Below the pieces are notes generated by a model. It was not told where the DNA came from. It saw only the letters and a program-made list of their open reading frames with translations, and did no database searches. From Chthonomonas calidirosea T49 (lineage in GTDB: Bacteria > Armatimonadota > Chthonomonadetes > Chthonomonadales > Chthonomonadaceae), in NCBI RefSeq assembly GCF_000427095.1, contig NC_021487.1, forward strand, positions 1,928,674-1,992,673: DNA of 64,000 bases, given 5' to 3'. The position numbers and the translations under genes were made by a program. Shown here one piece after another: positions 1-64,000 of the stretch (position 1 is the first letter of the stretch; each line of letters opens with the position of its first letter).

Positions 1-677
1 ATGCGTCGGTTATCGCCGGCGGCGCCAAGAATGGGCTGGGCCTCCGTGCCAAAACGTCCTACGGAGAGGCCTTTGAGGCTCTCTACCTGCCCCACCACAA
101 GCTGATCGGGCGTGTTGACAGCCCATTCCGCCGAGCAGTCATAGTAGAGGCTGACCTCATGTTGCCTGTGATCGGTGGAGCGCACACGGAGGGTGAGATA
201 GGTAAGAGGACGCGCGAGCACGTCGGGTTCATTTGGCAACAGGGGGTTGAAAAACTCCACTTCTAACTCCACACCGTTTGCGAGGAACCGATAGGTTGTG
301 TGGGTGGGCGTAATGGTAAGGCCCTTCTGCTCCATTGGGGGGATTTCGGTGGGAAGATGCGCACCGCTGGGCAGCACCAACCCGACCTCTTGCGGCGTTT
401 GAGGCAGGTTCGGCTGCGGGCCAGCCCACCGATAGACTTTGCCATCAATGCGAATAAGCCCACACATCGCGTTCACAGCGCCCGTCCAGTGGCGCGTCCA
501 GTCGTCCGTTAAATGGTCGCTCATGCTCCAGACGCTGAAATAGGGGTCATGAACCACCAACGGCACAGCCGGCGGGCGATAGTGCGCCGTCTCTACGACC
601 TGTGCGGCGACCGCGGCGCTTGGAAGCAGAAAAAGCAGCGGCAGCAGCGAATGCGCGAAATGGGTGAAAAAAGTCAT
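1..677 (-). CDS. Secreted glutaminase-like protein (DUF4964/DUF4965/DUF5127 type), N-terminal part only
   Basis: Open reading frame from an ATG at 677 that runs off the left edge without a stop (about 225 codons visible). Residues 1 to about 25 form a signal peptide: a hydrophobic LLPLLFLLP core followed by AAVAAQ. The mature start carries RPPAVPLVVHDPYFSVWS, which I recognise from the family that includes fungal glutaminase GtaA and bacterial DUF4965 proteins. It is followed by W-rich sequence (DDWTRHWTGAVNAMCGLIRIDG) that also fits the family. A GGAGG lies about 15 nt before the start, a long spacing. Family members are exported hydrolases. Glutaminase activity is only one characterised activity, so the substrate here is unknown. 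The catalytic part lies outside the window. Confidence 0.75.
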   Translation of the reverse strand, partial: MTFFTHFAHSLLPLLFLLPSAAVAAQVVETAHYRPPAVPLVVHDPYFSVWSMSDHLTDDWTRHWTGAVNAMCGLIRIDGKVYRWAGPQPNLPQTPQEVGLVLPSGAHLPTEIPPMEQKGLTITPTHTTYRFLANGVELEVEFFNPLLPNEPDVLARPLTYLTLRVRSTDHRQHEVSLYYDCSAEWAVNTPDQLVVGQVESLKGLSVGRFGTEAQPILGAAGDNRR

Positions 678-681
678 CTCT

Positions 682-857
682 TGTTGTTAAAACCTCCGAC
701 AGATTTAGTAGCCCTCACCCTCTTTCAGATGGAGAGGGAACGTATCTCCTGTTGTTGTGAAAAACCCCTGATAGATCTAACGGCTCTCACCCTTCCCTCT
801 CCCAAAGGGAGAGGGGACGCAGCGCATGTTGTTGTGAAAAACCCCTGATAGATCTAG
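682..857. repeat. Three degenerate tandem units of about 68-77 bp
   Basis: The unit begins TGTTGTTGTGAAAAACCCC and continues TGATAGATCTA. Copies start at 682 (degenerate), 750 and 827, giving periods of 68 and 77 bp. The parts between copies hold inverted repeats of the type CCCTCTCCC/GGGAGAGGG (perfect 9-bp arms at 795-803 and 807-815; a weaker version near 718-738). The last copy runs into the hisI stop codon at 854-856. The hairpins could terminate or protect the hisI transcript. Confidence 0.7.
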
Positions 858-1225
858 TAGGGATTGGTAAGTCGTTCCTCGACGACTTCAAGCTGATCGC
901 CATCCTGGCTCACCTTACGGAAAAAGCAGGAGCGATAGCCCTCATGGCAGGCAGCTCCCACCTGCTCGACCTTGAGCAGTAGGCAATCTTTATCGCAGTC
1001 CACACGGATCTCCCGCACCCGCTGCACGTTTCCAGAGGTCTCTCCTTTTACCCAGAACTGCTGTCGGGAACGACTCCAGTAGGTAGCACGTCCGGTTTGG
1101 ATGGTGCGTTCCACCGCCTCCTCGTTCATATAGGCAACCATCAGCACCTCTCCGTTTTCGGCATCTTGTACCACCACCGGAATGAGGCCATTTGAGTCGA
1201 ATTTGAGATCTCGAGGCACCTGCAT
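854..1225 (-). CDS. hisI: Phosphoribosyl-AMP cyclohydrolase HisI
   Basis: 123 aa, a normal length for stand-alone HisI without a fused HisE domain. It opens the adenine ring of phosphoribosyl-AMP in histidine synthesis (third step, cytoplasm). Visible signatures are [16 protein letters not shown] in the middle, the metal-binding DCDKDC segment, and [12 protein letters not shown] near the C-terminus. It lies 62 bp downstream of hisF on the same strand, so the two are probably co-transcribed. No other his genes are in the window. The stop codon falls within the last unit of the small repeat array. Confidence 0.95.
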
Positions 1226-1287
1226 CGTGAAAAACTCCTGCGTTCAAACGTTTGGTTATTCTTTCGGAAATCATCTCTATACGGCGA

Positions 1288-2061
1288 CTAACGCACACAA
1301 ACTCCGTGCTCCGCGAGATAGGCCTTGATTTGAGCGATCGTGTAGTGCCCATCGTGTACCATGGAGGCGATGAGGGCGGCATCGGCTTTGCCTTGCGTGA
1401 GCGCTTCTAAGCAGTGATGGGGCGTGCCAGCTCCGCCCGATGCGATCACCGGTATTCCTACCTTTTCAGCCACCGCTCGCGTTAGCTCAAGGTCATAGCC
1501 AAGCTGTGTGCCATCGCGATCCATACTGGTAAGCAGTATCTCACCAGCGCCCAGCGCCTCTGCCTGTTGCGCCCATTCGATGGCGTCTAGCCCCGTGGGC
1601 GTGCGCCCTCCGTTCACGTAGACCTCCCAATGCGGCCGGCCGTCTGGATAGGTGCCCACCCGACGTGGGTCTATCGCGATGACCACACACTGCCTCCCAA
1701 AACGCTCGGCTGCCTCGGTGAGGATCTCTGGGCGCTTCACGGCAGCCGTATTTACGGCCACCTTATCGGCTCCAGCACAGAGAATGCGTCGGAAATCCTC
1801 CACGCTACGAATGCCACCCCCCACCGTGAACGGAATAAAAACCTGTTCGGCCACACGCTCGGCCACCTCCACAATAAGGTCGCGCTGCTCGTAGCTGGCG
1901 GTGATGTCGAGAAACACGAGTTCATCAGCACCTTCGGCGTCGTATTTTGCCGCCAACTCCACCGGGTCGCCCGCATCGCGCAGGTTGAGAAAGTTCACCC
2001 CCTTGACAACCCGACCTGCCTTAACGTCCAAACAGGGAATAATGCGCTTCGCCAACATCAT
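1288..2061 (-). CDS. hisF: Imidazole glycerol phosphate synthase subunit HisF
   Basis: 257 aa (beta/alpha)8 barrel cyclase that takes ammonia from the HisH glutaminase and forms imidazole glycerol phosphate and AICAR. The catalytic aspartates are visible in [15 protein letters not shown] near the N-terminus and in [12 protein letters not shown]. The phosphate-binding segments TVGGGIRS and VIASGGAG are present. Translation could start at 2061 or at the adjacent ATG at 2058; AAAGG lies 5-9 nt upstream. A TATAAT box on the minus strand (2086-2081) sits just upstream, with no good -35. hisH is not in the window. Confidence 0.96.
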
Positions 2062-2128
2062 TCGACCTTTCCGCCTTCAGATTATAGCACTTTTGCTCCC
2101 AAAAGCCGCCTCCTCACCGCATGCCTCC

Positions 2129-2178
2129 TTGACACCCCTGTCCATATTCAAGTATTATAGAAAATACTTGAATATGGA
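2129..2178 (+). promoter_or_regulatory. Promoter and perfect inverted-repeat operator of the ArsR-rhodanese operon
   Basis: TTGACA at 2129-2134 and TATTAT at 2153-2158 are separated by 18 bp. A perfect inverted repeat with 16-bp arms (TCCATATTCAAGTATT at 2141-2156; its complement at 2163-2178) and a 6-bp centre covers the spacer, the -10 box and the expected start of transcription. AT-rich dyads of this kind are typical ArsR/SmtB operators. The position predicts repression by blocking RNA polymerase, most likely by the product of the next gene. Confidence 0.85.
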
Positions 2179-2203
2179 GTCTCTCAGAAGAGCGCCAACA
2201 TCC

Positions 2204-2887
2204 ATGCCAACAAGCGAAAAACGTTGTTTTAAAGAGGCCCTTTACGAGCAGTTTGCTCGCATTGGCCGTGCCTTGGCCAACCCACATCGCCTTGAGCTGC
2301 TTGATCTCCTCGCCCAAGGCGAGCGAACGGTGGAGGACTTGGCGCGCGAGACGGGGCTATCGGTTGCTAATGTGTCGCAACATCTGCAAATCCTACGCGG
2401 AGCACGTCTTGTAGATGTACGCCGTTCGGGCCTCTACGCCTACTACCGTCTTGCCGATCCTCATGTGTTCTCTGTATGGCGTTCCCTGCGGACTTTCGGT
2501 GAAACCCGCCTCGCCGAGATACAACAGGTGGTCGCGAGCTATTTCAACAACAGGGACAGTCTGCAGGCGATAACCCTGCAGGAGCTAAAGGAGCGCCTCG
2601 CCGAGGGCAACGTCATCGTCATAGATGTACGCCCCTACGAGGAGTATCTTCAAGGGCACATCCCCGCGGCGAAAGCCATGCCTTTGGAGGAACTGGAAAA
2701 GCGTTTGCAGGAGCTGCCACGCGATCAGGAGATCGTTGCCTACTGCCGAGGGCCTTACTGTGTGTTTGCCGATGAGGCGGTCGCCCTTCTTAAACAGCAC
2801 GGTTTTAAAGCTTTAAGGCTGTCGGAGGGATTGCCGGATTGGCAGGACGAGGGCCTACCCATAGAAGTGGGAGGAGAAAGCCGATGA
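2204..2887 (+). CDS. ArsR-family repressor with C-terminal rhodanese domain
   Basis: 227 aa from the ATG at 2204. Residues about 10-85 form a winged helix (ALANPHRLELLDLL, then recognition region GLSVANVSQHLQIL). Residues about 120-220 form a rhodanese domain (VIVIDVRPYEEYLQGHIP) with the active-site loop CRGPYC, cysteines C181 and C186. The helix-turn-helix part lacks the ELCVCDL metal site of classical ArsR and has only C8, so sensing probably uses the rhodanese cysteines, for example as persulfide (inference). An in-frame ATG at 2174 lies inside the operator only about 9 nt after the expected transcription start, so 2204 is preferred. First gene of a three-gene operon; its stop overlaps the next start. 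Confidence 0.88.
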   Translation: MPTSEKRCFKEALYEQFARIGRALANPHRLELLDLLAQGERTVEDLARETGLSVANVSQHLQILRGARLVDVRRSGLYAYYRLADPHVFSVWRSLRTFGETRLAEIQQVVASYFNNRDSLQAITLQELKERLAEGNVIVIDVRPYEEYLQGHIPAAKAMPLEELEKRLQELPRDQEIVAYCRGPYCVFADEAVALLKQHGFKALRLSEGLPDWQDEGLPIEVGGESR

Positions 2888-3993
2888 ACACCATTTCAGT
2901 AGAGACACTGCAAAGATGGTTAGAAGAGGGACGACCCATCACTGTCATAGATATTCGCCACACCAAAGACAGAGAAGAGTGGTATATCCCAGGCAGTCTA
3001 CACCTAGACATCTATGATGCGGTAGCTGCCCGCGATCCCTCCGTTTTGGCCGGCCTTAACTTCCCACTCGATGAGGCCATCGTTCTAGTCTGTAACATGG
3101 GGGTGACCGCTGCGATAGCCGCGGAGCTTTTAAACCAGCGCGGCGTCAAAGCCTACGTGCTCGAAGGAGGCATGCAGGCGTGGAGTTTAGCCTATAACAC
3201 CGCAGAAGTTCCTTTTGAAGAGGGCGTGGAGATACTGCAGGTGCGCCGCACCGGAAAGGGCTGCCTCTCTTATATGATCGGGTCGGAAAAGGAAGCCGCG
3301 GTGATAGATCCCTCTGTGGAGGCTCAAGTCTATCAAGCCCTCGCACAGCAACGTGGCTGGACGATCAGAGCGGTGATAGATACCCATGTCCATGCCGACC
3401 ATATCTCACGCGCTTTGACCTTGGCACGTCAAACGGGGGCAACCCTCTACCTACCGGAACAGAACCGCGTTCACTATGCCTTCACGCCTCTTCACGAGGG
3501 AGATAGTCTAGACTTCGGCCGTGCCCATCTCATCGCATGTCGTACGCCGGGGCATACCGAGGAGAGCACCTGCTACCTCCTCAACCACAAAGCCCTGTTC
3601 ACCGGCGATACGCTCTTTCTGGACGCGGTGGGTAGGCCCGATCTTCATACCGACGTCGAAGAGGCACGAAGACGCGCAGAACTGCTCTACGATAGTCTTT
3701 TGCGACTGCAGTCGCTCCCACCCTCTACCCTCATTCTTCCAGGACATACCGATAGGCCGATCCCATTTGACGGCCATCCCCTTGTGAGAACCTTGGGGGA
3801 GATATATCAGACGACCCCGCTGCTAAAAGAGAGAGATAAGCAGACGTTTGTGGATACCATCCTTGCGCGTATTCCACCCACACCACCGAACTACCTCGAA
3901 ATCATTCGCATTAACGAAAGCGGCAGCTTAGAGACATTGGAAAAGCCCGTCACCGAATTAGAGGCAGGAGCGAATCGTTGTGCCGTTCATTAA
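2884..3993 (+). CDS. Rhodanese / metallo-beta-lactamase fusion, persulfide dioxygenase-like
   Basis: 369 aa, starting at ATG 2884 with GGAGG upstream and a 4-bp ATGA overlap with the regulator. Residues 1-105 are a rhodanese domain with active-site Cys70 in VLVCNMG. Residues about 115-330 are a metallo-beta-lactamase fold with H168-V-H-A-D-H173, TPGHTEES, FTGDTLFLDAVGRPDL and LPGHTD. The FTGDTLF...GRPDL pattern is that of the ETHE1/Blh persulfide dioxygenase group. Known fusions of these domains commonly have the lactamase part first; here the order is reversed. Likely role: oxidation or transfer of glutathione or protein persulfide. The substrate is inferred, not shown. Confidence 0.85.
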   Translation: MNTISVETLQRWLEEGRPITVIDIRHTKDREEWYIPGSLHLDIYDAVAARDPSVLAGLNFPLDEAIVLVCNMGVTAAIAAELLNQRGVKAYVLEGGMQAWSLAYNTAEVPFEEGVEILQVRRTGKGCLSYMIGSEKEAAVIDPSVEAQVYQALAQQRGWTIRAVIDTHVHADHISRALTLARQTGATLYLPEQNRVHYAFTPLHEGDSLDFGRAHLIACRTPGHTEESTCYLLNHKALFTGDTLFLDAVGRPDLHTDVEEARRRAELLYDSLLRLQSLPPSTLILPGHTDRPIPFDGHPLVRTLGEIYQTTPLLKERDKQTFVDTILARIPPTPPNYLEIIRINESGSLETLEKPVTELEAGANRCAVH

Positions 3994-5269
3994 CGTTTTT
4001 CGTGAACGCCACCATGCCCAACCCCAGCTCGGCATTCGCGCCAATTTGGCCCAGTTTGTTTTACTGATTGTTATTAACGCCTTCGTTGGAGGCATGGTAG
4101 GGCTTGAGCGAACCGTTTTGCCCCTTATAGGCACCACCCTATTTCGTCTCCCCTCCGACACCATCACGGTAAGTTTTATCGTGAGTTTTGGCATCGTTAA
4201 GGCCTTTGTGAACCTTTTCGCTGGTACCCTCGCAGATAGGTTTGGACGCAAGCGCATTCTGATATTGGGCTGGCTCTTTGGGCTTCCCGTTCCCTTCCTC
4301 CTTATGTGGTCTAAAAGCTGGTACGGGGTCAACGTTGCCAATATGCTGCTGGGGGTGAATCAGGGGCTTGCCTGGTCTATGACCGTCAACATGAAGATAG
4401 ACCTCGTAGGCCCACGCCGACGCGGCTTGGCGATAGGGCTCAACGAGTTTGCAGGCTATTTCATGGTTGGCCTCACCGCATTTGCAACCGGCTATCTGGC
4501 GAGCCTCTACGGCCTTCGCCCTAAACCGTTCTACTTAGGCATCGGTTACGTACTGTGCGGTCTGCTTCTCTCCTGGTTTTTTGTGCGAGAAACCCAACAG
4601 CATGTCGCTGTCGAGGCCGCCCAGTATTCGCTCCCTCAAACGAGCGAAACACGGTTTCGGGATGTGTTTTCGCTAACGAGCTGGAAGAATCGATCGTTGT
4701 TCGCCATCTGCCAAGCTGGCCTTGTCAATAACCTCAACGATGGAATGTCTTGGGGCATCTTCCCTCTTTTCTTTAGCGCCTACGGGCTATCGGTAGAGCG
4801 GATAGGTATCTTGAAGTTCGTCTATCCCGCCATCTGGGGGATCGCGCAGATAGGAACCGGCCCGCTCTCCGATCGAATCGGCCGCAAGGGGCTCATCGTT
4901 TCAGGCCTCATTCTCCAAGCGCTCGCCATAGCTCTCATACTACTTGCCCACCGCTTCACCGGTTGGTTGTTTGGCAGCGCGCTCCTTGGTTTGGGAACGG
5001 CCATGGTCTACCCAACGCTCATTGCCGCTGTCAGCGATAATGCAGCCCCTCAATGGAGGGCGCGTGCTCTGAGCGTCTATCGCTTTTGGCGTGATATGGG
5101 CTACGCCATCGGCGCCCTATTGGCGGGAATATTGGCCGATGCCATGGGCTACTCTTGGGCGATCGGCACCGTAGCAGCCCTCACTTTTTTCTCAGGGCTG
5201 GTTGTTTGGGGGGGCATGCAAGAAAAAAGGTCTGTTGTTGGAAAACGCCCCTCAACGAACGCGTTATGA
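3980..5269 (+). CDS. MFS transporter (12 TM), third gene of the ArsR-rhodanese operon
   Basis: 429 aa from a GTG at 3980, overlapping the previous stop by 14 bp, with AGGAG upstream. About twelve hydrophobic helices are visible. The major facilitator motif A occurs as GTLADRFGRKR between helices 2 and 3, and a second copy (GPLSDRIGRKG) in the C-terminal half. Tight coupling to two rhodanese-containing proteins suggests export of a sulfur compound or of a toxic anion. The substrate cannot be read from the sequence. It converges on menA with a gap of 5 bp. Confidence 0.85.
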   Translation: MPFINVFRERHHAQPQLGIRANLAQFVLLIVINAFVGGMVGLERTVLPLIGTTLFRLPSDTITVSFIVSFGIVKAFVNLFAGTLADRFGRKRILILGWLFGLPVPFLLMWSKSWYGVNVANMLLGVNQGLAWSMTVNMKIDLVGPRRRGLAIGLNEFAGYFMVGLTAFATGYLASLYGLRPKPFYLGIGYVLCGLLLSWFFVRETQQHVAVEAAQYSLPQTSETRFRDVFSLTSWKNRSLFAICQAGLVNNLNDGMSWGIFPLFFSAYGLSVERIGILKFVYPAIWGIAQIGTGPLSDRIGRKGLIVSGLILQALAIALILLAHRFTGWLFGSALLGLGTAMVYPTLIAAVSDNAAPQWRARALSVYRFWRDMGYAIGALLAGILADAMGYSWAIGTVAALTFFSGLVVWGGMQEKRSVVGKRPSTNAL

Positions 5270-5274
5270 CCTTG

Positions 5275-6179
5275 CTATCTCGCTAGCAGCGAGAGCCCAA
5301 GGGATAAGGTGTAGAGCAGCCCAAACAGCAGATGGGCTTGAGCGGTTCCCACGACATTGACGGTGCGATAGGCTTTCACAATGGTCGGCAGTGCCAACAG
5401 CGTTAGTAAGGCGATGGGAGGCAGCAGATGCCCTAGCACGCCAACCACCACAAAAAGAGCGGGAAGAAGAGAAGGCCCATCAGCAGCGCCTTTCCCCACG
5501 CCAAAGGCAGCAGATTCGCTAAGGTGTACACACCGGCCTGCCGATCATCCAAACGATCTCGCAGATTGTTGGCATGGAGAATGGCGTCCACAAGGGAGGC
5601 GACAGGCAGGCTCAGCAACAGGACGCGCTCAACCGAAGCGAGCTTCAGTGGGGCCATCTGGGTGAGATAGGCGCCCAGAGAGAAGCCGAAACCGAAGGTA
5701 AGCACAATGAGCAGATCGCCGAGGGCATAGCGTTTTAACACCATTGAGTAGAGCAGCGCTGCCAGAGCACCGACGACCACAAGCCCCACGATACCCCCCG
5801 TCGAGGAGGAAGAGCCGAGCATGAGAAGAAGCAGAAAGCCGCAGGCCAGCGATGCCGCCGACAGCAAGGTGCCAAACTCAAACATCTGTTTGGCGCTTAG
5901 CAAACGTTGCGTCAGCACACCACTGCCATGCTCGGGGCGTACATCCACATGGTTTTTATAGTCGTAGTAGTCGTTATAGACATTGGCAGCAGCATGGGCG
6001 AGCACGCCCCCCAACAAGGTGAGGAGGAAAGAGAGCAGATAAAAGCGATGGCTCTGTTGCACAGCTAACACGGTGCCTAGGAGAATAGGCACGATGCTGG
6101 CAGGAAAGGAATAGACTCGTAACGCCTGCCAGTAGATCCTAAAAGAGGTGGGTTTTTGCGGCACTATCTGTGTTGTCAT
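5275..6179 (-). pseudogene. menA: MenA-type 1,4-dihydroxy-2-naphthoate polyprenyltransferase, frameshifted as given
   Basis: UbiA-family membrane prenyltransferase split over two frames. The N-terminal 248 codons (start 6179) contain VYNDYYDYKNHVD, the Asp-rich NDxxD site, and LHANNLRDRLDDRQAGVYTLA, the second Asp site. The frame then stops after PLFLWWLAC. The last helices (VVVGVLGHLLPPIALLTL to the C-terminus) continue in another frame down to the stop at 5275. The join is at a T5 run in the coding strand (CTCTTTTTGTGG); one more T would restore a protein of about 300 aa. It attaches the prenyl tail to DHNA in menaquinone synthesis and sits beside the polyprenyl synthase and menG. Either a sequence error, a real mutation or -1 frameshifting. 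Confidence 0.85.
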
Positions 6180-6191
6180 CGCAGTGCTCCC

Positions 6192-7214
6192 TCAATAGTT
6201 TCGTTCGACAATATAGGCAGCCAGCATCTCTAGGCAGGTACGCGATGGGGTTTCGGGAAGCAGGGTCAACGACTGTTTTGCGCACTCCACATGGCCCTGT
6301 GCCAGCGTTTGGGTTTTCTCGAAAGCACCCGTGCTCTCAATCACGTTGCAGACGGCATCTACAGCCCCCTCATCGAGGTTCGGATTGCCAAAAGCGTCTA
6401 ACAGCACGGTTTTTCTTTCAGCAGGCATCTCCTCCAGCGCAAGCAGGAGGGGCAGGGTGGCCCGACCGTCGCGCAGATCGCTTCCGCGCGGTTTGCCGGT
6501 GATGGCGGGATCTCCGATATAGTCCAACAGATCGTCTACAATCTGAAAGGCCATTCCTATGCGGAAGCCATATTCGGCAAGAGCCTCCTCCTGCGCTTCA
6601 TTGGCCCCACCCAAAATGGCTCCGCAACGGCAGCATCCCTCCACGAAGACAGCGGTCTTTTTACGCAAAATTTCGAAATATTCCGGTATTGGGAGGTCCA
6701 TACGTCCCGTGGCCACGATCTCCATCACCTCGCCCTCGCTCATGTCTATGGTGACTTCGGAAACAGTGCGAATGATGCGCAGGTCTCCATCGAGCGCCAA
6801 AAGGCGCATCGAACGAGCAAGAATGTAGTCCCCACTTAGCACGGCAACCCCGTTTCCATAGACGGCGTTCGCGGTGGGACGCCCCCGACGTATAGCAGTA
6901 TTATCCACCACATCATCGTGCACCAAAGTGGCCATGTGCACAAACTCCATTGCCGCACCAACGGTGGCCACACGGGTGGGGTCGGCGTCGGGGTTCACGG
7001 CTCGCGCTGCCAGGGCAACCATGGCGGGTCGCAACCGCTTGCCTCCCGCTTCTAGCAGGTGGCGCGACAGCGAGGAGATGGTGCGCACGTCGGAGCCGAG
7101 TTCTGCCTGCATCCGTGCCTCCACCGCTTGGAGGTCGGCCTTTACAGGCTGAAGGAAGGCTGCTGTGGCAACAACGCCACTCGATTTTGTTGTTGAAATG
7201 GGGACAACGTTCAT
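6192..7214 (-). CDS. All-trans polyprenyl diphosphate synthase (menaquinone side chain)
   Basis: 340 aa from the ATG at 7214, which has GGGAGG 7 nt upstream and overlaps the menG stop as ATGA. The open frame extends further upstream but lies inside menG. Aspartate-rich motifs D100-D-V-V-D104 and D227-D-L-L-D231 bind allylic and homoallylic diphosphates through Mg2+. The residue five places before the first motif is Ala95. A small residue here is associated with long-chain products, so heptaprenyl to nonaprenyl diphosphate is likely. Flanked by menA and menG, it should supply the menaquinone tail. Confidence 0.92.
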   Translation of the reverse strand: MNVVPISTTKSSGVVATAAFLQPVKADLQAVEARMQAELGSDVRTISSLSRHLLEAGGKRLRPAMVALAARAVNPDADPTRVATVGAAMEFVHMATLVHDDVVDNTAIRRGRPTANAVYGNGVAVLSGDYILARSMRLLALDGDLRIIRTVSEVTIDMSEGEVMEIVATGRMDLPIPEYFEILRKKTAVFVEGCCRCGAILGGANEAQEEALAEYGFRIGMAFQIVDDLLDYIGDPAITGKPRGSDLRDGRATLPLLLALEEMPAERKTVLLDAFGNPNLDEGAVDAVCNVIESTGAFEKTQTLAQGHVECAKQSLTLLPETPSRTCLEMLAAYIVERNY

Positions 7215-7966
7215 TGTAAAACCTCCCCGGTATAGGCCGGCCGAACCCCAATATGGATGCAAACCGTGCCAAAATTCAGATCGTAGATGGTAATTTGGGT
7301 TAGCCCTGCCCGCTGCATGGCCGCTGCAAGCTCCTCGCGAGAAACGAACTGGGCGATCGATTCGGGCAGATAGGTGTAGGCCTCTTTTCGGCTCAGCCAT
7401 CCACCGATATTGGGCAGAATTTTGAAGAGGTAAAGGTCGAGCAGAGGGCGAAGGGGAGAAGGCCGCGGCCGTGTGAACTCCAAAATGACCACCCTCCCTC
7501 CAGGTCGTGTGACACGTACCATCTCCGCAAGGGCTTTCTCCAAACTGGCCACGTTCCGCACCCCAAAGCCCACCGTTACCACGTCGAAGGAGGCGTTGGG
7601 ATAGGGCAGGGCCTGCGCATCGGCCACAGCCATCTTGATCTGCCGATAGCCTCTGTTACGTATCTTCTGAAGGCCGATCTGTAGCATCGGAACACAGAAA
7701 TCGGCTCCCACAACCGTTCCCTGTTCGCCCACGGCGCGCGCTAAAGCAAGTGCGAAATCTCCCGTGCCCGTGCATACATCGAGGCAACGCTCCCCAGGCC
7801 CCACTTTCGCCAAACGTACCGCCTGCTGCCGCCAAGCGTGGTGTCGGTGGAAGCTGAGAAGGGAGTTAAGCTGGTCGTAGCGTGGGGCGATAGTGGCGAA
7901 CATGGCCCGCACATAGCGGGATTTTTCGCCGATAACCAGCGGCTTTTTGCGGGCAACGCTCGACAT
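7211..7966 (-). CDS. menG: Demethylmenaquinone methyltransferase MenG/UbiE
   Basis: 251 aa class I SAM-dependent methyltransferase that performs the last step of menaquinone synthesis. It has the UbiE signatures MFATIAPRYDQLNSLLS, LDVCTGTGDFAL (motif I), VGFGVRNV and RVTRPGGRVVILEF. The frame is open up to 8077, but that ATG lies in the -35 box of the promoter at 8048-8077, so the start is placed at 7966 (MSSVARKKP). First gene of menG - polyprenyl synthase - menA. Confidence 0.93.
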   Translation of the reverse strand: MSSVARKKPLVIGEKSRYVRAMFATIAPRYDQLNSLLSFHRHHAWRQQAVRLAKVGPGERCLDVCTGTGDFALALARAVGEQGTVVGADFCVPMLQIGLQKIRNRGYRQIKMAVADAQALPYPNASFDVVTVGFGVRNVASLEKALAEMVRVTRPGGRVVILEFTRPRPSPLRPLLDLYLFKILPNIGGWLSRKEAYTYLPESIAQFVSREELAAAMQRAGLTQITIYDLNFGTVCIHIGVRPAYTGEVLQ

Positions 7967-8047
7967 GGCTATTTTAACAGACGTCCCTTCTTCCGAAAGG
8001 CATTTTATGCCCCTAAGTTTGTGTGCTTTTTCACAAACCTTCGGCGG

Positions 8048-8077
8048 AGTATACCTTCTCTTGAGAGAAGGAGTCAA
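8048..8077 (-). promoter_or_regulatory. menG operon promoter with inverted repeat in the spacer
   Basis: On the minus strand TTGACT (8077-8072) and TATACT (8053-8048) are 18 bp apart. The whole spacer is a perfect inverted repeat, CCTTCTC-TCAA-GAGAAGG, which may be a repressor or activator site. It predicts transcription from about 8041 and a 5' leader of about 75 nt before menG. Confidence 0.75.
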
Positions 8078-8224
8078 CGCATCGCAATATATTGTTCATC
8101 AATGATATTTCTATTCTAGAGAACGTTCCTTCTACCCCATTAGTTCCTTTACGGTACACCCATAAACCGTGCCAAGAGTAAATAAGGAAGGCTCCCTGCC
8201 TGCACCCATAGAGGAGATTCGGCC

Positions 8225-9619
8225 CTATTTTCCCGTTGGGTCGTTCTCAGTACTTGGCAAAGGAGGTGGTTGCGAGAGGTGCGGGTTTTTGAGAAAATCG
8301 GCTCGATAACGGCATTTTGCCACGATCTCTTGTTCGTACGGGGCCGCATCGCCGATGTTGGTTAGGTTGTGCTCCTGCATCACCTGGGCTAGCACAGCTG
8401 GAAAGGGATTAATGCTTCCGCGATTCACCTGCCGATCGAAAAGGGTGGCAAGGCCGGCCTCAGAATGGATAACATCGGAGACTTTGCCGGTGAGAGTCTG
8501 GCCGTTAACCTGTACGGTCACAGGGAAATCGGCGGGCCAATAGTTGGCAATAGCGGTCTCGATCTGGGCGATGCGAAACGGGGTGCTGAGACGTCCGGCT
8601 CGCTGGAACACAGCGGTGAGGCGCCGATCGGCGATCACCTTCATTACGGCTTGGGCGCCGACCAGCTCCGCCCCTGTATCCGGATCTACCACATCGAGCG
8701 TGCCATCTGGAGTCACGTCTATTCCAAAGCGATGAAAATCGTTCTGAAACGCGCTAGGGTTTTCGCTCTTTTCTCTCTGAAGCACCGGTATGAGATCGCC
8801 CTTTCCGTTGGCGGCGGTAATGAACTGAAGAAAGCCGACGGACACATAGCCGGTGTCATAGGTATTAATGGCATCGAATCCCCCTTCTAATGGGGAAACG
8901 GCGGCCAATACATGAGCCTGTTCGGGGGTAAGGTGGGCGGCATCGAAGAGCGCCTGCAGCTCCTGCTGGGGCATAGCCTTCAGTGAGATACCTGCCGTAT
9001 CGGTGCCTTGTGGGAAGCGATAGTAGGCATAGGCCGGAGGCATATCTATGTTGTCTTGATAGGTAAAAGAGACGCCATCATCGAAGGTAACGGTGGTCTG
9101 AAGCGGCGTTACCGCGTTGGCAAAGGGCGGTGGATCGCCGCAGGCAGCGAGCAGATCAGGAGGAATAGGGCCAGGGAAAGGGGGTGGAGCGGCACGTTTC
9201 GGAACGGAATAGCCGAGGGCAGCGTTGGCTGCGTCGGCCACTTTTTGAGCCTGGTAACGATCCCAGGCGATCTTGGCCTGCACCCAAGCTTTCCAGCTCG
9301 CATAGGGCGATTGCGCCTGCGTGGGCTGTTGGGTTGGCGGGGCTGTCGCCGCGCCGATAACGATTTGGTAGTTCAAAAGCCACTTCGACCCATCGGGCGT
9401 GAGGCGCACCTGCCATGGGCCGTGCTTAAGTGAATCGGGTGGTAAACCTGTGCTTAAGCGCCCAGGCGCCTGCCAATAGGCGACGATCTGGGCGCACTCC
9501 TGCGGTGTGAACATGGGTGGCGGGGGAGGAATCTGCGGAGAGTTAGGTGCTTGCGCGAAGGCGATCGAAGAGCAAAGCAAAAAAGCGATTAGGGTCCGAT
9601 AAATGCGATGAAAGGCCAT
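8225..9619 (-). CDS. Secreted protein of unknown function, possible lysozyme-like domain
   Basis: 464 aa. Residues 1 to about 23 form a signal peptide (IAFLLCSSIAFAQA); AAGGAGAGAG precedes the start. After the signal come proline-rich linkers (IPPPPPMF; PPTQQPTQAQ) and a charged helix (about 105-135). The segment around residues 235-340 (HVLAAVSPLEGGFDAINTYD, then GYVSVGFLQF and a trailing helix) resembles muramidase or lytic transglycosylase folds, in which a Glu is followed by a Gly-rich turn and an aromatic-Gln element. This is pattern resemblance only. No partner gene is adjacent; the gene stands alone. Confidence 0.7.
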   Translation of the reverse strand: MAFHRIYRTLIAFLLCSSIAFAQAPNSPQIPPPPPMFTPQECAQIVAYWQAPGRLSTGLPPDSLKHGPWQVRLTPDGSKWLLNYQIVIGAATAPPTQQPTQAQSPYASWKAWVQAKIAWDRYQAQKVADAANAALGYSVPKRAAPPPFPGPIPPDLLAACGDPPPFANAVTPLQTTVTFDDGVSFTYQDNIDMPPAYAYYRFPQGTDTAGISLKAMPQQELQALFDAAHLTPEQAHVLAAVSPLEGGFDAINTYDTGYVSVGFLQFITAANGKGDLIPVLQREKSENPSAFQNDFHRFGIDVTPDGTLDVVDPDTGAELVGAQAVMKVIADRRLTAVFQRAGRLSTPFRIAQIETAIANYWPADFPVTVQVNGQTLTGKVSDVIHSEAGLATLFDRQVNRGSINPFPAVLAQVMQEHNLTNIGDAAPYEQEIVAKCRYRADFLKNPHLSQPPPLPSTENDPTGK

Positions 9620-9806
9620 TCCCTCTCTCCTTGTATCGGTGTTTGTCTTACGGACTTATGGCATATCATCGGCCCTTCGTTTTATTTGAAACCGATTTTT
9701 TGCAACGAACAACGAGGTGAGAGTGCCGTTTGCGTGCCCGAAGGTCTGCCGTTTTTTCATTATACCGCACCATCGCTAGGAGATAAATGCACAATAACGT
9801 GCATGG

Positions 9807-9836
9807 TTGACAACTTTTTCAAAAAGATGCTATACT
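9807..9836 (+). promoter_or_regulatory. glnA promoter
   Basis: TTGACA at 9807-9812 and TATACT at 9831-9836, spacer 18 bp. The spacer contains the small inverted repeat CTTTTT-C-AAAAAG. A second dyad, TGCAC/GTGCA, lies just upstream at 9788-9803. Transcription should start near 9843, leaving a leader of about 320 nt before glnA. No sigma54-type GG/GC pair was noticed. Confidence 0.7.
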
Positions 9837-10161
9837 CTCCAATGTAAAGCGAACAGCAGCGTAGCTTGTGGTTTTTACCTCGGCGTGAGCAGGCGCAACG
9901 GTGCGACTGTTTTTGGAATTGGAAAGACCCCTTTGACGTGGTCGGGCCGTTGATGCTGTTTTCCCTCATACGGCACTCCTCCTTTTGCGATGTCACTGCA
10001 AATGGCTTTTCTGTGCCTTTTGCAGGAGATCGCTTTTAAAAGAGTTTGCGACCATCGCGTGCGGTCTTTCCCGATCTCTACGTAAGCTATTCATAAACCA
10101 TCCCTGCTGCATCGCTCTGTGTTCTATAAAAACCATCTACCACCCTTAAGGAGAACGCTAA
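9837..10161 (+). other. Long 5' leader of glnA
   Basis: About 320 nt between the promoter and glnA without a convincing gene. Its 5' end holds GTAAAGCG (9844-9851) that can pair with TTTAC (9874-9878), directly followed by CTC. A similar arrangement occurs at the 5' end of the porin leader (11765-11808). TTTGC/GCAAA forms another small hairpin further on. It does not match the glutamine riboswitch (glnA RNA) consensus as I remember it. AAGGAG precedes the glnA start. Confidence 0.45.
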
Positions 10162-11580
10162 ATGACCACACCAAAAGAGGTAATTGAGTTCGCTCGGGAG
10201 CGCGAAGTGCGCGTTGTAGATGTCCGATTCACCGATCTGTTCGGACAGCAACAGCACTTCTCCATCCCCGCTACCGCCTTCACAGAAGAGGTGTTTTCGG
10301 AGGGCCTCGCGTTTGATGGCTCCTCCATTCGGGGCTTTAAAACCATTGACGAGTCGGACATGCTGCTTCTGCCCGACCCCAATACGGCTTTTATAGACCC
10401 CTTCTTCGATGTCGTGACCCTCAATATCGTTTGCGACATCGTGGACCCCATTACCCGCGAGCGCTACAACCGTGACCCACGACAGGTGGCTCATAAAGCC
10501 GAAGCCTATCTCAAGAGCACCGGTATCGCCGATACCGCCTACTTCGGGCCGGAGGCCGAGTTCTACATCTTCAACGACGTGCGTTACGACCAGACCACCC
10601 ACTCCGGCTACTACTTCATTGATAGCGATGAGGGCATTTGGAATTCTGGGCGCGATGAGAAGCCCAATCTCGGCTATAAGATCCCCTATAAACGCGGTTA
10701 CTTCCCGGTACCGCCTCTCGATTCGCTGCAGGAGCTGCGTACCGAAATGATGCTCAATCTCATTGAGGCGGGCATTGAGGTCGAGATGCAGCATCATGAG
10801 GTAGGGACTGCCGGCCAAGCCGAGATTGACATGCGCTTCGATACCCTTGTTCGCATGGCCGATAAGCTTCAGACTTACAAATACATCATCAAAAACACCG
10901 CCATTCAAAACGGTTACACCGTTACCTTTATGCCCAAACCGCTCTTCCAAGATAACGGCTCCGGCATGCACACTCACCAGTCGCTATGGAAAGATGGTAA
11001 ACCCCTCTTCTTCGATGAGAAGGGCTACGGACAGCTCTCCGAGCTTGCCGTTTACTATATCGGTGGCATCCTCAAGCACGCGGCCTCTCTACTGGCCTTC
11101 TGCGCCCCCACCACCAACTCCTATCGGCGGCTTGTGCCTGGGTACGAGGCGCCCATCAACCTGATCTACTCCGCCCGTAACCGCTCGGCCTGCGTGCGCA
11201 TTCCCATGATCAGCAAATCGCCCAAGGCTAAGCGCATCGAGTTCCGCGCTCCCGACCCCAGCGCCAATCCCTATCTGGCCTTCGCCGCCATGATGATGGC
11301 CGGTCTCGATGGCATCGAAAACAAAATCCAGCCTCCAGCCCCCATTGATAAAGACCTCTACGAGCTGGAGCCGGAGGAGCGCCACGGCATCGCCCAAACT
11401 CCAGGCAGCCTCGCCGAAAGCCTGCAGGCCTTGGAGGAGGATCATGAGTATCTGCTAAAGGGCGGGGTCTTCGATCAAGACCTCATTGAAACCTATATCG
11501 AGTACAAGCGTAAGCAGGAGATCGAACAGATCGCCCTGCGTCCTCATCCCTATGAGTTCGCCTTGTACTACGATATCTAG
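10162..11580 (+). CDS. glnA: Glutamine synthetase type I
   Basis: 472 aa, the usual length of GSI. It makes glutamine from glutamate, ammonium and ATP as a cytoplasmic dodecamer. Recognisable segments are [11 protein letters not shown], the metal-binding [19 protein letters not shown] (ATP site), [16 protein letters not shown], and [17 protein letters not shown]. The C-terminal region has DLYELEPEE, where Tyr aligns with the adenylylation tyrosine of the GSI-beta type. Modification by GlnE is therefore possible, but glnE is not in the window. Monocistronic, with its own promoter and a hairpin behind it. Porin, amt and glnB follow. Confidence 0.97.
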
Positions 11581-11591
11581 AAAAGCTTCTC

Positions 11592-11622
11592 TGTGCAGGA
11601 AAGAGCCTCTCTTTCCTGCACA
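11592..11622 (+). terminator. Strong hairpin behind glnA
   Basis: Perfect 14-bp stem (TGTGCAGGAAAGAG at 11592-11605 and its complement at 11609-11622) with a 3-nt loop, 11 nt after the glnA stop. The sequence that follows is CT-rich but lacks a clean T run, so it may end or stabilise the transcript. Confidence 0.65.
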
Positions 11623-11698
11623 CCTCTCTCGTGGCGATGCCGACAAAGATCGGTCAAAAAAAACGCTTAGTAAGAAAATTAAAAAATTATCCAAGCTA

Positions 11699-11728
11699 TT
11701 GACAAGCACGTACATTGTTTGGTAGTAT
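11699..11728 (+). promoter_or_regulatory. Promoter of the porin-amt-glnB unit
   Basis: TTGACA at 11699-11704 and TAGTAT at 11723-11728, spacer 18 bp. A CTTGCAG/CTGCAAG dyad (11737-11743 and 11757-11763) lies at the 5' end of the predicted transcript. Confidence 0.65.
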
Positions 11729-11734
11729 ATCTCT

Positions 11735-12138
11735 AGCTTGCAGAGTATGCTTGTGACTGCAAGTGTAAATCGGTCCCAGCGTTGGGATAAAGCCGGTTCG
11801 TTTACCTCTCTTGCGGCAGCGATGCCGTAAACGGCTCTGTCGCGAAATCCCCTACAGTGTTGTTCTCCATAGCGTTGTCGCTAATCGCCTTACGCCGGCG
11901 ACTTTAAGTCCCCGTTTGTCTTCCTCAACTGGTCAATGTCGCCATGTTGGAAGCGCCTTTTCCCTATGCCCTCTCGCAATCGCTTTTTCACCAGCGCAGG
12001 TAAGCGATCGCTTTGGCAAGGAACAGGCGTGTCGCTTCAGGCTCTGTTCCGTTTCTTGGAGCTAGCCTGTCCTTTCTCTTGGCGAACAAGTGCTTCGCCA
12101 TAGCACCACCACTCTATCCTTACCTAAAGGAGGACGCA
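11735..12138 (+). other. Long 5' leader of the porin gene
   Basis: About 400 nt of probable untranslated leader. GTAAATCGG (11765-11773) can pair with CCG and TTTAC (11793-11805), directly followed by CTC. The spacing and sequence resemble the start of the glnA leader. The remainder is moderately GC-rich and I see no gene in it. An in-frame ATG at 12013 exists but has no ribosome-binding site. Confidence 0.4.
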
Positions 12139-13422
12139 TTGAAGATTCGATTAGGGAGGCCATCCTCCCCAACAATCACACAGGCTTCTGTGTCTCAACG
12201 CTTAGCCCATGCTAAAGCGCTGACCTATCGGCTTGGAGTTTGCGGGCTTCTCTGGCTTGCGGTGCTAACCACAGCGCCGAAAGCGGCACGTGCCGACGGC
12301 AGCTCCGGCCCAAAACCCGGTGAGGTGGATATCTCCGGCTACCTCGACCTCTACTACCTGATCAACGCGCGCAGCCCCTATCCTGCCGCTGTGCTCACCA
12401 CCACGGACGGAGAGAAGATCGGCATTGACAACGTCGGGCGCTCGTTCGACATCAACGACCGAGAACTGAGCCTGAGCCTCTTAGAGCTGAACATCGTCCG
12501 CAACGAGGGAAAGGGCATACCGTTCAGCATCACGGCCACGCTTACTACCGGCGATACCGCCCGTCTTGTTCATGCCACCGAGCCGGGAGGCACCGCTGCA
12601 TGGCAGACGATCCAGCAGCTCTACCTTACGAAAACGCTCAATATCATGAAGCATCCGGTAACCTTCGACGCCGGCATCTTCGTGACGAGTTTTGGCTATG
12701 AGGTGATCGAAAGCGCCAAAAACGACGAGTACTCCCGCAGTTTCGGCTTCCAGTACGCGATACCGTTTTATCACGCCGGCCTACGGGCAACTACCCCCCT
12801 CTCAAAAACGCTCACAATTCAGGGAGGACTGGTTAACGGTTGGAACGACATTGCCGACGACAACGACGCCAAAAGCGGCTTCGTGCAGCTCTCTTGGGCG
12901 CCCAACGCTAGCCTCACGACCAACCTCACCTATATGGGCGGACTGGAGGGAACCGGCGCTTACGGGCCGGCTTTAGCGCCCATTCACAAAGGGGGCATAG
13001 ACACCAACCTCTTCGAGATCCAGCCAACCTATCAGGTTACGAAAGACCTAAAACTGGCCGCGGAGGTGGACTACGGTCAGGGCGCTGGCAATGTGGGTGC
13101 GACGCACTACTCCGGCTATTGGACGGACATCGCCGGCTACGCCCGCTATCAGCTCACCCCAAAGCTGGCCGTGGCGGCCCGCTACGATCAGTTCGAGGAC
13201 ATCGCTGGGGTGGGCGGGGCTGGCCTTCGGCTTGGTCTTCCTGGCTACACCGTCCTTCGGGAGGCCACACTCACATTAGAGTACTCACTGTTTAAAAACC
13301 AGGTTCTCACTCGCCTGGAGTATCGGCATGACCATGCGAACAAACCCTTCTTCCTCGGAGGGCATGGTACCACCACAACCGACCAGGATACTTTTACCTT
13401 GGCCGCTGTGGTGAAGTTCTAA
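12139..13422 (+). CDS. Outer-membrane beta-barrel porin, OmpL-like (BBP2 type)
   Basis: 427 aa from a TTG at 12139 preceded by AAAGGAGG; upstream in-frame ATGs lack such a site. Residues about 30-52 are a signal peptide (LGVCGLLWLAVLTTAPKAARAD) behind a long basic N-region. The mature part starts DISGYLDLYYLINAR and alternates amphipathic strands and turns to the end, where the last residue is Phe (TFTLAAVVKF), typical of outer-membrane barrels. Near neighbours by eye are the putative beta-barrel porin-2 family. Placed between glnA and amt, it may serve uptake of nitrogen compounds across the outer membrane (inference). Confidence 0.82.
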   Translation: MKIRLGRPSSPTITQASVSQRLAHAKALTYRLGVCGLLWLAVLTTAPKAARADGSSGPKPGEVDISGYLDLYYLINARSPYPAAVLTTTDGEKIGIDNVGRSFDINDRELSLSLLELNIVRNEGKGIPFSITATLTTGDTARLVHATEPGGTAAWQTIQQLYLTKTLNIMKHPVTFDAGIFVTSFGYEVIESAKNDEYSRSFGFQYAIPFYHAGLRATTPLSKTLTIQGGLVNGWNDIADDNDAKSGFVQLSWAPNASLTTNLTYMGGLEGTGAYGPALAPIHKGGIDTNLFEIQPTYQVTKDLKLAAEVDYGQGAGNVGATHYSGYWTDIAGYARYQLTPKLAVAARYDQFEDIAGVGGAGLRLGLPGYTVLREATLTLEYSLFKNQVLTRLEYRHDHANKPFFLGGHGTTTTDQDTFTLAAVVKF

Positions 13423-13466
13423 ATTGAATCTAAAAAGCTTCGACGCTATGGAGGAGACGCAAAAGA

Positions 13467-15215
13467 ATGACAACGTATCTATCACGCTTTAGGGTCTGTT
13501 GGACGCGAACCGCGCTTTTGCTAGGGCTTTTCGGGGTGATCTTCGCACTTTGTGCCCATACAGCCGCATGGGCACAGACGGTAAAACCCGACCCCGGCGG
13601 CACGAATACGGGCACTTATGCCGACGTCTTCGGCATGGCTACAAACCAAGGATCTTTTGGAAAAACCGATCCCTACGACTTTACGTCCACCGACACCAAC
13701 AAGATAACCCAGATGATGGCACAGGCCAAGACCACCGAGCCATTTGCAGCCCATCTTGCCGATGCCGTTGGACGTTTAAAGGTGGCAACGAACTTCGGGT
13801 GGACGCTCAACACCGGCTACCTTGTTCTCTTTATGCAAGCCGGCTTTGCCCTGCTCACCTGCGGCCTGGTGCGCAAGAAGAACGCCGCCCATCTCATGAT
13901 GTTGAACTTTGCAGCCTATGTAGTGGCCTTTATAGGGTACTACATCTGCGGTTTCGCCTTCCAATTTGGAGCAGCCGGCATCACAAACGGCATCCAGGTT
14001 CCGTCGAACCTCGGCGGCACCCCATCGCTGAATAGATGGCTTATCCCTCACGTGCTTGGGGGAACGGGCTTCTTCTTAAAAGGAGGCGCCTACGATGTAG
14101 GAGCCAATGCGCTCTGTCTCTTCGAAGTGGTCTTTATGGAGACGGCGGGCTACATTATTGTGGGCGCTATCTGCGAGCGTATTACCTTCGGTGCTTTCGT
14201 GCTGTGCGAGCTTTTCATAGGGGCTATTCTCTACCCTATCTTCGGCTGCTGGTGCTGGGGTGGAGGTTGGCTGGCTAATCTTGGCAACACCATGCACCTA
14301 GGGCACGGCTATGTGGATTTCGCCGGTTCGACCGTCGTGCATGCCGTAGGAGGGTTTGCCGCCATGGCGTTGGCCATTATTTTAGGGCCACGTCTAGGAA
14401 AATACGGGCCCGATGGAAAACCACGTGCCTTCCCCGCCCACAATATTGCCTTTGTGGTAACTGGCACATTCATTCTGCTGTTTGGGTGGATGGGCTTCAA
14501 TCCCGGCTCGACCCTCGGCGATACCGACCTTCGTATCTCGGTGATCGCTGTCAACACCAACCTAGCAGCGATCTTTGGCGCAGCGGCAGCCATGGTGTTC
14601 TGGTACCTTAAGTTCGGCAAACCCGACATCTCCATGGCATGTAACGGCATGTTGGCAGGGTTGGTGGCCATTACAGCGCCCTGTGCCTTTGTTTCTCCTA
14701 CCTCTGCGATGGTCATCGGAATTCTCGCTGGCATCACGGTCTGCTGGGGCGTTCTCTTCAACGACAACGTCCTCAAGATAGACGATCCTTGTGGAGCTAT
14801 CTCGGTACATGGCTACTGCGGCTGGCTAGGCGGCATCTGCCTGGGGCTTTTTGCCGACGGCACCTATGGAGCCGGTTGGAATGGAGTGGGCGCGTCGAGC
14901 TACCTTGGGAAGGCTGGTTTAGGCGTTGTGGGCCTATTCCAGGGCGACACCAGCCAGTTCCTCGCCCAGCTTGTCGGCTCTACGGTCTGTGTAGCCTGGT
15001 CATTCGGGCTCACCTTCATCGTCTTCAAGATCGTTAATGCCATAAAGAGCATGCGGGTTTCGCCGGAGGTCGAAACGATGGGCCTCGACGAGCCGGAGTT
15101 CGGCATTGTCGCCTATCCCGACGACGTGCTTGCCACTCCTTCCACACCGAGCGCCTCCATGACCATCACCTCCGCTCCCAATCTTGGTGGTGGAGCGCCG
15201 GCCGGAGCGAAATAG
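13467..15215 (+). CDS. amt: Ammonium transporter, Amt family
   Basis: 582 aa. GGAGGAG lies 9 nt upstream of ATG 13467. Signal peptide residues 1-37 (VIFALCAHTAAWAQ), then about 75 residues of periplasmic extension rich in Thr and Asp, then eleven membrane helices beginning TLNTGYLVLFMQAGFALLTCG. The Amt signature DFAGSTVVHAVGGFAAM holds the first conserved pore histidine and AISVHGYCGWLGG the second. The cytoplasmic tail ends in a flexible Ser/Thr/Pro segment. It conducts ammonium under limitation and is normally gated by PII, encoded two genes downstream. Confidence 0.96.
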   Translation: MTTYLSRFRVCWTRTALLLGLFGVIFALCAHTAAWAQTVKPDPGGTNTGTYADVFGMATNQGSFGKTDPYDFTSTDTNKITQMMAQAKTTEPFAAHLADAVGRLKVATNFGWTLNTGYLVLFMQAGFALLTCGLVRKKNAAHLMMLNFAAYVVAFIGYYICGFAFQFGAAGITNGIQVPSNLGGTPSLNRWLIPHVLGGTGFFLKGGAYDVGANALCLFEVVFMETAGYIIVGAICERITFGAFVLCELFIGAILYPIFGCWCWGGGWLANLGNTMHLGHGYVDFAGSTVVHAVGGFAAMALAIILGPRLGKYGPDGKPRAFPAHNIAFVVTGTFILLFGWMGFNPGSTLGDTDLRISVIAVNTNLAAIFGAAAAMVFWYLKFGKPDISMACNGMLAGLVAITAPCAFVSPTSAMVIGILAGITVCWGVLFNDNVLKIDDPCGAISVHGYCGWLGGICLGLFADGTYGAGWNGVGASSYLGKAGLGVVGLFQGDTSQFLAQLVGSTVCVAWSFGLTFIVFKIVNAIKSMRVSPEVETMGLDEPEFGIVAYPDDVLATPSTPSASMTITSAPNLGGGAPAGAK

Positions 15216-15292
15216 CGAACGACCAGCGATGAGAATAGGCGGGGGACCGATAGAATGGGCCCCCGCCTATCCGATAAAAGGAAAAAACCTCT

Positions 15293-15876
<584 letters not shown>

Positions 15877-15897
15877 GCTTTACAGCACCTCGTGTTT

Positions 15898-15938
15898 AGC
15901 CCCTTTCTGCGATGTCATCGAGGAAGGGGCTTCTTTTT
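15898..15938 (+). terminator. Intrinsic terminator behind glnB
   Basis: AGCCCCTT (15898-15905) pairs with AAGGGGCT (15924-15931), with extra pairs inside the loop, followed by TCTTTTT. Confidence 0.85.
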
Positions 15939-15988
15939 GAGCGATTCCTCCACGCTCCATTTCTTTGTTGAAACCCGTGTGCGACTTA

Positions 15989-16018
15989 TTGACATCGCCC
16001 CATCCCTACCGGTAGAAT
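15989..16018 (+). promoter_or_regulatory. scpAB promoter
   Basis: TTGACA at 15989-15994 and TAGAAT at 16013-16018, spacer 18 bp. It predicts a leader of roughly 250-300 nt before scpA and excludes the in-frame ATG at 16017, which lies in the -10 box. Confidence 0.75.
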
Positions 16019-16024
16019 GGCATT

Positions 16025-16331
16025 CTACGACTACTGCTCGCTTAAAGGCGATCGCTGGTGTAGAACGCCTGAGGGGATAGTCCCTCTGTTAGGGTTCGTC
16101 TGTAACGGCGGAGTCCATCCTAGGGCAATCCCTATTGAACGACGCGCTTGTTGTCAACCATCTTGCACAGAAAGGAGGAAGGAGGGGAAGGGTAAGAGGC
16201 CATCTGGTCGCCTTGGATGTGACCAGGTAATCCCCCATGTCGCCTGCAGGCGACCGTCTCCTTTTCTAGCTGTTATGAGAGATTCCTCTTCGGTCCTGCC
16301 GTCCAAACGCTCGCCGCTAACTCCAGCGGCC
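16025..16331 (+). other. Structured leader of scpA
   Basis: About 300 nt without a supported gene. It holds an unusual purine tract with Shine-Dalgarno character (AAAGGAGGAAGGAGGGG at 16171-16187) not followed by a usable start codon, a CTGGTC/GACCAG dyad (16204-16209 and 16221-16226), and a perfect 16-bp palindrome GTCGCCTGCAGGCGAC at 16239-16254. It may contain a regulatory RNA structure. No known riboswitch was recognised. Confidence 0.4.
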
Positions 16332-17075
16332 ATGCCCCCCGTTCATTTAGAAGCCTTTGAAGGGCCGCTCGATCTGCTCTTGCACCTTATTCGCATCAAC
16401 GAGATAGACATCTACGACATCCCTATCGCGGAGATCACCCAGCAGTATCTACAGGTTATAGCGGCCATGGAGGCGTTGGATTTGACGATAGCTGGGGAGT
16501 ATCTTGTTATGGCGGCCACTCTCATCGAGATCAAGTCGCGTATGCTGCTCCCTCAAGCTCCAATCCAGGAAGACGCGCCTGAGATGGAGGAAGACCCCAG
16601 GGCAGAGCTGGTGCAGCGGCTACTGGACTACCAACAGTTTCGCGAAACCATAGCCACTCTGCAACGGTGGGAGGAGGAGCGGCGACGCATCTATTTTCGC
16701 GATGCGGTGCAAAATGTGGAGGACTATCTGCTGCCGGTTCCCCAAGGGGAGGTGACGCCGGCGCAGTTGCACCACGCTCTCCACCAGATGTTAGCACGTG
16801 CAGGCCTTGAGGAGAAGCCACTCACCACCGTGGTACCACGACGTCGTCTTAGTCTGCGCCTCAAGATGGTGGAGATTATGCGCAAGCTAGAGGCTATCGC
16901 CCCAGAGACGGTGCCTTTCGAGAGTTTGTTCGTGCTGCCCGGGCCGGTTTATGATATTGTGCTGACGTTTCTGGCCATATTGGAGCTTTTGCGGCTAGGG
17001 CGTGTGCGTGTGGAGCAGGCCGAACCTTTCGCACCGATCTATCTCTACGCTTCGGGAGGGGCATCTGCCACATGA
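16332..17075 (+). CDS. scpA: Segregation and condensation protein ScpA (kleisin)
   Basis: 247 aa from ATG 16332, which matches the usual family start (VHLEAFEGPLDLLLHLI). An in-frame ATG at 16275 would add 19 residues; neither has a clear ribosome-binding site. The N-terminal kleisin motif EGPLDLLLHLIRINEIDIYDIPI binds the SMC neck. The C-terminal winged helix (VLTFLAILELLRLGRVRVEQ) binds the SMC cap. ScpA joins Smc and ScpB to condense and segregate the chromosome. It overlaps scpB by ATGA. Confidence 0.95.
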   Translation: MPPVHLEAFEGPLDLLLHLIRINEIDIYDIPIAEITQQYLQVIAAMEALDLTIAGEYLVMAATLIEIKSRMLLPQAPIQEDAPEMEEDPRAELVQRLLDYQQFRETIATLQRWEEERRRIYFRDAVQNVEDYLLPVPQGEVTPAQLHHALHQMLARAGLEEKPLTTVVPRRRLSLRLKMVEIMRKLEAIAPETVPFESLFVLPGPVYDIVLTFLAILELLRLGRVRVEQAEPFAPIYLYASGGASAT

Positions 17076-17641
17076 GCACCACCTTAGAAGCCGCGTTAGA
17101 GTGCCTTCTCTTTGTCTCCGGCGAACCCCTCACGGTTCAGGAGCTAGCCCGTGCCACCGGCGAGGAGCCGTTGCGGGTAGAGGAGGCGCTCCGTTCTTTG
17201 CAAGCAGCGCTTGTGGAGCGCCACAGCGGTCTTCAGCTGCTACGCATCGCAGGCGGATGGCAGTTGGCCACCCGTCCGGAGTATGCGGAGTTTGTGGGGC
17301 GTCTGCTAACGCCGCGCGCCAACAAGCTCTCTCGAGCCGCCTTAGAAACTCTTGCCATTATCGCCTATCGTCAGCCCATTACGGGGCCGGAGATAGAGGC
17401 CATTCGCGGGGTTTCATCGGACGGCGTTCTCAAAACGCTTTTGGAGCGGCGTCTCATTGCCGAAGCGGGCAAGAAAGCCAGTCCAGGCCGTCCCACGCTT
17501 TATGTGACGACCCCCGAGTTTTTGCACTACTTCGGCATTGCTAGCCTCGAAGAGCTCCCCCCTCTTGAGGTAGAACCCGCTTCGTCGCTCGAAGTGCCGG
17601 CCGAGTCGGCGGTCGTTGGGGTCTACCCACGCGGCGAATAG
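17072..17641 (+). CDS. scpB: Segregation and condensation protein ScpB
   Basis: 189 aa, of usual length. Two winged-helix domains: residues 1-80 (ALECLLFVSGEPLTVQELA) and about 85-165 (LSRAALETLAIIAYRQPITGPEIEAIRGV, then LLERRLIAEAGKKASPGRPTLY). It dimerises and binds ScpA in the Smc-ScpAB complex. Translationally coupled to scpA through the overlapping ATGA. Confidence 0.96.
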   Translation: MSTTLEAALECLLFVSGEPLTVQELARATGEEPLRVEEALRSLQAALVERHSGLQLLRIAGGWQLATRPEYAEFVGRLLTPRANKLSRAALETLAIIAYRQPITGPEIEAIRGVSSDGVLKTLLERRLIAEAGKKASPGRPTLYVTTPEFLHYFGIASLEELPPLEVEPASSLEVPAESAVVGVYPRGE

Positions 17642-17677
17642 GCCGCTTAAAAGGCGAACGGATACTGGGGATAGCTC

Positions 17678-17707
17678 TTGACAAGAGCGAAGGCAGCGTT
17701 GTATCAT
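17678..17707 (+). promoter_or_regulatory. tRNA-Gln promoter
   Basis: TTGACA at 17678-17683 and TATCAT at 17702-17707, spacer 18 bp, 23 bp before the tRNA 5' end. Confidence 0.75.
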
Positions 17708-17730
17708 AAAAATGCAGACACAAGAGAGAT

Positions 17731-17802
17731 TGCCGGGTGGTGCAGTGGTAGCACAGCTGACTCTGGATCAGTTGGTCGGAGGTTCGAATCCTTCCCCGGC
17801 AG
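17731..17802 (+). tRNA. tRNA-Gln (anticodon CTG)
   Basis: Full cloverleaf: acceptor TGCCGGG/CCCGGCA, D-arm GTGC-loop-GCAC, anticodon stem GCTGA/TCAGT with loop CTCTGGA (anticodon CTG after T33), T-arm with loop TTCGAAT. Discriminator G. The CCA end is not encoded. Confidence 0.95.
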
Positions 17803-17807
17803 TAAAT

Positions 17808-17845
17808 GCGGATGCCCTCACAAAAGGCATCCGCTTGTTGTTTTT
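17808..17845 (+). terminator. Intrinsic terminator behind tRNA-Gln
   Basis: GCGGATGCC (17808-17816) pairs perfectly with GGCATCCGC (17826-17834), then TTGTTGTTTTT. The 138 bp from here to the sucB stop show nothing recognisable. Confidence 0.88.
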
Positions 17846-17983
17846 AAAAACCCACCAAATTCTACAGCCCCACAGGCAGATTTAAACGCTGGACTTCGCC
17901 ACGATCAATTCGCTCAAACGTATAGATGCTCACGGTGGGCGAGTGGTCGGTGGTTATTGCCGTGATTGCGTAGAGAAACCGAC

Positions 17984-19255
17984 CTAACCTTCCAGAAGAA
18001 GTGTTTCGGGGTCTTCGATAAGCTCCTTGACGCGCACAAGGAACCGCACGGCATCGCTACCGTCTATCAGGCGATGATCGTAGGAGAGCGCCAGGTACAT
18101 CATCGGCCGTATTACGATCTCGCCATTGACCACCACCGGGCGCTCCTGAATTTTGTGCATGCCAAGGATCCCTACCTGATTGCCGTTGAGAATGGGCGTG
18201 GAAAGCAACGAACCGTAAACACCACCGTTGGTGATGGTGAAAGTGCCCCCCATGAGCTCCTCAAGCTTTAGCCTACCCTCTCGAGCCCGAGCGGCAAGAT
18301 CGGCGATCTCGGCTTCGATCTCGGCGAAGGACTTCCTATCCGCATCGCGAATCACCGGAACAGTTAACCCGCGCTCACTGCCCACCGCAATCCCGATATC
18401 GTAGTAGTACTTCTTTACAACTTCGTTGCCTTGTATCTCGGCGTTGAGGTACGGAAACGCCTTTAACGCCCCAACAACCGCCTTGGTAAAGAACGACATG
18501 AAGCCGAGATTAACCCCATAACGCTCCTTGAAGGCGTCGCGGCGGCGCTTGCGAATCTCTATTACCGCGCTCATGTCGGCCTCGTTAAAGGTGGTGAGCC
18601 GAACCGCGTTGCGCTCCGACTCTTGAAGGTTGCGGATAAGCGTGAGACGTAAACGCGAGAGGGGCTCCCGCTCCTCCCGCCGCCCAAAAGAGGCGGTGAG
18701 CGAAGATAGCACCGGCGGCAGCGTGCCGGAAGCCGTGGAGGCCGCGGGTTTCTGCACCTCTTTCTCAGTAGAGGATGGGGCGGATGAGGATGTATGGGCG
18801 AACTGGCGTACGTCCTCAATGGTGATCTTACCGTTCGGACCACTGCCTTTGCCGCGAAGAGAGCTCAGGTCAATTCCCTGCTCCTCAGCAACCTTCTCAG
18901 CCAATGGCGTAGCAATGGGAGGATGCACTTCCGTCTTTTCCGCTACGGCCGTTTTAACGGGCGCGTTTTCCGCAGCCGGTTTGGCCGCCTGCGGCGCCGA
19001 CGACACCGCAGCTGCCTCCGCCTCCACCAAAATGGCAAGCACATCCCCTGGTTTTACCGTGTCGCCCTCAGGATGAACGATCTTTTGCAGTATGCCGGCG
19101 GCAGGTGCATAGACCGGTAGGCTCACCTTATCGGTGGCAAGCTCCACCACCTCCTCGTCGCGCTCTACGCGGTCTCCCTCCTTTTTATACCAGGTGCCGA
19201 CCGTCGCTTCTACAACGGACTCGGCTAGTTGCGGCACTTGTATCTCGACGCCCAT
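17984..19255 (-). CDS. sucB: 2-oxoglutarate dehydrogenase E2 (dihydrolipoamide succinyltransferase)
   Basis: 423 aa. Residues 1-78 are the lipoyl domain with the lipoylated Lys in [11 protein letters not shown]. An Ala/Pro/Val/Glu linker follows. The E1/E3-binding domain lies near 115-150 ([33 protein letters not shown]). The catalytic domain ends with [16 protein letters not shown], containing the active-site HxxxDG. It forms succinyl-CoA in the citric acid cycle. It follows sucA by 108 bp on the same strand; the E3 (lpd) gene is not in the window. Confidence 0.95.
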
Positions 19256-19363
19256 AGAATTGCGATCCTCTTTCCGAATTCGGTTTTGTATGGTCTCTAG
19301 CCTAAGGCCAAGCTTTTCATGATTTTTTCTTCATGGCCGACGCATTCCCCTTCTCCAAAGCCG

Positions 19364-22210
19364 CTATTTGGCTATCCGTGCGGCCTCTCGACGTGAGAGG
19401 GAGAGCGCGGGGATATCGGAGAGGGCTGCCCGAAGGATGCGCTCTTGAACAACAAGGTGGCGCGGGCGTGAACCCTCGGCTGTACTTGCCGACTCCTCTC
19501 TACCGATATAGCGAATAGGACAGTCCACCTCTAGCTTGTGGAGGAGAGCGCGCAAACGGGGTTCCATAAAGCTCCAGGCGCCCATATTTTGGGGCTCCTC
19601 TTGCAGCCACACCAGCTCGCGTAGGTTGGGATAGCCCCCGATAACCTTTGCAAGAGCCTCTACAGGGAAGGGATAGAGCTGCTCCACGCGCACAACGGCC
19701 AGACGCTCCTCCTTGAAAACCTCCTCACGAGGCTCACCGCTGGGCTGGTAGAGGAGGTTCATGTAGACCTTACCGCTACACAGAATCAGCCGTGTAACAC
19801 GGTTGGCGCGCTTCCGTGCCTCCTCATCATCTATCACCGGTTGAAAACGCCCTTCCACCAACTCTTGTAAGGAGGCAGCCGCGTTTTTGTCGCGCAAGAG
19901 ACTTTTCGGGGTGAAGATCACCAGCGGTTTCGGGCTGTGACGCATGAGGGCGGCCTGACGCCTGAGAACGTGAAAGTATTGGGCCGCAGTGGTGCAGTTT
20001 ACCACGCGCATATTGTTTTCGGCGCAGAGCTGCAGATAGCGCTCCACACGAGCACTGGAATGCTCCGGCCCTTGCCCCTCATAGCCATGCGGCAAGAGCA
20101 GCACAAGGGAGGGGCTTTGTCCCCACTTCGCATAGCCGGCCGCAATGAACTGGTCTATAATCACCTGGGCTCCATTGGCGAAATCGCCGAACTGGGCCTC
20201 CCAGAGGGTGAGAGTGTCGGGCGCATGAACGCTATAGCCGTATTCAAAGCCGAGCACGGCGCTCTCGGAAAGAGGGCTGTTGTACACCGCAAAAGAGGCG
20301 CGCGCCTGCGGGAGATGCTCCAGCGGCGCATAGCGCTCGCCCGTCTCAACATCGTAAAGGGCGAGGCGACGCTGGTCGAAGGTGCCGCGCTCCGTGTCTT
20401 GGCCCGTGAGGCGAATCGGTATGCCGTCGGCAAGAATAGAGGCAAAGGCCAACGCTTCCGCATGCGCCCAGTAGATGCCGCGGGGTTGATGAATGGCCTG
20501 CCGACGCGGCTCGTAGAACTGTTTGACGGCTCGTGGGTTGACGTGAAAATCCGAAGGCCACTCCAACATCGCTTCGTTGAGCGAGAGGAGGGTTTCTGCA
20601 CTTACGCCGGTCGCAATGGCATCCTCTTCCGGCGGAGGCATGTGCCCGTTTCCATTCTCCTCACCGTTCTCCATGCGTGAAGCCACATCGAGGGCTTGGC
20701 GCAAGCGCTCGCGCACCTCGTTGACCATAGCCGCTGCTTCGTCTCGTGATACGATGCCCTCCTTCTCCAGCTCGTGCGCAAAGATCTCGCGCACACGCGG
20801 ATGGGCATCTATAAGCGCGTATATGCGCGGTTGTGTGGTGCGTGGCTCGTCCGTTTCGTTGTGGCCGTAGCGCCGATAGCCGATCAGGTCAATGAGAAAG
20901 TCTTTACCGAACTCCTCTCGATAGGCAAAGGCCATGCGAGCGGCAGCGATGCAGGCGATGGGGTCGTCGGCGTTCACGTGAACGATGGGGATCTCAAACC
21001 CCTTGGCGAGGTCGCTGGCATAGAGAGTGGAGCGACCTTCAGAGGGAAGGGTGGTAAAGCCAATTTGGTTATTCAAAATAATGTGGATGGTTCCCCCTGT
21101 GCGATACCCAGGCAGGCGCGAGAGATTCAGCGTCTCGGCAACGATGCCCTGTCCGCAGAAGGCGGCGTCGCCGTGAATGAGAATCGGCAGTGCGGCACGC
21201 TCGTTCTGTTGTGGACGACCCATGGCATCGCGTCGTTCCTGTGCCGCGCGCACATGCCCCTCCACAACAGGGTTCACATATTCGAGATGGCTTGGGTTGG
21301 GCACCAGCGTAATGGGCATTTCGGCCACCCCCGATTCGCGGAAGGCACGGCTGTAGCCCAAGTGATACTTCACATCGCCAGACCACCCTTCAAAGTTGCT
21401 GCCGGAGACCGAGGTACCCTCGCCACCGATGTTATTTTTGAACTCTTTGAGGATCACCTCGTAGGGCTTACCGAGCACGTGCGCTAGTACGTTAAGACGC
21501 CCACGGTGGGCCATGCCCATTACCACCTCGTGCATGCCCTCGATGGCAGCGCTACGAACGATCTCGTCGAGCATAGGCACGAGGGCATCGGTGCCCTCAA
21601 TGGAGAAACGCTTCTCTCCAGGAAAAGTTCGCTGCAGAAAATCCTCGAAGATATCTACCTCAATAAGGCGATGGAGCAGGTCACGCTTGCGCCCAGCGTC
21701 AATGTCTTTAAAGAAGCGACGACTTTCCACCACGTCCCGAAGCCAGTAGCGCTCTTTGGCCTCTTGAATATGCTCGTCCTCATAGCCAATCGTTCCTGAA
21801 TAGACCTGCCGTAGCCGAGCGATGGCATCGCGGGCGTTGGTGGTCTCCTGGGCGATGGGGCCGCCGATCAGGCTTGATGGCAGCTGCTCTAATATCTCTG
21901 GCGTGAGGTTATGAGCGCTCAGCTCCAGCTCGGTAGAGCTTCGTGGGCTGAGATGCAGAGGGTCAATATCGGCATCTAGATGGCCGCGCTGACGAATATA
22001 ACGCGCCAAGCGCACCGTGGCAATAGCTGCATCAAGCAGCTTGTTCGAGAGATCGGTGGAAACGCTCTGTTCGAGCAAAGAGGAGAGAGGATAGGCCTCA
22101 AAGAAGGCACGTGTTTCTGGATCGACCGACTCCGGATCGCGTTGATAACGCTCATAAAGGTCGAGAACATAAGCTAGGTTCGCACCGGTAAACAGACTCA
22201 ATTCAGGCAT
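19364..22210 (-). CDS. sucA: 2-oxoglutarate dehydrogenase E1
   Basis: 948 aa, of typical length. Thiamine-diphosphate-dependent decarboxylase of the OGDH complex. The N-terminus NLAYVLDLYERYQRDPESVDPETRAFF matches the E2/E3-contact region. GMAHRGRLNVLAHVLGKPY, HGDAAFCGQGIVAETLNLS (TPP/Mg2+ site with Asn-Gln further on) and LPHGYEGQGPEHSSARVERY are conserved SucA blocks. Together with GlnA and GltB nearby it sets the 2-oxoglutarate level that PII senses. It has its own promoter at 22279-22308. Confidence 0.97.
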   Translation of the reverse strand: MPELSLFTGANLAYVLDLYERYQRDPESVDPETRAFFEAYPLSSLLEQSVSTDLSNKLLDAAIATVRLARYIRQRGHLDADIDPLHLSPRSSTELELSAHNLTPEILEQLPSSLIGGPIAQETTNARDAIARLRQVYSGTIGYEDEHIQEAKERYWLRDVVESRRFFKDIDAGRKRDLLHRLIEVDIFEDFLQRTFPGEKRFSIEGTDALVPMLDEIVRSAAIEGMHEVVMGMAHRGRLNVLAHVLGKPYEVILKEFKNNIGGEGTSVSGSNFEGWSGDVKYHLGYSRAFRESGVAEMPITLVPNPSHLEYVNPVVEGHVRAAQERRDAMGRPQQNERAALPILIHGDAAFCGQGIVAETLNLSRLPGYRTGGTIHIILNNQIGFTTLPSEGRSTLYASDLAKGFEIPIVHVNADDPIACIAAARMAFAYREEFGKDFLIDLIGYRRYGHNETDEPRTTQPRIYALIDAHPRVREIFAHELEKEGIVSRDEAAAMVNEVRERLRQALDVASRMENGEENGNGHMPPPEEDAIATGVSAETLLSLNEAMLEWPSDFHVNPRAVKQFYEPRRQAIHQPRGIYWAHAEALAFASILADGIPIRLTGQDTERGTFDQRRLALYDVETGERYAPLEHLPQARASFAVYNSPLSESAVLGFEYGYSVHAPDTLTLWEAQFGDFANGAQVIIDQFIAAGYAKWGQSPSLVLLLPHGYEGQGPEHSSARVERYLQLCAENNMRVVNCTTAAQYFHVLRRQAALMRHSPKPLVIFTPKSLLRDKNAAASLQELVEGRFQPVIDDEEARKRANRVTRLILCSGKVYMNLLYQPSGEPREEVFKEERLAVVRVEQLYPFPVEALAKVIGGYPNLRELVWLQEEPQNMGAWSFMEPRLRALLHKLEVDCPIRYIGREESASTAEGSRPRHLVVQERILRAALSDIPALSLSRREAARIAK

Positions 22211-22278
22211 CGGGCGCTCTTTTGTGGCGTTGTAGGGCGCTCGTCTTCGAGCGCAACGCTTTTATATAAGGTAAATTT

Positions 22279-22308
22279 ATCATACCGTCATTATCGGGAA
22301 GGTGTCAA
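22279..22308 (-). promoter_or_regulatory. sucAB promoter
   Basis: On the minus strand TTGACA (22308-22303) and TATGAT (22284-22279), spacer 18 bp. It stands back to back with the plus-strand promoter at 22323; only 14 bp separate the two -35 boxes. Confidence 0.75.
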
Positions 22309-22322
22309 GCAGAAAAAGAGGG

Positions 22323-22352
22323 TTGACATTTCAAAGGTTCACCGTGTATAAT
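22323..22352 (+). promoter_or_regulatory. Promoter of the T-box/ThrC-like transcript
   Basis: Full consensus TTGACA (22323-22328) and TATAAT (22347-22352) with an 18-bp spacer. Transcription should start near 22359, at the 5' edge of the T-box leader. Confidence 0.85.
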
Positions 22353-22358
22353 CTACGT

Positions 22359-22685
22359 CCGACATAGTTGGAAAGTGGCAAGGCGAAGAGAAGGTGGAGT
22401 AAGCAGGCGGCGCGGTAACAGCGAGCCGGGTTGGTGGAAGCCGGTACAAGCGAACCTGCTGAAATGGCCTTTGAGCCGCCTTTTCGAAAAGCACTTCGTT
22501 GGCTGAGTAGGGAAGGCCGGGGGGCTCCCGTTACAGGGCCAGGGTGTACGCGTTCGTAAGAGCGTCGTTGCACCCGCCGAGGCCGCAACCGTGAGGTTGT
22601 GGCGAAAACAGGTGGGACCACGAAGGCTTGAGCCTCTCGTCCTGTGTGCCTGCAATGCGGGCGCGCCGGTCGAGAGGCTTTTTGA
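22359..22685 (+). ncRNA. T-box leader (tRNA-sensing riboswitch) with transcription terminator
   Basis: Stem I: basal AAGGCG/CGCCTT (22380-22385 with 22477-22482), AAGG/CCTT, then a specifier loop with AGTA (22398-22401) opposite GAA (22461-22463), closed by AGCAGG/CCTGCT. The distal part has the conserved AGCGAGCC and GGTTGGTGGAAGCC elements. After GAA the codon reads ATG (22464-22466), which by the usual register is a Met specifier. The antiterminator T-box sequence is AGGTGGGACCACG (22610-22622), whose TGGN has N = G. The terminator is AGCCTCTCG/CGAGAGGCT (22631-22639 with 22671-22679) followed by T5. The class is certain by motif; the amino acid is uncertain because G would not pair with the A73 usual for tRNA-Met. 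Confidence 0.9.
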
Positions 22686-22742
22686 TTGTCTCTGCGCCGA
22701 CTTCATACACTCTGTCTAGCTCATTGAGGAGGCTTATAACGA

Positions 22743-23999
22743 ATGTCTGCCAAAACGTTGGGAATGCAGTGTCGCGAGTGTGGAAAAGAGTATCCGCTTG
22801 CGCCTGTGCATGTTTGTGAGCTCTGTTTTGGACCCCTCGAAGTTAAACTGAACTGGGAGCTTATTGAAAAAAGGGTGACCCGCGAATCGATCGCCGCCGG
22901 CCCTCCCTCCATGTGGCGCTACTGGGACCTCCTTCCGGTAGAAGGTCCGCCTACCGTCGGCAAAAACGTGGGTTGGACGCCCTTGGTGAAGGCGGAACGG
23001 CTCGGACGCGAACTCGGCCTCAATAACCTCTATGTGAAGAACGATGCTGTGAACCATCCTACGCTCTCTTTTAAAGATAGAGTGGTGGCCGTGGCTCTCA
23101 CCAAAGCCCGCGAGTTTGGCTACGACACGGTGGCCTGTGCCTCCACAGGAAACCTTGCAAACTCGGTAGCTGCCCACGCTGCCGAAGGAGGCTTTCGCTC
23201 TTATATCTTCATTCCAGCCGATCTGGAACAGGGCAAAGTGGTCGGTACCCTCATCTATGGAACTAATGTGCTCGCGGTATCTGGCTGCTACGATGAGGTG
23301 AATCGCCTCTGCGCCGAAGCGGGCGACCGCTATGGCTGGGGCTTTGTGAACATTAACCTTCGGCCTTTCTACGGAGATGGCTCCAAAACCTATGGCTATG
23401 AGATCGCCGAACAGTTGGGCTGGAGAGCGCCCGACCACGTGATCGTGCCCTGCGCCGGAGGCTCGTTGATCAGCAAAATTTATAAGGGCCTGAAGGAGTT
23501 GGAGCGCCTTGGACTTCTCGACGGGCCGGTGAATACCCGTATGTACGCCGCTCAGGCCACCGGCTGCTCCCCCATCACCACGGCCATAAAAACCGAAGCG
23601 GCCGTGTTTCGCCCACAACGCCCCAACACTATCGCCCGCTCCATCGCCATTGGGAACCCCGCAGATGGCTATACGGCCATAGAAACCGTGCGAAAATCCG
23701 GCGGGTGGGCCGAAGACGTTACGGATGAGGAGGTCGTAGAGGGCATTCGCCTGCTAGCGCGAACCGAAGGGATCTTCACCGAAACCGCCGGCGGCGTTAC
23801 CGTTTCCGTGACGAAAAAACTGGCCGAACAGGGCCGATTCGGCAAAGACGACGTGGTGGTGATCGCCATCACCGGCAACGGCCTTAAAACCCAGGAGGCC
23901 GTGATGGGACGGGTAGGACATACCATCCCCATCGAGCCAAACCTTAACTCGCTCGAAGCCGCCCTGAAAACGGAAAAGCTGTTGGCGACCTCTTCGTGA
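22743..23999 (+). CDS. Threonine-synthase-like PLP enzyme with N-terminal zinc ribbon; possible sulfur amino acid synthase
   Basis: 418 aa; GAGGAGG lies upstream. The zinc ribbon has C10, C13, C25 and C28. The fold-type II PLP domain has Lys111 in HPTLSFKDRVVAVAL, STGNLANSVAAHAA, the phosphate loop VPCAGGSL, and TETAGGVT. By sequence it would be called threonine synthase (ThrC: O-phosphohomoserine to threonine). However it is followed directly by a ThiS/MoaD-like carrier ending in GG and then by a double-NIL protein, and it is controlled by a T-box that reads as Met. This raises the alternative that the enzyme accepts sulfur from a carrier thiocarboxylate to form homocysteine or cysteine, as CysM does with CysO. 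Family assignment is firm; the reaction is open. Confidence 0.88.
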   Translation: MSAKTLGMQCRECGKEYPLAPVHVCELCFGPLEVKLNWELIEKRVTRESIAAGPPSMWRYWDLLPVEGPPTVGKNVGWTPLVKAERLGRELGLNNLYVKNDAVNHPTLSFKDRVVAVALTKAREFGYDTVACASTGNLANSVAAHAAEGGFRSYIFIPADLEQGKVVGTLIYGTNVLAVSGCYDEVNRLCAEAGDRYGWGFVNINLRPFYGDGSKTYGYEIAEQLGWRAPDHVIVPCAGGSLISKIYKGLKELERLGLLDGPVNTRMYAAQATGCSPITTAIKTEAAVFRPQRPNTIARSIAIGNPADGYTAIETVRKSGGWAEDVTDEEVVEGIRLLARTEGIFTETAGGVTVSVTKKLAEQGRFGKDDVVVIAITGNGLKTQEAVMGRVGHTIPIEPNLNSLEAALKTEKLLATSS

Positions 24000-24052
24000 C
24001 ACCGCATTTGAATTTTGGAAGCAACATAGGGTAACACTTTGCAAGCGAAGTT

Positions 24053-24076
24053 GCGCCGTCCTACGGCGCCTCTTTT
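24053..24076 (+). terminator. Hairpin with T run between the ThrC-like and ThiS-like genes
   Basis: GCGCCGT (24053-24059) pairs with ACGGCGC (24063-24069) around a 3-nt loop, followed by CTCTTTTT. It may reduce read-through and so set the ratio of enzyme to carrier protein. Confidence 0.6.
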
Positions 24077-24107
24077 TCGTACATTTAGGATAAGGAGTGG
24101 ATTGTCC

Positions 24108-24383
24108 ATGCCTGTAACCGTTCTAATACCGACACCGTTGCGTCGCTATACCGGCGATGTGGATACGGTGACAGCGGCCCCCGGAACCATCGCGACACTT
24201 ATCGAAGACCTGGAAAGGCAGTTTCCAGGCATCTCCGAGCGACTCGTAGATGAAAACGGAGAGATTCGCCGCTTTGTAAATATCTATGTTAACGAGGAGG
24301 ATGTTCGCTTCCTAAAAGGGAAAGATACTCCCGTAAAGGATGGCGACTCCGTCTCCATCGTCCCGGCCATCGCCGGAGGCTAG
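24108..24383 (+). CDS. ThiS/MoaD-like sulfur-carrier protein ending in Gly-Gly
   Basis: 91 aa from ATG 24108 with AAGGAG upstream; the frame is open back to 24039 without a better site. It is a ubiquitin-like beta-grasp: MPVTVLIPTPLRRYTGD, central ERLVDENGEIRRFVNIYVN, and C-terminus DGDSVSIVPAIAGG. The terminal Gly-Gly is what E1-like enzymes adenylate and convert to a thiocarboxylate. It is distinct from the ThiS encoded at 29616-29809. Related carriers work with cysteine synthase (CysO) or in methionine synthesis (HcyS). Next to the ThrC-like enzyme it is a likely sulfur donor for it. No ThiF/MoeB-like activating enzyme is in the window. Confidence 0.88.
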   Translation: MPVTVLIPTPLRRYTGDVDTVTAAPGTIATLIEDLERQFPGISERLVDENGEIRRFVNIYVNEEDVRFLKGKDTPVKDGDSVSIVPAIAGG

Positions 24384-24449
24384 CACCTTTCCAAACAGCA
24401 TCGTTTCGTTCTATATAAAAATGTAGAAACATATCTAGGAGGACATGCA

Positions 24450-25085
24450 ATGGGTGTTATCGAGTTCGTACAGAACTATGACGATCTGTCTACAGATCAA
24501 GGTTTTCAGTTCCGATTCTACTGCGACCACTGTCGCAACGGCTTTATGTCCACGTTCGAGCCCAACAAGCTCGGCCTGATGGGTGATGCGCTGCGGGCCG
24601 CAGGAGGCTTTTTGGGCGGGTTCTTGAGCCGCGCCGGCGAATCAGCCTACGATATCCAGCGCGCCGTGGGCGGCAAGGCGCACGATGCCGCGCTGCAAAC
24701 AGCTGTTCAAGAGATCAAACCGCTCTTTAACCAGTGCCGACGTTGTGGCCGATGGGTTTGCAAAGAGGTCTGCTGGAATGAAGCTCGTGGGCTTTGCAAG
24801 CAGTGCGCCCCCGTAGAGGAAGAGGAACTAGCCAGCGCACAGGCTCAGGTGGTAAAAGAGCAGATATACTCCAAGCTTCAAGAGAAAGACCTTACCACTG
24901 AGATCAACCTCACCGCCCACGCCACCGTTACCTGCCCCCACTGCGGCTCCGCCGTGCAGGGCGGTAAGTTCTGCCCGGAATGCGGCAAACCATTAAGCAC
25001 ACAAACAACCTGCCCGCAGTGCCATGCCCAAATTCCGGAAGGAGCGAAGTTCTGCACACAGTGCGGCACGCGCATCGGAACGTAG
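24450..25085 (+). CDS. Zinc-ribbon protein of unknown function
   Basis: 211 aa. The N-terminal part (about 20-125) has CDHC, later CRRCGRWVCKEVCW and CKQC, consistent with an unusual treble-clef or zinc site. Between them is a glycine-rich helical stretch (RAAGGFLGGFLSRAGESA). The C-terminal 60 residues contain two rubredoxin-like ribbons, CPHCGSAVQGGKFCPECG and CPQCHAQIPEGAKFCTQCG. AGGAGG lies just before the start. The role is unknown; its position between the sulfur carrier and the NIL protein may be incidental. Confidence 0.75.
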   Translation: MGVIEFVQNYDDLSTDQGFQFRFYCDHCRNGFMSTFEPNKLGLMGDALRAAGGFLGGFLSRAGESAYDIQRAVGGKAHDAALQTAVQEIKPLFNQCRRCGRWVCKEVCWNEARGLCKQCAPVEEEELASAQAQVVKEQIYSKLQEKDLTTEINLTAHATVTCPHCGSAVQGGKFCPECGKPLSTQTTCPQCHAQIPEGAKFCTQCGTRIGT

Positions 25086-25132
25086 GGCCTGTTTGAGGTA
25101 AGCTAGAATTTGAGGAGTACTCAGATCGCACT

Positions 25133-25669
25133 ATGCCTGTTATTACCGTGAATCTCACGGCCACCGGAGAGATGGCCCAACGTCCCTTACTGTGGCGACT
25201 TGGGCGTCTCTTCCATGTGGTTACCCATATCCGACGAGCGCGGGTAAGTGAAGAGGTTGCCTGCCTTACGGTAGATATAGAAGGCTCTCAAAATGAGATT
25301 ACCCAGGCTACGGCCTACCTCCATGCGCTGGGGCTTCTGCCTGGAGACAGTGAAACGAATCTGCCGGTTCCCTCCACCCTGCCACAACCACCGGAAACCA
25401 CCGTGTCGCAATCCGTAACCACTCGCGTGCGCATTACCACGGTAACCGCAGAGCAGAATCGTGCCCCCTTGCTCTATCGAGTTGGGAAAGACTTCGATGT
25501 GGTGGTGAACATCGTGCGGGCCGCCTTCGACGAGGAAGATGGAGGGTATTTTGAAGTGGATCTTTCCGGCCCGCTCAGTGAGGTGCAACGCGCCATCGCT
25601 TACCTACACACGACTGGTGTGCAAGTCTACCCTTACCAACGCTCGGTAACCGACTACAGCAACCTATAG
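25133..25669 (+). CDS. Protein of two tandem NIL domains
   Basis: 178 aa. Residues 1-80 (RPLLWRLGRLFHVVTHIRRA, then LTVDIEGSQNEITQATAYLHALGL) and 98-170 (APLLYRVGKDFDVVVNIVRA, then FEVDLSGPLSEVQRAIAYLHTTGVQV) repeat the same pattern, separated by a Pro/Thr linker. The pattern is that of the NIL domain (ferredoxin-like fold) found at the C-terminus of the methionine importer ATPase MetN and in NIL-ferredoxins tied to homocysteine synthesis. It is therefore a candidate ligand sensor or sulfur-metabolism accessory protein. It ends against thiD of the converging thiamine operon. Confidence 0.8.
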   Translation: MPVITVNLTATGEMAQRPLLWRLGRLFHVVTHIRRARVSEEVACLTVDIEGSQNEITQATAYLHALGLLPGDSETNLPVPSTLPQPPETTVSQSVTTRVRITTVTAEQNRAPLLYRVGKDFDVVVNIVRAAFDEEDGGYFEVDLSGPLSEVQRAIAYLHTTGVQVYPYQRSVTDYSNL

Positions 25670-26449
25670 TTAATCGCTGTCTAAAGCTGATGCGGTGGAA
25701 AATAGAGCCTTTTCCATCTGATAAAACACATAGCGCTTGGCCTCCTCCACCGCCGCACGCAGCGAATCACCCAAGGCGAGCCGGGCAGCGATAGCCGCTG
25801 AGAGTTGGCAGCCCGACCCATGTAGCGTCGTGCCGGTAAGCCGAGGTAGAGCGAGACGATGGCACGTCTGTCCATCGAAAAGAAAGTCCACGGCTTCTGG
25901 TCCCACCCCGTGCCCTCCCTTCAAAAGCACGGCTTGGGGACCGAGGCGTTTTAAAGCGTAGACCGCTTCCTGCATCTGCTTTTCGTCATCTGCAGCGATG
26001 GCGCCCTTCAACAGCACCTCCGCCTCAAGAAGGTTGGGTGTAATAAGGGTTGCCATCGGAAAGAGCTGCGTTATCAGCACCTCGAGTCCGTCCGATTCCA
26101 AAAGCCTCTTGCCGCTGCTGCTTACGACGACAGGGTCTACAACGAGAGGAGGCAGATCGGGCCGTCTCAATGCACGCACAACCGCCTCAACGATAGCCCT
26201 GTTTCCCAAAGCGCCGATCTTTATCGCGCGAGGGGGCACCTCCTCCCAAGCGCACTCTATTTGCGCCGTCACAAGATCGGGCGGAAGCAAAAAAACCTCC
26301 TTAATGTGCCTGCGGTTCTGAGCCGTGATGAGCGTTACGGCGCTCATGCCATAAACGCCGTAGCGCTCAAAAGTCTTCAGATCGGCCTGAAGGCCGGCTC
26401 CGCCCCCCGAGTCAGAGCCAGCAATGGTGAGCGCAGAGGGAACGGGCAT
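25670..26449 (-). CDS. thiD: Hydroxymethylpyrimidine / phosphomethylpyrimidine kinase
   Basis: 259 aa ribokinase-fold enzyme that phosphorylates HMP and HMP-P to HMP-PP for thiamine synthesis. N-terminus SALTIAGSDSGGGAGLQADLKTFE, VDPVVVSSSGKRLL in the middle, and the anion hole LTGTTLHGSGCQLSAAIAA (GTTLHGSGC) near the C-terminus. Last gene of the thiE-S-G-O-C-D operon, 3 bp after thiC. Confidence 0.96.
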   Translation of the reverse strand: MPVPSALTIAGSDSGGGAGLQADLKTFERYGVYGMSAVTLITAQNRRHIKEVFLLPPDLVTAQIECAWEEVPPRAIKIGALGNRAIVEAVVRALRRPDLPPLVVDPVVVSSSGKRLLESDGLEVLITQLFPMATLITPNLLEAEVLLKGAIAADDEKQMQEAVYALKRLGPQAVLLKGGHGVGPEAVDFLFDGQTCHRLALPRLTGTTLHGSGCQLSAAIAARLALGDSLRAAVEEAKRYVFYQMEKALFSTASALDSD

Positions 26450-26452
26450 GGT

Positions 26453-27802
26453 TTACGTGGTGACTTCCGCTCCGATGACCTCTTCCAGAGGCAACTGCGT
26501 CGTCCCATGAGCGGCGCCGCGCCGTCCCCGCATGACCACCTCGACTAGGTTCATAGGGCAGAAGGGCCCACACATGCTGCAGGCTTTGGTTTTTGTGCCA
26601 CGCGCCTCGTACATCGCCCGCGCCTCCTCGGGGAAGAGGGCCAGCTCGAACTGTTTCTGCCAATCGAGCCGATACCGCGCCTCGCTCATCTGGCGGTTGC
26701 GCTCCCAGTCGGCTTTATTGCCGCGCGCGACATCGGCGATATGCGCAGCCAGCTTAAAGGCGATGACCCCCTCTTTCACATGCTCCACCGTCGGCAGCCC
26801 CAAATGTTCGGCAGGAGTGAGGTAGCAAAGCATGTCGGCGCCATGCCAACCGGCCACGGCCCCTCCGATAGCGCCCACAATGTGATCAAATGCCGCACCG
26901 GTATCTATGGGCAGCATTCCCAAAATGTAGAAGGGGGCGTGGCGTGTCAGCTTCTTCTGGATCTGCACGTTGGTCTGTATCTCGTTGAGAGGAATATGCC
27001 CCGGCCCTTCGACCATCGCCTGCACACCCGCTCGTCGAGAGCGCTCCACGAGCTCTCCAATCAGCAAGAGCTCTTGAATTTGCGGGCGATCGGTGGCATC
27101 GTCAAGCGACCCCGGCCGAAGGCCATCTCCCAGAGAAAGGGTCATGTCGTAGGTTCGCGCGATGTCCAGCAGATCATCAAAGCGCTCCCAAAGCGGGTTT
27201 TCCTCCTCACGCTTCAGCATCCAGGCGGCCAAAAGTCCGCCACCACGCGACACAATGCCCGTGGTGCGGTGCGTGTTTTGGTAGCGCATTAACGCCTCGC
27301 GGGTCACACCGCAGTGCACGGTGATGTAGTCCACCCCAGACTTCCCATGCTCCTCGATAACCTCAAACAGTTCATCGGCAGTCATATCGAAGAAGCTCTT
27401 GCGTTTGGCCGCGCGAAACTCGGCCTCATAGATAGGCACGGTGCCAAGGGGAACGGTGCTCGCTTCCAGAGTTCTCTGCCGAATGGCGGCGATATCTCCG
27501 CCCGTGGAGAGATCCATCACCGTGTCAGCACCGTACTGAATGGCCACTTTTACCTTTTCTACCTCTTCGTCCGGGTGGACATAGTCGTAGGAGGTGCCCA
27601 GGTTCGCGTTAATTTTTACGCGCATCCCTTCCCCAATAGCGGTGAAGTGGCTGAGAGTTGTATGGTTTGGATTGGCCGGAATAACCACACGTCCGGCTGC
27701 AACCTGCTCACGAACAAACTCCGGTGAAACGCCTTCGCGCTCCGCCACATAGGCCATCTGTTCGGTAATATGGCCTTTTCTTGCTGCCTCTAACTGCGTC
27801 AT
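26453..27802 (-). CDS. thiC: Phosphomethylpyrimidine synthase ThiC
   Basis: 449 aa radical SAM enzyme that converts aminoimidazole ribotide to HMP-P. It belongs to the shorter class without the extended N-terminal domain. Conserved blocks: [27 protein letters not shown]-type [29 protein letters not shown] and [11 protein letters not shown]. The C-terminal cluster motif is CSMCGPFC (CX2CX3C), one residue shorter than the CX2CX4C of the long class. The start overlaps the thiO stop by ATGA. Confidence 0.96.
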
Positions 27803-28782
27803 CCTCTACTCCTCCTCGGGGAAACCCCCAAAATGGATCTTGCGATACGTTGTGCGGTTGCTGGAGCTAACAAAACCCCATTACGTCCGTGCCCCGTGGC
27901 GGCATATAGGCCCGAGGCGATCTCGCCTACCTGTAGCGTCCCCATGGGGCGATAGCCCCATAAAAGCGCCCCTATAGGGGCCGTTTCGAGGTGTGGAACA
28001 TGGTTGTGCACAAAGGAGATAAGCCATTGAAGCCCGATGAGGTCTACTCCGGGACGCCACCCTTCCCGTTGGGTAGCCCCCACGTAAAGTCCTCCATCTC
28101 GTGGGAGAAGATAGCCCTCTTCAAAGAACAAAGGAATCGTCGGAGGTGCTGTTTCGAGCCACATTGCTTCCCCCTTCACCGGCTGCACCCCTAATCCGAA
28201 ACGCCCCGACCAAGCGCCTGTTGCCAAAACGATGTGAGAACCGAGCAAAGCTCCTCTATCGGTCTCCACCCTCCCTGGTGTCACCAACAGGGCTTCGGCA
28301 CGAAGCACCAGCCCGCCCATCCGTTGAAAGGCCTGCCATAACGCCTCTTTCAGACGCAGCGGATGCACATAACCGCCCGGATAAGATCGGCCTCGCAGGT
28401 TTAGAGAGGCCAGAGATGGCCATACCGATAAGTGATCCTCACCCCCCGGCATAACAAGGCCGGTTCCTTCTAACGAGAAGGGCACAGCAATGCCGGTCTG
28501 TTCCTGGAGCTCTGCAACTAGAGCAGGGTAAAGCGCGATGCTCTCCTCCGCCCATTCAAGGAGTTCGCCAGCGAGGCCTTCCGGATAGGGAGCCAACATA
28601 CCCGCGGAGGCGCGGGTCGCCTCGCCTTCAAAACCGGCATCGAGCATTATCACCTCGGCTCCAGCTCGACGAAGAGTATAGGCGATGAGGCTCCCGATAA
28701 TGCCGCCCCCGACGATGATCACCTCATGGTGGTGAGAGAACACCTCTAACGAGATAGATGGCAAGACATCCGCTTGGGTCAT
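27799..28782 (-). CDS. thiO: Glycine oxidase ThiO
   Basis: 327 aa from ATG 28782, overlapping the thiG stop by ATGA; longer open frame upstream lies inside thiG. FAD-dependent amino acid oxidase that makes the dehydroglycine used by ThiG. The Rossmann motif [21 protein letters not shown] is at residues about 20-40. [11 protein letters not shown] follows, and [32 protein letters not shown] is the C-terminal FAD-contacting region (two segments of less than 20 residues each side of the ATGHGRNG core). An oxidase of this type points to aerobic thiamine synthesis. Confidence 0.93.
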
Positions 28783-29576
28783 ACGGGGGCCTCCGGCTGC
28801 ACTAGCGGCACCCCTACCACGGGACTGCTTGGACTGGCCGTTTCCCGAGCGGTCATAGGCCCGGCAAGATAGGCTTTCCGACCTGCCTCCACAGCCATAC
28901 GAAAGGCGGCTGCCATCGCCACGGGGTCTTTTGCTTCTGCAATGGCCGTGTTCACCAACACGGCATCGGCTCCTAATTCCATCACCTCCGCAGCGTGCGA
29001 GGGAAGCCCCAACCCAGCATCTATAACGATAGGGGGTAGCTGATCCCGCAGACGCAGAAACACCTCGATCAGCGCTCGGGTCTTCACTCCCCAACCCGAT
29101 CCGATGGGGGCGGCCAACGGCATGACCGTGGCACATCCGATGGCCCCAAGTTTTGTTGCAAGAACCGGATCGGGGCCGATGTAGGGCAGCACGATGAACC
29201 CCTCCTGCAGCAGAATCTTGGCTGCGTGATAGGTTTCTATGGGATCGGGAAGCAGATACAGCGGGTCGGGTATGACCTCAAGCTTCACCCAGTTCTCGCC
29301 GGTTAAGGCGCGACCAAGACGGGCAATACGAACCGCCTCCTCTGCCGTTTTCGCCCCGGCCGTATTAGGCAGTAGATGATATTTACCCATCACCTCCTCT
29401 AGAAGCCCCTGATGCCCTGGCGCGCCGATCTCTACCCGCCGAATCGAGACGGTCACTATCTCGGCACCGGAGGCCTCTAGGGCATCCCGCATAACGCCCC
29501 GATCGTGATATTTGCCTGTGCCCACGATAAGGCGGCTTCGAAATGTTTGGTTCGCGATAACCAATGAGTCGGACAC
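28779..29576 (-). CDS. thiG: Thiazole synthase ThiG
   Basis: 265 aa, from a GTG at 29576 with AAGGAGGAGATC directly upstream. It forms the thiazole phosphate from DXP, dehydroglycine and ThiS thiocarboxylate. [11 protein letters not shown] lies near the N-terminus. The Schiff-base lysine is in [51 protein letters not shown] and [19 protein letters not shown] follow. The annotated thiS frame runs 100 bp into this gene, see thiS. Confidence 0.95.
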
Positions 29577-29809
29577 GATCTCCTCCTTGTCAGGTGAGGC
29601 CCGAACGCTAGGCCCCTACCCCCTTGCATCAACGTCACTATCTCCACCACATCGCCTTCTTTCAAAGGTTCTAAAGGCAGTTTGCCGCGAGGATACACGG
29701 TCTCATTCACCAAAACGGCAACCAGTTGCGGATTTAGCTGAAGCTCTTTCAACAGCTCTTCCAACGTTTTGCCAGCGGCCTGGCGCGGTTCCCCGTTTAC
29801 GTAGACCAT
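29477..29809 (-). CDS. thiS: ThiS sulfur carrier with abnormal C-terminal extension (probable single-base indel)
   Basis: The first 64 residues are a normal ThiS ([10 protein letters not shown] ... EIVTLMQGG). Function requires this Gly-Gly to be the C-terminus, yet the frame continues for 46 more residues into thiG. The coding strand reads CAA GGG GGT AGG: a G5 run (plus strand C5 at 29619-29623). One more G would give CAA GGG GGG TAG, an immediate stop after Gly-Gly at 29616. The extension has no family resemblance and uses the thiG region in another frame. A sequence error or recent deletion is by far the simplest reading. Confidence 0.85.
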
Positions 29810-30424
29810 CGTTCAAGCTCCTCCTTCATAGCACGCGCAGCTTTTTGCGGGCTGTCTGCATCGTAGATAGCTCGCACCACGACAATCCGCCGTGCGCCTG
29901 CTTCAAGCACTTGGGGAAGGTTTGTTATCTGGATGCCCCCGATGGCATACCAAACGGTTTGCTGGGAAAGGTTTTGAGCGGCCCAGCGCACATACTCCAG
30001 CCCTGCTGCAGGGCGTCCCAACTTCGTGGGGGTCTCCCACACTGGCCCGATAGAGAGGTAATCGGCCTCTTCCACAAGAGCCCTTTGCGCCTGTTCGGGA
30101 GCATGAGTGCTACGACCAACGATCCCTTGGAAGAAACGACGCGCCTGTTGAGGCGTCAGATCACTTTGACCTACATGAACGCCATCCGGCCCCAAGCAGC
30201 ACCGCGAGGTCGGGGCGATCGTTGAGCACAAAGGGAATTCGATAACGACGACATAGCGAGAGAAGCTTCTCACCGAGATGGAGAATAGGCAGAGCGTCCC
30301 AGTCTTTAGCCCGCAACTGAAGAGTGTCTACACCTCCGTTGAGGGCGGCCTCGGCACGTGCTAAAATCTCCGACTCGCCCTGACCGGGGCGCGGTGTGAT
30401 CACCAAATAGAGACGACCTAACAT
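29797..30424 (-). pseudogene. thiE: Thiamine phosphate synthase ThiE, frameshifted as given
   Basis: The N-terminal half is in one frame from ATG 30424 (GRLYLVITPRPG, VDTLQLRAKD, IPFVLNDRPDLAVLLGA) and then runs to a stop at 30161. The C-terminal half is in another frame, from DGVHVGQSDLTPQQARR through LSIGPVWETPTKLGRP and YAIGGI to the stop at 29797. The two join exactly at LLGA|DGVHVG. The coding strand there reads GGGGCCGGATGGC (plus strand about 30184-30195), where one base too many breaks the frame. Intact, it would be about 208 aa, the normal ThiE length. It joins HMP-PP and thiazole phosphate to thiamine phosphate. Confidence 0.87.
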
Positions 30425-30429
30425 ACGAA

Positions 30430-30463
30430 CACCTCCCAGATCGTTTCACCGAGCTGGGAGGTG
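30430..30463 (-). promoter_or_regulatory. Shine-Dalgarno-sequestering hairpin of the TPP riboswitch
   Basis: CACCTCCCAG (plus strand complement at 30454-30463) can pair over 10 perfect base pairs with CTGGGAGGTG (30430-30439), the thiE ribosome-binding site. The neighbouring ATGGC can instead pair with GCCATGG at the 3' end of the aptamer. This is a translation-controlling expression platform. Confidence 0.8.
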
Positions 30464-30495
30464 CCATGAAAACAACGGATAAGAGATGCTTTTAC

Positions 30496-30588
30496 CATGG
30501 CTTCCCTCCGCCGGTACTAACCGGATCAGGTTCCAAGGGTTGCCGGGGTCACCCGGCTCTCAGCTCCTCTTTGGAGCACCCCCTAGCC
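30496..30588 (-). ncRNA. TPP riboswitch (THI element)
   Basis: Read on the minus strand it has GGGGGTGCT at the 5' side, the pyrimidine-sensing GAGCTGAGA, then ACCC-TTGG-AACCTGATC-CGG-TTAGTACCGGCG and AGGGAA. These are the conserved blocks of the thiamine pyrophosphate aptamer. It lies 72 nt upstream of thiE and controls the thiE-S-G-O-C-D operon. Confidence 0.96.
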
Positions 30589-30669
30589 CTCTATTTATTT
30601 ATAAATGCCTGGTTTCGACCCCGCTCATATGGGAGAGCCTGAAAAGCGGTGTCTTCACCACATACATCT

Positions 30670-30700
30670 ATTATAACACAGGCAGCGGCGAAAAAGTCAC
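30670..30700 (-). promoter_or_regulatory. Thiamine operon promoter
   Basis: On the minus strand TATAAT (30675-30670) with a weak -35, GTGACT (30700-30695), 19 bp away. It is positioned about 80 nt before the TPP aptamer. The stretch from here to plsC (30701-30823) shows no gene. Confidence 0.55.
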
Positions 30701-30823
30701 ACCTAATCGGAAAAAATTTTTTTGGCCACTTTTTTGTGACAACCACTTGAGCCTCGTACGGCGACAACCCTCGCGAGGAGAAGAGTGAAGCTTTGACCCT
30801 ACCTCCGCGCGCAGAACAACACT

Positions 30824-31531
30824 CTATGAGAGGGATTCCGTGGTCGGCGTCTCCCCACCTACTGCTTTGTTTTCAGGGGTATCCTCGGTGAAAGGAGGAT
30901 AAGGCTGGTTCTCAAGCAGCGCCTTCACAATAGCGCGAAGTCGCTCCGCGCCTTTCTCCAAACGCTCTCGCTTTTTCAGCCCCCTTAGTAGCTCCTCTAG
31001 CAGGATTGGCCTACCGAACCGTACCACAACGGGCCTGCGCGTCGGCCTTGGAATCAGCTTTCCGTAGGGCAGCAGTTGGTCTGTACCGATAAGAGCTACC
31101 GGTAAAATGGGAGCACCCGCCCTTTCCGCCACTAAGATCACCCCTGGCAGAAAAGGTTGAAGCTGCCCATCCTCGCTCAGCTTGCCCTCAGGAAAGATCA
31201 CAACTGCCTCACCCTGCTTCAACAGCTCCTCCGCCTGCCGTAAGGCCGCGAGATCGGCCGAGTAGCGCTTAACGGGAAAGGCATGAAATAGGCGAAGAAT
31301 GTAGCGAAGAAAACGCGTCTGGAACAGTTCGGACTTGGCCATACCCCAGCAAGGGCGTTTCAACGCAAGATAGATCGTAGGGCCGTCGGCATCGCTGATG
31401 TGGTTTGGGGCTACGAGCACGCCCCCTTTCCGAGGAACGTTTTCGGCGCCCTCTATTTTCAACCCGCCGAAAAGAGCGTAGAGGGAACGCAACAGCAGCC
31501 AGGCGATCGCCCAGATAATCCAATAAAGCAT
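30824..31531 (-). CDS. plsC: 1-acyl-sn-glycerol-3-phosphate acyltransferase (PlsC family)
   Basis: 235 aa membrane-associated acyltransferase that makes phosphatidic acid from lysophosphatidic acid. N-terminal membrane helix (IIWAIAWLLLRSLYALFGG). Motif I NHISDAD (Hx4D), motif II region FHAFPVKRYSAD, motif III FPEGKLSEDGQL and motif IV APILPVALIGTDQLLP are all visible. The C-terminus is polar and low-complexity. It stands between the thiamine operon and gltB, about 140 bp from the latter's terminator side. Confidence 0.92.
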   Translation of the reverse strand: MLYWIIWAIAWLLLRSLYALFGGLKIEGAENVPRKGGVLVAPNHISDADGPTIYLALKRPCWGMAKSELFQTRFLRYILRLFHAFPVKRYSADLAALRQAEELLKQGEAVVIFPEGKLSEDGQLQPFLPGVILVAERAGAPILPVALIGTDQLLPYGKLIPRPTRRPVVVRFGRPILLEELLRGLKKRERLEKGAERLRAIVKALLENQPYPPFTEDTPENKAVGGETPTTESLS

Positions 31532-31610
31532 GTCCTACCTTTTGCAATGGATTTGGATGTTATTTTAGCCTATAGCAACGCCATCTCCCAATTACTATTT
31601 GAAGACTCAC

Positions 31611-31640
31611 AAAAAGCGCTCGGAGCACGGCTCCGAGCGC
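31611..31640 (-). terminator. Intrinsic terminator behind gltB
   Basis: Perfect 11-bp stem (GCGCTCGGAGC/GCTCCGAGCGC, 31616-31626 and 31630-31640) with a 3-nt loop. On the minus strand it is followed by T5 (31615-31611). Confidence 0.88.
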
Positions 31641-31668
31641 CCAAAGGAACGACTAACGGGACTCTTTC

Positions 31669-34600
31669 CTAAGCGCTAACGCCAGCAGCCTCGGCGGTCT
31701 GTGTTGCACTGAGGGCACGCTGTTGAAGCACACGCCGATATTCCAAAGAGACAACCTTCACAAACTGAGAAAGCGCCTCCTCCCAGCGTTCAAGCAGAGC
31801 GGCGGCCCGATCACTCCCCGTATAACGGTAGTGATTCTCAACAAGCTCGCGAACCAATGCGATATCGCGTTCTTCACGCAAAGGCTCCAGCTCCGTAAGC
31901 CCGTGATTAAGGTTACAACGCAGGTGGAACGTGCCGTCGGGGTCCCATACAAACGCTTCACCTCCGCTCATACCGGCAGCAAAGTTGCGCCCAGTGCGCC
32001 CTAGCACGACCACAACCCCACCGGTCATATACTCACAGCCGTGGTCGCCCGTGCCCTCCACCACAGCGACAGCGCCGCTGTTGCGCACGCAGAACCGCTC
32101 CCCAACGACACCACGCAGATACACCTCTCCGCTCGTGGCCCCATAAAGGATGGTGTTGCCGGCCACAATGTTTTCAGCTGGGTCGAAGGGCGACTCTTTG
32201 GGCGGGTAGACGATGATACGGCCACCCGATAGCCCTTTGCCGAGATAGTCGTTGGCATCCCCCTCCAGCTCGAACGTAACTCCAGGTACGAGGAAGGCCC
32301 CAAACGACTGTCCAGCGGAGCCGTTGAATTTGAAATGGATGGTGTCGTCCGGAAGTCCTTTTGCCCCATATTTAAGAGCGATCTTGCCGGAAAGCATGGC
32401 ACCGGTAGCTCGATTGCTATTTCGAATAGGCAACTCAGCGCGTACACACTCCTGACGCTCCAAAGCGGGCTGCGCCAAAGCGATGAGTTTATGGTCGAGC
32501 ACATTTTCCAAGCCGTGATCCTGCTTCATCACGCAGCGCACCGGCACGTTTTTATCCACCTCCGGCATTGTCAGCAACGGCGTGAGGTCGAGATTGTAGG
32601 CCTTCCAGTGATCTATAGCCGGCTGCACATCGAGCATATCCGTCCGGCCCACCATCTCGTCCACGGTGCGGAATCCCAGCTGTGCCATGATCTCTCGTAG
32701 CTCCTCGGCTACAAAGAAGAAGAAGTTTATGACATGCTCGGGCTGGCCTGCAAATCGCTGGCGCAACACGGGGTCTTGTGTGGCAATACCTACAGGGCAA
32801 GTGCCGAGATGACAGACCCGCATCATAATGCAGCCCATGGCCACAAGCGGCGCGCTAGCGAAGCCAAACTCCTCGGCGCCAAGCAGGGCAGCAATGGCCA
32901 CATCGCGCCCCGTTTTCAGCTGCCCATCGGTTTGTAGACGTACGCGCCCACGCAGATTGTTCTTCACCAGAACCTGTTGGGTCTCGGCCAGACCGAGCTC
33001 CCAAGGGATACCAGCATGTTTAATGCTGGAAAGTGGCGAGGCGCCCGTACCTCCATCATGCCCACTTATGAGGATGTGGTCGGCGTGCGCCTTTGCAACT
33101 CCGGCTGCTACCGTTCCCACGCCAACCTCGGCCACCAGCTTTACCGATATACGCGCGTTTGGATTGGCATTTTTTAGGTCAAAAATGAGCTGAGCCAGGT
33201 CTTCTATTGAGTAGATGTCGTGATGGGGCGGCGGCGAAATTAGTGTAACACCGGGCGTGGTATGACGAATACGGGCAATATATTCATCCACCTTGTGCCC
33301 AGGCAGCTCCCCTCCTTCACCGGGCTTAGCGCCTTGCGCCATCTTGATCTGCAGTTCATCGGCGTTGACGAGATACTCGGTCGTCACACCGAAACGCGCG
33401 GAAGCGACCTGCTTAATGGCGCTGCGGCGGCTATCGCCGTTCGGATCAGGGATGTAGCGCACGGGGTCCTCTCCGCCTTCTCCGGTATTGCTCTTTCCGC
33501 CAATGCGATTCATGGCAATGGCGAGGGTTTCGTGCGCCTCACGGCTAATAGAACCTAGCGACATGGCGCCGGTTACAAAGCGCTTCACGATCTCTTTGGC
33601 CGGCTCAACCTCTTCAATGGGAATAGGATTGCCGGGCTTGAAGCGGAACAGGCCGCGCAAGGTAGCCCGATTCACGCTCTGATCGTTGGCCAAACGCGAG
33701 AACTCTTTAAAGTCCTTATAGCTATTGCGCCGAACGGCGATCTGAAGGGTCGCGATGGTGTCGGGATTATACTGGTGATATTCACCGTAGCGGCGCCATT
33801 GGTACTGCCCGCCCGGATCAAGCTCAAGGGTTTCGGGTATCTCTTGAGGCGGATAGGCATAGTGATGCCGGGCAAGCGCCTCTCGCTGAATCTCCTTTAG
33901 CCCAATTCCACCGAGGCGGCTGGGCGTCCCCGTGAAGTAGCGATCCACAAGCTCCTGCCCAAGACCGATGGCCTCAAAGATTTGGGCGCCGCGATAGCTT
34001 TGCAGGGTGGAGATGCCCATCTTGGCAAACGTTTTCAGCAACCCTTTGTTTACCGCTTTGATGTAGTTTTTAATGGCTTTATCGAGCGGCAAATCCTGCG
34101 GCAACATCGATCGCCGATACATATCTTCCAGCGTCTCGAACGCGAGGTAGGGGTTGATGGCGCTGGCTCCGTAGCCTATGAGCAGCGCAAAGTGCATCAC
34201 CTCGCGCGCCTCGCCCGTTTCGATGATCAACCCCGCTTGGGTGCGGGTGCCTTCACGAATAAGATGATGATGTACTCCGGAGGTGGCCAGTAGTGCTGGA
34301 ATCGGAGCATGCTCGGCATCTACCTCCCTGTCGGAGAGGATAAGGAAGCTTACACCGTCGGCAACAGCACGTGAAGCCTGCTCGCAAAGCCTCTCCAGTG
34401 CCTTCTCTAACCCGTTCTCCTCTTTAACAGAGAAAACGGCCGAGAGGGTGATGGCCCGGAAATCGGGATGATTCACATGGCGGAGACGCTCCAACTCCAC
34501 GTTCGTGAGAATGGGCGATTCGAGTCGAAGCATCTTGGCATGTTCTGGCGTGGTGTCGAACAGGTTACCCTCTCGCCCAATGTAGTCGGTAAGCGACATG

Positions 34601-36228
34601 ACAAGGTCTTCCCGAATGGGGTCAATCGGCGGATTGGTAACCTGCGCAAAGAGCTGTTTGAAGTAGTTGTAAAGCAGTTGCGGTCGGTTGGAAAGCACCG
34701 CCAATGGGGTATCAGTGCCCATAGAGCCAAGCGGCTGCTCCCCGGTGGTGGCCATGGGCTGAAAGATAAACTTTAAGTCCTCCAACGTATAGCCAAAAAC
34801 GTTTTGGCGCGTGAGAATCGTTTTATGGTCAGAAGGCTTTGGTGGCGCCACATCGGGAAGCTGCTGAAGGGTAATGCGGTTCTGCTCCAGCCATTGCCGA
34901 TAAGGGTGTGCTGTCGCAATACTGTGTTTCAACTCCTCATCGCTGATAATGCGGCCTTGCTGCAGATCCACCAAGAACATTTTGCCGGGCTGTAGGCGTC
35001 CCTTTTCGACAATGTGCTCAGGGCCGATGTCAATGACGCCGGTTTCGGAGGCCATCACCACGAGGTCGTCATCGGTTACAAGATAGCGGGCGGGTCGTAG
35101 ACCGTTCCGATCGAGCACGGCTCCGATCACGCGCCCATCGGTGAAAGCAACGGCCGCCGGCCCATCCCATGGCTCCATCAGGCAGGCATGATATTCGTAA
35201 AAGGCCTTTTTATCAGGATCCATCAGATCGTTGCCATCCCAAGCCTCGGGGATGAGCATCATCATGGCGTGAGGGAGGCTACGACCGCTCAGCGTTAACA
35301 CTTCAAGAGCGTTGTCAAGGGTCGCCGAGTCGGAGCCGGAACGGTTGACCAGCGGCACAATCTTTTTGATGTCCTCGCCGAAAAGCGGGGAGCTGAGACG
35401 GGCTTCACGCGCGCGCATCCAGTTGCGGTTACCGCGCAAGGTGTTGATCTCCCCATTATGAGCAAGATAGCGATAGGGGTGAGCGAGATCCCACGATGGG
35501 AAGGTGTTGGTGGAGAATCGCTGATGCACCAGAGCCAATGCGGTAACCATATCGGGCGCATTGAGGTCTTGGTAGAAAGCGGCGATCTGATGAGCCAGCA
35601 GAAGCCCCTTATAGACCACAGTACGACAAGAGAGGCTGCAAACGTAGAAAAAGTGTTCTTGAGGCAGGCGCATCCGCGCGATCTCATTTTGGACGACCCG
35701 TCGAATCACGAACAGCTTGCGCTCAAACGCATCCTCGTCGGGCAGCTGTGGGTTGCGTTTAAGGAAAACTTGGCGAATGACCGGCTCGCACGAGCGCGCC
35801 AGCGAGCCGATTTTCGTGTTATCCACCGGCACGTCGCGCCACGCAATAACCGGCTGCCCCTCCTCTTGGGCCACGCGATCGATGATCCGCTCATAGCGTG
35901 TGCGCTCTTCCATATCGGGAGGAAGAAAGATCATTCCAACCCCATAGTGGCCGGGGGGTGGCAGCTCAACTCCTTGTGCGGCAAGCTCCCGTGCAAAGAA
36001 GGCATGAGGGATCTGGATCAGGATGCCAGCACCATCTCCAGTTTCGGGGTCACAACCACACGCCCCACGATGTACAAGGTTTTGGAGCACGCCTAGGCCT
36101 TTTTCAATAATGGCGTGCGATTTTTCCCCCTTGATATGCGCTACGAAACCAACACCACAGGCGTCATGTTCAAATTCGGGGTCATAGAGCCCCTCAGCAC
36201 GAGAGAACGAACCAAGTCTCTTCTGCAT
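31669..36228 (-). CDS. gltB: Glutamate synthase large subunit
   Basis: 1519 aa from ATG 36228, chosen because GGAGG lies 8 nt upstream; the frame is open to 36261. Cys24 in EHDACGVGF becomes the N-terminal nucleophile of the glutaminase domain after propeptide removal. The central domain and FMN-binding synthase domain follow ([36 protein letters not shown]). The 3Fe-4S site is [15 protein letters not shown]. The C-terminal beta-helix (GAxG-rich GXXGXXG) ends the protein. It makes two glutamates from glutamine and 2-oxoglutarate. No gltD small subunit is adjacent, so it may be ferredoxin-dependent or use a distant GltD. Confidence 0.96.
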
Positions 36229-36341
36229 TCGGTCTGCCTCCGTATGTTCACTTCCTACCACAGCTTACAAAAGCTGCTGCAAAAGCGAGGTCAACGCGCC
36301 GCATCGCGCCCCAAACTCACTCCAATGTGAAAAGGGAAAAA

Positions 36342-36371
36342 ATGTTAGCACAAGTTTGCCAAGAAAGTCAA
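36342..36371 (-). promoter_or_regulatory. gltB promoter
   Basis: On the minus strand TTGACT (36371-36366) and TAACAT (36347-36342), spacer 18 bp. Its -35 is only 5 bp from the -35 of the divergent proS promoter. Confidence 0.7.
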
Positions 36372-36376
36372 GTGTG

Positions 36377-36406
36377 TTGACGTGCATGTGCGCTGTAGTC
36401 TACAAT
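36377..36406 (+). promoter_or_regulatory. proS promoter
   Basis: TTGACG (36377-36382) and TACAAT (36401-36406), spacer 18 bp. Transcription would start near 36413, which excludes the in-frame ATG at 36405 as a start codon. Confidence 0.75.
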
Positions 36407-36440
36407 GTTCTCCTTAGCATTCTTGGAGAACGGAGAAACT

Positions 36441-38246
36441 ATGCGCGTCTCACAGTTGTTTGGAGAAACCCTTCGCCATCCGCCAGCAGAAACCGACATC
36501 GCTTCACATCAGCTTCTTTTACAGGCCGGCTATGTGCGGCAACTTGCTACCGGCATTTTCTCTTATCTCCCTCTCGCTTGGCGAGCTGTTCGCAAAATTG
36601 AACAGATACTGCGGGAAGAGATGAACGCTATTGGTGGGCAAGAGCTGAACCTGCCCGTTGTGCATCCCGCCGAGCTATGGCAACGGAGCGGGCGTTGGGA
36701 AACCATAGACGAGACCATGGTGCGTTTTCGTGACCGACGCGGACACCCGATGCTGTTGGCCATGACGCATGAGGAGGTGGTGGCGGAACTGGCGGCCTCA
36801 GAGATTCGCTCTTACCGCCAACTTCCTCAGCTCGTTTACCAAATACAGACGAAGTTTCGAGATGAACCTCGCGCACGCGGTGGGCTCATCCGAGTACGCG
36901 AGTTTCTCATGAAAGACTCCTACTCTCTCGATAAAGATGAGGCAGGACTTCAAAAACAGTATATCGCTCACTATAACGCCTATTTTCGCATTGGGGCGCG
37001 AGTAGGGCTTTCTTTACTCGCTGTTGGCAGCGACGTGGGCATGATGGGCGGAAAGCTTGCTCATGAGTTCATGTACCTCACCGACATCGGGGAGGATACT
37101 CTGGTGGTTTGTGAGCAGTGTGGCTATGCGGCCAATCAAGAGGTGGCGACATTTCGTAAAGTCCGTGCCAACACCGATCCGCCTCGCCCTCTGGAACGTG
37201 TAGCAACGCCGGGCACAACGACGATTGAGTCGCTGGCAGCCTACCTCGGCATTCCCACCAGCAGCACGGCCAAAGCGGTCTTCTTTATGGGCACCTTTCC
37301 ACCCACAGAAGGCGAATCCGCTGAAGGCGGTTTTGTGCAAAAGCTTGTCGTAGCGCTAGTTCGCGGGGATATGGAGACGAATCAGACGCTTGTCAAAAAC
37401 AGCACGCATGCCATCGCCCTGCGTCCTGCGCATCCAGAGGAGATTTTGGAGGCCGGCATGGTTCCCGGCTACGCATCGCCCGTGGGCATTCCGCCTGGCA
37501 AGGCTCTGGTGATAGCCGACGATCTTCTCGTCGAAGAGACAAACTTGGTTGCCGGAGCGAACGAAGAGGGGTATCACCTCCGCAATGTGTGTTGCGGGCG
37601 CGACTTTCAGCCCGATATTGTGGCCAATATCGCTCAGGCCGGTGAAGGAGCCTTATGCATCCGATGTGGCGCACCGCTCGCACTGAAAAGAGGCGTAGAA
37701 GTGGGAAACATTTTTCAACTTGGTACCCGCTACTCGATAGCGCTTCAAGCCTTCTACACGGATGAAGACGGCAACCAAAAACCGATCGTCATGGGCTCCT
37801 ACGGTATCGGCGTGGGAAGATTGCTCGCCTGTGTGGCCGAAGCCTATCGGGATGAAAAAGGACTCATGTGGCCGATCTCGGTAGCTCCCTACGCGCTCAA
37901 CCTCATCGGTCTGTGTCGCACGCCGGAGAATATCGCGAAAACCGAATCGCTCTATGCAGCGCTGCAACAAGCCGAGGTGGAGACCCTCTACGACGATCGG
38001 GAGGTTTCGCCCGGCGTGAAATTTGCCGACGCCGACCTTCGGGGAATGCCGCTGCAGATCGTCATATCAGAGCGCTCTTTGCAGCAAGGGGGTGTGGAGT
38101 TGCGCCGGCGAGACGGCACGGTAAAAGAGATCGTTCCTTTGGCGGACGCCCCCACCCTTGCACGTCAACAGGTAGATGCGATGCAGGCCGCTCTAAGAAA
38201 CACCGCCGACGCTGCGCCTAAGTGGCCTACAGAAGAACAGCCGTAA
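36441..38246 (+). CDS. proS: Prolyl-tRNA synthetase (bacterial type with editing insert)
   Basis: 601 aa from ATG 36441 with CGGAGAAACT upstream. Class II synthetase: LLLQAGYVRQLATGIFSYLPL near the N-terminus, PVVHPAELWQRSGRW (read in two parts around PAELW), motif 2 region FRDEPRARGGLIRVREFLMKD. An INS editing domain occupies about 225-400. Motif 3 MGSYGIGVGRLLACVAE follows, then the anticodon-binding domain to the end. It charges tRNA-Pro in the cytoplasm. Convergent with the EAL protein gene. Confidence 0.96.
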   Translation: MRVSQLFGETLRHPPAETDIASHQLLLQAGYVRQLATGIFSYLPLAWRAVRKIEQILREEMNAIGGQELNLPVVHPAELWQRSGRWETIDETMVRFRDRRGHPMLLAMTHEEVVAELAASEIRSYRQLPQLVYQIQTKFRDEPRARGGLIRVREFLMKDSYSLDKDEAGLQKQYIAHYNAYFRIGARVGLSLLAVGSDVGMMGGKLAHEFMYLTDIGEDTLVVCEQCGYAANQEVATFRKVRANTDPPRPLERVATPGTTTIESLAAYLGIPTSSTAKAVFFMGTFPPTEGESAEGGFVQKLVVALVRGDMETNQTLVKNSTHAIALRPAHPEEILEAGMVPGYASPVGIPPGKALVIADDLLVEETNLVAGANEEGYHLRNVCCGRDFQPDIVANIAQAGEGALCIRCGAPLALKRGVEVGNIFQLGTRYSIALQAFYTDEDGNQKPIVMGSYGIGVGRLLACVAEAYRDEKGLMWPISVAPYALNLIGLCRTPENIAKTESLYAALQQAEVETLYDDREVSPGVKFADADLRGMPLQIVISERSLQQGGVELRRRDGTVKEIVPLADAPTLARQQVDAMQAALRNTADAAPKWPTEEQP

Positions 38247-38310
38247 TCCGCTCTTTTACAAATAAGTCGGCCTAGGCGACACCTGAGAACATTGGCTGAA
38301 GGCAGGTCTC

Positions 38311-40536
38311 TTAAGCGCTTTTCGGCAAGAGCGATGGGATCTTATCTACGGCCCAGGAGATATCAGGGCGCCGCTGCAGTTCCCGCAAAAGTTTCTCCAA
38401 AGCCTGTAGTGCCGCCCTTGCATTAGACGGGGGCGGCGTGTCTTGCGCCGGTTTTGCCCCAGCTTTTCTGCGGAGGGTGAGGCCTACAACATGGAGCTTT
38501 TTACTTGTCTTCTCCGACTTCGACCAAGAGGCCGGTTCTGCCTCGGAGGGAGGGTCTACCTCCACCGTGTCGTCATCGTTAGCTAATACATAGCAAAGTA
38601 CCGCAACTTTAGCGGATTGTGTAAGCAACACGAAGTTATCGCCCCCTAAGTGGAATATCTGATCGGTAGGGGCACCGTGCTCCCTAGAAGCTCGCCTAAG
38701 ACGCTCGGCCACTTGAACAATGAGGGCGTCTCCGAAGGCAACACCGTAGTCGCGGTTATAGGCTTGCAGGGCCGCAATGTCCACGCGAACGAGGCCGGCC
38801 GACATATTGGCATCAAGCCGTTCTTGAAGCGCCTGTTCCAGCACAAGGCGGTCGGGCAAGCCCGTAAGAGCACAGGTATGATGAGTTCGATTATCATGCT
38901 GTTGTAGAGCGGCCTCTAACAGAAGGCGAACCGGCAAGACACCTCGATAGGCGCCTGCCGCGTTAACGATGACGATATCGGTCTCTAAACTAATCGCATT
39001 GCGATAGGTAAGATGGCTGATGGCCTCATCGAGGGCAAGATGTTCCGGGATCGCGACAAATTTGCTCTCCATCCATCGTTCTATCGTCTCGTTCGCTAAA
39101 AACGATTCGGCTTGCGCCTGACGTGCCATTTCAAGCTGACTCGCCAGGGTTTGGCGCATAAGCACTCCGCAAACCTCACCCCCTTGCATAACGACGATGC
39201 TGGTAAGTCCATCGTTTTTAGCGAAGCGGCGTGCGGCTTCCAACAAGGGCGTTCCGGCTATCATAGAAAGCCCAGATTGTTTAAGAGCGCCCACATGGAG
39301 CGAACAGCCGGTCTGCAGATGCTCTTGGCGCCGAACTTGCGTGAGAATAAGCTCACGGATAGGCCGCGATACTCCGTGAAAGGTCTCCTGAGGCCGTCCA
39401 AAAAGGTACCCCTGTGCGTACTGCACACCAAGATTTATCAACACGGTTAGCTCCGACGGAGTTTCCACGCCCTCACCCAGGGTTTTGGCGCCGATTTGGG
39501 CTGCAAAGCGCACCAAGGCAGCAACCAGTGCCCGCCTCTCACCACGGCTATTGAGACTACGCACGAGACTACGGTCTAATTTGATGAAATCGGGCAGGAG
39601 CTCGGCGATAATCTCCAAGCTGTTGTAACCGGAGCCTGCATCGTCAATGGCGATTCGAAAGCCATCTTCCTGAAAACGTTTTATCTCTCGCAGAAGGCCA
39701 GGAAAGTCCTGTACGGCCTGCCTCTCGGTGATCTCGATAACGATCTGTCGCGGGCTTAAGCCGCTATCGTAAACACGCTGAAGAAGAGGGCGATCTTGCG
39801 CCATCAGGTTCATAATGCCCTCTGCCTCCAGATTAACAAACAGAAGCTGTTGCAGCCCCTGCTTGCCCGCCTCTTGAAAACAACGTTCGAGGCAAGCGAT
39901 ATCGAACCAAGCGATGAGGCTGCCGTGCTGCACCGCTTGAAGCAGCTCCCCAGTATGCTTGATCGCAGGTTGAGCGGGCATACGAATAAGAGCCTCGTAG
40001 CCGGCCACACGCGCTTCACGTAGGTTCACAATAGGATGAAAATGAACCCCGAGTCGCCCCTGCACCATAACCTCAAGTAGGGTGTTCAATTCGGCGAGGT
40101 GGTTCTGCTGTTCGTCGCCTAAAAGGAGCGAGGTAATCGGCAGAATAGAGAAGGGCAGTGTCTCCTCGGAACTGTGCTGCTGCCACTCTGCCTGGAGCCG
40201 TTGCTGTAACGCCTGGCGTGCTAGCTGAATCTGCAGGGGAACCAAAGGCTCCTGAAGCGGCTGTGGCAGTTTCAGCGCCACGGCCCAGGTATTTTCTAAG
40301 ATCGGCCAGGCCTCCAAGCGAAGGCACTCCAAAGGCCCTAACAGCAGCGGGGCTTCGAGACGTGCCACATTAAGCCATTGGAAGGCTTGAGGCATCTCCG
40401 CTTTTACAAGCAGCACGGCGCAACCGCCTTGCAGCTGGGCAAGCACCATTTTGAGCGGCGCCGCAACGCTTTCAGGTATAGGCGGGGCAAAAGGCTCTGC
40501 GTTTTCAAACGCCAGTGGGTTGGCCTCGATTTCCAT
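38311..40536 (-). CDS. EAL - CBS pair - degenerate GGDEF protein (c-di-GMP phosphodiesterase candidate)
   Basis: 741 aa, no signal peptide or membrane helix. Residues 1-145 are an unassigned N-terminal region. The EAL domain is at about 150-395 and looks intact: GYEALIRMP (Glu181), VIEITERQA, AIDDAGSGYNSLE, DFIKLDRSLV, and LGEGVETPSEL. Two CBS motifs lie at about 405-530 (GTPLLEAARRFAKNDGLTSIVV; LALDEAISHLTYRNAISLE). A GGDEF domain at about 545-665 has the active-site loop GGDNF, so cyclase activity is doubtful and a regulatory role is more likely. CBS domains may sense adenine nucleotides. It stands alone next to proS and about 4 kb from the polysaccharide locus. Confidence 0.9.
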   Translation of the reverse strand: MEIEANPLAFENAEPFAPPIPESVAAPLKMVLAQLQGGCAVLLVKAEMPQAFQWLNVARLEAPLLLGPLECLRLEAWPILENTWAVALKLPQPLQEPLVPLQIQLARQALQQRLQAEWQQHSSEETLPFSILPITSLLLGDEQQNHLAELNTLLEVMVQGRLGVHFHPIVNLREARVAGYEALIRMPAQPAIKHTGELLQAVQHGSLIAWFDIACLERCFQEAGKQGLQQLLFVNLEAEGIMNLMAQDRPLLQRVYDSGLSPRQIVIEITERQAVQDFPGLLREIKRFQEDGFRIAIDDAGSGYNSLEIIAELLPDFIKLDRSLVRSLNSRGERRALVAALVRFAAQIGAKTLGEGVETPSELTVLINLGVQYAQGYLFGRPQETFHGVSRPIRELILTQVRRQEHLQTGCSLHVGALKQSGLSMIAGTPLLEAARRFAKNDGLTSIVVMQGGEVCGVLMRQTLASQLEMARQAQAESFLANETIERWMESKFVAIPEHLALDEAISHLTYRNAISLETDIVIVNAAGAYRGVLPVRLLLEAALQQHDNRTHHTCALTGLPDRLVLEQALQERLDANMSAGLVRVDIAALQAYNRDYGVAFGDALIVQVAERLRRASREHGAPTDQIFHLGGDNFVLLTQSAKVAVLCYVLANDDDTVEVDPPSEAEPASWSKSEKTSKKLHVVGLTLRRKAGAKPAQDTPPPSNARAALQALEKLLRELQRRPDISWAVDKIPSLLPKSA

Positions 40537-40692
40537 GAGTAGTGAATCCGTTGTTTGCTAACTCTATATTTTCGGTAGAGAGCACCTAATACGATATATA
40601 ATCCACCTAAATATATTCCACAGTGATGGTGCGAGCTTCACATCCGCATACAGGTTGTCGGAATCGTTATCTCTTCTGTATGGGCGTCCCTC

Positions 40693-40722
40693 TTGACGCC
40701 CTCGATGGAGTTCGGGTACACT
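40693..40722 (+). promoter_or_regulatory. tRNA-Asp promoter
   Basis: TTGACG (40693-40698) and TACACT (40717-40722), spacer 18 bp, 30 bp before the tRNA. Confidence 0.7.
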
Positions 40723-40752
40723 ATAGGCTCGAAAGTCGTAAAATCAACGGTT

Positions 40753-40828
40753 GGGGTTGTAGCTCAGCCTGGTCTAGAGTGCCTGCCTGTCACGCAGGAG
40801 GTCGCGGGTTCAAATCCCGTCAACCCCG
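40753..40828 (+). tRNA. tRNA-Asp (anticodon GTC)
   Basis: Acceptor GGGGTTG/CAACCCC, anticodon stem CCTGC/GCAGG with loop CTGTCAC (anticodon GTC), T-loop TTCAAAT in stem CGGG/CCCG. Discriminator G. CCA is not encoded. Confidence 0.95.
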
Positions 40829-40876
40829 TTTCAATCGTCGCCTTTCCCCATGGGGTACTGAGGTTTTGTTTTTTAG

Positions 40877-40914
40877 GAGAGGGCGCTTTGGAAACTGGTT
40901 CCAAGCGCCCTCTC
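40877..40914. other. Strong hairpin between tRNA-Asp and the TolB-like gene
   Basis: GAGAGGGCGCTTTGG (40877-40891) pairs with CCAAGCGCCCTCTC (40901-40914) with one bulged T. It is preceded by TTTTGTTTTTT and not followed by a T run on either strand, so it is not a classical terminator. It could be processed RNA structure between tRNA and mRNA. Confidence 0.5.
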
Positions 40915-41032
40915 ACCGTGCTTTGCTCGGTAAAACCTTACGGAACGGTTCTTTGCGTTCTCTGCGTATCCCTTGCTGAGGAACCTTATTCGGCGACCGA
41001 TCCCTCAGATGCAAGTGAAGGCGAATTTAGAG

Positions 41033-42331
41033 ATGAGTAACCCGAATCCATCACAAAACTCCGTGCCAGACTGGTGGGAGCGAGAGAATCGACGTAGACA
41101 GCAGCTGTTGCTGGGGCTGCTTTCTCTCATCCTTGTGCTTATTGGATTCTATTATTATGTGGCCGCTTCAGGAAAAACGGGCATTATTAATGGCGTAGAC
41201 TTCGATACAACAAACTATATCGCCTTTATTCGACAAGAACCCAACGGAGATACCGACCTCTATGGCATAAGAGCCGACGGCACCGGTCTGCGCCCGCTTA
41301 CGGTCGCGTCCGATCACTCTCTAAAAAGCAACCCGACCTGGACTCTCGATGGCAAACATATTCTCTATGTCTCCAACAGATCGAACGTGTCCTGCACACA
41401 GATCTACCTCCTCGGTGCCGGCCAAACACCCGTTCAAATAACCTACGGCTCTTTTCCTAAAGATAAGCCGCTTGCCTGCCCCGATGGAAAGCACGTAGCC
41501 TTCCTTACGGAAGGCGCGATCAAAACCGTATATCTTAACGGCAACGACGTGGAACAGATTCTGCCGCCGCCTATTGCAAGCAACTCACCGACAAATGGAG
41601 AGATAGCGCCGACGCTTGACCCTCAAGGCCCCTATATTCAGGAAGCCTTCTCTTCCGATGGCTCGATCATCGCCGGCGTTCAAGCGCTTACGGCGCAAGG
41701 GAACGGAGACATCCCCATGCTAGGCGGTTCCGACGAGATGGCACGAGCGCTTCCAAACGGCGCGAAAACAGCCTACGTTCTCGACCCTGGTCGCTATGTA
41801 AACGTCGCCTGGATACCGCACACACATCAGCTGCTTGTGGCCTATGCCCAACAGTACGTTCGCGATCCGCGAACTCAGAAAAGCATCTACGTGGGCGGAA
41901 TCAATCTCTATGACTTCAGCAAGCCCGGAAAACCATCGCCCAAGCCCCTCATGATCTGCTTCGGGCATACCCTTATGCCACGCCATCTTACCGTGTCTCC
42001 AGATGGTAAGCTGCTTGCCTTTGAAGGCTGGATGTTTAAAGGAGACGATAGCTGGACACCCTTGGGTATCTACGTGATCCGCCTGCCCGACGAGGTGCTT
42101 GCCATCCGTGAAGGGGTGAAAGTGCCTCCCGCCACCATCCCCGCCACACCTGACGGGTTACCCCTTGACCCACAATGGTCGCCCGACGGCTCTCGATTGC
42201 TTTACGAAGTGCAGCACGCCGACGGCAAGCATGACCTGTGGGTTGTTAACGCCGATATGACCAACCCCATTAACCTGACAAAAGGTGTTGGGGATAACAC
42301 CCAAGCAGCCTGGTCGCCTATTACGAAATAG
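41033..42331 (+). CDS. Membrane-anchored TolB-like beta-propeller protein
   Basis: 432 aa from ATG 41033. A cytoplasmic polar segment (DWWERENRRRQQ) is followed by one membrane helix at about 28-46 (LLLGLLSLILVLIGFYYYV); the rest is extracytoplasmic. It contains PD40/WD40-like repeats of the TolB type: DLYGIRADGTGLRPLT, NPTWTLDGKHILYVSN, CPDGKHVAFLTEG, DPQWSPDGSRLLYEV and DLWVVNADMTNPINLT. A binding or scaffold role is likely; no enzymatic residues were identified. It lies between tRNA-Asp and the Nramp-like gene. Confidence 0.8.
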   Translation: MSNPNPSQNSVPDWWERENRRRQQLLLGLLSLILVLIGFYYYVAASGKTGIINGVDFDTTNYIAFIRQEPNGDTDLYGIRADGTGLRPLTVASDHSLKSNPTWTLDGKHILYVSNRSNVSCTQIYLLGAGQTPVQITYGSFPKDKPLACPDGKHVAFLTEGAIKTVYLNGNDVEQILPPPIASNSPTNGEIAPTLDPQGPYIQEAFSSDGSIIAGVQALTAQGNGDIPMLGGSDEMARALPNGAKTAYVLDPGRYVNVAWIPHTHQLLVAYAQQYVRDPRTQKSIYVGGINLYDFSKPGKPSPKPLMICFGHTLMPRHLTVSPDGKLLAFEGWMFKGDDSWTPLGIYVIRLPDEVLAIREGVKVPPATIPATPDGLPLDPQWSPDGSRLLYEVQHADGKHDLWVVNADMTNPINLTKGVGDNTQAAWSPITK

Positions 42332-42401
42332 TTTGCTGCTTTAAGATAGTGGCCCTGACGCCGGGGCCGACAAAACACGCATTAAGGAGGTCCCGACGCT
42401 C

Positions 42402-43685
42402 ATGCCTAACCCAAATGTCCGCCTGGCGCGTCGCCGCCTTCTGCGTACGCGCCTTCTTTTTGCTCTCAGCATCGTTGGTCCCGGCATTATCGCAGCCAAC
42501 GCCGATAACGATGCTAGCGGCATCTTTGGATACTCCCAAGCAGGAATAGCTTTCGGCTATAAACTGCTGTGGGTTTTACTGCTCTCCACGATCGCGTTGG
42601 GGGTCTGCCAGGAGATCGGCGCCCGCATGGGTGCCGTTACTGGCAAAGGGCTTGCCGACCTCATCCGTGAAGAGTTCGGTGTGCGGATGACCCTCTTTGC
42701 CATGATCGTTTTACTGGTTGCGAACTATGCCACTGTTGTGTCCGAGTTCGCTGGCATTACGGCTGCTTTCGAGCTTTTTGCCTCGGAGAAAATTCGCTAT
42801 ATCGTGGTACCTCTTATTGCCGTTGGCGTCTGGTGGCTGGTTGTCAACGGCTCCTACCGCAGAGTGGAACGGGTGCTGCTCTACGCCTCTCTTATCTATC
42901 TCTCCTATATTCCGGCTGCATTCATGGCGCACCCCCATTGGCGTGAGGTGCTGCCTGCCCTCTTCTGGCCTGGGCATATCCCCTGGAGCAAAGACTACGT
43001 TTTCCAGGTCATTAGCGTGGTCGGAACCACAATTACTCCCTGGGGTCAATTCTACATTCAATCCACCGTGCGCGACAAGGCTATTCGGGTGGAGGACTAC
43101 CCTATCACCCGCATAGATGTGCTATTCGGTGCCTTTTTTACGAACTTCATCGCTTTCTTCATTATGGTGGCCTGCGGTGCAACGCTTTATCATGCGGGGG
43201 CCAACCCCGGAAACTATAGCGATGCAGGCCAGGTCGCCAGAGCCTTGCAGCCGCTTGCTGGACCGGCCGCCGCTATCCTCTTTGCGTTAGGGCTGTTTAA
43301 CGCCTCGTGCTTCGGTGCCATCACAGTACCGGTCTCCACGGCCTATGCGATCACCGAATCGCTTGGCTGGGAAGCAAGTATGGGAAAGCGCACCCGCGAA
43401 GCACCGCTTTTCGTTTGGGTGTACACTCTTCTTATTGCGGTTTCCGCGATCACCGTTCTCTTTGGGGGAGCTAACCTAGCTTTCCTAATCATTCTGCCGA
43501 ACATTGTCGGCGGTGTGCTGTTGCCCATCATTCTCGTCCTTACACTCAAACTCGTGAATAATCGCCGACTTATGGGAGAGTATACAAACTCCCTCACTTA
43601 CAATATAATCGCTTGGATTACCACCATCGTGTTAATTGTGCTTGCTGTCGTCCTTACGATCCAGCAGCTCTTTTTCTCTTCCTAG
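42402..43685 (+). CDS. Nramp-family-like metal ion transporter with altered ion-site motifs
   Basis: 427 aa, about eleven membrane helices, LeuT-fold Nramp family by overall pattern (SIVGPGIIAANADNDASG in the first helix; QEIGARMGAVTGKGL in the second to third). The first-helix metal motif DPGN of true Mn/Fe Nramp proteins is replaced by ADNDA, and the sixth-helix MPH is replaced by the TPW of TTITPWGQ. Transport of another ion such as Mg2+ is therefore possible. AAGGAGG lies 13 nt before ATG 42402. Confidence 0.8.
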   Translation: MPNPNVRLARRRLLRTRLLFALSIVGPGIIAANADNDASGIFGYSQAGIAFGYKLLWVLLLSTIALGVCQEIGARMGAVTGKGLADLIREEFGVRMTLFAMIVLLVANYATVVSEFAGITAAFELFASEKIRYIVVPLIAVGVWWLVVNGSYRRVERVLLYASLIYLSYIPAAFMAHPHWREVLPALFWPGHIPWSKDYVFQVISVVGTTITPWGQFYIQSTVRDKAIRVEDYPITRIDVLFGAFFTNFIAFFIMVACGATLYHAGANPGNYSDAGQVARALQPLAGPAAAILFALGLFNASCFGAITVPVSTAYAITESLGWEASMGKRTREAPLFVWVYTLLIAVSAITVLFGGANLAFLIILPNIVGGVLLPIILVLTLKLVNNRRLMGEYTNSLTYNIIAWITTIVLIVLAVVLTIQQLFFSS

Positions 43686-43695
43686 GAGGGAGCCA

Positions 43696-44430
43696 ATGCA
43701 GGTACTCGCTATCGGCGGAGCCGGCTATGTTGCTGGGCTTACCTTGCCGCTGCTAAAGTACGATTTTCGTTTCACTATTTTTGATCGCAACGTGCCGCAA
43801 CAGAGTGAATTGAGGGATCTTCCCTTGATACAAGGGGATGTCTGCGATCTTGCCGCCTTAGCAGCCGCTTGCGAAGGTCAAGAAGCTCTGCTCTATATGG
43901 CAATGGGTAGTGCAGATTGGAGCAGCCCGGAGGCCCTTACAACCGCTTTCGATGTCAACGTAAAGGGGCTTTATCTCGCGCTCGAGGCGGCTCATCGTGT
44001 CGGAATAGAACATGCCGTTTACACTAGCAGTATGTCGGTGTATGATGGGGATCTCACAAAACGCTACTTTCCAGATGAGGCCATTACGCCAGACGCGCTT
44101 CATTGCTATGGCTTTACCAAATGGCTAGGAGAGGAGGTTTGTCGCAACGCCTGTCGCCGATTTGGAATGACCATCAACGCCCTGCGCCTCTGCCACCCCA
44201 TAGCCGACCGAGCCTGGCAGGAGCAAACCCAGCCAGGAACACCAACCATTGCAACGGCAGCTAGCGACGTAGCCCGCGCACTGAAAGCCGCTTTAGAGTA
44301 TCGAGGTGGTGGATTCGAGGCCTTTATGATTTCAGGAGACTACGAGCAGCGTTTTATGAACATGCGCAAAGCGCGACGGCTTTTGGGCTGGGAACCGCTC
44401 GCGCGCCCTCACCCGAAGGATCCTACATAA
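43696..44430 (+). CDS. NAD-dependent epimerase/dehydratase family protein
   Basis: 244 aa from ATG 43696 with AGGAGGG 6 nt upstream. Extended SDR: nucleotide-binding IGGAGYVAG at the N-terminus, VYTSSMSVYDGD, and the catalytic YxxxK in CYGFTKWLGEE. It is short for a nucleotide-sugar epimerase (usually 300 or more residues), so the substrate-binding part is reduced. It directly follows the Nramp-like gene and precedes the polysaccharide locus by 175 bp. The substrate is unknown. Confidence 0.8.
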   Translation: MQVLAIGGAGYVAGLTLPLLKYDFRFTIFDRNVPQQSELRDLPLIQGDVCDLAALAAACEGQEALLYMAMGSADWSSPEALTTAFDVNVKGLYLALEAAHRVGIEHAVYTSSMSVYDGDLTKRYFPDEAITPDALHCYGFTKWLGEEVCRNACRRFGMTINALRLCHPIADRAWQEQTQPGTPTIATAASDVARALKAALEYRGGGFEAFMISGDYEQRFMNMRKARRLLGWEPLARPHPKDPT

Positions 44431-44605
44431 GCTATAACCATCGCTAGATGTCCTACGACTAAAGTCGAGGGCCTTTTACCCAATAAGAGCTGGGTACCTC
44501 TCATGTGGGGAAGGAGAGCCCCACGCCACTCTAGGAAGAACAGAGCGGCTTGGTATACGTCCGTTGCGGTAAAATAGTTCTCTAAACCTATCGGAGCGCC
44601 TTTGG

Positions 44606-46057
44606 ATGTCGCAGAACGACGAACTTGTCCTCTATTTCGACCTGCTTACCGCAGTCGTGCGCAGATATGTGCGGCTTTGGATGCTAGTAGGCCCAATGCT
44701 TTTTGTTGTCTTTTTAGTGCTGATGCTTTTTCTGTTCCCCCAAACTTATGAGGCTACCGTGTCGCTATCGGTGCAACACGCTCCGAACGCGGGCAGTGGG
44801 AGCTCTGGTTTGAGTGCACTTCTTGGACAGACGAATCAGGAGAAGTACATTGGGGTACTCAAAAGCCGTCGTTTGGCCGAGGAGGTAGAAAAGCAGATCA
44901 ACCTCAAAAGCTTTTACCACCTTCGCACGGAGCGCGACGCCGACGATCTGTTAATGCGACACGTGGTACCGGTGGATAACTCTAACGACGGGCTGCTTTA
45001 CGTTTCGGTGCGCTTGCCAGGCCCTGCACGATGGGCTTTAGGGGCTGGGCAGCGCCGTGCACAAGTAAAAGAACTTGCCGCTAAAGCGGCGAACCTCTAC
45101 GCCATTGCTTTACAGCACTACTATGCCACCAGCGATAACGACCGCGATTCGGTGTTGCTACGGGCTGGTCAAAGGGAGTTAGAGCGCGCGCAAGCGGCTT
45201 ACCACAGAGCGTCTGAACGCCTCATGACGTTTGTGCAGCATTTAAAAGGGCTCACCCCCGATGAATCGCCCAGCGTAGATACAGCCGGCACGAGCGGTGC
45301 CCTAGATAGTCTCTATACAGACTATGGAAAGACGGCGGCGGAGATCAGCGCTCTTGAAAAAACGAACAGCCTTCTTCGGGCCGGTGTCCTAAAACAGTTA
45401 AGCCACCTCTCCGAGTTGCCGGCGGACGACCCGCTTCTGCGAACGGCTAGAATGAATCTGGCCCTAGCCGAGAACAACTACAATCAGTTGGTTTATGCCC
45501 AACAACTTTCTCCCACCAATCCGCAGGTCGTGCAGGCTAGAGCACAGGTGCAACTAGCCAGAAAGGCGCTGCAACAGCAAGAAAAAGGTTATCTCTATCG
45601 GCTTGATACGCAGTATATTGCTAACCAAGCGCGTTTAAAGGCGCTGCAAGCCCAGGAGAATCGCATTCTCGGCCTGATCAAGCTGGCCGCTCAACATCTG
45701 TTCGTACGTCGCGAGCTTTCTACTCAGCTGGCTCTGCTGGAAGCGAATCAGAAACTCGCCTTAGCAACCTTACAAACAGCAGAGGAAGAGGCTGTTCGGC
45801 TGAGGCTCTCTACCGTCTCAGGCAAAAGTCGCATCAGCGTGGTGGATTCCGCCCTGCCTCCACGTGCGGGATCGCCGGGTCTACTTACCTTTGGAGCGCT
45901 CAGTTTTATCTTGGCTCTGCTTCCCTTAGGTTACTTCATCGTACGCGGCTATCTGCACGCTGTTGCCGAGCGCATGGCATCTCCCTCCCTTGCTGAAGCG
46001 CCGATCTTACCGCAGCCTGAGAAAACGGTAGAGGTGGAACGTATCCCATCACGTTAA
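44606..46057 (+). CDS. Polysaccharide chain-length determinant (Wzz/GumC type)
   Basis: 483 aa. Membrane helices at about 27-48 (LVGPMLFVVFLVLMLFLF) and 432-452 enclose a large periplasmic part with long coiled coils (RAGQRELERAQAAYHRA; LKALQAQENRILGLIKLAAQ). The N-terminal Wzz fold has VLKSRRLAEEVEKQINL. A Pro-rich segment (SALPPRAGSPG) precedes the second helix. No tyrosine kinase domain is fused. It sets the length of the polymer made by the Wzy protein encoded at 58605. First gene of the polysaccharide locus. Confidence 0.85.
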   Translation: MSQNDELVLYFDLLTAVVRRYVRLWMLVGPMLFVVFLVLMLFLFPQTYEATVSLSVQHAPNAGSGSSGLSALLGQTNQEKYIGVLKSRRLAEEVEKQINLKSFYHLRTERDADDLLMRHVVPVDNSNDGLLYVSVRLPGPARWALGAGQRRAQVKELAAKAANLYAIALQHYYATSDNDRDSVLLRAGQRELERAQAAYHRASERLMTFVQHLKGLTPDESPSVDTAGTSGALDSLYTDYGKTAAEISALEKTNSLLRAGVLKQLSHLSELPADDPLLRTARMNLALAENNYNQLVYAQQLSPTNPQVVQARAQVQLARKALQQQEKGYLYRLDTQYIANQARLKALQAQENRILGLIKLAAQHLFVRRELSTQLALLEANQKLALATLQTAEEEAVRLRLSTVSGKSRISVVDSALPPRAGSPGLLTFGALSFILALLPLGYFIVRGYLHAVAERMASPSLAEAPILPQPEKTVEVERIPSR

Positions 46058-46129
46058 CAATCTCCGGAATCTTTCGACCGATAGGTATACTAGTGTGTCT
46101 GAACTTTATGACATCATTGAGGTATCGTC

Positions 46130-46900
46130 ATGAAGGTTGCGATTTTGGCCGGCGGTTTAGGGACCCGCTTAGCTGAAGAGACCGAGATTCGTCCCAAACC
46201 GATGGTAGAGGTGGGGAACTATCCTATTCTCTGGCACATCATGAAAATCTATAGCCACTACGGTCACAAAGAGTTCTTCATCGCCCTTGGCTATCGAGGG
46301 GAGGTGATCAAACGCTACTTCCTTGACTACTACACACTCCAAGGCAGCATGACCATTGACATCTCCACCGGCGGCGTAAGAGTTCATGAGCCTCATTGTG
46401 AGGATTGGAAAGTGCATCTTATTGATACTGGCCTTCAAACACAGACCGGTGGACGTATAAAGCGGCTTGAGCCCTGGCTGAAAGATTCCACCTTTTGTGC
46501 TACCTACGGCGACGGGGTGAGCAACGTGGATATTCACGCCTTGGTGCAGTTTCATAAGAAGCAAGGGAAGATCGCCACCGTCACGGCGGTGCGTCCCCCC
46601 GCCCGTTTTGGTGAGTTGGTCATTGAGAATGACCAAGTCGTTGAATTCGTGGAGAAACCCCAAGTCGGAGAGGGTTGGATCAACGGGGGATTTATGGTCC
46701 TGGAGCCAGAGATATTCCGCTATTTGAAAGACGACCAATCTATTTTAGAGCGAGACGGGCTTGAGGTGTTAGCAAAGGAAGGGCAGCTCGCGGCCTACCG
46801 ACACGACGGATTTTGGCAGTGCATGGACACGCTACGCGATAAAAGGCTTTTGGAAAGCCTCTGGCAATCGGCAAACGCTCCTTGGAAGGTTTGGAAATGA
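46130..46900 (+). CDS. rfbF: Glucose-1-phosphate cytidylyltransferase
   Basis: 256 aa nucleotidyltransferase that makes CDP-glucose from CTP and glucose-1-phosphate, the entry to CDP-6-deoxy and 3,6-dideoxyhexoses. [22 protein letters not shown] is the nucleotide-binding loop (shown by the AGGLGTR core). [19 protein letters not shown] (metal site), and [11 protein letters not shown] are typical of RfbF. It overlaps the next gene by ATGA. Confidence 0.95.
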
Positions 46901-47877
46901 CCTCTTTCTGGATCGATCGCCCCACGTTGGTTACGGGAGCTACGGGTCTCGTGGGCGGATGGCTGGTTAAACGACTGTTAGCCGCACAGGCCGATGTCGT
47001 TTGTTTAGTGCGCGATTGGGTGCCCCAATGCGAGTTGGTTCGTAGCGGCGATATCGAGCGAGCACGTGTTGTGCGTGGGGATATTCGTGACCAAGCACTG
47101 CTAGAGCGTATACTAGGAGAATATGAGATAGATACCGTTATCCATCTCGCTGCCCAAACGATTGTCGGGATCGCGAATCGCAATCCTGTCTCCACATTCG
47201 AAACCAACATTCAAGGCACCTGGTGCCTTCTAGAGGCCTGTCGCAGAAGTCCTACGGTGAAACAGATTGTGGTGGCCTCCTCTGACAAAGCCTACGGCGA
47301 TCAGGAGAAGCTGCCTTATGATGAGACGACCCCGCTTCAAGGACAGCATCCCTATGATGTAAGTAAATCTTGCGCCGATCTTATCTCCCATACCTATGCC
47401 AAGACCTACGAACTACCGGTGGCGATCACGCGGTGTGGTAATTTCTATGGCGGTGGCGATCTCAATTGGAATCGCATAGTGCCCGGCACCATTCGTTCGC
47501 TTCTAAGGGGAGAACGTCCTGTGATTCGGTCGGATGGCAGCTACATTCGCGACTATTTCTACGTTGAAGATGGCGCTGCGGCCTACATGCTGTTGGCCGA
47601 GCAGCTTGCCAAACGCCCTGAGCTGCGAGGAGAAGCCTTTAACTTTTCTAATGAGATTCAGGTGAGCGTACTTCAGCTCGTTCGCAAGATTTGTCAGCAG
47701 ATAGGCTCCTCCCTAGAGCCTGTGGTGCTGAACGAAACCCGCAATGAGATAAAACACCAGTACCTTAGCGCAGACAAAGCACGCCGTGTGCTCGGATGGC
47801 ACCCCCTGTTCACTCTCGAAGAGGGGCTTGAGCGCACCATTGCGTGGTATCGCAGATTTTTCTCTTCAGAGAGCTGA
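46897..47877 (+). CDS. rfbG: CDP-glucose 4,6-dehydratase
   Basis: 326 aa extended SDR, start at ATG 46897 overlapping the rfbF stop, with GGAAGG upstream. NAD-binding [11 protein letters not shown]. The [10 protein letters not shown] segment carries the dehydratase Asp/Lys pair in place of the usual Thr-Asp-Glu of dTDP enzymes. Catalytic YxxxK is in [12 protein letters not shown]. It converts CDP-glucose to CDP-4-keto-6-deoxyglucose, with RfbF directly upstream. Later enzymes are discussed with the transketolase genes. Confidence 0.93.
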
Positions 47878-47913
47878 AAACTATTCTTTGTTAAAGGAGT
47901 TACAAACAAACTG

Positions 47914-48834
47914 ATGTCGAAACCAGCACGCCTGATCATGCTTTCGGCTATGTATGAAAATGGAGGGAATACCACCCATCGTATGCTCGATGGACACCCA
48001 GAACTATTTGTCTACCCTTTTGAATCACAGGTGGGCACAAGCTTAGTCGCCGACTATTTCACGAGTTTTGTGCCTTTCCGCTATCGTTGGCCTGAGTTTC
48101 CTCTGCAAGGGCATCCTGCGGAGGACTATGAGCTCTTTTATGACGAAGAGATGAAAGTGCGCTTGCGTACTCCTTCCCGAAGCAAGTTCGCCCATGCTGA
48201 CTTGCAACTTGATGAAAAGGAGAGAAAGCAACGTTTCATAGAGATCGCCCAGCAGAAACCTCGCACACGGGGAAATCTCGTTATGGCCTTCTTTGAAGCG
48301 ACTTTTGATACCTGGCGTAATGTGCAGCGCACCGGCCAGGAAAAGTACTATGTTGGCTATAACCCCGTACAGGCTATTGATACCGAGAAGATCCTCTCCG
48401 ATCTACCCGATGCACATCTAGTGCATATCGTACGTAATCCCTACTCGGGCTATGCCGATACCAAGAAGCGCCCGTTTCCTCTGTCTCTCTCTCGTTACGT
48501 GTGGACATGGAATATCCTCCAGCATATGGCCCTCACGTTCGCAGAACGATACCCACAACGCTTTCACCTACTTCGCTTCGAAGACATTATCGCCGATCCA
48601 AAGAAGACGCTTGGTAACCTCTGTGCGCACCTCGGTATTGCGTGGTCTGATACCCTACTTTATCCCTCATGGAATGGTCAGCGTCTCCAAGAGGTCTACC
48701 CATGGGGAACTGTTCGCATCCCCACTCCGGAAGCGAACATAGCTACCCTACGTGAGCTTTCCCATGAGGAAAGAACCGAGATACGCTCGCTTGCTTCTGT
48801 GATGTTAAAACATCTAGGCTACGATGATCTCTAG
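47914..48834 (+). CDS. Sulfotransferase family protein
   Basis: 306 aa cytoplasmic P-loop-like sulfotransferase. The 5'-phosphosulfate loop region reads LSAMYENGGNTTHRML followed by HPELFVYPFE, a variant of the usual SGTTLL loop. The 3'-phosphate site is LVHIVRNPYSGYAD. The C-terminal LLRFEDIIADPKKTLGNLCAHLGI is the conserved family ending. It would transfer sulfate from PAPS to a sugar, lipid or peptide. Inside this locus a sulfated polysaccharide or lipid-linked precursor is likely. AAAGGAGTT precedes the start. Overlaps the next gene by 11 bp. Confidence 0.83.
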   Translation: MSKPARLIMLSAMYENGGNTTHRMLDGHPELFVYPFESQVGTSLVADYFTSFVPFRYRWPEFPLQGHPAEDYELFYDEEMKVRLRTPSRSKFAHADLQLDEKERKQRFIEIAQQKPRTRGNLVMAFFEATFDTWRNVQRTGQEKYYVGYNPVQAIDTEKILSDLPDAHLVHIVRNPYSGYADTKKRPFPLSLSRYVWTWNILQHMALTFAERYPQRFHLLRFEDIIADPKKTLGNLCAHLGIAWSDTLLYPSWNGQRLQEVYPWGTVRIPTPEANIATLRELSHEERTEIRSLASVMLKHLGYDDL

Positions 48835-49936
48835 TACGCAAATCCAGAGTTATGCACAGTTACCGTCAAGTTTAGCATTTCGCGAGGAGCAGGCACGCCT
48901 TTTTCTACGGAAAGCCGATATTGAGCTTTCCGATCAACAGCTTGCCACTCTACGCGAGTGTCGCCGCGCGGCGTGTCTTCAAAACTTACCGGCTGTTAAA
49001 GACCTCTGTCGGAGTTTTTTCAAGAGCGACTTGCATATAGCTCCCCTACCTGAAAAGGGCACATTCTATGGGGTCTATCATATCACAATCGAGCCGAACC
49101 GATGCTACTATCTCCGTGCCAATTTTCTCCTTCATACCCCCGCATTTGCCTTTCTATTCGATGCTTGGGCAGAGAACTTTCTAAGCCAAGAGGTGCCAAC
49201 CGCCTCCATCCTCGCCATCGAACTCAATCGGAATAGACCTCCTTCCGATTATATGCTCTCTTTATCGACTTCTGGGAAAACGCTCAAACAACTTGAAAAC
49301 CCACAAACCCAGGCGCTCGATGCTACACTTCTACTTGCATTAGGTCAAACAGTGGCCAAAATCCATGCCGTTCTTGGTACAAACTACGGCCCACTAGATA
49401 TCTCTTCTTGGCAGCACACGCTACAGGTGCCCCAGGGCACTCATACTTCATGGTCGGAATACCTTCTGCTTCACCTTGAGACCCACATAAAACGCTGTAG
49501 CGAGGCCGGTGTTCTCTCCACCGAGGAAGCAACTCTCTGTAGTCGTTTTCTCCAAAAAGAGGCATGCGGCGTTTTCGAGAGTGCACCGTCTCATCTCTTG
49601 CATGGAGACCTAGGTCATCATAACATCATGACCGATGGACAGCAGATCACCGCTATCTTGGATTGGGAAGATGTCCTGTGCGGCGACCCAGTGTTCGATA
49701 TTGCAAGTTGGGGAACCTTCAACCGAGAGGAGATGCGCGAGCCGTTTCTTCGAGGATATGCCTCCATACGTCCTCTCCCTCAGGATTTTGAATGGAGATA
49801 CTGGCTCTACTATTTGCGCATCGCTTTGGCCAAAACAGTGCATCGGCTTCGCTTTCATATTTCAGATCCCCCCAATCGTCCTCCCGCTCATCTGCGCATT
49901 CACCGTGCACTTGAACACCTCAAGAGGTTAAGCTAG
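48824..49936 (+). CDS. Aminoglycoside phosphotransferase-fold kinase
   Basis: 370 aa with a protein-kinase-like fold. Brenner motif LLHGDLGHHNIMTD (catalytic Asp) and metal-binding Asp in AILDWEDVLCGDPVFDIASWG. The N-terminal lobe has FYGVYHITIEPNRCYYLRAN. Such proteins phosphorylate small hydroxyl substrates such as sugars, choline and antibiotics. The overlap with the sulfotransferase and position in the polysaccharide locus suggest a sugar or sugar-alcohol substrate. It is not an obvious resistance gene. Confidence 0.8.
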   Translation: MISSTQIQSYAQLPSSLAFREEQARLFLRKADIELSDQQLATLRECRRAACLQNLPAVKDLCRSFFKSDLHIAPLPEKGTFYGVYHITIEPNRCYYLRANFLLHTPAFAFLFDAWAENFLSQEVPTASILAIELNRNRPPSDYMLSLSTSGKTLKQLENPQTQALDATLLLALGQTVAKIHAVLGTNYGPLDISSWQHTLQVPQGTHTSWSEYLLLHLETHIKRCSEAGVLSTEEATLCSRFLQKEACGVFESAPSHLLHGDLGHHNIMTDGQQITAILDWEDVLCGDPVFDIASWGTFNREEMREPFLRGYASIRPLPQDFEWRYWLYYLRIALAKTVHRLRFHISDPPNRPPAHLRIHRALEHLKRLS

Positions 49937-49937
49937 G

Positions 49938-50867
49938 ATGCGGGTGCTACTGACAGGAGCCACCGGATTTATTGGAGCGCACACCCTGCGCAAACTACTG
50001 GAGGAAGGGCAAACCGTGGCGATTCTCTTACGCCCTACCAGCGATCCGTGGCGCATTCAAGACCTATTAGATCGAGTGACTGTTCTTTATGGCGACCTTA
50101 CCCATCCACAGGCACTCGCATCTCAGCTAAAACCTTTTCAACCGGAAGCCATTGTGCATCTTGCATGGCAGGGCGTAGTCAATACCCAACGCAACGACGT
50201 GTCTCAGATCTTTGAAAACATCCCAACTAGTCTCGAACTCATTCGCCTGAGTGCCGAGGCCGGCTGCAAACACTGGATTGGGCTCGGTTCCCAAGCCGAA
50301 TATGGGCCCGCCAACCGTATCCTTTCAGAAGACATGCCTACTTCCCCCACAACCCTCTACGGTTCGAGTAAACTAGCCCTTCGCTACCTTGCCGAAGGAC
50401 TCTGTAATTTCTACGGAATGCGGTTCGTTTGGCTTCGTCTTTTCTCTGCTTACGGCCCTATGGACTCCCCTCACTGGCTGATCCCCTATCTCATCCTTAC
50501 GCTGCTAAAAGGAGAACACCCCAAATTAACGAAGGGAGAACAGCTGTGGGACTATATCTTTGTCAGCGACGTAGCCGAAGCGATCTGCACCGTGCTAAGG
50601 GAGCAGCAGGCAAGAGGGGTTTTTAACCTTGGATCCGGCGAAGCAAGACCCTTACGTACGATTATTGAGACGATTCGCGATAACATTGACCCCTCTCTGA
50701 ATCTGGGTTTTGGAGAGGTTCCCTATCGTCCAGATCAGGTGATGCATCTACAAGCTGACATCGGTCGGCTAAAAGCTATCGGATGGGAGCCGAAAACTCC
50801 TCTAGAACAGGGCTTAAAACAGACAGTGGAGTGGTATCGTGCAAACCGAAATCGCTACGACAGCTGA
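49938..50867 (+). CDS. NAD-dependent epimerase/reductase, RfbJ-like
   Basis: 309 aa extended SDR. VLLTGATGFIGAHTLRKLL at the N-terminus, LGSQAEYGP, catalytic YxxxK in TLYGSSKLALRYLAE, and DYIFVSDVAEAICTVL. Its closest look is to CDP-abequose/CDP-paratose synthase type reductases, which act on CDP-4-keto sugars. That agrees with RfbF and RfbG upstream. It overlaps the transketolase N subunit gene by 29 bp. The product sugar cannot be named. Confidence 0.82.
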   Translation: MRVLLTGATGFIGAHTLRKLLEEGQTVAILLRPTSDPWRIQDLLDRVTVLYGDLTHPQALASQLKPFQPEAIVHLAWQGVVNTQRNDVSQIFENIPTSLELIRLSAEAGCKHWIGLGSQAEYGPANRILSEDMPTSPTTLYGSSKLALRYLAEGLCNFYGMRFVWLRLFSAYGPMDSPHWLIPYLILTLLKGEHPKLTKGEQLWDYIFVSDVAEAICTVLREQQARGVFNLGSGEARPLRTIIETIRDNIDPSLNLGFGEVPYRPDQVMHLQADIGRLKAIGWEPKTPLEQGLKQTVEWYRANRNRYDS

Positions 50868-51660
50868 GTTGGCGCGGCGCATCCGACTTCATGCCCTCCG
50901 CATGGTACATCGCGCGAACGCCTCGCACATCGGTACCTGCTTAAGCATGGCCGATCTTTTGGCCTGCCTCTACGGCAGCATTCTGCGGGTGCGACCCCAA
51001 GAGCCGAATTGGCCTCAACGCGATCGATTTCTGCTGAGCAAGGGGCATGGCGCAGCTATTCTTTATGCTGTCTTAGCAGAACGCGGTTTCTTCCCTTTGG
51101 AATGGCTCGATTCCTACTGCACCGACGGCTCGCCGCTCACCGGCCATATTAGCCATCACGTGCCAGGCGTAGAGGTCTCCACAGGCTCGCTAGGGCATGG
51201 TCTCTCTATCGGATGCGGAATGGCTTTGGCTGGCAAGCGCGATGGAGCTGACTATCGCGTTTTTGTGATGCTGAGCGACGGCGAACTCGATGAAGGCTCG
51301 AATTGGGAGCCGATCCTGTTTGCTGGGCACCATCGCTTAGATAATCTTGTGGCTATTGTAGATTACAACAAGATACAGAGCTTCGGCAGCGTTCAGGAAG
51401 TGCTGGACTTGGAACCGCTTAAGGCAAAATGGGAGGCTTTTGGGTGGGCTGCACGGGAAATAGATGGCCACGACCATGAGCAGATTCTTACTACGCTGCA
51501 AACCCTTCCTTTTCAAGCAGGACGCCCTTCAGTGGTCATCGCCCATACGATCAAAGGCAAAGGGGTTAGCTATATGGAGGGCGAGCTAGCGTGGCACTAC
51601 CGATCCCCCAACACGGAGTTGTTACGAAAAGCCCTCGATGAGCTTGGAGGCTGCGAATGA
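50839..51660 (+). CDS. Transketolase N-terminal subunit (split transketolase)
   Basis: 273 aa from a GTG at 50839 inside the preceding gene. TPP-binding half: ASHIGTCLSMADLLACLYG, FLLSKGHGAAILYAVLAE, and the TPP motif MLSDGELDEGSNWEP continuing to VAIVDYNKIQSFG. It needs the C subunit encoded immediately downstream (ATGA overlap). Split transketolases are common in archaea and anaerobes for pentose metabolism. Here the pair lies within a polysaccharide locus, which suggests transfer of a two-carbon ketol unit to a nucleotide-linked keto sugar (inference). Confidence 0.9.
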   Translation: MQTEIATTAELARRIRLHALRMVHRANASHIGTCLSMADLLACLYGSILRVRPQEPNWPQRDRFLLSKGHGAAILYAVLAERGFFPLEWLDSYCTDGSPLTGHISHHVPGVEVSTGSLGHGLSIGCGMALAGKRDGADYRVFVMLSDGELDEGSNWEPILFAGHHRLDNLVAIVDYNKIQSFGSVQEVLDLEPLKAKWEAFGWAAREIDGHDHEQILTTLQTLPFQAGRPSVVIAHTIKGKGVSYMEGELAWHYRSPNTELLRKALDELGGCE

Positions 51661-52568
51661 GAACAGCATTTATCGAGGAGCTGTGCAAGCTAGCCGAAGA
51701 GGAGGAACGTATCTGGCTGCTTTGCGGCGATCTAGGCTACTCTGTATTGGAGCGGTTTCGCGATCGATTCCCGAATCGTTACGTTAACGTGGGTGTTGCC
51801 GAGCAGAACATGACGGGAATGGCCGCAGGCCTGGCCCTGTGCGGCAAAATTGTTTTTACCTACTCTATTGCCAACTTCCCCGTCATGCGCTGTCTAGAGC
51901 AGATACGCAACGACATCTGCTACCACCATGCCAATGTAAAGATCGTGGCCGTGGGAGGTGGCTTGGCCTACGGTGCACAAGGCTATACACATCACGGTGT
52001 GGAAGACCTCGCCGTGATGCGCGTTTTACCCGAGATGACCGTTATCGCTCCGGGCGATCCCGTTGAGACCCGTTTAGCAACTCGCGCCATAGTGTCGTAC
52101 AATGGCCCTTGCTACCTTCGACTCGGAAAGGCCGGTGAACCCATAGTGCATCAAACTGATCCCAAGTTTGAGATAGGAAAGGCGATCTTAATGCAAGATG
52201 GTTCCTCCGTAACCCTCATCAGTACGGGAGGGATGTTGGCGACGGTAATGCAAGCAGCCCAGCGTTTGGCAGAAAACGGTATTGCAGCGCGCGTTCTAAG
52301 CATGCACACCCTCGCCCCACTCGATCGCGAAGCTATCTTAGCCGCTGCAGCTGAGACAGGAGGAATCGTCACCGTTGAAGAGCACGGGATAGGTGGACTT
52401 GCGTCTGCAGTCGCCGAGGTCTTGGCGGTTGCGGGCTATGCTGTGCCGTTTCGTGCTCTGCACCTACCTCGTAAGCCAACTTCTCACGCGGGAACTCAGG
52501 AGTCACTTCGTAGCGTCCATGGCCTCTCTGTAGAAGGAATTGTAACCGTTGCCCGAGCGCTAACATAA
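51657..52568 (+). CDS. Transketolase C-terminal subunit (split transketolase)
   Basis: 303 aa. The pyrimidine-binding domain has the catalytic Glu in NVGVAEQNMTGMAAGLAL, and VGGGLAYGAQGYTHHGVEDLAVMRVLPEM. The C-terminal transketolase domain begins near 185 (GSSVTLISTGGMLATVMQAA) and has TVEEHGIGGLASAVAE. It pairs with the upstream N subunit. A CCTAGG-containing gap of 57 bp separates it from the flippase gene. Confidence 0.9.
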   Translation: MRTAFIEELCKLAEEEERIWLLCGDLGYSVLERFRDRFPNRYVNVGVAEQNMTGMAAGLALCGKIVFTYSIANFPVMRCLEQIRNDICYHHANVKIVAVGGGLAYGAQGYTHHGVEDLAVMRVLPEMTVIAPGDPVETRLATRAIVSYNGPCYLRLGKAGEPIVHQTDPKFEIGKAILMQDGSSVTLISTGGMLATVMQAAQRLAENGIAARVLSMHTLAPLDREAILAAAAETGGIVTVEEHGIGGLASAVAEVLAVAGYAVPFRALHLPRKPTSHAGTQESLRSVHGLSVEGIVTVARALT

Positions 52569-52628
52569 TCGAAATAGATTCTCTAGAGATAGCACTTACG
52601 GATACCTAGGGGGAAGGCGTCGGCCTTG

Positions 52629-54029
52629 ATGCAGCAAAACAAGAGGCACTGGCTACACAATCTTTGGAAAGCGCTTGGTATCGATCAAGCCATCGCCTAC
52701 ACCGCCATCAATAGAGGTTGGACACTCATTTCCGGGGCACTCTCTCTTCTCCTCATCAGCCATTTTCTAACCCCCGTAGAACAAGGCTACTACTTTACAT
52801 TTGCAGATATCCTTGCCCTACAAATCTTCTTCGAATTAGGTCTCTCTACGGTTCTCGTGCCCTTTGCAAGCCACGAATTTGCCCACTTAAGATGGACAGA
52901 AGAGGGTATTTTAGAGGGCGATTCCACGGCCAAGTCACGACTGGCATCCCTCCTACGCTTTAGTCTTCTTTGGTATGGAGCTGTAGCTCTTGCAGTGCTC
53001 CTGTTTGTACTGCCTGGAGGCATCTGGTTCTTCTCCCATTACCATCGCGCAGGAATCCATGTGCATTGGGAACTTCCCTGGGTCTGGATCGTGCTAGTGA
53101 CATCGGGCTCGTTGGCCGTTACGCCGTTACTCTGCATTCTAGAAGGATGCGGTCTTATCGCCCAGATCGCTCGGCTGCAGATGCAACAGACGATCGTCGG
53201 CACGGTGCTTTTTTGGATAGCCTTAACGCTTCATTGGGGAATCAACACGGCTCCTATTACCAACACGGTGGCTTTTCTATGGAGCGGACTATGGGTGTTT
53301 GGGACCTATTGGCGATGGATTCAAGATCTATGGAGGCATCCTACCTCCTATGCGCGCGTGAATTGGAAAACGGAGATCCTTCCTTTTCACTGGCGAATAG
53401 CGGTGTGTTGGCTCAGCAGCTATGCCGTTTTGAGGATGTTCGACCCCATTCTGTTCGCAACCCACGGCCCCGTTATGGCGGGGCAGATGGGCATGAGCCT
53501 TGCCGTTATGGCTTCTATTGCAGCTTTTGCACTATCCTGGGTTACGACCAAATCGGCCCCCTTCGGGATGCTGATCTCCAAACAGGAGTACGATACACTC
53601 GATGGCATCTTCTTTCCTTCCTTATGGCAATCCCTGCTGATCGAGCTGTCCGCCGGAGGTCTTTTCTGGTGCGCCGCCGTGGCGTTACAGCGCTTCTATC
53701 CCCGACTAGGAACGCGCTTTCTTGCTCCGCTGCCGTTACTACTCTTAGTGGCGACCACGGTGGTTTATCATATTGTCAACGCAGAGTGGATCTATCTACG
53801 AGCGCATAAGCAAGAGCCTTTTCTTGGCATTGCTCTGCTCGCTGGTATTCTTATTGCAGGCGGCAGCCTTCTTCTTGCAAAGCCCTATGGGGCAACTGGA
53901 GTAATGGGAGTCTATTTTCTTGTCCATCTTGTGGTAAGCTTTGGAGGAGGCACACTGATCTTCGTAAAGAAACGAAACGAGTGGCATCGCTCACGCCCTA
54001 CCGATATTCCGTTAAAGACCATAGAGTGA
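52629..54029 (+). CDS. Wzx-like lipid-linked oligosaccharide flippase
   Basis: 466 aa from ATG 52629 (a TTG directly before it is also possible); GGGGGAAGG lies upstream. It has about twelve membrane helices, among them TLISGALSLLLISHFL, YYFTFADILALQIFFELGL, VLVTSGSLAVTPLLCILEG and GIALLAGILIAGGSLLLA. The helix pattern and position fit the MOP/PST exporter superfamily. It would move the undecaprenyl-linked repeat unit across the inner membrane. The assignment rests on topology and context more than on sequence identity. Confidence 0.78.
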   Translation: MQQNKRHWLHNLWKALGIDQAIAYTAINRGWTLISGALSLLLISHFLTPVEQGYYFTFADILALQIFFELGLSTVLVPFASHEFAHLRWTEEGILEGDSTAKSRLASLLRFSLLWYGAVALAVLLFVLPGGIWFFSHYHRAGIHVHWELPWVWIVLVTSGSLAVTPLLCILEGCGLIAQIARLQMQQTIVGTVLFWIALTLHWGINTAPITNTVAFLWSGLWVFGTYWRWIQDLWRHPTSYARVNWKTEILPFHWRIAVCWLSSYAVLRMFDPILFATHGPVMAGQMGMSLAVMASIAAFALSWVTTKSAPFGMLISKQEYDTLDGIFFPSLWQSLLIELSAGGLFWCAAVALQRFYPRLGTRFLAPLPLLLLVATTVVYHIVNAEWIYLRAHKQEPFLGIALLAGILIAGGSLLLAKPYGATGVMGVYFLVHLVVSFGGGTLIFVKKRNEWHRSRPTDIPLKTIE

Positions 54030-54040
54030 GAGGTAACAGG

Positions 54041-54940
54041 TTGCGTATCCCAAATTTAACCTTCGTGGTGTTCACTTACAACGAAGAGGCGCGCCTTCCT
54101 CTAGTCATCCGCAATTTCAGAAGTTATGGGCGCATTCTTGTGGTTGACAACTACAGTACCGATCGCACCCGCGATATCGCTAAAGAGCAGGGCTGTGATG
54201 TGCTTTTAAACCGCAATGAGGGCGGCTTTATGGAAAACCAAGAGACCTGCGATAATGTTCAGTCTGCCGTGCGCACCGATTGGATGTTTTGGCTTGCAGC
54301 CGACGAGCTAGTTGCAGCGGATGCACTGGAGGAGTTAGAGCGCCTCATTCGGTCGGAACGTTACGATGTGATCTGTATGGTACGTAAGAACTACTTTCAA
54401 GGAGCCTTTTGTCACGATATCGCTATCGGCTACCGCGCACGGGCCTTCAAGAAAAACACCATTGACTTTCGGAATAACAAAATCCACGAATTCGGCCGGA
54501 TCGTGGCCCCCAAAGAACGTGTCTATTATATGCCCTCTAGATACTTCGTCCATCATCTTATTTCCAATACGGCGGCCACCTACCTCGAAACCATCCAGCG
54601 ATATACAGAGATCGAGAAGAAAGTGCGAGCCCCAGAAGAGCTTGACCGCCCTCTACCCTATCTTCTCCTACTTCCCTTTAAAGCACTTTGGAGCGATTAC
54701 CTTCTAAAAGGGGGAATAAGGGGTGGCCGGCAAGCAGTGCATCTCTCTGCGCTGATGATGATCTATTCGCTTCTCAAAGCGATAAAGGGTTATGAGGCAA
54801 AAATGGGGTTGACAGCAGACGAGATCGCCAAGCGCAATCGGCAAATCGCAGAGACGATCTTGCAGACGATACCTTCCGCTGAAATAGCCTCCCCGACCGA
54901 CGGGCGACAGGAGACCTTCTCACCCCAAAACACGCCATAA
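54041..54940 (+). CDS. Glycosyltransferase family 2
   Basis: 299 aa from a TTG at 54041 preceded by GAGAGG 8 nt upstream. An in-frame ATG at 53981 and a GTG at 54026 overlap the flippase gene and are less likely. GT-A fold start TFVVFTYNEEARLPLVIRNF, then ILVVDNYSTDRT, and the acceptor/metal region WMFWLAADELVAAD. A C-terminal amphipathic helix region (YLLLLPFKALWSDYLL) suggests membrane association. It adds one sugar of the repeat unit. Confidence 0.85.
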   Translation: MRIPNLTFVVFTYNEEARLPLVIRNFRSYGRILVVDNYSTDRTRDIAKEQGCDVLLNRNEGGFMENQETCDNVQSAVRTDWMFWLAADELVAADALEELERLIRSERYDVICMVRKNYFQGAFCHDIAIGYRARAFKKNTIDFRNNKIHEFGRIVAPKERVYYMPSRYFVHHLISNTAATYLETIQRYTEIEKKVRAPEELDRPLPYLLLLPFKALWSDYLLKGGIRGGRQAVHLSALMMIYSLLKAIKGYEAKMGLTADEIAKRNRQIAETILQTIPSAEIASPTDGRQETFSPQNTP

Positions 54941-54952
54941 TGTGAGGTGTTT

Positions 54953-55558
54953 ATGGCCGAACCATGGTTGAATCGACTCTATCGCCTAAGCCATCGTTAC
55001 TATCAACTAAAAGCTATGCTCTACTATCGTCCCATGTTTAAAAAGCTGGGGAAGGGTACGGCCATACGTAAACCGCTTCTTATTTTGAATCCTCACTGCA
55101 TTCAAATCGGAGAGCATGTGCTTATTCGAGAAGGCGCTCGCTTAGAAGCCATTATAACTGATCCCCAAAAACAGCCTCTGCTCATTATAGGCGATCGAAC
55201 CAATATCGAGCAAAACGTTCACATTGTCTGTCATCGCAAAGTTGTTATAGGCTCTCAGGTAACTATCACCGGAAACTGTGCTATCGTGGACGTTCACCAT
55301 CCCTATGAAGATATCCACGACCCACGTAAAATAGGCGAGCGAATGCCACAAGAGGACTCTTTTGTAGAAATTCAGGATGGTGCGTTTTTGGGCATGGGCA
55401 GTGTGGTGCTCCCCAATGTGACTATCGGGCATAAGGCCGTTATTGGGGCCAACTCTGTGGTCACCAAGAGCGTTCCCGATTACTGTGTGGCTGCGGGTGT
55501 ACCAGCTCGCATACTCCGCCGCTACGATCCTGATCGCGGAGAGTGGACATGGGAATAA
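54953..55558 (+). CDS. Left-handed beta-helix acyltransferase (WbbJ/maltose acetyltransferase type)
   Basis: 201 aa from ATG 54953 with GAGG upstream (GTG 54947 is possible). Hexapeptide-repeat protein: IQIGEHVLIREGARLE, LLIIGDRTNIEQNVHIV, KVVIGSQVTITGNCAIVD, catalytic His region VDVHHPYEDI, and GAFLGMGSVVLPNVTIGHKA ending with AAGVPARILRRYD. It probably O-acetylates the polysaccharide. Its stop overlaps the next gene. Confidence 0.88.
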   Translation: MAEPWLNRLYRLSHRYYQLKAMLYYRPMFKKLGKGTAIRKPLLILNPHCIQIGEHVLIREGARLEAIITDPQKQPLLIIGDRTNIEQNVHIVCHRKVVIGSQVTITGNCAIVDVHHPYEDIHDPRKIGERMPQEDSFVEIQDGAFLGMGSVVLPNVTIGHKAVIGANSVVTKSVPDYCVAAGVPARILRRYDPDRGEWTWE

Positions 55559-56514
55559 TGACAAATAATACCGAAACAGACGCAGGCTGGATCACACTTG
55601 AATACTGTCCACTCTGCAACTCAAGGGCGTTACGACCGCTTTATATAACTCATGACAGACACTATGGTATTCCGGGTGAGTACCGCCTGGATAGATGCCA
55701 AAGTTGCACGCTGGTTTTTTTAAACCCCATGCCGAATGAAGCCGCGTTAACGCGTTTATACCCGTCTACTTACTACGCCTACCAGGAGTTTGAATCGACT
55801 CCGACTGCCCGAATGCGCTTAAAGCGGCTGGTTAAAAGCCTGTTCATGATGCATATCGGTACGAAAGACCCCACGTTTTCAAAGCCGGGACGCTTGCTTG
55901 ATATAGGATGTGGAAGCGGGCAGTTTCTCTACAAAATGCGCCAACAAGGATGGGAGGTTTATGGGGTAGAGGTTAATGAACAGGCGGTAGCCGTAGGCCG
56001 CGCTGCAGAGCTTGATATTCGTCATGGGAATCTTTTAGAGGCACACTTTGAAGCGAACTATTTCGACTATATTCGTGCCAATCACTCATTTGAACACATT
56101 GTAAATCCGCATGAGACCCTAGAGGAGATACACCGCATTCTAAAACCAGAAGGGAAGCTGCTTATCGGGGTACCCAACATTGCAGGGTGGAATGCGCAAC
56201 TCTTTAGAAAATACTGGTGGTACCTTGGTGTGCCCGTACATCCGTATAGCTACTCCGTAAGAACGCTTACCTATCTCCTTCAACAACACCATTTCGTAGT
56301 CGAACGAGTTACCTATAACTCCGACTACTCCGGTATTCTAGGCAGCCTGCAGATTTTTCTCAACCGCAAAAACGGCAAGCTCTCAACAGAGGGATTGGTA
56401 TTCAACAACTATGCGCTGCGCGTTATTGCACAACGTACTGCCAAACTACTCGATCGGCTTAAGCTAGGAGACGCCATCGAAATTACTGCCCATAAGGAGG
56501 TTCAACCTACGTGA
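55549..56514 (+). CDS. SAM-dependent methyltransferase with N-terminal zinc finger
   Basis: 321 aa from ATG 55549 (GGAGAG upstream; ATG 55558 and GTG 55543 are alternatives). N-terminal CPLCNS and CQSC form a zinc site typical of sugar C- or O-methyltransferases. The class I core has RLLDIGCGSGQFLYKM, RANHSFEHIVNPHETLEEIHRILKPEGKL (acidic HSFEH loop) and LIGVPNIAGWNAQLFRKYWWYLGVPVH (given by its PNIAGWNAQLF core). Members act on sugars or lipid-linked sugars. It may finish a branched or methylated sugar in this locus. Confidence 0.87.
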   Translation: MGIMTNNTETDAGWITLEYCPLCNSRALRPLYITHDRHYGIPGEYRLDRCQSCTLVFLNPMPNEAALTRLYPSTYYAYQEFESTPTARMRLKRLVKSLFMMHIGTKDPTFSKPGRLLDIGCGSGQFLYKMRQQGWEVYGVEVNEQAVAVGRAAELDIRHGNLLEAHFEANYFDYIRANHSFEHIVNPHETLEEIHRILKPEGKLLIGVPNIAGWNAQLFRKYWWYLGVPVHPYSYSVRTLTYLLQQHHFVVERVTYNSDYSGILGSLQIFLNRKNGKLSTEGLVFNNYALRVIAQRTAKLLDRLKLGDAIEITAHKEVQPT

Positions 56515-57638
56515 AGGTTCTGGTAACCGGAGGAGCAGGCTTCATAGGAACCCATCTCTGCCGCAGGTTACTGCATGAAGGGTGGCAAGTGAGTGTTTTG
56601 GACAATTTTAACCCTCAAATCCATCCGCATGGTCAGAAACTGCCGGCCGATTTGTCCACCGGCCTCACTCTCTTTGTGGCCGATGTGAGAGATCGAGCAG
56701 CCCTACATCGCGCCTTGGAGGGATGTGATGCCTTGGTTCACCTCGCCGCAGAAACAGGCACCGGACAATCTATGTACGAAGTAAGCCGCTACGAGGGAGT
56801 CAATGTTGGCGGCACAGCTCACCTTATGGACTACCTGATGAACGCCAAAGAAAACCATATCCAGCGCATTGTTGTCGCCTCCTCACGTGCGGTCTACGGA
56901 GAAGGAAAGTATCGCTGCGAAACCCATGGCGTCGTCTATCCAAAAGAGCGCCTCGTCGAGGACATGGACGCCGGGAATTTTGAGCCGCGTTGTCCACACT
57001 GCGCCTCATTCTGTCGTCCTCTACCAACCGATGAGGGTGCCCCTTATCAACCAACCTCCTTCTATGGCTTAACCAAACAGATACAGGAACAGATGGTCCT
57101 GCTTTTTGCAAAAGCAAGAGGCATCACGGCCTATGCCCTGCGTTTTCAAAATGTCTACGGGCCTGGACAGTCGCTCAGCAATCCCTATACAGGCGTGCTC
57201 GCCGTGTTTGCAGGGCAGGCACGGCAGGGAAAGCCGATCTATGTATTTGAGGACGGAGAAGAGAGCCGCGACTTTGTATACGTTGAGGATGTGGTGCATG
57301 CCGTTGTAAACGCTTTAAAGACCTCTCAAGAGGGCCTTTATACCGTGAATGTAGGGAGCGGTCAGCCGACAACGTTGCGTGAAGTTGCCGAACGCATCAA
57401 TCACTTTTTCGGCAATCGGTCGGCCATTAAGATAACAGGTTCCTATCGTCTAGGAGACATCCGCCACAATATCGCAGACCTTAGGCTGGCCAAAGAGCTT
57501 CTCGATTACGAGCCACGATGCTCATTTCCTGCAGGGCTACAAAACTTCTTACACTGGGCAGAAGCCCATCATGAAGAGGCACAAGGCTACGAGGCTTCGC
57601 TTGAGCAGATGCGTCAGCGTGGATTGATGCGAGGTTAG
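56511..57638 (+). CDS. Nucleotide-sugar epimerase with cysteine-rich insert, dTDP-L-rhamnose 4-epimerase-like
   Basis: 375 aa from a GTG at 56511 overlapping the methyltransferase stop. Extended SDR: VTGGAGFIGTHLCRR, ASSRAVYGEG, catalytic Tyr185 and Lys189 in SFYGLTKQ, RFQNVYGPGQS. An insert at about 133-170 holds C136, C161, C164 and C168 (EPRCPHCASFC), a probable zinc knuckle. Epimerases making dTDP-6-deoxy-L-talose carry such an insert in my recollection. No rml genes are in the window, so the substrate must come from elsewhere. Confidence 0.83.
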   Translation: MKVLVTGGAGFIGTHLCRRLLHEGWQVSVLDNFNPQIHPHGQKLPADLSTGLTLFVADVRDRAALHRALEGCDALVHLAAETGTGQSMYEVSRYEGVNVGGTAHLMDYLMNAKENHIQRIVVASSRAVYGEGKYRCETHGVVYPKERLVEDMDAGNFEPRCPHCASFCRPLPTDEGAPYQPTSFYGLTKQIQEQMVLLFAKARGITAYALRFQNVYGPGQSLSNPYTGVLAVFAGQARQGKPIYVFEDGEESRDFVYVEDVVHAVVNALKTSQEGLYTVNVGSGQPTTLREVAERINHFFGNRSAIKITGSYRLGDIRHNIADLRLAKELLDYEPRCSFPAGLQNFLHWAEAHHEEAQGYEASLEQMRQRGLMRG

Positions 57639-57639
57639 C

Positions 57640-58608
57640 ATGAACCAACAGCCGGAAGCGATCGTCCAACCGCTCGAAGCTCACCTGTCTACCCGCACCT
57701 TACCTGTCATAGGTATCGTGCTTGTAAACTATAATGGAGGTAACTATTTGCCTGCATGCCTGCAGTCTCTCACAGCGGTCGCCTATCCCTCGGTCAAGAT
57801 TGTGCTTGTTGATAACGCCTCCACCGACGGCTCTGCCGATTGGGTCGCTGCTCACTACCCCAATGTCCATCTCATACGCCTTGCAGAAAACACGGGCATC
57901 ACCGGCGGAAATGAGGCCGGCATTACGTGGTGTCTTGCGCAGCAATGCGATTACGTGTTACTGCTCAATAATGACACGGAAGTCGATTCGCATTTTCTTA
58001 CTCATCTTGTGGCGGCTGCGGAGCCGGATACCATCGTTGTTCCGAAAATCCTCTATCATGACGATCCCAAACGCATCAATAACCATTTTGGCGACTTTGA
58101 CTACTGGCGAGGGGTGCATCGAGACTTTTTTTACAACCATCTAGACGATACTCATACCTCACAGATCGTCTATGGGAAGATGACAAGCACCTGTGCCACT
58201 CTCTTTCCAAGTGAACTCTTGAAACGTATCGGCGCCTATGATGCAGCTTACTTCATCTACTACGACGATACAGACCTCATTACTCGCGCCGTACGCCTTG
58301 GAGCAAAAGTCAAATTTGTGCCCCAAGCCGTTGTCTACCACAAGGAGAGCAGTACGAGCGGGGGAAAAATGTCTCCCCTTACCGTGTACTACTGTACCCG
58401 TAACCGCCTTTACTTCATGCGCAAGCACCAACAAAATCCTGCAGCCCTTGTTTTCTTTTTTATCTACTTCTTCATTACACGCCTCCCCTGGGGAGTTCTG
58501 AGGCTTATAAAAGGGGAGAGAAGGCAGATTCGGGCGATGATGAATGGGGTTGTAGATTTTTTAAAGGGTCGTATGGGAAAAGCCCCAAAGGAGCGATATG
58601 ACCCATGA
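57640..58608 (+). CDS. Glycosyltransferase family 2 (rhamnosyltransferase-like)
   Basis: 322 aa. VIGIVLVNYNGGNYLPACL and KIVLVDNASTDGSADW form the nucleotide-binding start. LLLNNDTEVDSHFL has the metal-binding acidic residues. AYFIYYDDTDLITRAVRLG and VYHKESSTS belong to the acceptor side. A hydrophobic segment near the C-terminus (LVFFFIYFFITRLPWGVL) indicates membrane attachment. It starts 1 bp after the epimerase stop. Confidence 0.88.
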   Translation: MNQQPEAIVQPLEAHLSTRTLPVIGIVLVNYNGGNYLPACLQSLTAVAYPSVKIVLVDNASTDGSADWVAAHYPNVHLIRLAENTGITGGNEAGITWCLAQQCDYVLLLNNDTEVDSHFLTHLVAAAEPDTIVVPKILYHDDPKRINNHFGDFDYWRGVHRDFFYNHLDDTHTSQIVYGKMTSTCATLFPSELLKRIGAYDAAYFIYYDDTDLITRAVRLGAKVKFVPQAVVYHKESSTSGGKMSPLTVYYCTRNRLYFMRKHQQNPAALVFFFIYFFITRLPWGVLRLIKGERRQIRAMMNGVVDFLKGRMGKAPKERYDP

Positions 58609-59951
58609 TGAGCCTGCTTTATGTGGGGAACCTCCTCCTTTGGCTTTTCCTGACTCTGCTTCCTCCAATCTACTTCAGTATCTACTTCCGATTGGGGACA
58701 CTCAATCTGCTTACTATCTATGCGCTCTTCACTATTCCACCAGAGATTGTGACTACTCTCAGTGGGCCGCTCTTTCTCTTAAAAGACGGGCTTTTTAACC
58801 CTTATTTCCAGTATGCGCTGCTCGTTCAAAACGTGCATGACGGACTCGCTTTTTTGATGCTCACTCTATTGGTGCGCCTGTTATCGGCCCAGCCATTTCG
58901 CGGGTACCTTGAGCGACTTATGCGTTCAGGAGGCCTAGCTGCACGCCCAAAGCGTATGCGCCTCGCCGCCGATCTGTTTTTTGCTCTGTTTTGCCTCTGT
59001 TTTGTGCTGCTTGCGCGCCACAGTTATGGTGTAGTCCCATGGATTCTCAACCCTAGAATGGGCTATCAGTTCCATCGTGCCGGAGCTGGACAGTGGTATG
59101 CTCTCTGCATCACTTTTCTCTCACTTGCTACGGTGTTAGGAACCGTTTATACAACCTCTTCTACCTCTCTCTTTAAACGCCTTCCTCTTTATCTATTTGG
59201 GGTGTATCTGTTAGGCACCAAAGACTACATTCTTCTCTATACCGCCTACTTTCTCACCATATTATCTCTGCGTAAGTTCCGATACTTCAGAGCAACTTTC
59301 TTTTTACTTGTCCTCATCTCAACTACCCTCTTCGCTTACATTTTTATCAGTTCTATGCATGGACTTGGAATAGAGAAGATCGCTACCTATTCCGACTATT
59401 TTGTTAATGCCGCAATGTACTATCAACGTTACCTTAACGGTCAAATACCGCTCTATCATGGAGAGATATTCCTCTCAAGCTTTTGGCGTATTGTGCCTCG
59501 CGCGCTCTATCCAAATAAACCGTATTCCTACGGCATCACCCTGATCAACGATATCTTCTACCCGGGACAGGCCAGCAAAGGATTTACCCCAGCCTTCGCC
59601 ACGGTCTCCTACTTCGCCGATTTTGGCTGGATTGGCGTGGTGTTATCGGGCTTGTTAAGCCCAACGAACGTGTTGACGGCTCTTCTCTACGTAATGGTGC
59701 TCCCTCGACTGCCTTATCTCGACCTAACGCGAACCCAACAGTCCCCGCGCATGCTACTTTACGCGTTTCTTCTTATTGCAGCGCCTGCGTTCCTAACCTT
59801 CTTCGACTTTCCTCTCGATGTACTTTTCTTTGGTTTCATTGTTGGTATTGTAGAAATTATCTGTAGACTGCGTATCCTCTACAGACACCCTACAGGAAGA
59901 GAGAATATCATCCCCAGCTCCCTTCCTGCCACTGGAGATACACCATGTTAG
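58605..59951 (+). CDS. Putative oligosaccharide repeat-unit polymerase (Wzy-like)
   Basis: 448 aa integral membrane protein with about eleven helices (LLYVGNLLLWLFLTLLPPIY; LFFALFCLCFVLLARHSYG; AFLLIAAPAFLTFFDFPLDV). A large periplasmic loop around 265-330 contains YFVNAAMYYQRYLNG and FWRIVPRALYPNKPYSYG. Topology and loop fit O-antigen polymerase/EpsG-type Wzy proteins, and no other polymerase is in the locus. The ATG overlaps the previous stop; a second ATG follows at 58608. Confidence 0.75.
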   Translation: MMSLLYVGNLLLWLFLTLLPPIYFSIYFRLGTLNLLTIYALFTIPPEIVTTLSGPLFLLKDGLFNPYFQYALLVQNVHDGLAFLMLTLLVRLLSAQPFRGYLERLMRSGGLAARPKRMRLAADLFFALFCLCFVLLARHSYGVVPWILNPRMGYQFHRAGAGQWYALCITFLSLATVLGTVYTTSSTSLFKRLPLYLFGVYLLGTKDYILLYTAYFLTILSLRKFRYFRATFFLLVLISTTLFAYIFISSMHGLGIEKIATYSDYFVNAAMYYQRYLNGQIPLYHGEIFLSSFWRIVPRALYPNKPYSYGITLINDIFYPGQASKGFTPAFATVSYFADFGWIGVVLSGLLSPTNVLTALLYVMVLPRLPYLDLTRTQQSPRMLLYAFLLIAAPAFLTFFDFPLDVLFFGFIVGIVEIICRLRILYRHPTGRENIIPSSLPATGDTPC

Positions 59952-61000
59952 GAAGCGCTGGCAATAAAAAGCTGGGTGTTTGCATCCCGGCCTACCAGCG
60001 TCCAGAGCAGCTAGAGCGGTGCCTTCTATCTGTTATCGAATCGGCACGTCCCTTCAACGTCCCCATTTTTATTGCTGACGATGCGCCAAATTCGCCTAAT
60101 CGCCTCGTTGTAACACGCCTCCAACAACGCTATCCTCTTCTCTTCTACTCTCCCAACCTATCCCGACTAGGGCTTGATCGCAACATTCTTCATGCGGCGA
60201 ACCTCTGTCCCTGCGAATATGTTTGGCTTTTGGGAGAGGACGATCGCATGGAACCAACAGGCATCGCCAACGTTTTAGATGTGCTATCAAAAGCGACAAA
60301 TCTTCCCTTTTTGGTGGTGAACTATCGTTATGTGGATCCTACCGTGGAGACGGTACTCTGTGAGAAGGTGCTTCCTTTGGAACGAGATACCGCTATGGAG
60401 GCACCGACATTCTTCCGACAGTATGGCTGGACGATCGGTTTTATCGGAAGCTGTGTGCTAAGAACCGAGCCTTTCCGAAAGGTAGATCCAGAACGCTACA
60501 TCGGAACCTATTACGCCCATGTCGGTGTTATTATGGAGATGCTCGTCGGCAAAACGCTCTTTGTGCTTGCGGAGCCCGTGGTACGTAATCGCGTAGGCAG
60601 CGCCGAGGTTTTTTCCTGGTCGGATCGCTATTGGGAGGTGTTCCGAGGATGGAACGAGTTAACAGATAGGCTAAAGCCTCTTTACGGCCCGGAAGTCTGT
60701 CGAGACGCGTGCACGTCCTTTTGTAAAGCAATGGGAATCGGCACACTGCGTTTTCTTTGTGCCCGCAGAGCCGAGCGCCTCTATAACATCAAATATTTTA
60801 TCAAGGAGCCACTTATCCGATCTCACTGGAAGGGGCTTAAGCGTGTGGCAGCTTTTAGCATCGCCCTAACCCCCCCTTTGATTTTCTGCTTTGGCCGCTA
60901 TCTGTGGAATCGTCGGCGTAAGCGTCATGGTCGCCCCATTCAGGATGTAAACCTTTCCCCACAACGGATATCTGCCCCTTATGAAGAGGGTCACTCGTAA
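59945..61000 (+). CDS. Glycosyltransferase family 2
   Basis: 351 aa. KLGVCIPAYQRPEQLERCLL and IFIADDAPNSPNR mark the GT-A donor site, and VWLLGEDDRMEPTGI the metal-binding EDD. A single hydrophobic helix close to the C-terminus (FSIALTPPLIFCFGRYLW) may anchor it. It overlaps the polymerase gene by 7 bp. Confidence 0.85.
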   Translation: MLGSAGNKKLGVCIPAYQRPEQLERCLLSVIESARPFNVPIFIADDAPNSPNRLVVTRLQQRYPLLFYSPNLSRLGLDRNILHAANLCPCEYVWLLGEDDRMEPTGIANVLDVLSKATNLPFLVVNYRYVDPTVETVLCEKVLPLERDTAMEAPTFFRQYGWTIGFIGSCVLRTEPFRKVDPERYIGTYYAHVGVIMEMLVGKTLFVLAEPVVRNRVGSAEVFSWSDRYWEVFRGWNELTDRLKPLYGPEVCRDACTSFCKAMGIGTLRFLCARRAERLYNIKYFIKEPLIRSHWKGLKRVAAFSIALTPPLIFCFGRYLWNRRRKRHGRPIQDVNLSPQRISAPYEEGHS

Positions 61001-61001
61001 A

Positions 61002-62135
61002 ATGCGTATCGGAATTAATCTGCTCTATCTTCTACCGAACCATGTGGGCGGAACGCAGACCTACGCGGAGGGGTTAATCCAGGGACTAGCCTCCATTGAC
61101 AAAGACAATGAGTACTGCCTTTTCGTCAATTTGGAAGCTGAGAACCTCCAACTTACCGATGCACCGAACGTTCGTAAAGTTGTCTGCCCCGTACGGGCAA
61201 GTAGCCGAAGAGCGCGCTATCTTTATGAGCAGCTCCAACTGCCCCAACGCATAAAGAGGGAGGGCATTGAGCTGCTGCATTCCTGTGGATATGTTGGGCC
61301 TCTATGGCCTGCCTGCCCTCACATCGTCACCGTTCACGATCTGAACTATATCGCTTTTGGAAATCAGATGGAAGCATCCCGACGCCTTATGCTAGCCTTC
61401 TTGGTGCCTCGGATAGCACGGCGGGCTGCTCGCGTGATCGCCGTATCTGAATTTACACGCCAAGAGCTCATAGTGCATATCGGCCTTAAGAAAGAACAGA
61501 TCTGTGTGATACACGAAGCACCTAAAGCGCGTCCACCCTGTCCGAAGCAGAAACTGCAGGAGGTACGCCAACAATTCGGCTTGGACGGCCCCTATCTCTT
61601 AGCCTTTAGCAGCCTTAGCCCACATAAAAACATCCCATTTTTACTGGAAGGCTTCTCAAAAATCGCATCTATCTATTCTTATCCTCTTGTGCTAGTAGGG
61701 CATACGCCACCCGGCTCAGAGGTAGAACAAAAAATCGAGCAACTTGGGTTAGGAGATCGAGTAATCCGCACAGGCTATGTGGCTGACGACGTCGTAAGTG
61801 CGCTTTTAGACGGCGCAACGCTCTTCGTTTTTCCCTCGAAATATGAAGGGTTTGGCCTTCCTATCCTAGAAGCGCAGCAGGCTGGCGTCCCAGTTGTATG
61901 TTCTCAGGTGGCATCCTTACCTGAAGTCGCGGGTGAAGGCGCTCTCTACTTCGATCCGCACTCCCAGACATCGCTTCTATCCGCTTTAAGGACAGCCCTT
62001 GATGACGATTCGATTCGCAAGGCTTTACGTCAGAAAGGGTATGCTAATGTAGCACGCTTCTCTTGGAAAAAGGCTGCTGAAGAGACTTTGGCGCTCTATA
62101 AAGCCGTATTATACAACTCGAATAGGAAAGGGTAG
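61002..62135 (+). CDS. Glycosyltransferase family 4
   Basis: 377 aa from ATG 61002; an in-frame ATG at 60981 overlaps the previous gene. GT-B fold: GINLLYLLPNHVGGTQTYAE at the N-terminus, HSCGYVGPLWPACPHIVTVHD, acceptor part VIAVSEFTRQELI, the C-terminal domain from SSLSPHKNIPFLLEGF, and the retaining motif KYEGFGLPILEAQQAGVPVV. Related enzymes are mannosyl- and rhamnosyltransferases. Confidence 0.9.
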   Translation: MRIGINLLYLLPNHVGGTQTYAEGLIQGLASIDKDNEYCLFVNLEAENLQLTDAPNVRKVVCPVRASSRRARYLYEQLQLPQRIKREGIELLHSCGYVGPLWPACPHIVTVHDLNYIAFGNQMEASRRLMLAFLVPRIARRAARVIAVSEFTRQELIVHIGLKKEQICVIHEAPKARPPCPKQKLQEVRQQFGLDGPYLLAFSSLSPHKNIPFLLEGFSKIASIYSYPLVLVGHTPPGSEVEQKIEQLGLGDRVIRTGYVADDVVSALLDGATLFVFPSKYEGFGLPILEAQQAGVPVVCSQVASLPEVAGEGALYFDPHSQTSLLSALRTALDDDSIRKALRQKGYANVARFSWKKAAEETLALYKAVLYNSNRKG

Positions 62136-62139
62136 ACCG

Positions 62140-63378
62140 GTGCGCATTCTCCTGCTGACAACCTATTTCCGACCAGAAAGCGCCACCAATGCCATTCTTA
62201 TGACGCTTTTAGGAGAGGAGCTGACACGCCAGGGGCATGAAGTTTTCGTGATTACCGGTATGCCTCATTACGACCAAAACTGCATCTGGCCAGCCTATCG
62301 AGGCAAACTGTGGATGCGAGAGCAAATAGGCTCTATGCGAGTCTATCGTGTCTATCTCTATGTGCCTTCGAAAAAGACAAGTTTTTGGGGCAGGCTGCTA
62401 AACTATCTCTCCTTTAACCTCACCTCTGGCATTGCAGGATTGCTCATTGGGCGCTTCGATGCCATCCTTGCTCCCTCCCCTCCGCTCACAAACGGTATCA
62501 CCGCGTGGGCATTGAGCCGCATTAAAGGCGTACCATTTATCTACAACGTTCAAGACATCTATCCTGATGTAGCCGTTCGCCTTGGTGTGTTGCAAAACAG
62601 AGCGGTCATCCGTTTTTTTGAACAGGTGGAACGCTTTGTCTATCGAAAAGCAGCTGCGGTCAGCGTTATTTCAGACTGTTTTAAGGCCAATCTCCTGCGC
62701 AAAGGGGTTCCTGAGTGGAAAGTTGAGGTCATTCCCAACTTCATTGATGAGAACTTTGTACGACCTCTACCACGCCACAACGCCTTCAGCAAAGAGCATG
62801 ACCTCGATGATAAGTTCGTGGCGCTTTTTGCCGGAAACGTCGGGCTTTCGCAGGGCCTGGAGACGTTATTAGAAGCAGCTCTCTGCCTTCAAAATCTGCA
62901 AGACCTCCGCATCGTCATTGTTGGCGATGGAGCCTCTAAAACGGCCCTTGTAGAACGCGCTCATGCCCTAGGGCTTAACAACGTGATCTTTCTGCCCCTT
63001 CAACCGTACGAACGCGTACCAGAGCTCTACTCCGCAGCCGATGTGGGACTGATCCCATTACGTAGAGGACTTACGGAGGATTCGGTTCCTAGCAAACTTT
63101 TTACCATCATGGGGGTGGGGCGTCCCGTTATCGCTGGTGTTGACCCAGAAAGCGACACGCATCGCGTGATTCAGACGGCAGGCTGCGGGTTATGCATCCC
63201 TCCCGAAGACGCCAAAGCGCTCGCTTCTGCGCTGCAAGGGCTTTATGAAGATCGCGCTTTAGCTGAAAAAATGGGGCGTGCCGGTAGAGACTATGTGGTA
63301 CAACACTTCACCTGTCAGAAGGTCGCCCAGCGCTATAGTGCCCTTTTTGAAAGCCTAAAGTCTCGATCCGTACACTGA
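62140..63378 (+). CDS. Glycosyltransferase family 4 (WcaI/WbuB-like)
   Basis: 412 aa from a GTG at 62140 with GGAAAGGG upstream. LLLTTYFRPESATNAILM and EVFVITGMPHYDQNCIWPAY are typical of the WcaI/WbuB group. FIYNVQDIYPDVAVRLG and VEVIPNFIDENFV follow. The donor site is GNVGLSQGLETLLEAA and PSKLFTIMGVGRPVIAGVD. Last gene of the polysaccharide locus visible here. No undecaprenyl-phosphate sugar-1-phosphate transferase was found, so the initiating enzyme is elsewhere. Confidence 0.9.
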   Translation: MRILLLTTYFRPESATNAILMTLLGEELTRQGHEVFVITGMPHYDQNCIWPAYRGKLWMREQIGSMRVYRVYLYVPSKKTSFWGRLLNYLSFNLTSGIAGLLIGRFDAILAPSPPLTNGITAWALSRIKGVPFIYNVQDIYPDVAVRLGVLQNRAVIRFFEQVERFVYRKAAAVSVISDCFKANLLRKGVPEWKVEVIPNFIDENFVRPLPRHNAFSKEHDLDDKFVALFAGNVGLSQGLETLLEAALCLQNLQDLRIVIVGDGASKTALVERAHALGLNNVIFLPLQPYERVPELYSAADVGLIPLRRGLTEDSVPSKLFTIMGVGRPVIAGVDPESDTHRVIQTAGCGLCIPPEDAKALASALQGLYEDRALAEKMGRAGRDYVVQHFTCQKVAQRYSALFESLKSRSVH

Positions 63379-63510
63379 GAACTTCTACTCAAAAGCCGGA
63401 GTATAATAAAAATAACCTAAACAATGAAGCTACTTCTACAGTCTAATCTCTTAGGACAGGTAAAGCTAACAGCGTCGCGTCCATTGTCAAGACTGTGAAG
63501 GGAGGCACGA

Positions 63511-64000
63511 GTGAAAAAGTTTTTGCGCCGTCTCGGTGCAGTTACGGGTTTGGTTGGAGTAACGGCAGGCGCTTTTTGGGTTGGGCGCCAAATGGCCTCG
63601 CACGCAGACACCTCTTTGTGGAGTCTACAGCGGCTGATCGCGACAGACCGACGGCACCTTGCCAGCATCGAGCTAGCAGATGGGCGTTTCGCCTTACAAG
63701 ACGTAAACGTTCCCCCAGCTGAGGTTTTCGAAAGTGTGCTTGAACATGTGCGGCACGACTACGTGCGTAGCTACGGCACGGAGACCTCCTTGGGCGACGG
63801 TGCCCTCTCAGGCATGTTTGCCTCCCTCAACGATCCCAAAACGGACTTCCTGAAACCTTCGTTAGGGCAAGCACATACCGATGCTCTGCAAGGCCGTTTT
63901 TACGGTATCGGGGTCGTGCTGAATGTCCTGCAAACCAAACAGAAGGACGTAGACTATCGTTACCTCACCGTTACCGATGTTATGCCCAATAGCCCTGCGC
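63511..64000 (+). CDS. C-terminal processing peptidase (S41 family), N-terminal part
   Basis: Starts at a GTG at 63511 with GGAGG 5 nt upstream and runs off the right edge (163 codons). N-terminal membrane anchor or signal (LGAVTGLVGVTAGAFWVG). VLEHVRHDYVRSYGTETSLGDGALSGMFASLNDPKTDFL matches the CtpA pattern before the PDZ domain (core ALSGMFASLNDPKT). The beginning of the PDZ domain (FYGIGVVLNVL, VTDVMPNSPA) is visible. The catalytic Ser/Lys are beyond the window. A TATAAT at 63402-63407 lies upstream without a clear -35. Confidence 0.85.
   Translation, partial: MKKFLRRLGAVTGLVGVTAGAFWVGRQMASHADTSLWSLQRLIATDRRHLASIELADGRFALQDVNVPPAEVFESVLEHVRHDYVRSYGTETSLGDGALSGMFASLNDPKTDFLKPSLGQAHTDALQGRFYGIGVVLNVLQTKQKDVDYRYLTVTDVMPNSPA

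Follow-up and report, generated by a model that had tools for sequence, protein, structure and literature searches.

A T-box leader and four genes on the forward strand form the locus of interest within the window, a stretch of 64,000 nucleotides from the single-contig genome (3,437,861 bases) of a member of the Chthonomonadaceae, phylum Armatimonadota. The first gene (22743..23999) encodes a PLP enzyme of 418 amino acids with an N-terminal Cys motif, which scores as a threonine synthase (hereafter ThrC-like) and is predicted from orthology and gene context to be a homocysteine synthase. It is followed by ORFs encoding a CysO-type ThiS/MoaD sulfur carrier of 91 amino acids (24108..24383), a double zinc-ribbon protein (24450..25085; PF12773, E 2e-10), which is probably co-transcribed, and a protein with two NIL domains (25133..25669; PF09383, E 4.4e-21). 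The carrier belongs to the ThiS/MoaD fold family (PF02597, E 2.6e-18) and ends with AIAGG, i.e., with a C-terminal Gly-Gly; its best solved relatives are CysO (3dwg_C, E 1.1e-25), which is the best match, and 4n6e_B. Just upstream of the leader a sigma-70-type promoter with the elements TTGACA and TATAAT, separated by 18 nt, was detected (22323..22352, forward strand), which agrees with the consensus at 12 of 12 positions (shuffle mean 0.1). Elsewhere in the window, a TPP riboswitch (30486-30594, minus strand) precedes a cluster of thiamine genes on the same strand.

The leader (22377..22647, forward strand) comprises all elements from stem I to the antiterminator and matches the T-box model RF00230 over its full length (model positions 1-219) with 90.0 bits and an E-value of 2e-20 in cmscan. 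This is 3 bits below the gathering cut-off of 93 bits, and a default Rfam scan therefore misses it. Orthologous leaders exceed the cut-off (105.7 bits in G031, 98.5 in G055, 98.2 in G040 and 97.0 in G039), and the match is thus not due to chance. A previous sequence-only reading had recognized the T-box by AGUA (22398-22401) on the 5' side of the specifier loop, GAA (22461-22463) opposite to it, an AUG immediately 3' of GAA (22464..22466) and UGGG in the bulge (22613-22616). Direct reading places all four motifs there, and the search with the covariance model, which had been proposed as a check, agrees. Further elements are the stem IIA/B region with the F-box CCGUUA (22517..22533), which was assigned from the alignment and further leaders and belongs to a block with hardly any variation in families f1, f2, f3 and f9, and the stem III hairpin GCCGCAACC / GGTTGTGGC (22582..22603). 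The block CCGGGGGGCTCCCGTTACAGGG.TAGGG, which spans stem IIA/B with the F-box (22517-22547; orthologs L081-L099 and L165-L171), is almost invariant among Met T-boxes across families and is not shared by the Val and Leu T-boxes of the same genome.

The antiterminator (22608..22645) is composed of helix A1 (22608-22612/22641-22645), the bulge UGGGACC (22613-22619) and helix A2 (22620-22622/22638-22640). Compensatory changes preserve A1 across the orthologs, e.g., ACAGG/CCTGT, TCAGG/CCTGA and CAAGG/CCTTG. The variable base of the UGGN motif (22616) is G in this leader, A in most members of the family and U elsewhere. The 3' strand of the antiterminator overlaps with a competing terminator hairpin, AGCCTCTCG ... 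CGAGAGGCT, which is followed by a T run (22631..22683), so that the two structures share bases and exclude each other. An automatic terminator scan found none, the loop of the hairpin at 22631-22683 being longer than the scan permits. The leader belongs to a known class, and its bulge base is unusual.

Orthologs of the ThrC-like enzyme were identified in 20 of 31 genomes of the order and in 50 of 291 genomes of the phylum. The enzyme belongs to PF00291 and lies above the curated cut-off of TIGR00260 (283.7 vs. 167.1 bits) but below that of NF006050 (281.7 vs. 303). A canonical ThrC, which is also present in most relatives, is encoded elsewhere in the genome (L160); it reaches 481.7 bits to 1uim, compared with 180 for the ThrC-like paralog, and both proteins share 38% identity. 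The segments NSVNPxRLxGQKT and GNAGNIT of canonical ThrC read NINLRPFYGDGSKT and CAGGSLIS in the ThrC-like enzyme. No canonical ThrC was found in G054 (98% complete) and G038, and in these two genomes the ThrC-like enzyme may make threonine. In G054 (L100) the T-box is lost and a terminator-like remnant is kept; the enzyme may have been recruited for threonine.

Gene neighborhoods were compared for 49 tabulated loci of the wider family, which belong to Armatimonadota, Nitrospirae, Nitrospinota, Rokubacteria, Omnitrophica, Methylomirabilota, Deltaproteobacteria and others. In 47 of them a CysO-type carrier adjoins the ThrC-like gene, often near NIL or CysK genes. In five loci of Methylomirabilota (L254, L261, L266, L279 and L300) the ThrC-like/MoaD operon is preceded by a SAM-I riboswitch (77-87 bits); in L254 the riboswitch (358-479) is followed by genes for NIL, ThrC-like and MoaD proteins in this order. 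Among the Armatimonadota orthologs without a T-box, no upstream SAM riboswitch reached the gathering score. In family f11 (L173 and L174) the place of a T-box leader is taken by a CysK-like gene, which ends immediately 5' of the ThrC-like gene.

The distribution of the operon was compared with that of known enzymes of homocysteine synthesis. MetX (homoserine acetyltransferase) is encoded in 9 of the 11 genomes of the order which lack the operon and in only one of the 20 which carry it (p 2.5e-5, a value that overstates independence because the inverse distribution tracks lineage, all genomes with MetX belonging to family f2). The one genome with both MetX and the operon is G031. Homologs of MetY length, which were inferred from match length and in three cases checked against TIGR01326, occur in 7 of 11 genomes without and in 2 of 20 with the operon. 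A joint test on PF01053 (MetY/MetB/MetC) was too coarse for this promiscuous family, and MetX gave a far cleaner pattern. The genome studied here encodes a cystathionine-synthase-like PF01053 protein (L336) below the family cut-off, and another route to homocysteine may therefore exist in this organism.

Which codon is read by the leader was deduced from the position of the specifier. Two more T-boxes of the genome precede valS (GAA-C-GUC, bulge UGGU) and ilvB (GAA-A-CUC, bulge UGGU), and in both of them one spacer base separates GAA from the codon. The leader of the ThrC-like gene is one base short at this site, so that AUG and UGG are both candidate codons. Among the orthologous leaders, 28 have a readable bulge and 27 a readable specifier loop, and all 27, from six families (f1, f2, f3, f8, f9 and f10), carry AUG. 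Several of them (L096, L098, L099, L166 and L169-L172) have the standard one-base spacer, e.g., GAA-A-AUG in L096 and GAA-C-AUG in L098 and L172. The base after AUG varies between G, A and U, and neither the -1 nor the +1 frame is conserved. Since AUG is invariant and is found in some leaders behind the standard spacer, the sensed codon is Met and not Thr or Trp, in agreement with the register proposed from the single sequence. That the spare base was lost after the codon and that the leader reads GAA-A-UGG for Trp is hardly credible: the specifier loop is indeed one base shorter than in the Val and Leu boxes, which makes UGG alignable at the codon position, but the same frame in relatives is UGA or UGU (GAAATGACT, GAAATGTTC and GAAATGATC), and the G73 of tRNA-Trp is no partner for the bulge G. 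The Trp register was rejected, as its frame is not conserved in the comparative alignment. We also consider it very unlikely that the leader senses a tRNA with U73 (Thr, Gly or Cys) by a shifted register and that the gene encodes an ordinary threonine synthase. U73 does occur in the genome's tRNAs for Thr, Gly and Cys and could form a wobble pair with G, or pair with the relatives' A, and the protein passes the thrC model TIGR00260. However, no frame of the specifier loop reads ACN, GGN or UGY, AUG is invariant across six families with variable neighboring frames, a canonical ThrC is present elsewhere in the genome, and the context with carrier, NIL protein and SAM riboswitch favors methionine. 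The suggestion of a shifted register for tRNA-Thr or tRNA-Gly and the search for an ACN specifier thus ended without a matching codon in any frame, and this register is largely refuted. A Met T-box in front of thrC had been regarded as unexpected unless the gene serves methionine, and that it does is well supported by the second, canonical ThrC, the carrier and NIL context, the SAM-I riboswitch and the MetX pattern. The latter two also bear on a further alternative, namely that the operon serves cysteine synthesis or general sulfur transfer and that the Met T-box reflects the sulfur status indirectly. Mycobacterial CysO is the closest solved relative of the carrier, and CysK is often encoded nearby in other phyla; yet two unrelated methionine sensors, the AUG T-box and the SAM-I riboswitch, control the operon in different phyla and the operon replaces MetX, which makes this explanation improbable. 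Because of the two different methionine sensors and the replacement of MetX, synthesis of homocysteine from O-phosphohomoserine appears to be the best reading.

With the Met register in place, the tRNA that is bound depends on the bulge base. The Met T-boxes of family f1 (n = 14) carry A in 12 cases, U in one and G only in this genome, and C in none. Outside f1, A was found in two f9 leaders and U in all other leaders of f2, f3, f8, f9 and f10. As a control, all 21 Leu and Val T-boxes of family f1 have U, and the difference to the Met T-boxes of f1 has a Fisher p of 9e-9, computed without regard to shared descent. Two valS T-boxes elsewhere in the phylum (L057 and L068) have C at this position. 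According to TBDB, the variable base of UGGN usually pairs with the discriminator of the cognate tRNA, with wobble pairs allowed (PMC7778990). The sequence-only reading had noticed that G does not fit the A73 it took to be usual for tRNA-Met. This holds for the elongator tRNA-Met, which has A73 in every genome examined, and the conflict is real and specific to the Met T-boxes. It does not hold for the initiator tRNA: C73 was read in 25 of 26 readable copies from the order and also in the sampled genomes of f8, f9 and f10. The single initiator tRNA of the genome studied here (L044:92-167) shares this C73, to which the bulge G is complementary in the Watson-Crick sense. Bacterial initiator tRNAs usually have A73. 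The initiator tRNAs of the phylum (L101-L127, L192, L195, L207, L209, L210 and the one of this genome) have C73 and usually U72 opposite U1 or C1, and the unusual C73 may affect formylation and recognition by MetRS. In this genome the initiator ends in U72-C73-CCA, five bases to which the UGGGA of the leader is fully complementary.

As the bulge G is complementary to C73 and not to the elongator's A73, the initiator is a plausible preferred ligand of the T-box in this genome. It is plausible only, because the A that is common in the f1 relatives pairs with neither tRNA-Met, and the match of G and C73 could be due to chance, with odds of about one in four. Initiator sensing in a Met T-box has an experimentally established precedent in Staphylococcus aureus, where the leader binds the initiator, and the elongator only weakly (PMC3771891). 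As a family-wide rule it is unsupported, since C73 occurs throughout the sampled families, in which the bulge varies between U, A and G. We give an even chance to the opposite choice, which competes with the initiator part of our reading only: the elongator tRNA-Met would be sensed with the bulge base unpaired to A73 in f1, and the G would be drift. A73 matches the bulge U of f2, f3, f8, f10 and most f9 leaders, so that elongator sensing is probably ancestral, and the A of most f1 members pairs with neither tRNA, which would be expected if this pair had become dispensable. On the other hand, U is kept in all 21 Leu and Val T-boxes examined of f1, which indicates that the position is generally constrained, and the Met boxes of f1 converge on A (12 of 14) instead of being scattered, and none has C.

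Taken together, we assign a probability of roughly 0.7 to the reading that a Met T-box attenuates a homocysteine operon, in which a ThrC-like enzyme acts together with a sulfur carrier and for which the initiator is a plausible preferred ligand. The sequences themselves establish the architecture of the T-box, its conserved AUG, the neighboring genes, the co-occurrence pattern and the bases of the tRNAs. Regulation in vivo would proceed as follows. Uncharged tRNA-Met would pair with the AUG specifier by its CAU anticodon and with the UGGN bulge by its NCCA end, which would stabilize the antiterminator against the terminator (22631-22683) and relieve transcription attenuation. The operon with the ThrC-like enzyme, the CysO-type carrier, the zinc-ribbon protein and the NIL-domain protein would thereby be switched on. 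The enzyme is predicted to exchange the phosphate of O-phosphohomoserine for sulfur, which is probably supplied as the thiocarboxylate of the carrier, and homocysteine for methionine would be the most likely product of the operon. From the gene context, the riboswitches and the replacement of MetX we infer a synthesis of homocysteine from activated homoserine with a protein thiocarboxylate. The findings suggest that the gene is a mislabelled threonine synthase that helps to make homocysteine.

The codon of the T-box represents a functional label on a gene family which scores as threonine synthase in many phyla and, if our inference holds, would point to an additional route to homocysteine. At least one such route is still undiscovered, in bacteria that lack all known routes (PMC5764234). 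Our literature search found no paper on a ThrC homolog and a sulfur carrier in methionine synthesis; subscription papers were outside its scope and novelty is not proven by it. We put forward only tentatively, and as somewhat less probable than its negation, that the ThrC-like/CysO-type pair represents an undescribed, widespread homocysteine route in which O-phosphohomoserine and a protein thiocarboxylate are used by a fold-type-II enzyme, that a Met T-box (Armatimonadota) or a SAM-I riboswitch (Methylomirabilota) controls it, and that the T-box described here is tuned to the initiator by the G-C73 pair. The genome also offers a rare case in which the base read by a T-box is not the same in the initiator and the elongator tRNA-Met. 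Which of the two a T-box senses has so far been shown in S. aureus, with no known basis, and could here be addressed by swapping single bases.

Several known systems resemble the operon in parts. Canonical ThrC (TIGR00260, 1uim) has its family model in common with the ThrC-like enzyme, and the substrate is likely the same. The protein thiocarboxylate pathway of methionine synthesis belongs to Wolinella succinogenes, where a MetY-type enzyme (PF01053) is used. In both cases a small ThiS/MoaD-like carrier is proposed as sulfur donor to a homocysteine-making PLP enzyme, but the enzyme described here is ThrC-like (PF00291, fold type II) and its substrate is probably O-phosphohomoserine. The name protein thiocarboxylate pathway is used in PMC5764234. 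The mycobacterial cysteine synthase CysO-CysM (3dwg) likewise combines a CysO-type carrier with a fold-type-II PLP partner; here a ThrC-like enzyme takes the place of CysM, and the regulation favors methionine. In the DUF39/NIL-ferredoxin/COG2122 pathway a NIL-domain protein is also tied to homocysteine formation (PMC5764234), whereas the four genes of our cluster do not include DUF39 and the NIL protein is devoid of a ferredoxin domain. With the Met T-box of the S. aureus metICFE-mdh operon (PMC3771891) the leader shares the AUG specifier, the terminator/antiterminator switch and the position upstream of methionine biosynthesis genes. It differs in the controlled ThrC-like/CysO-type operon, the bulge G and the C73 of the initiator, and initiator sensing is here a base-pairing argument.
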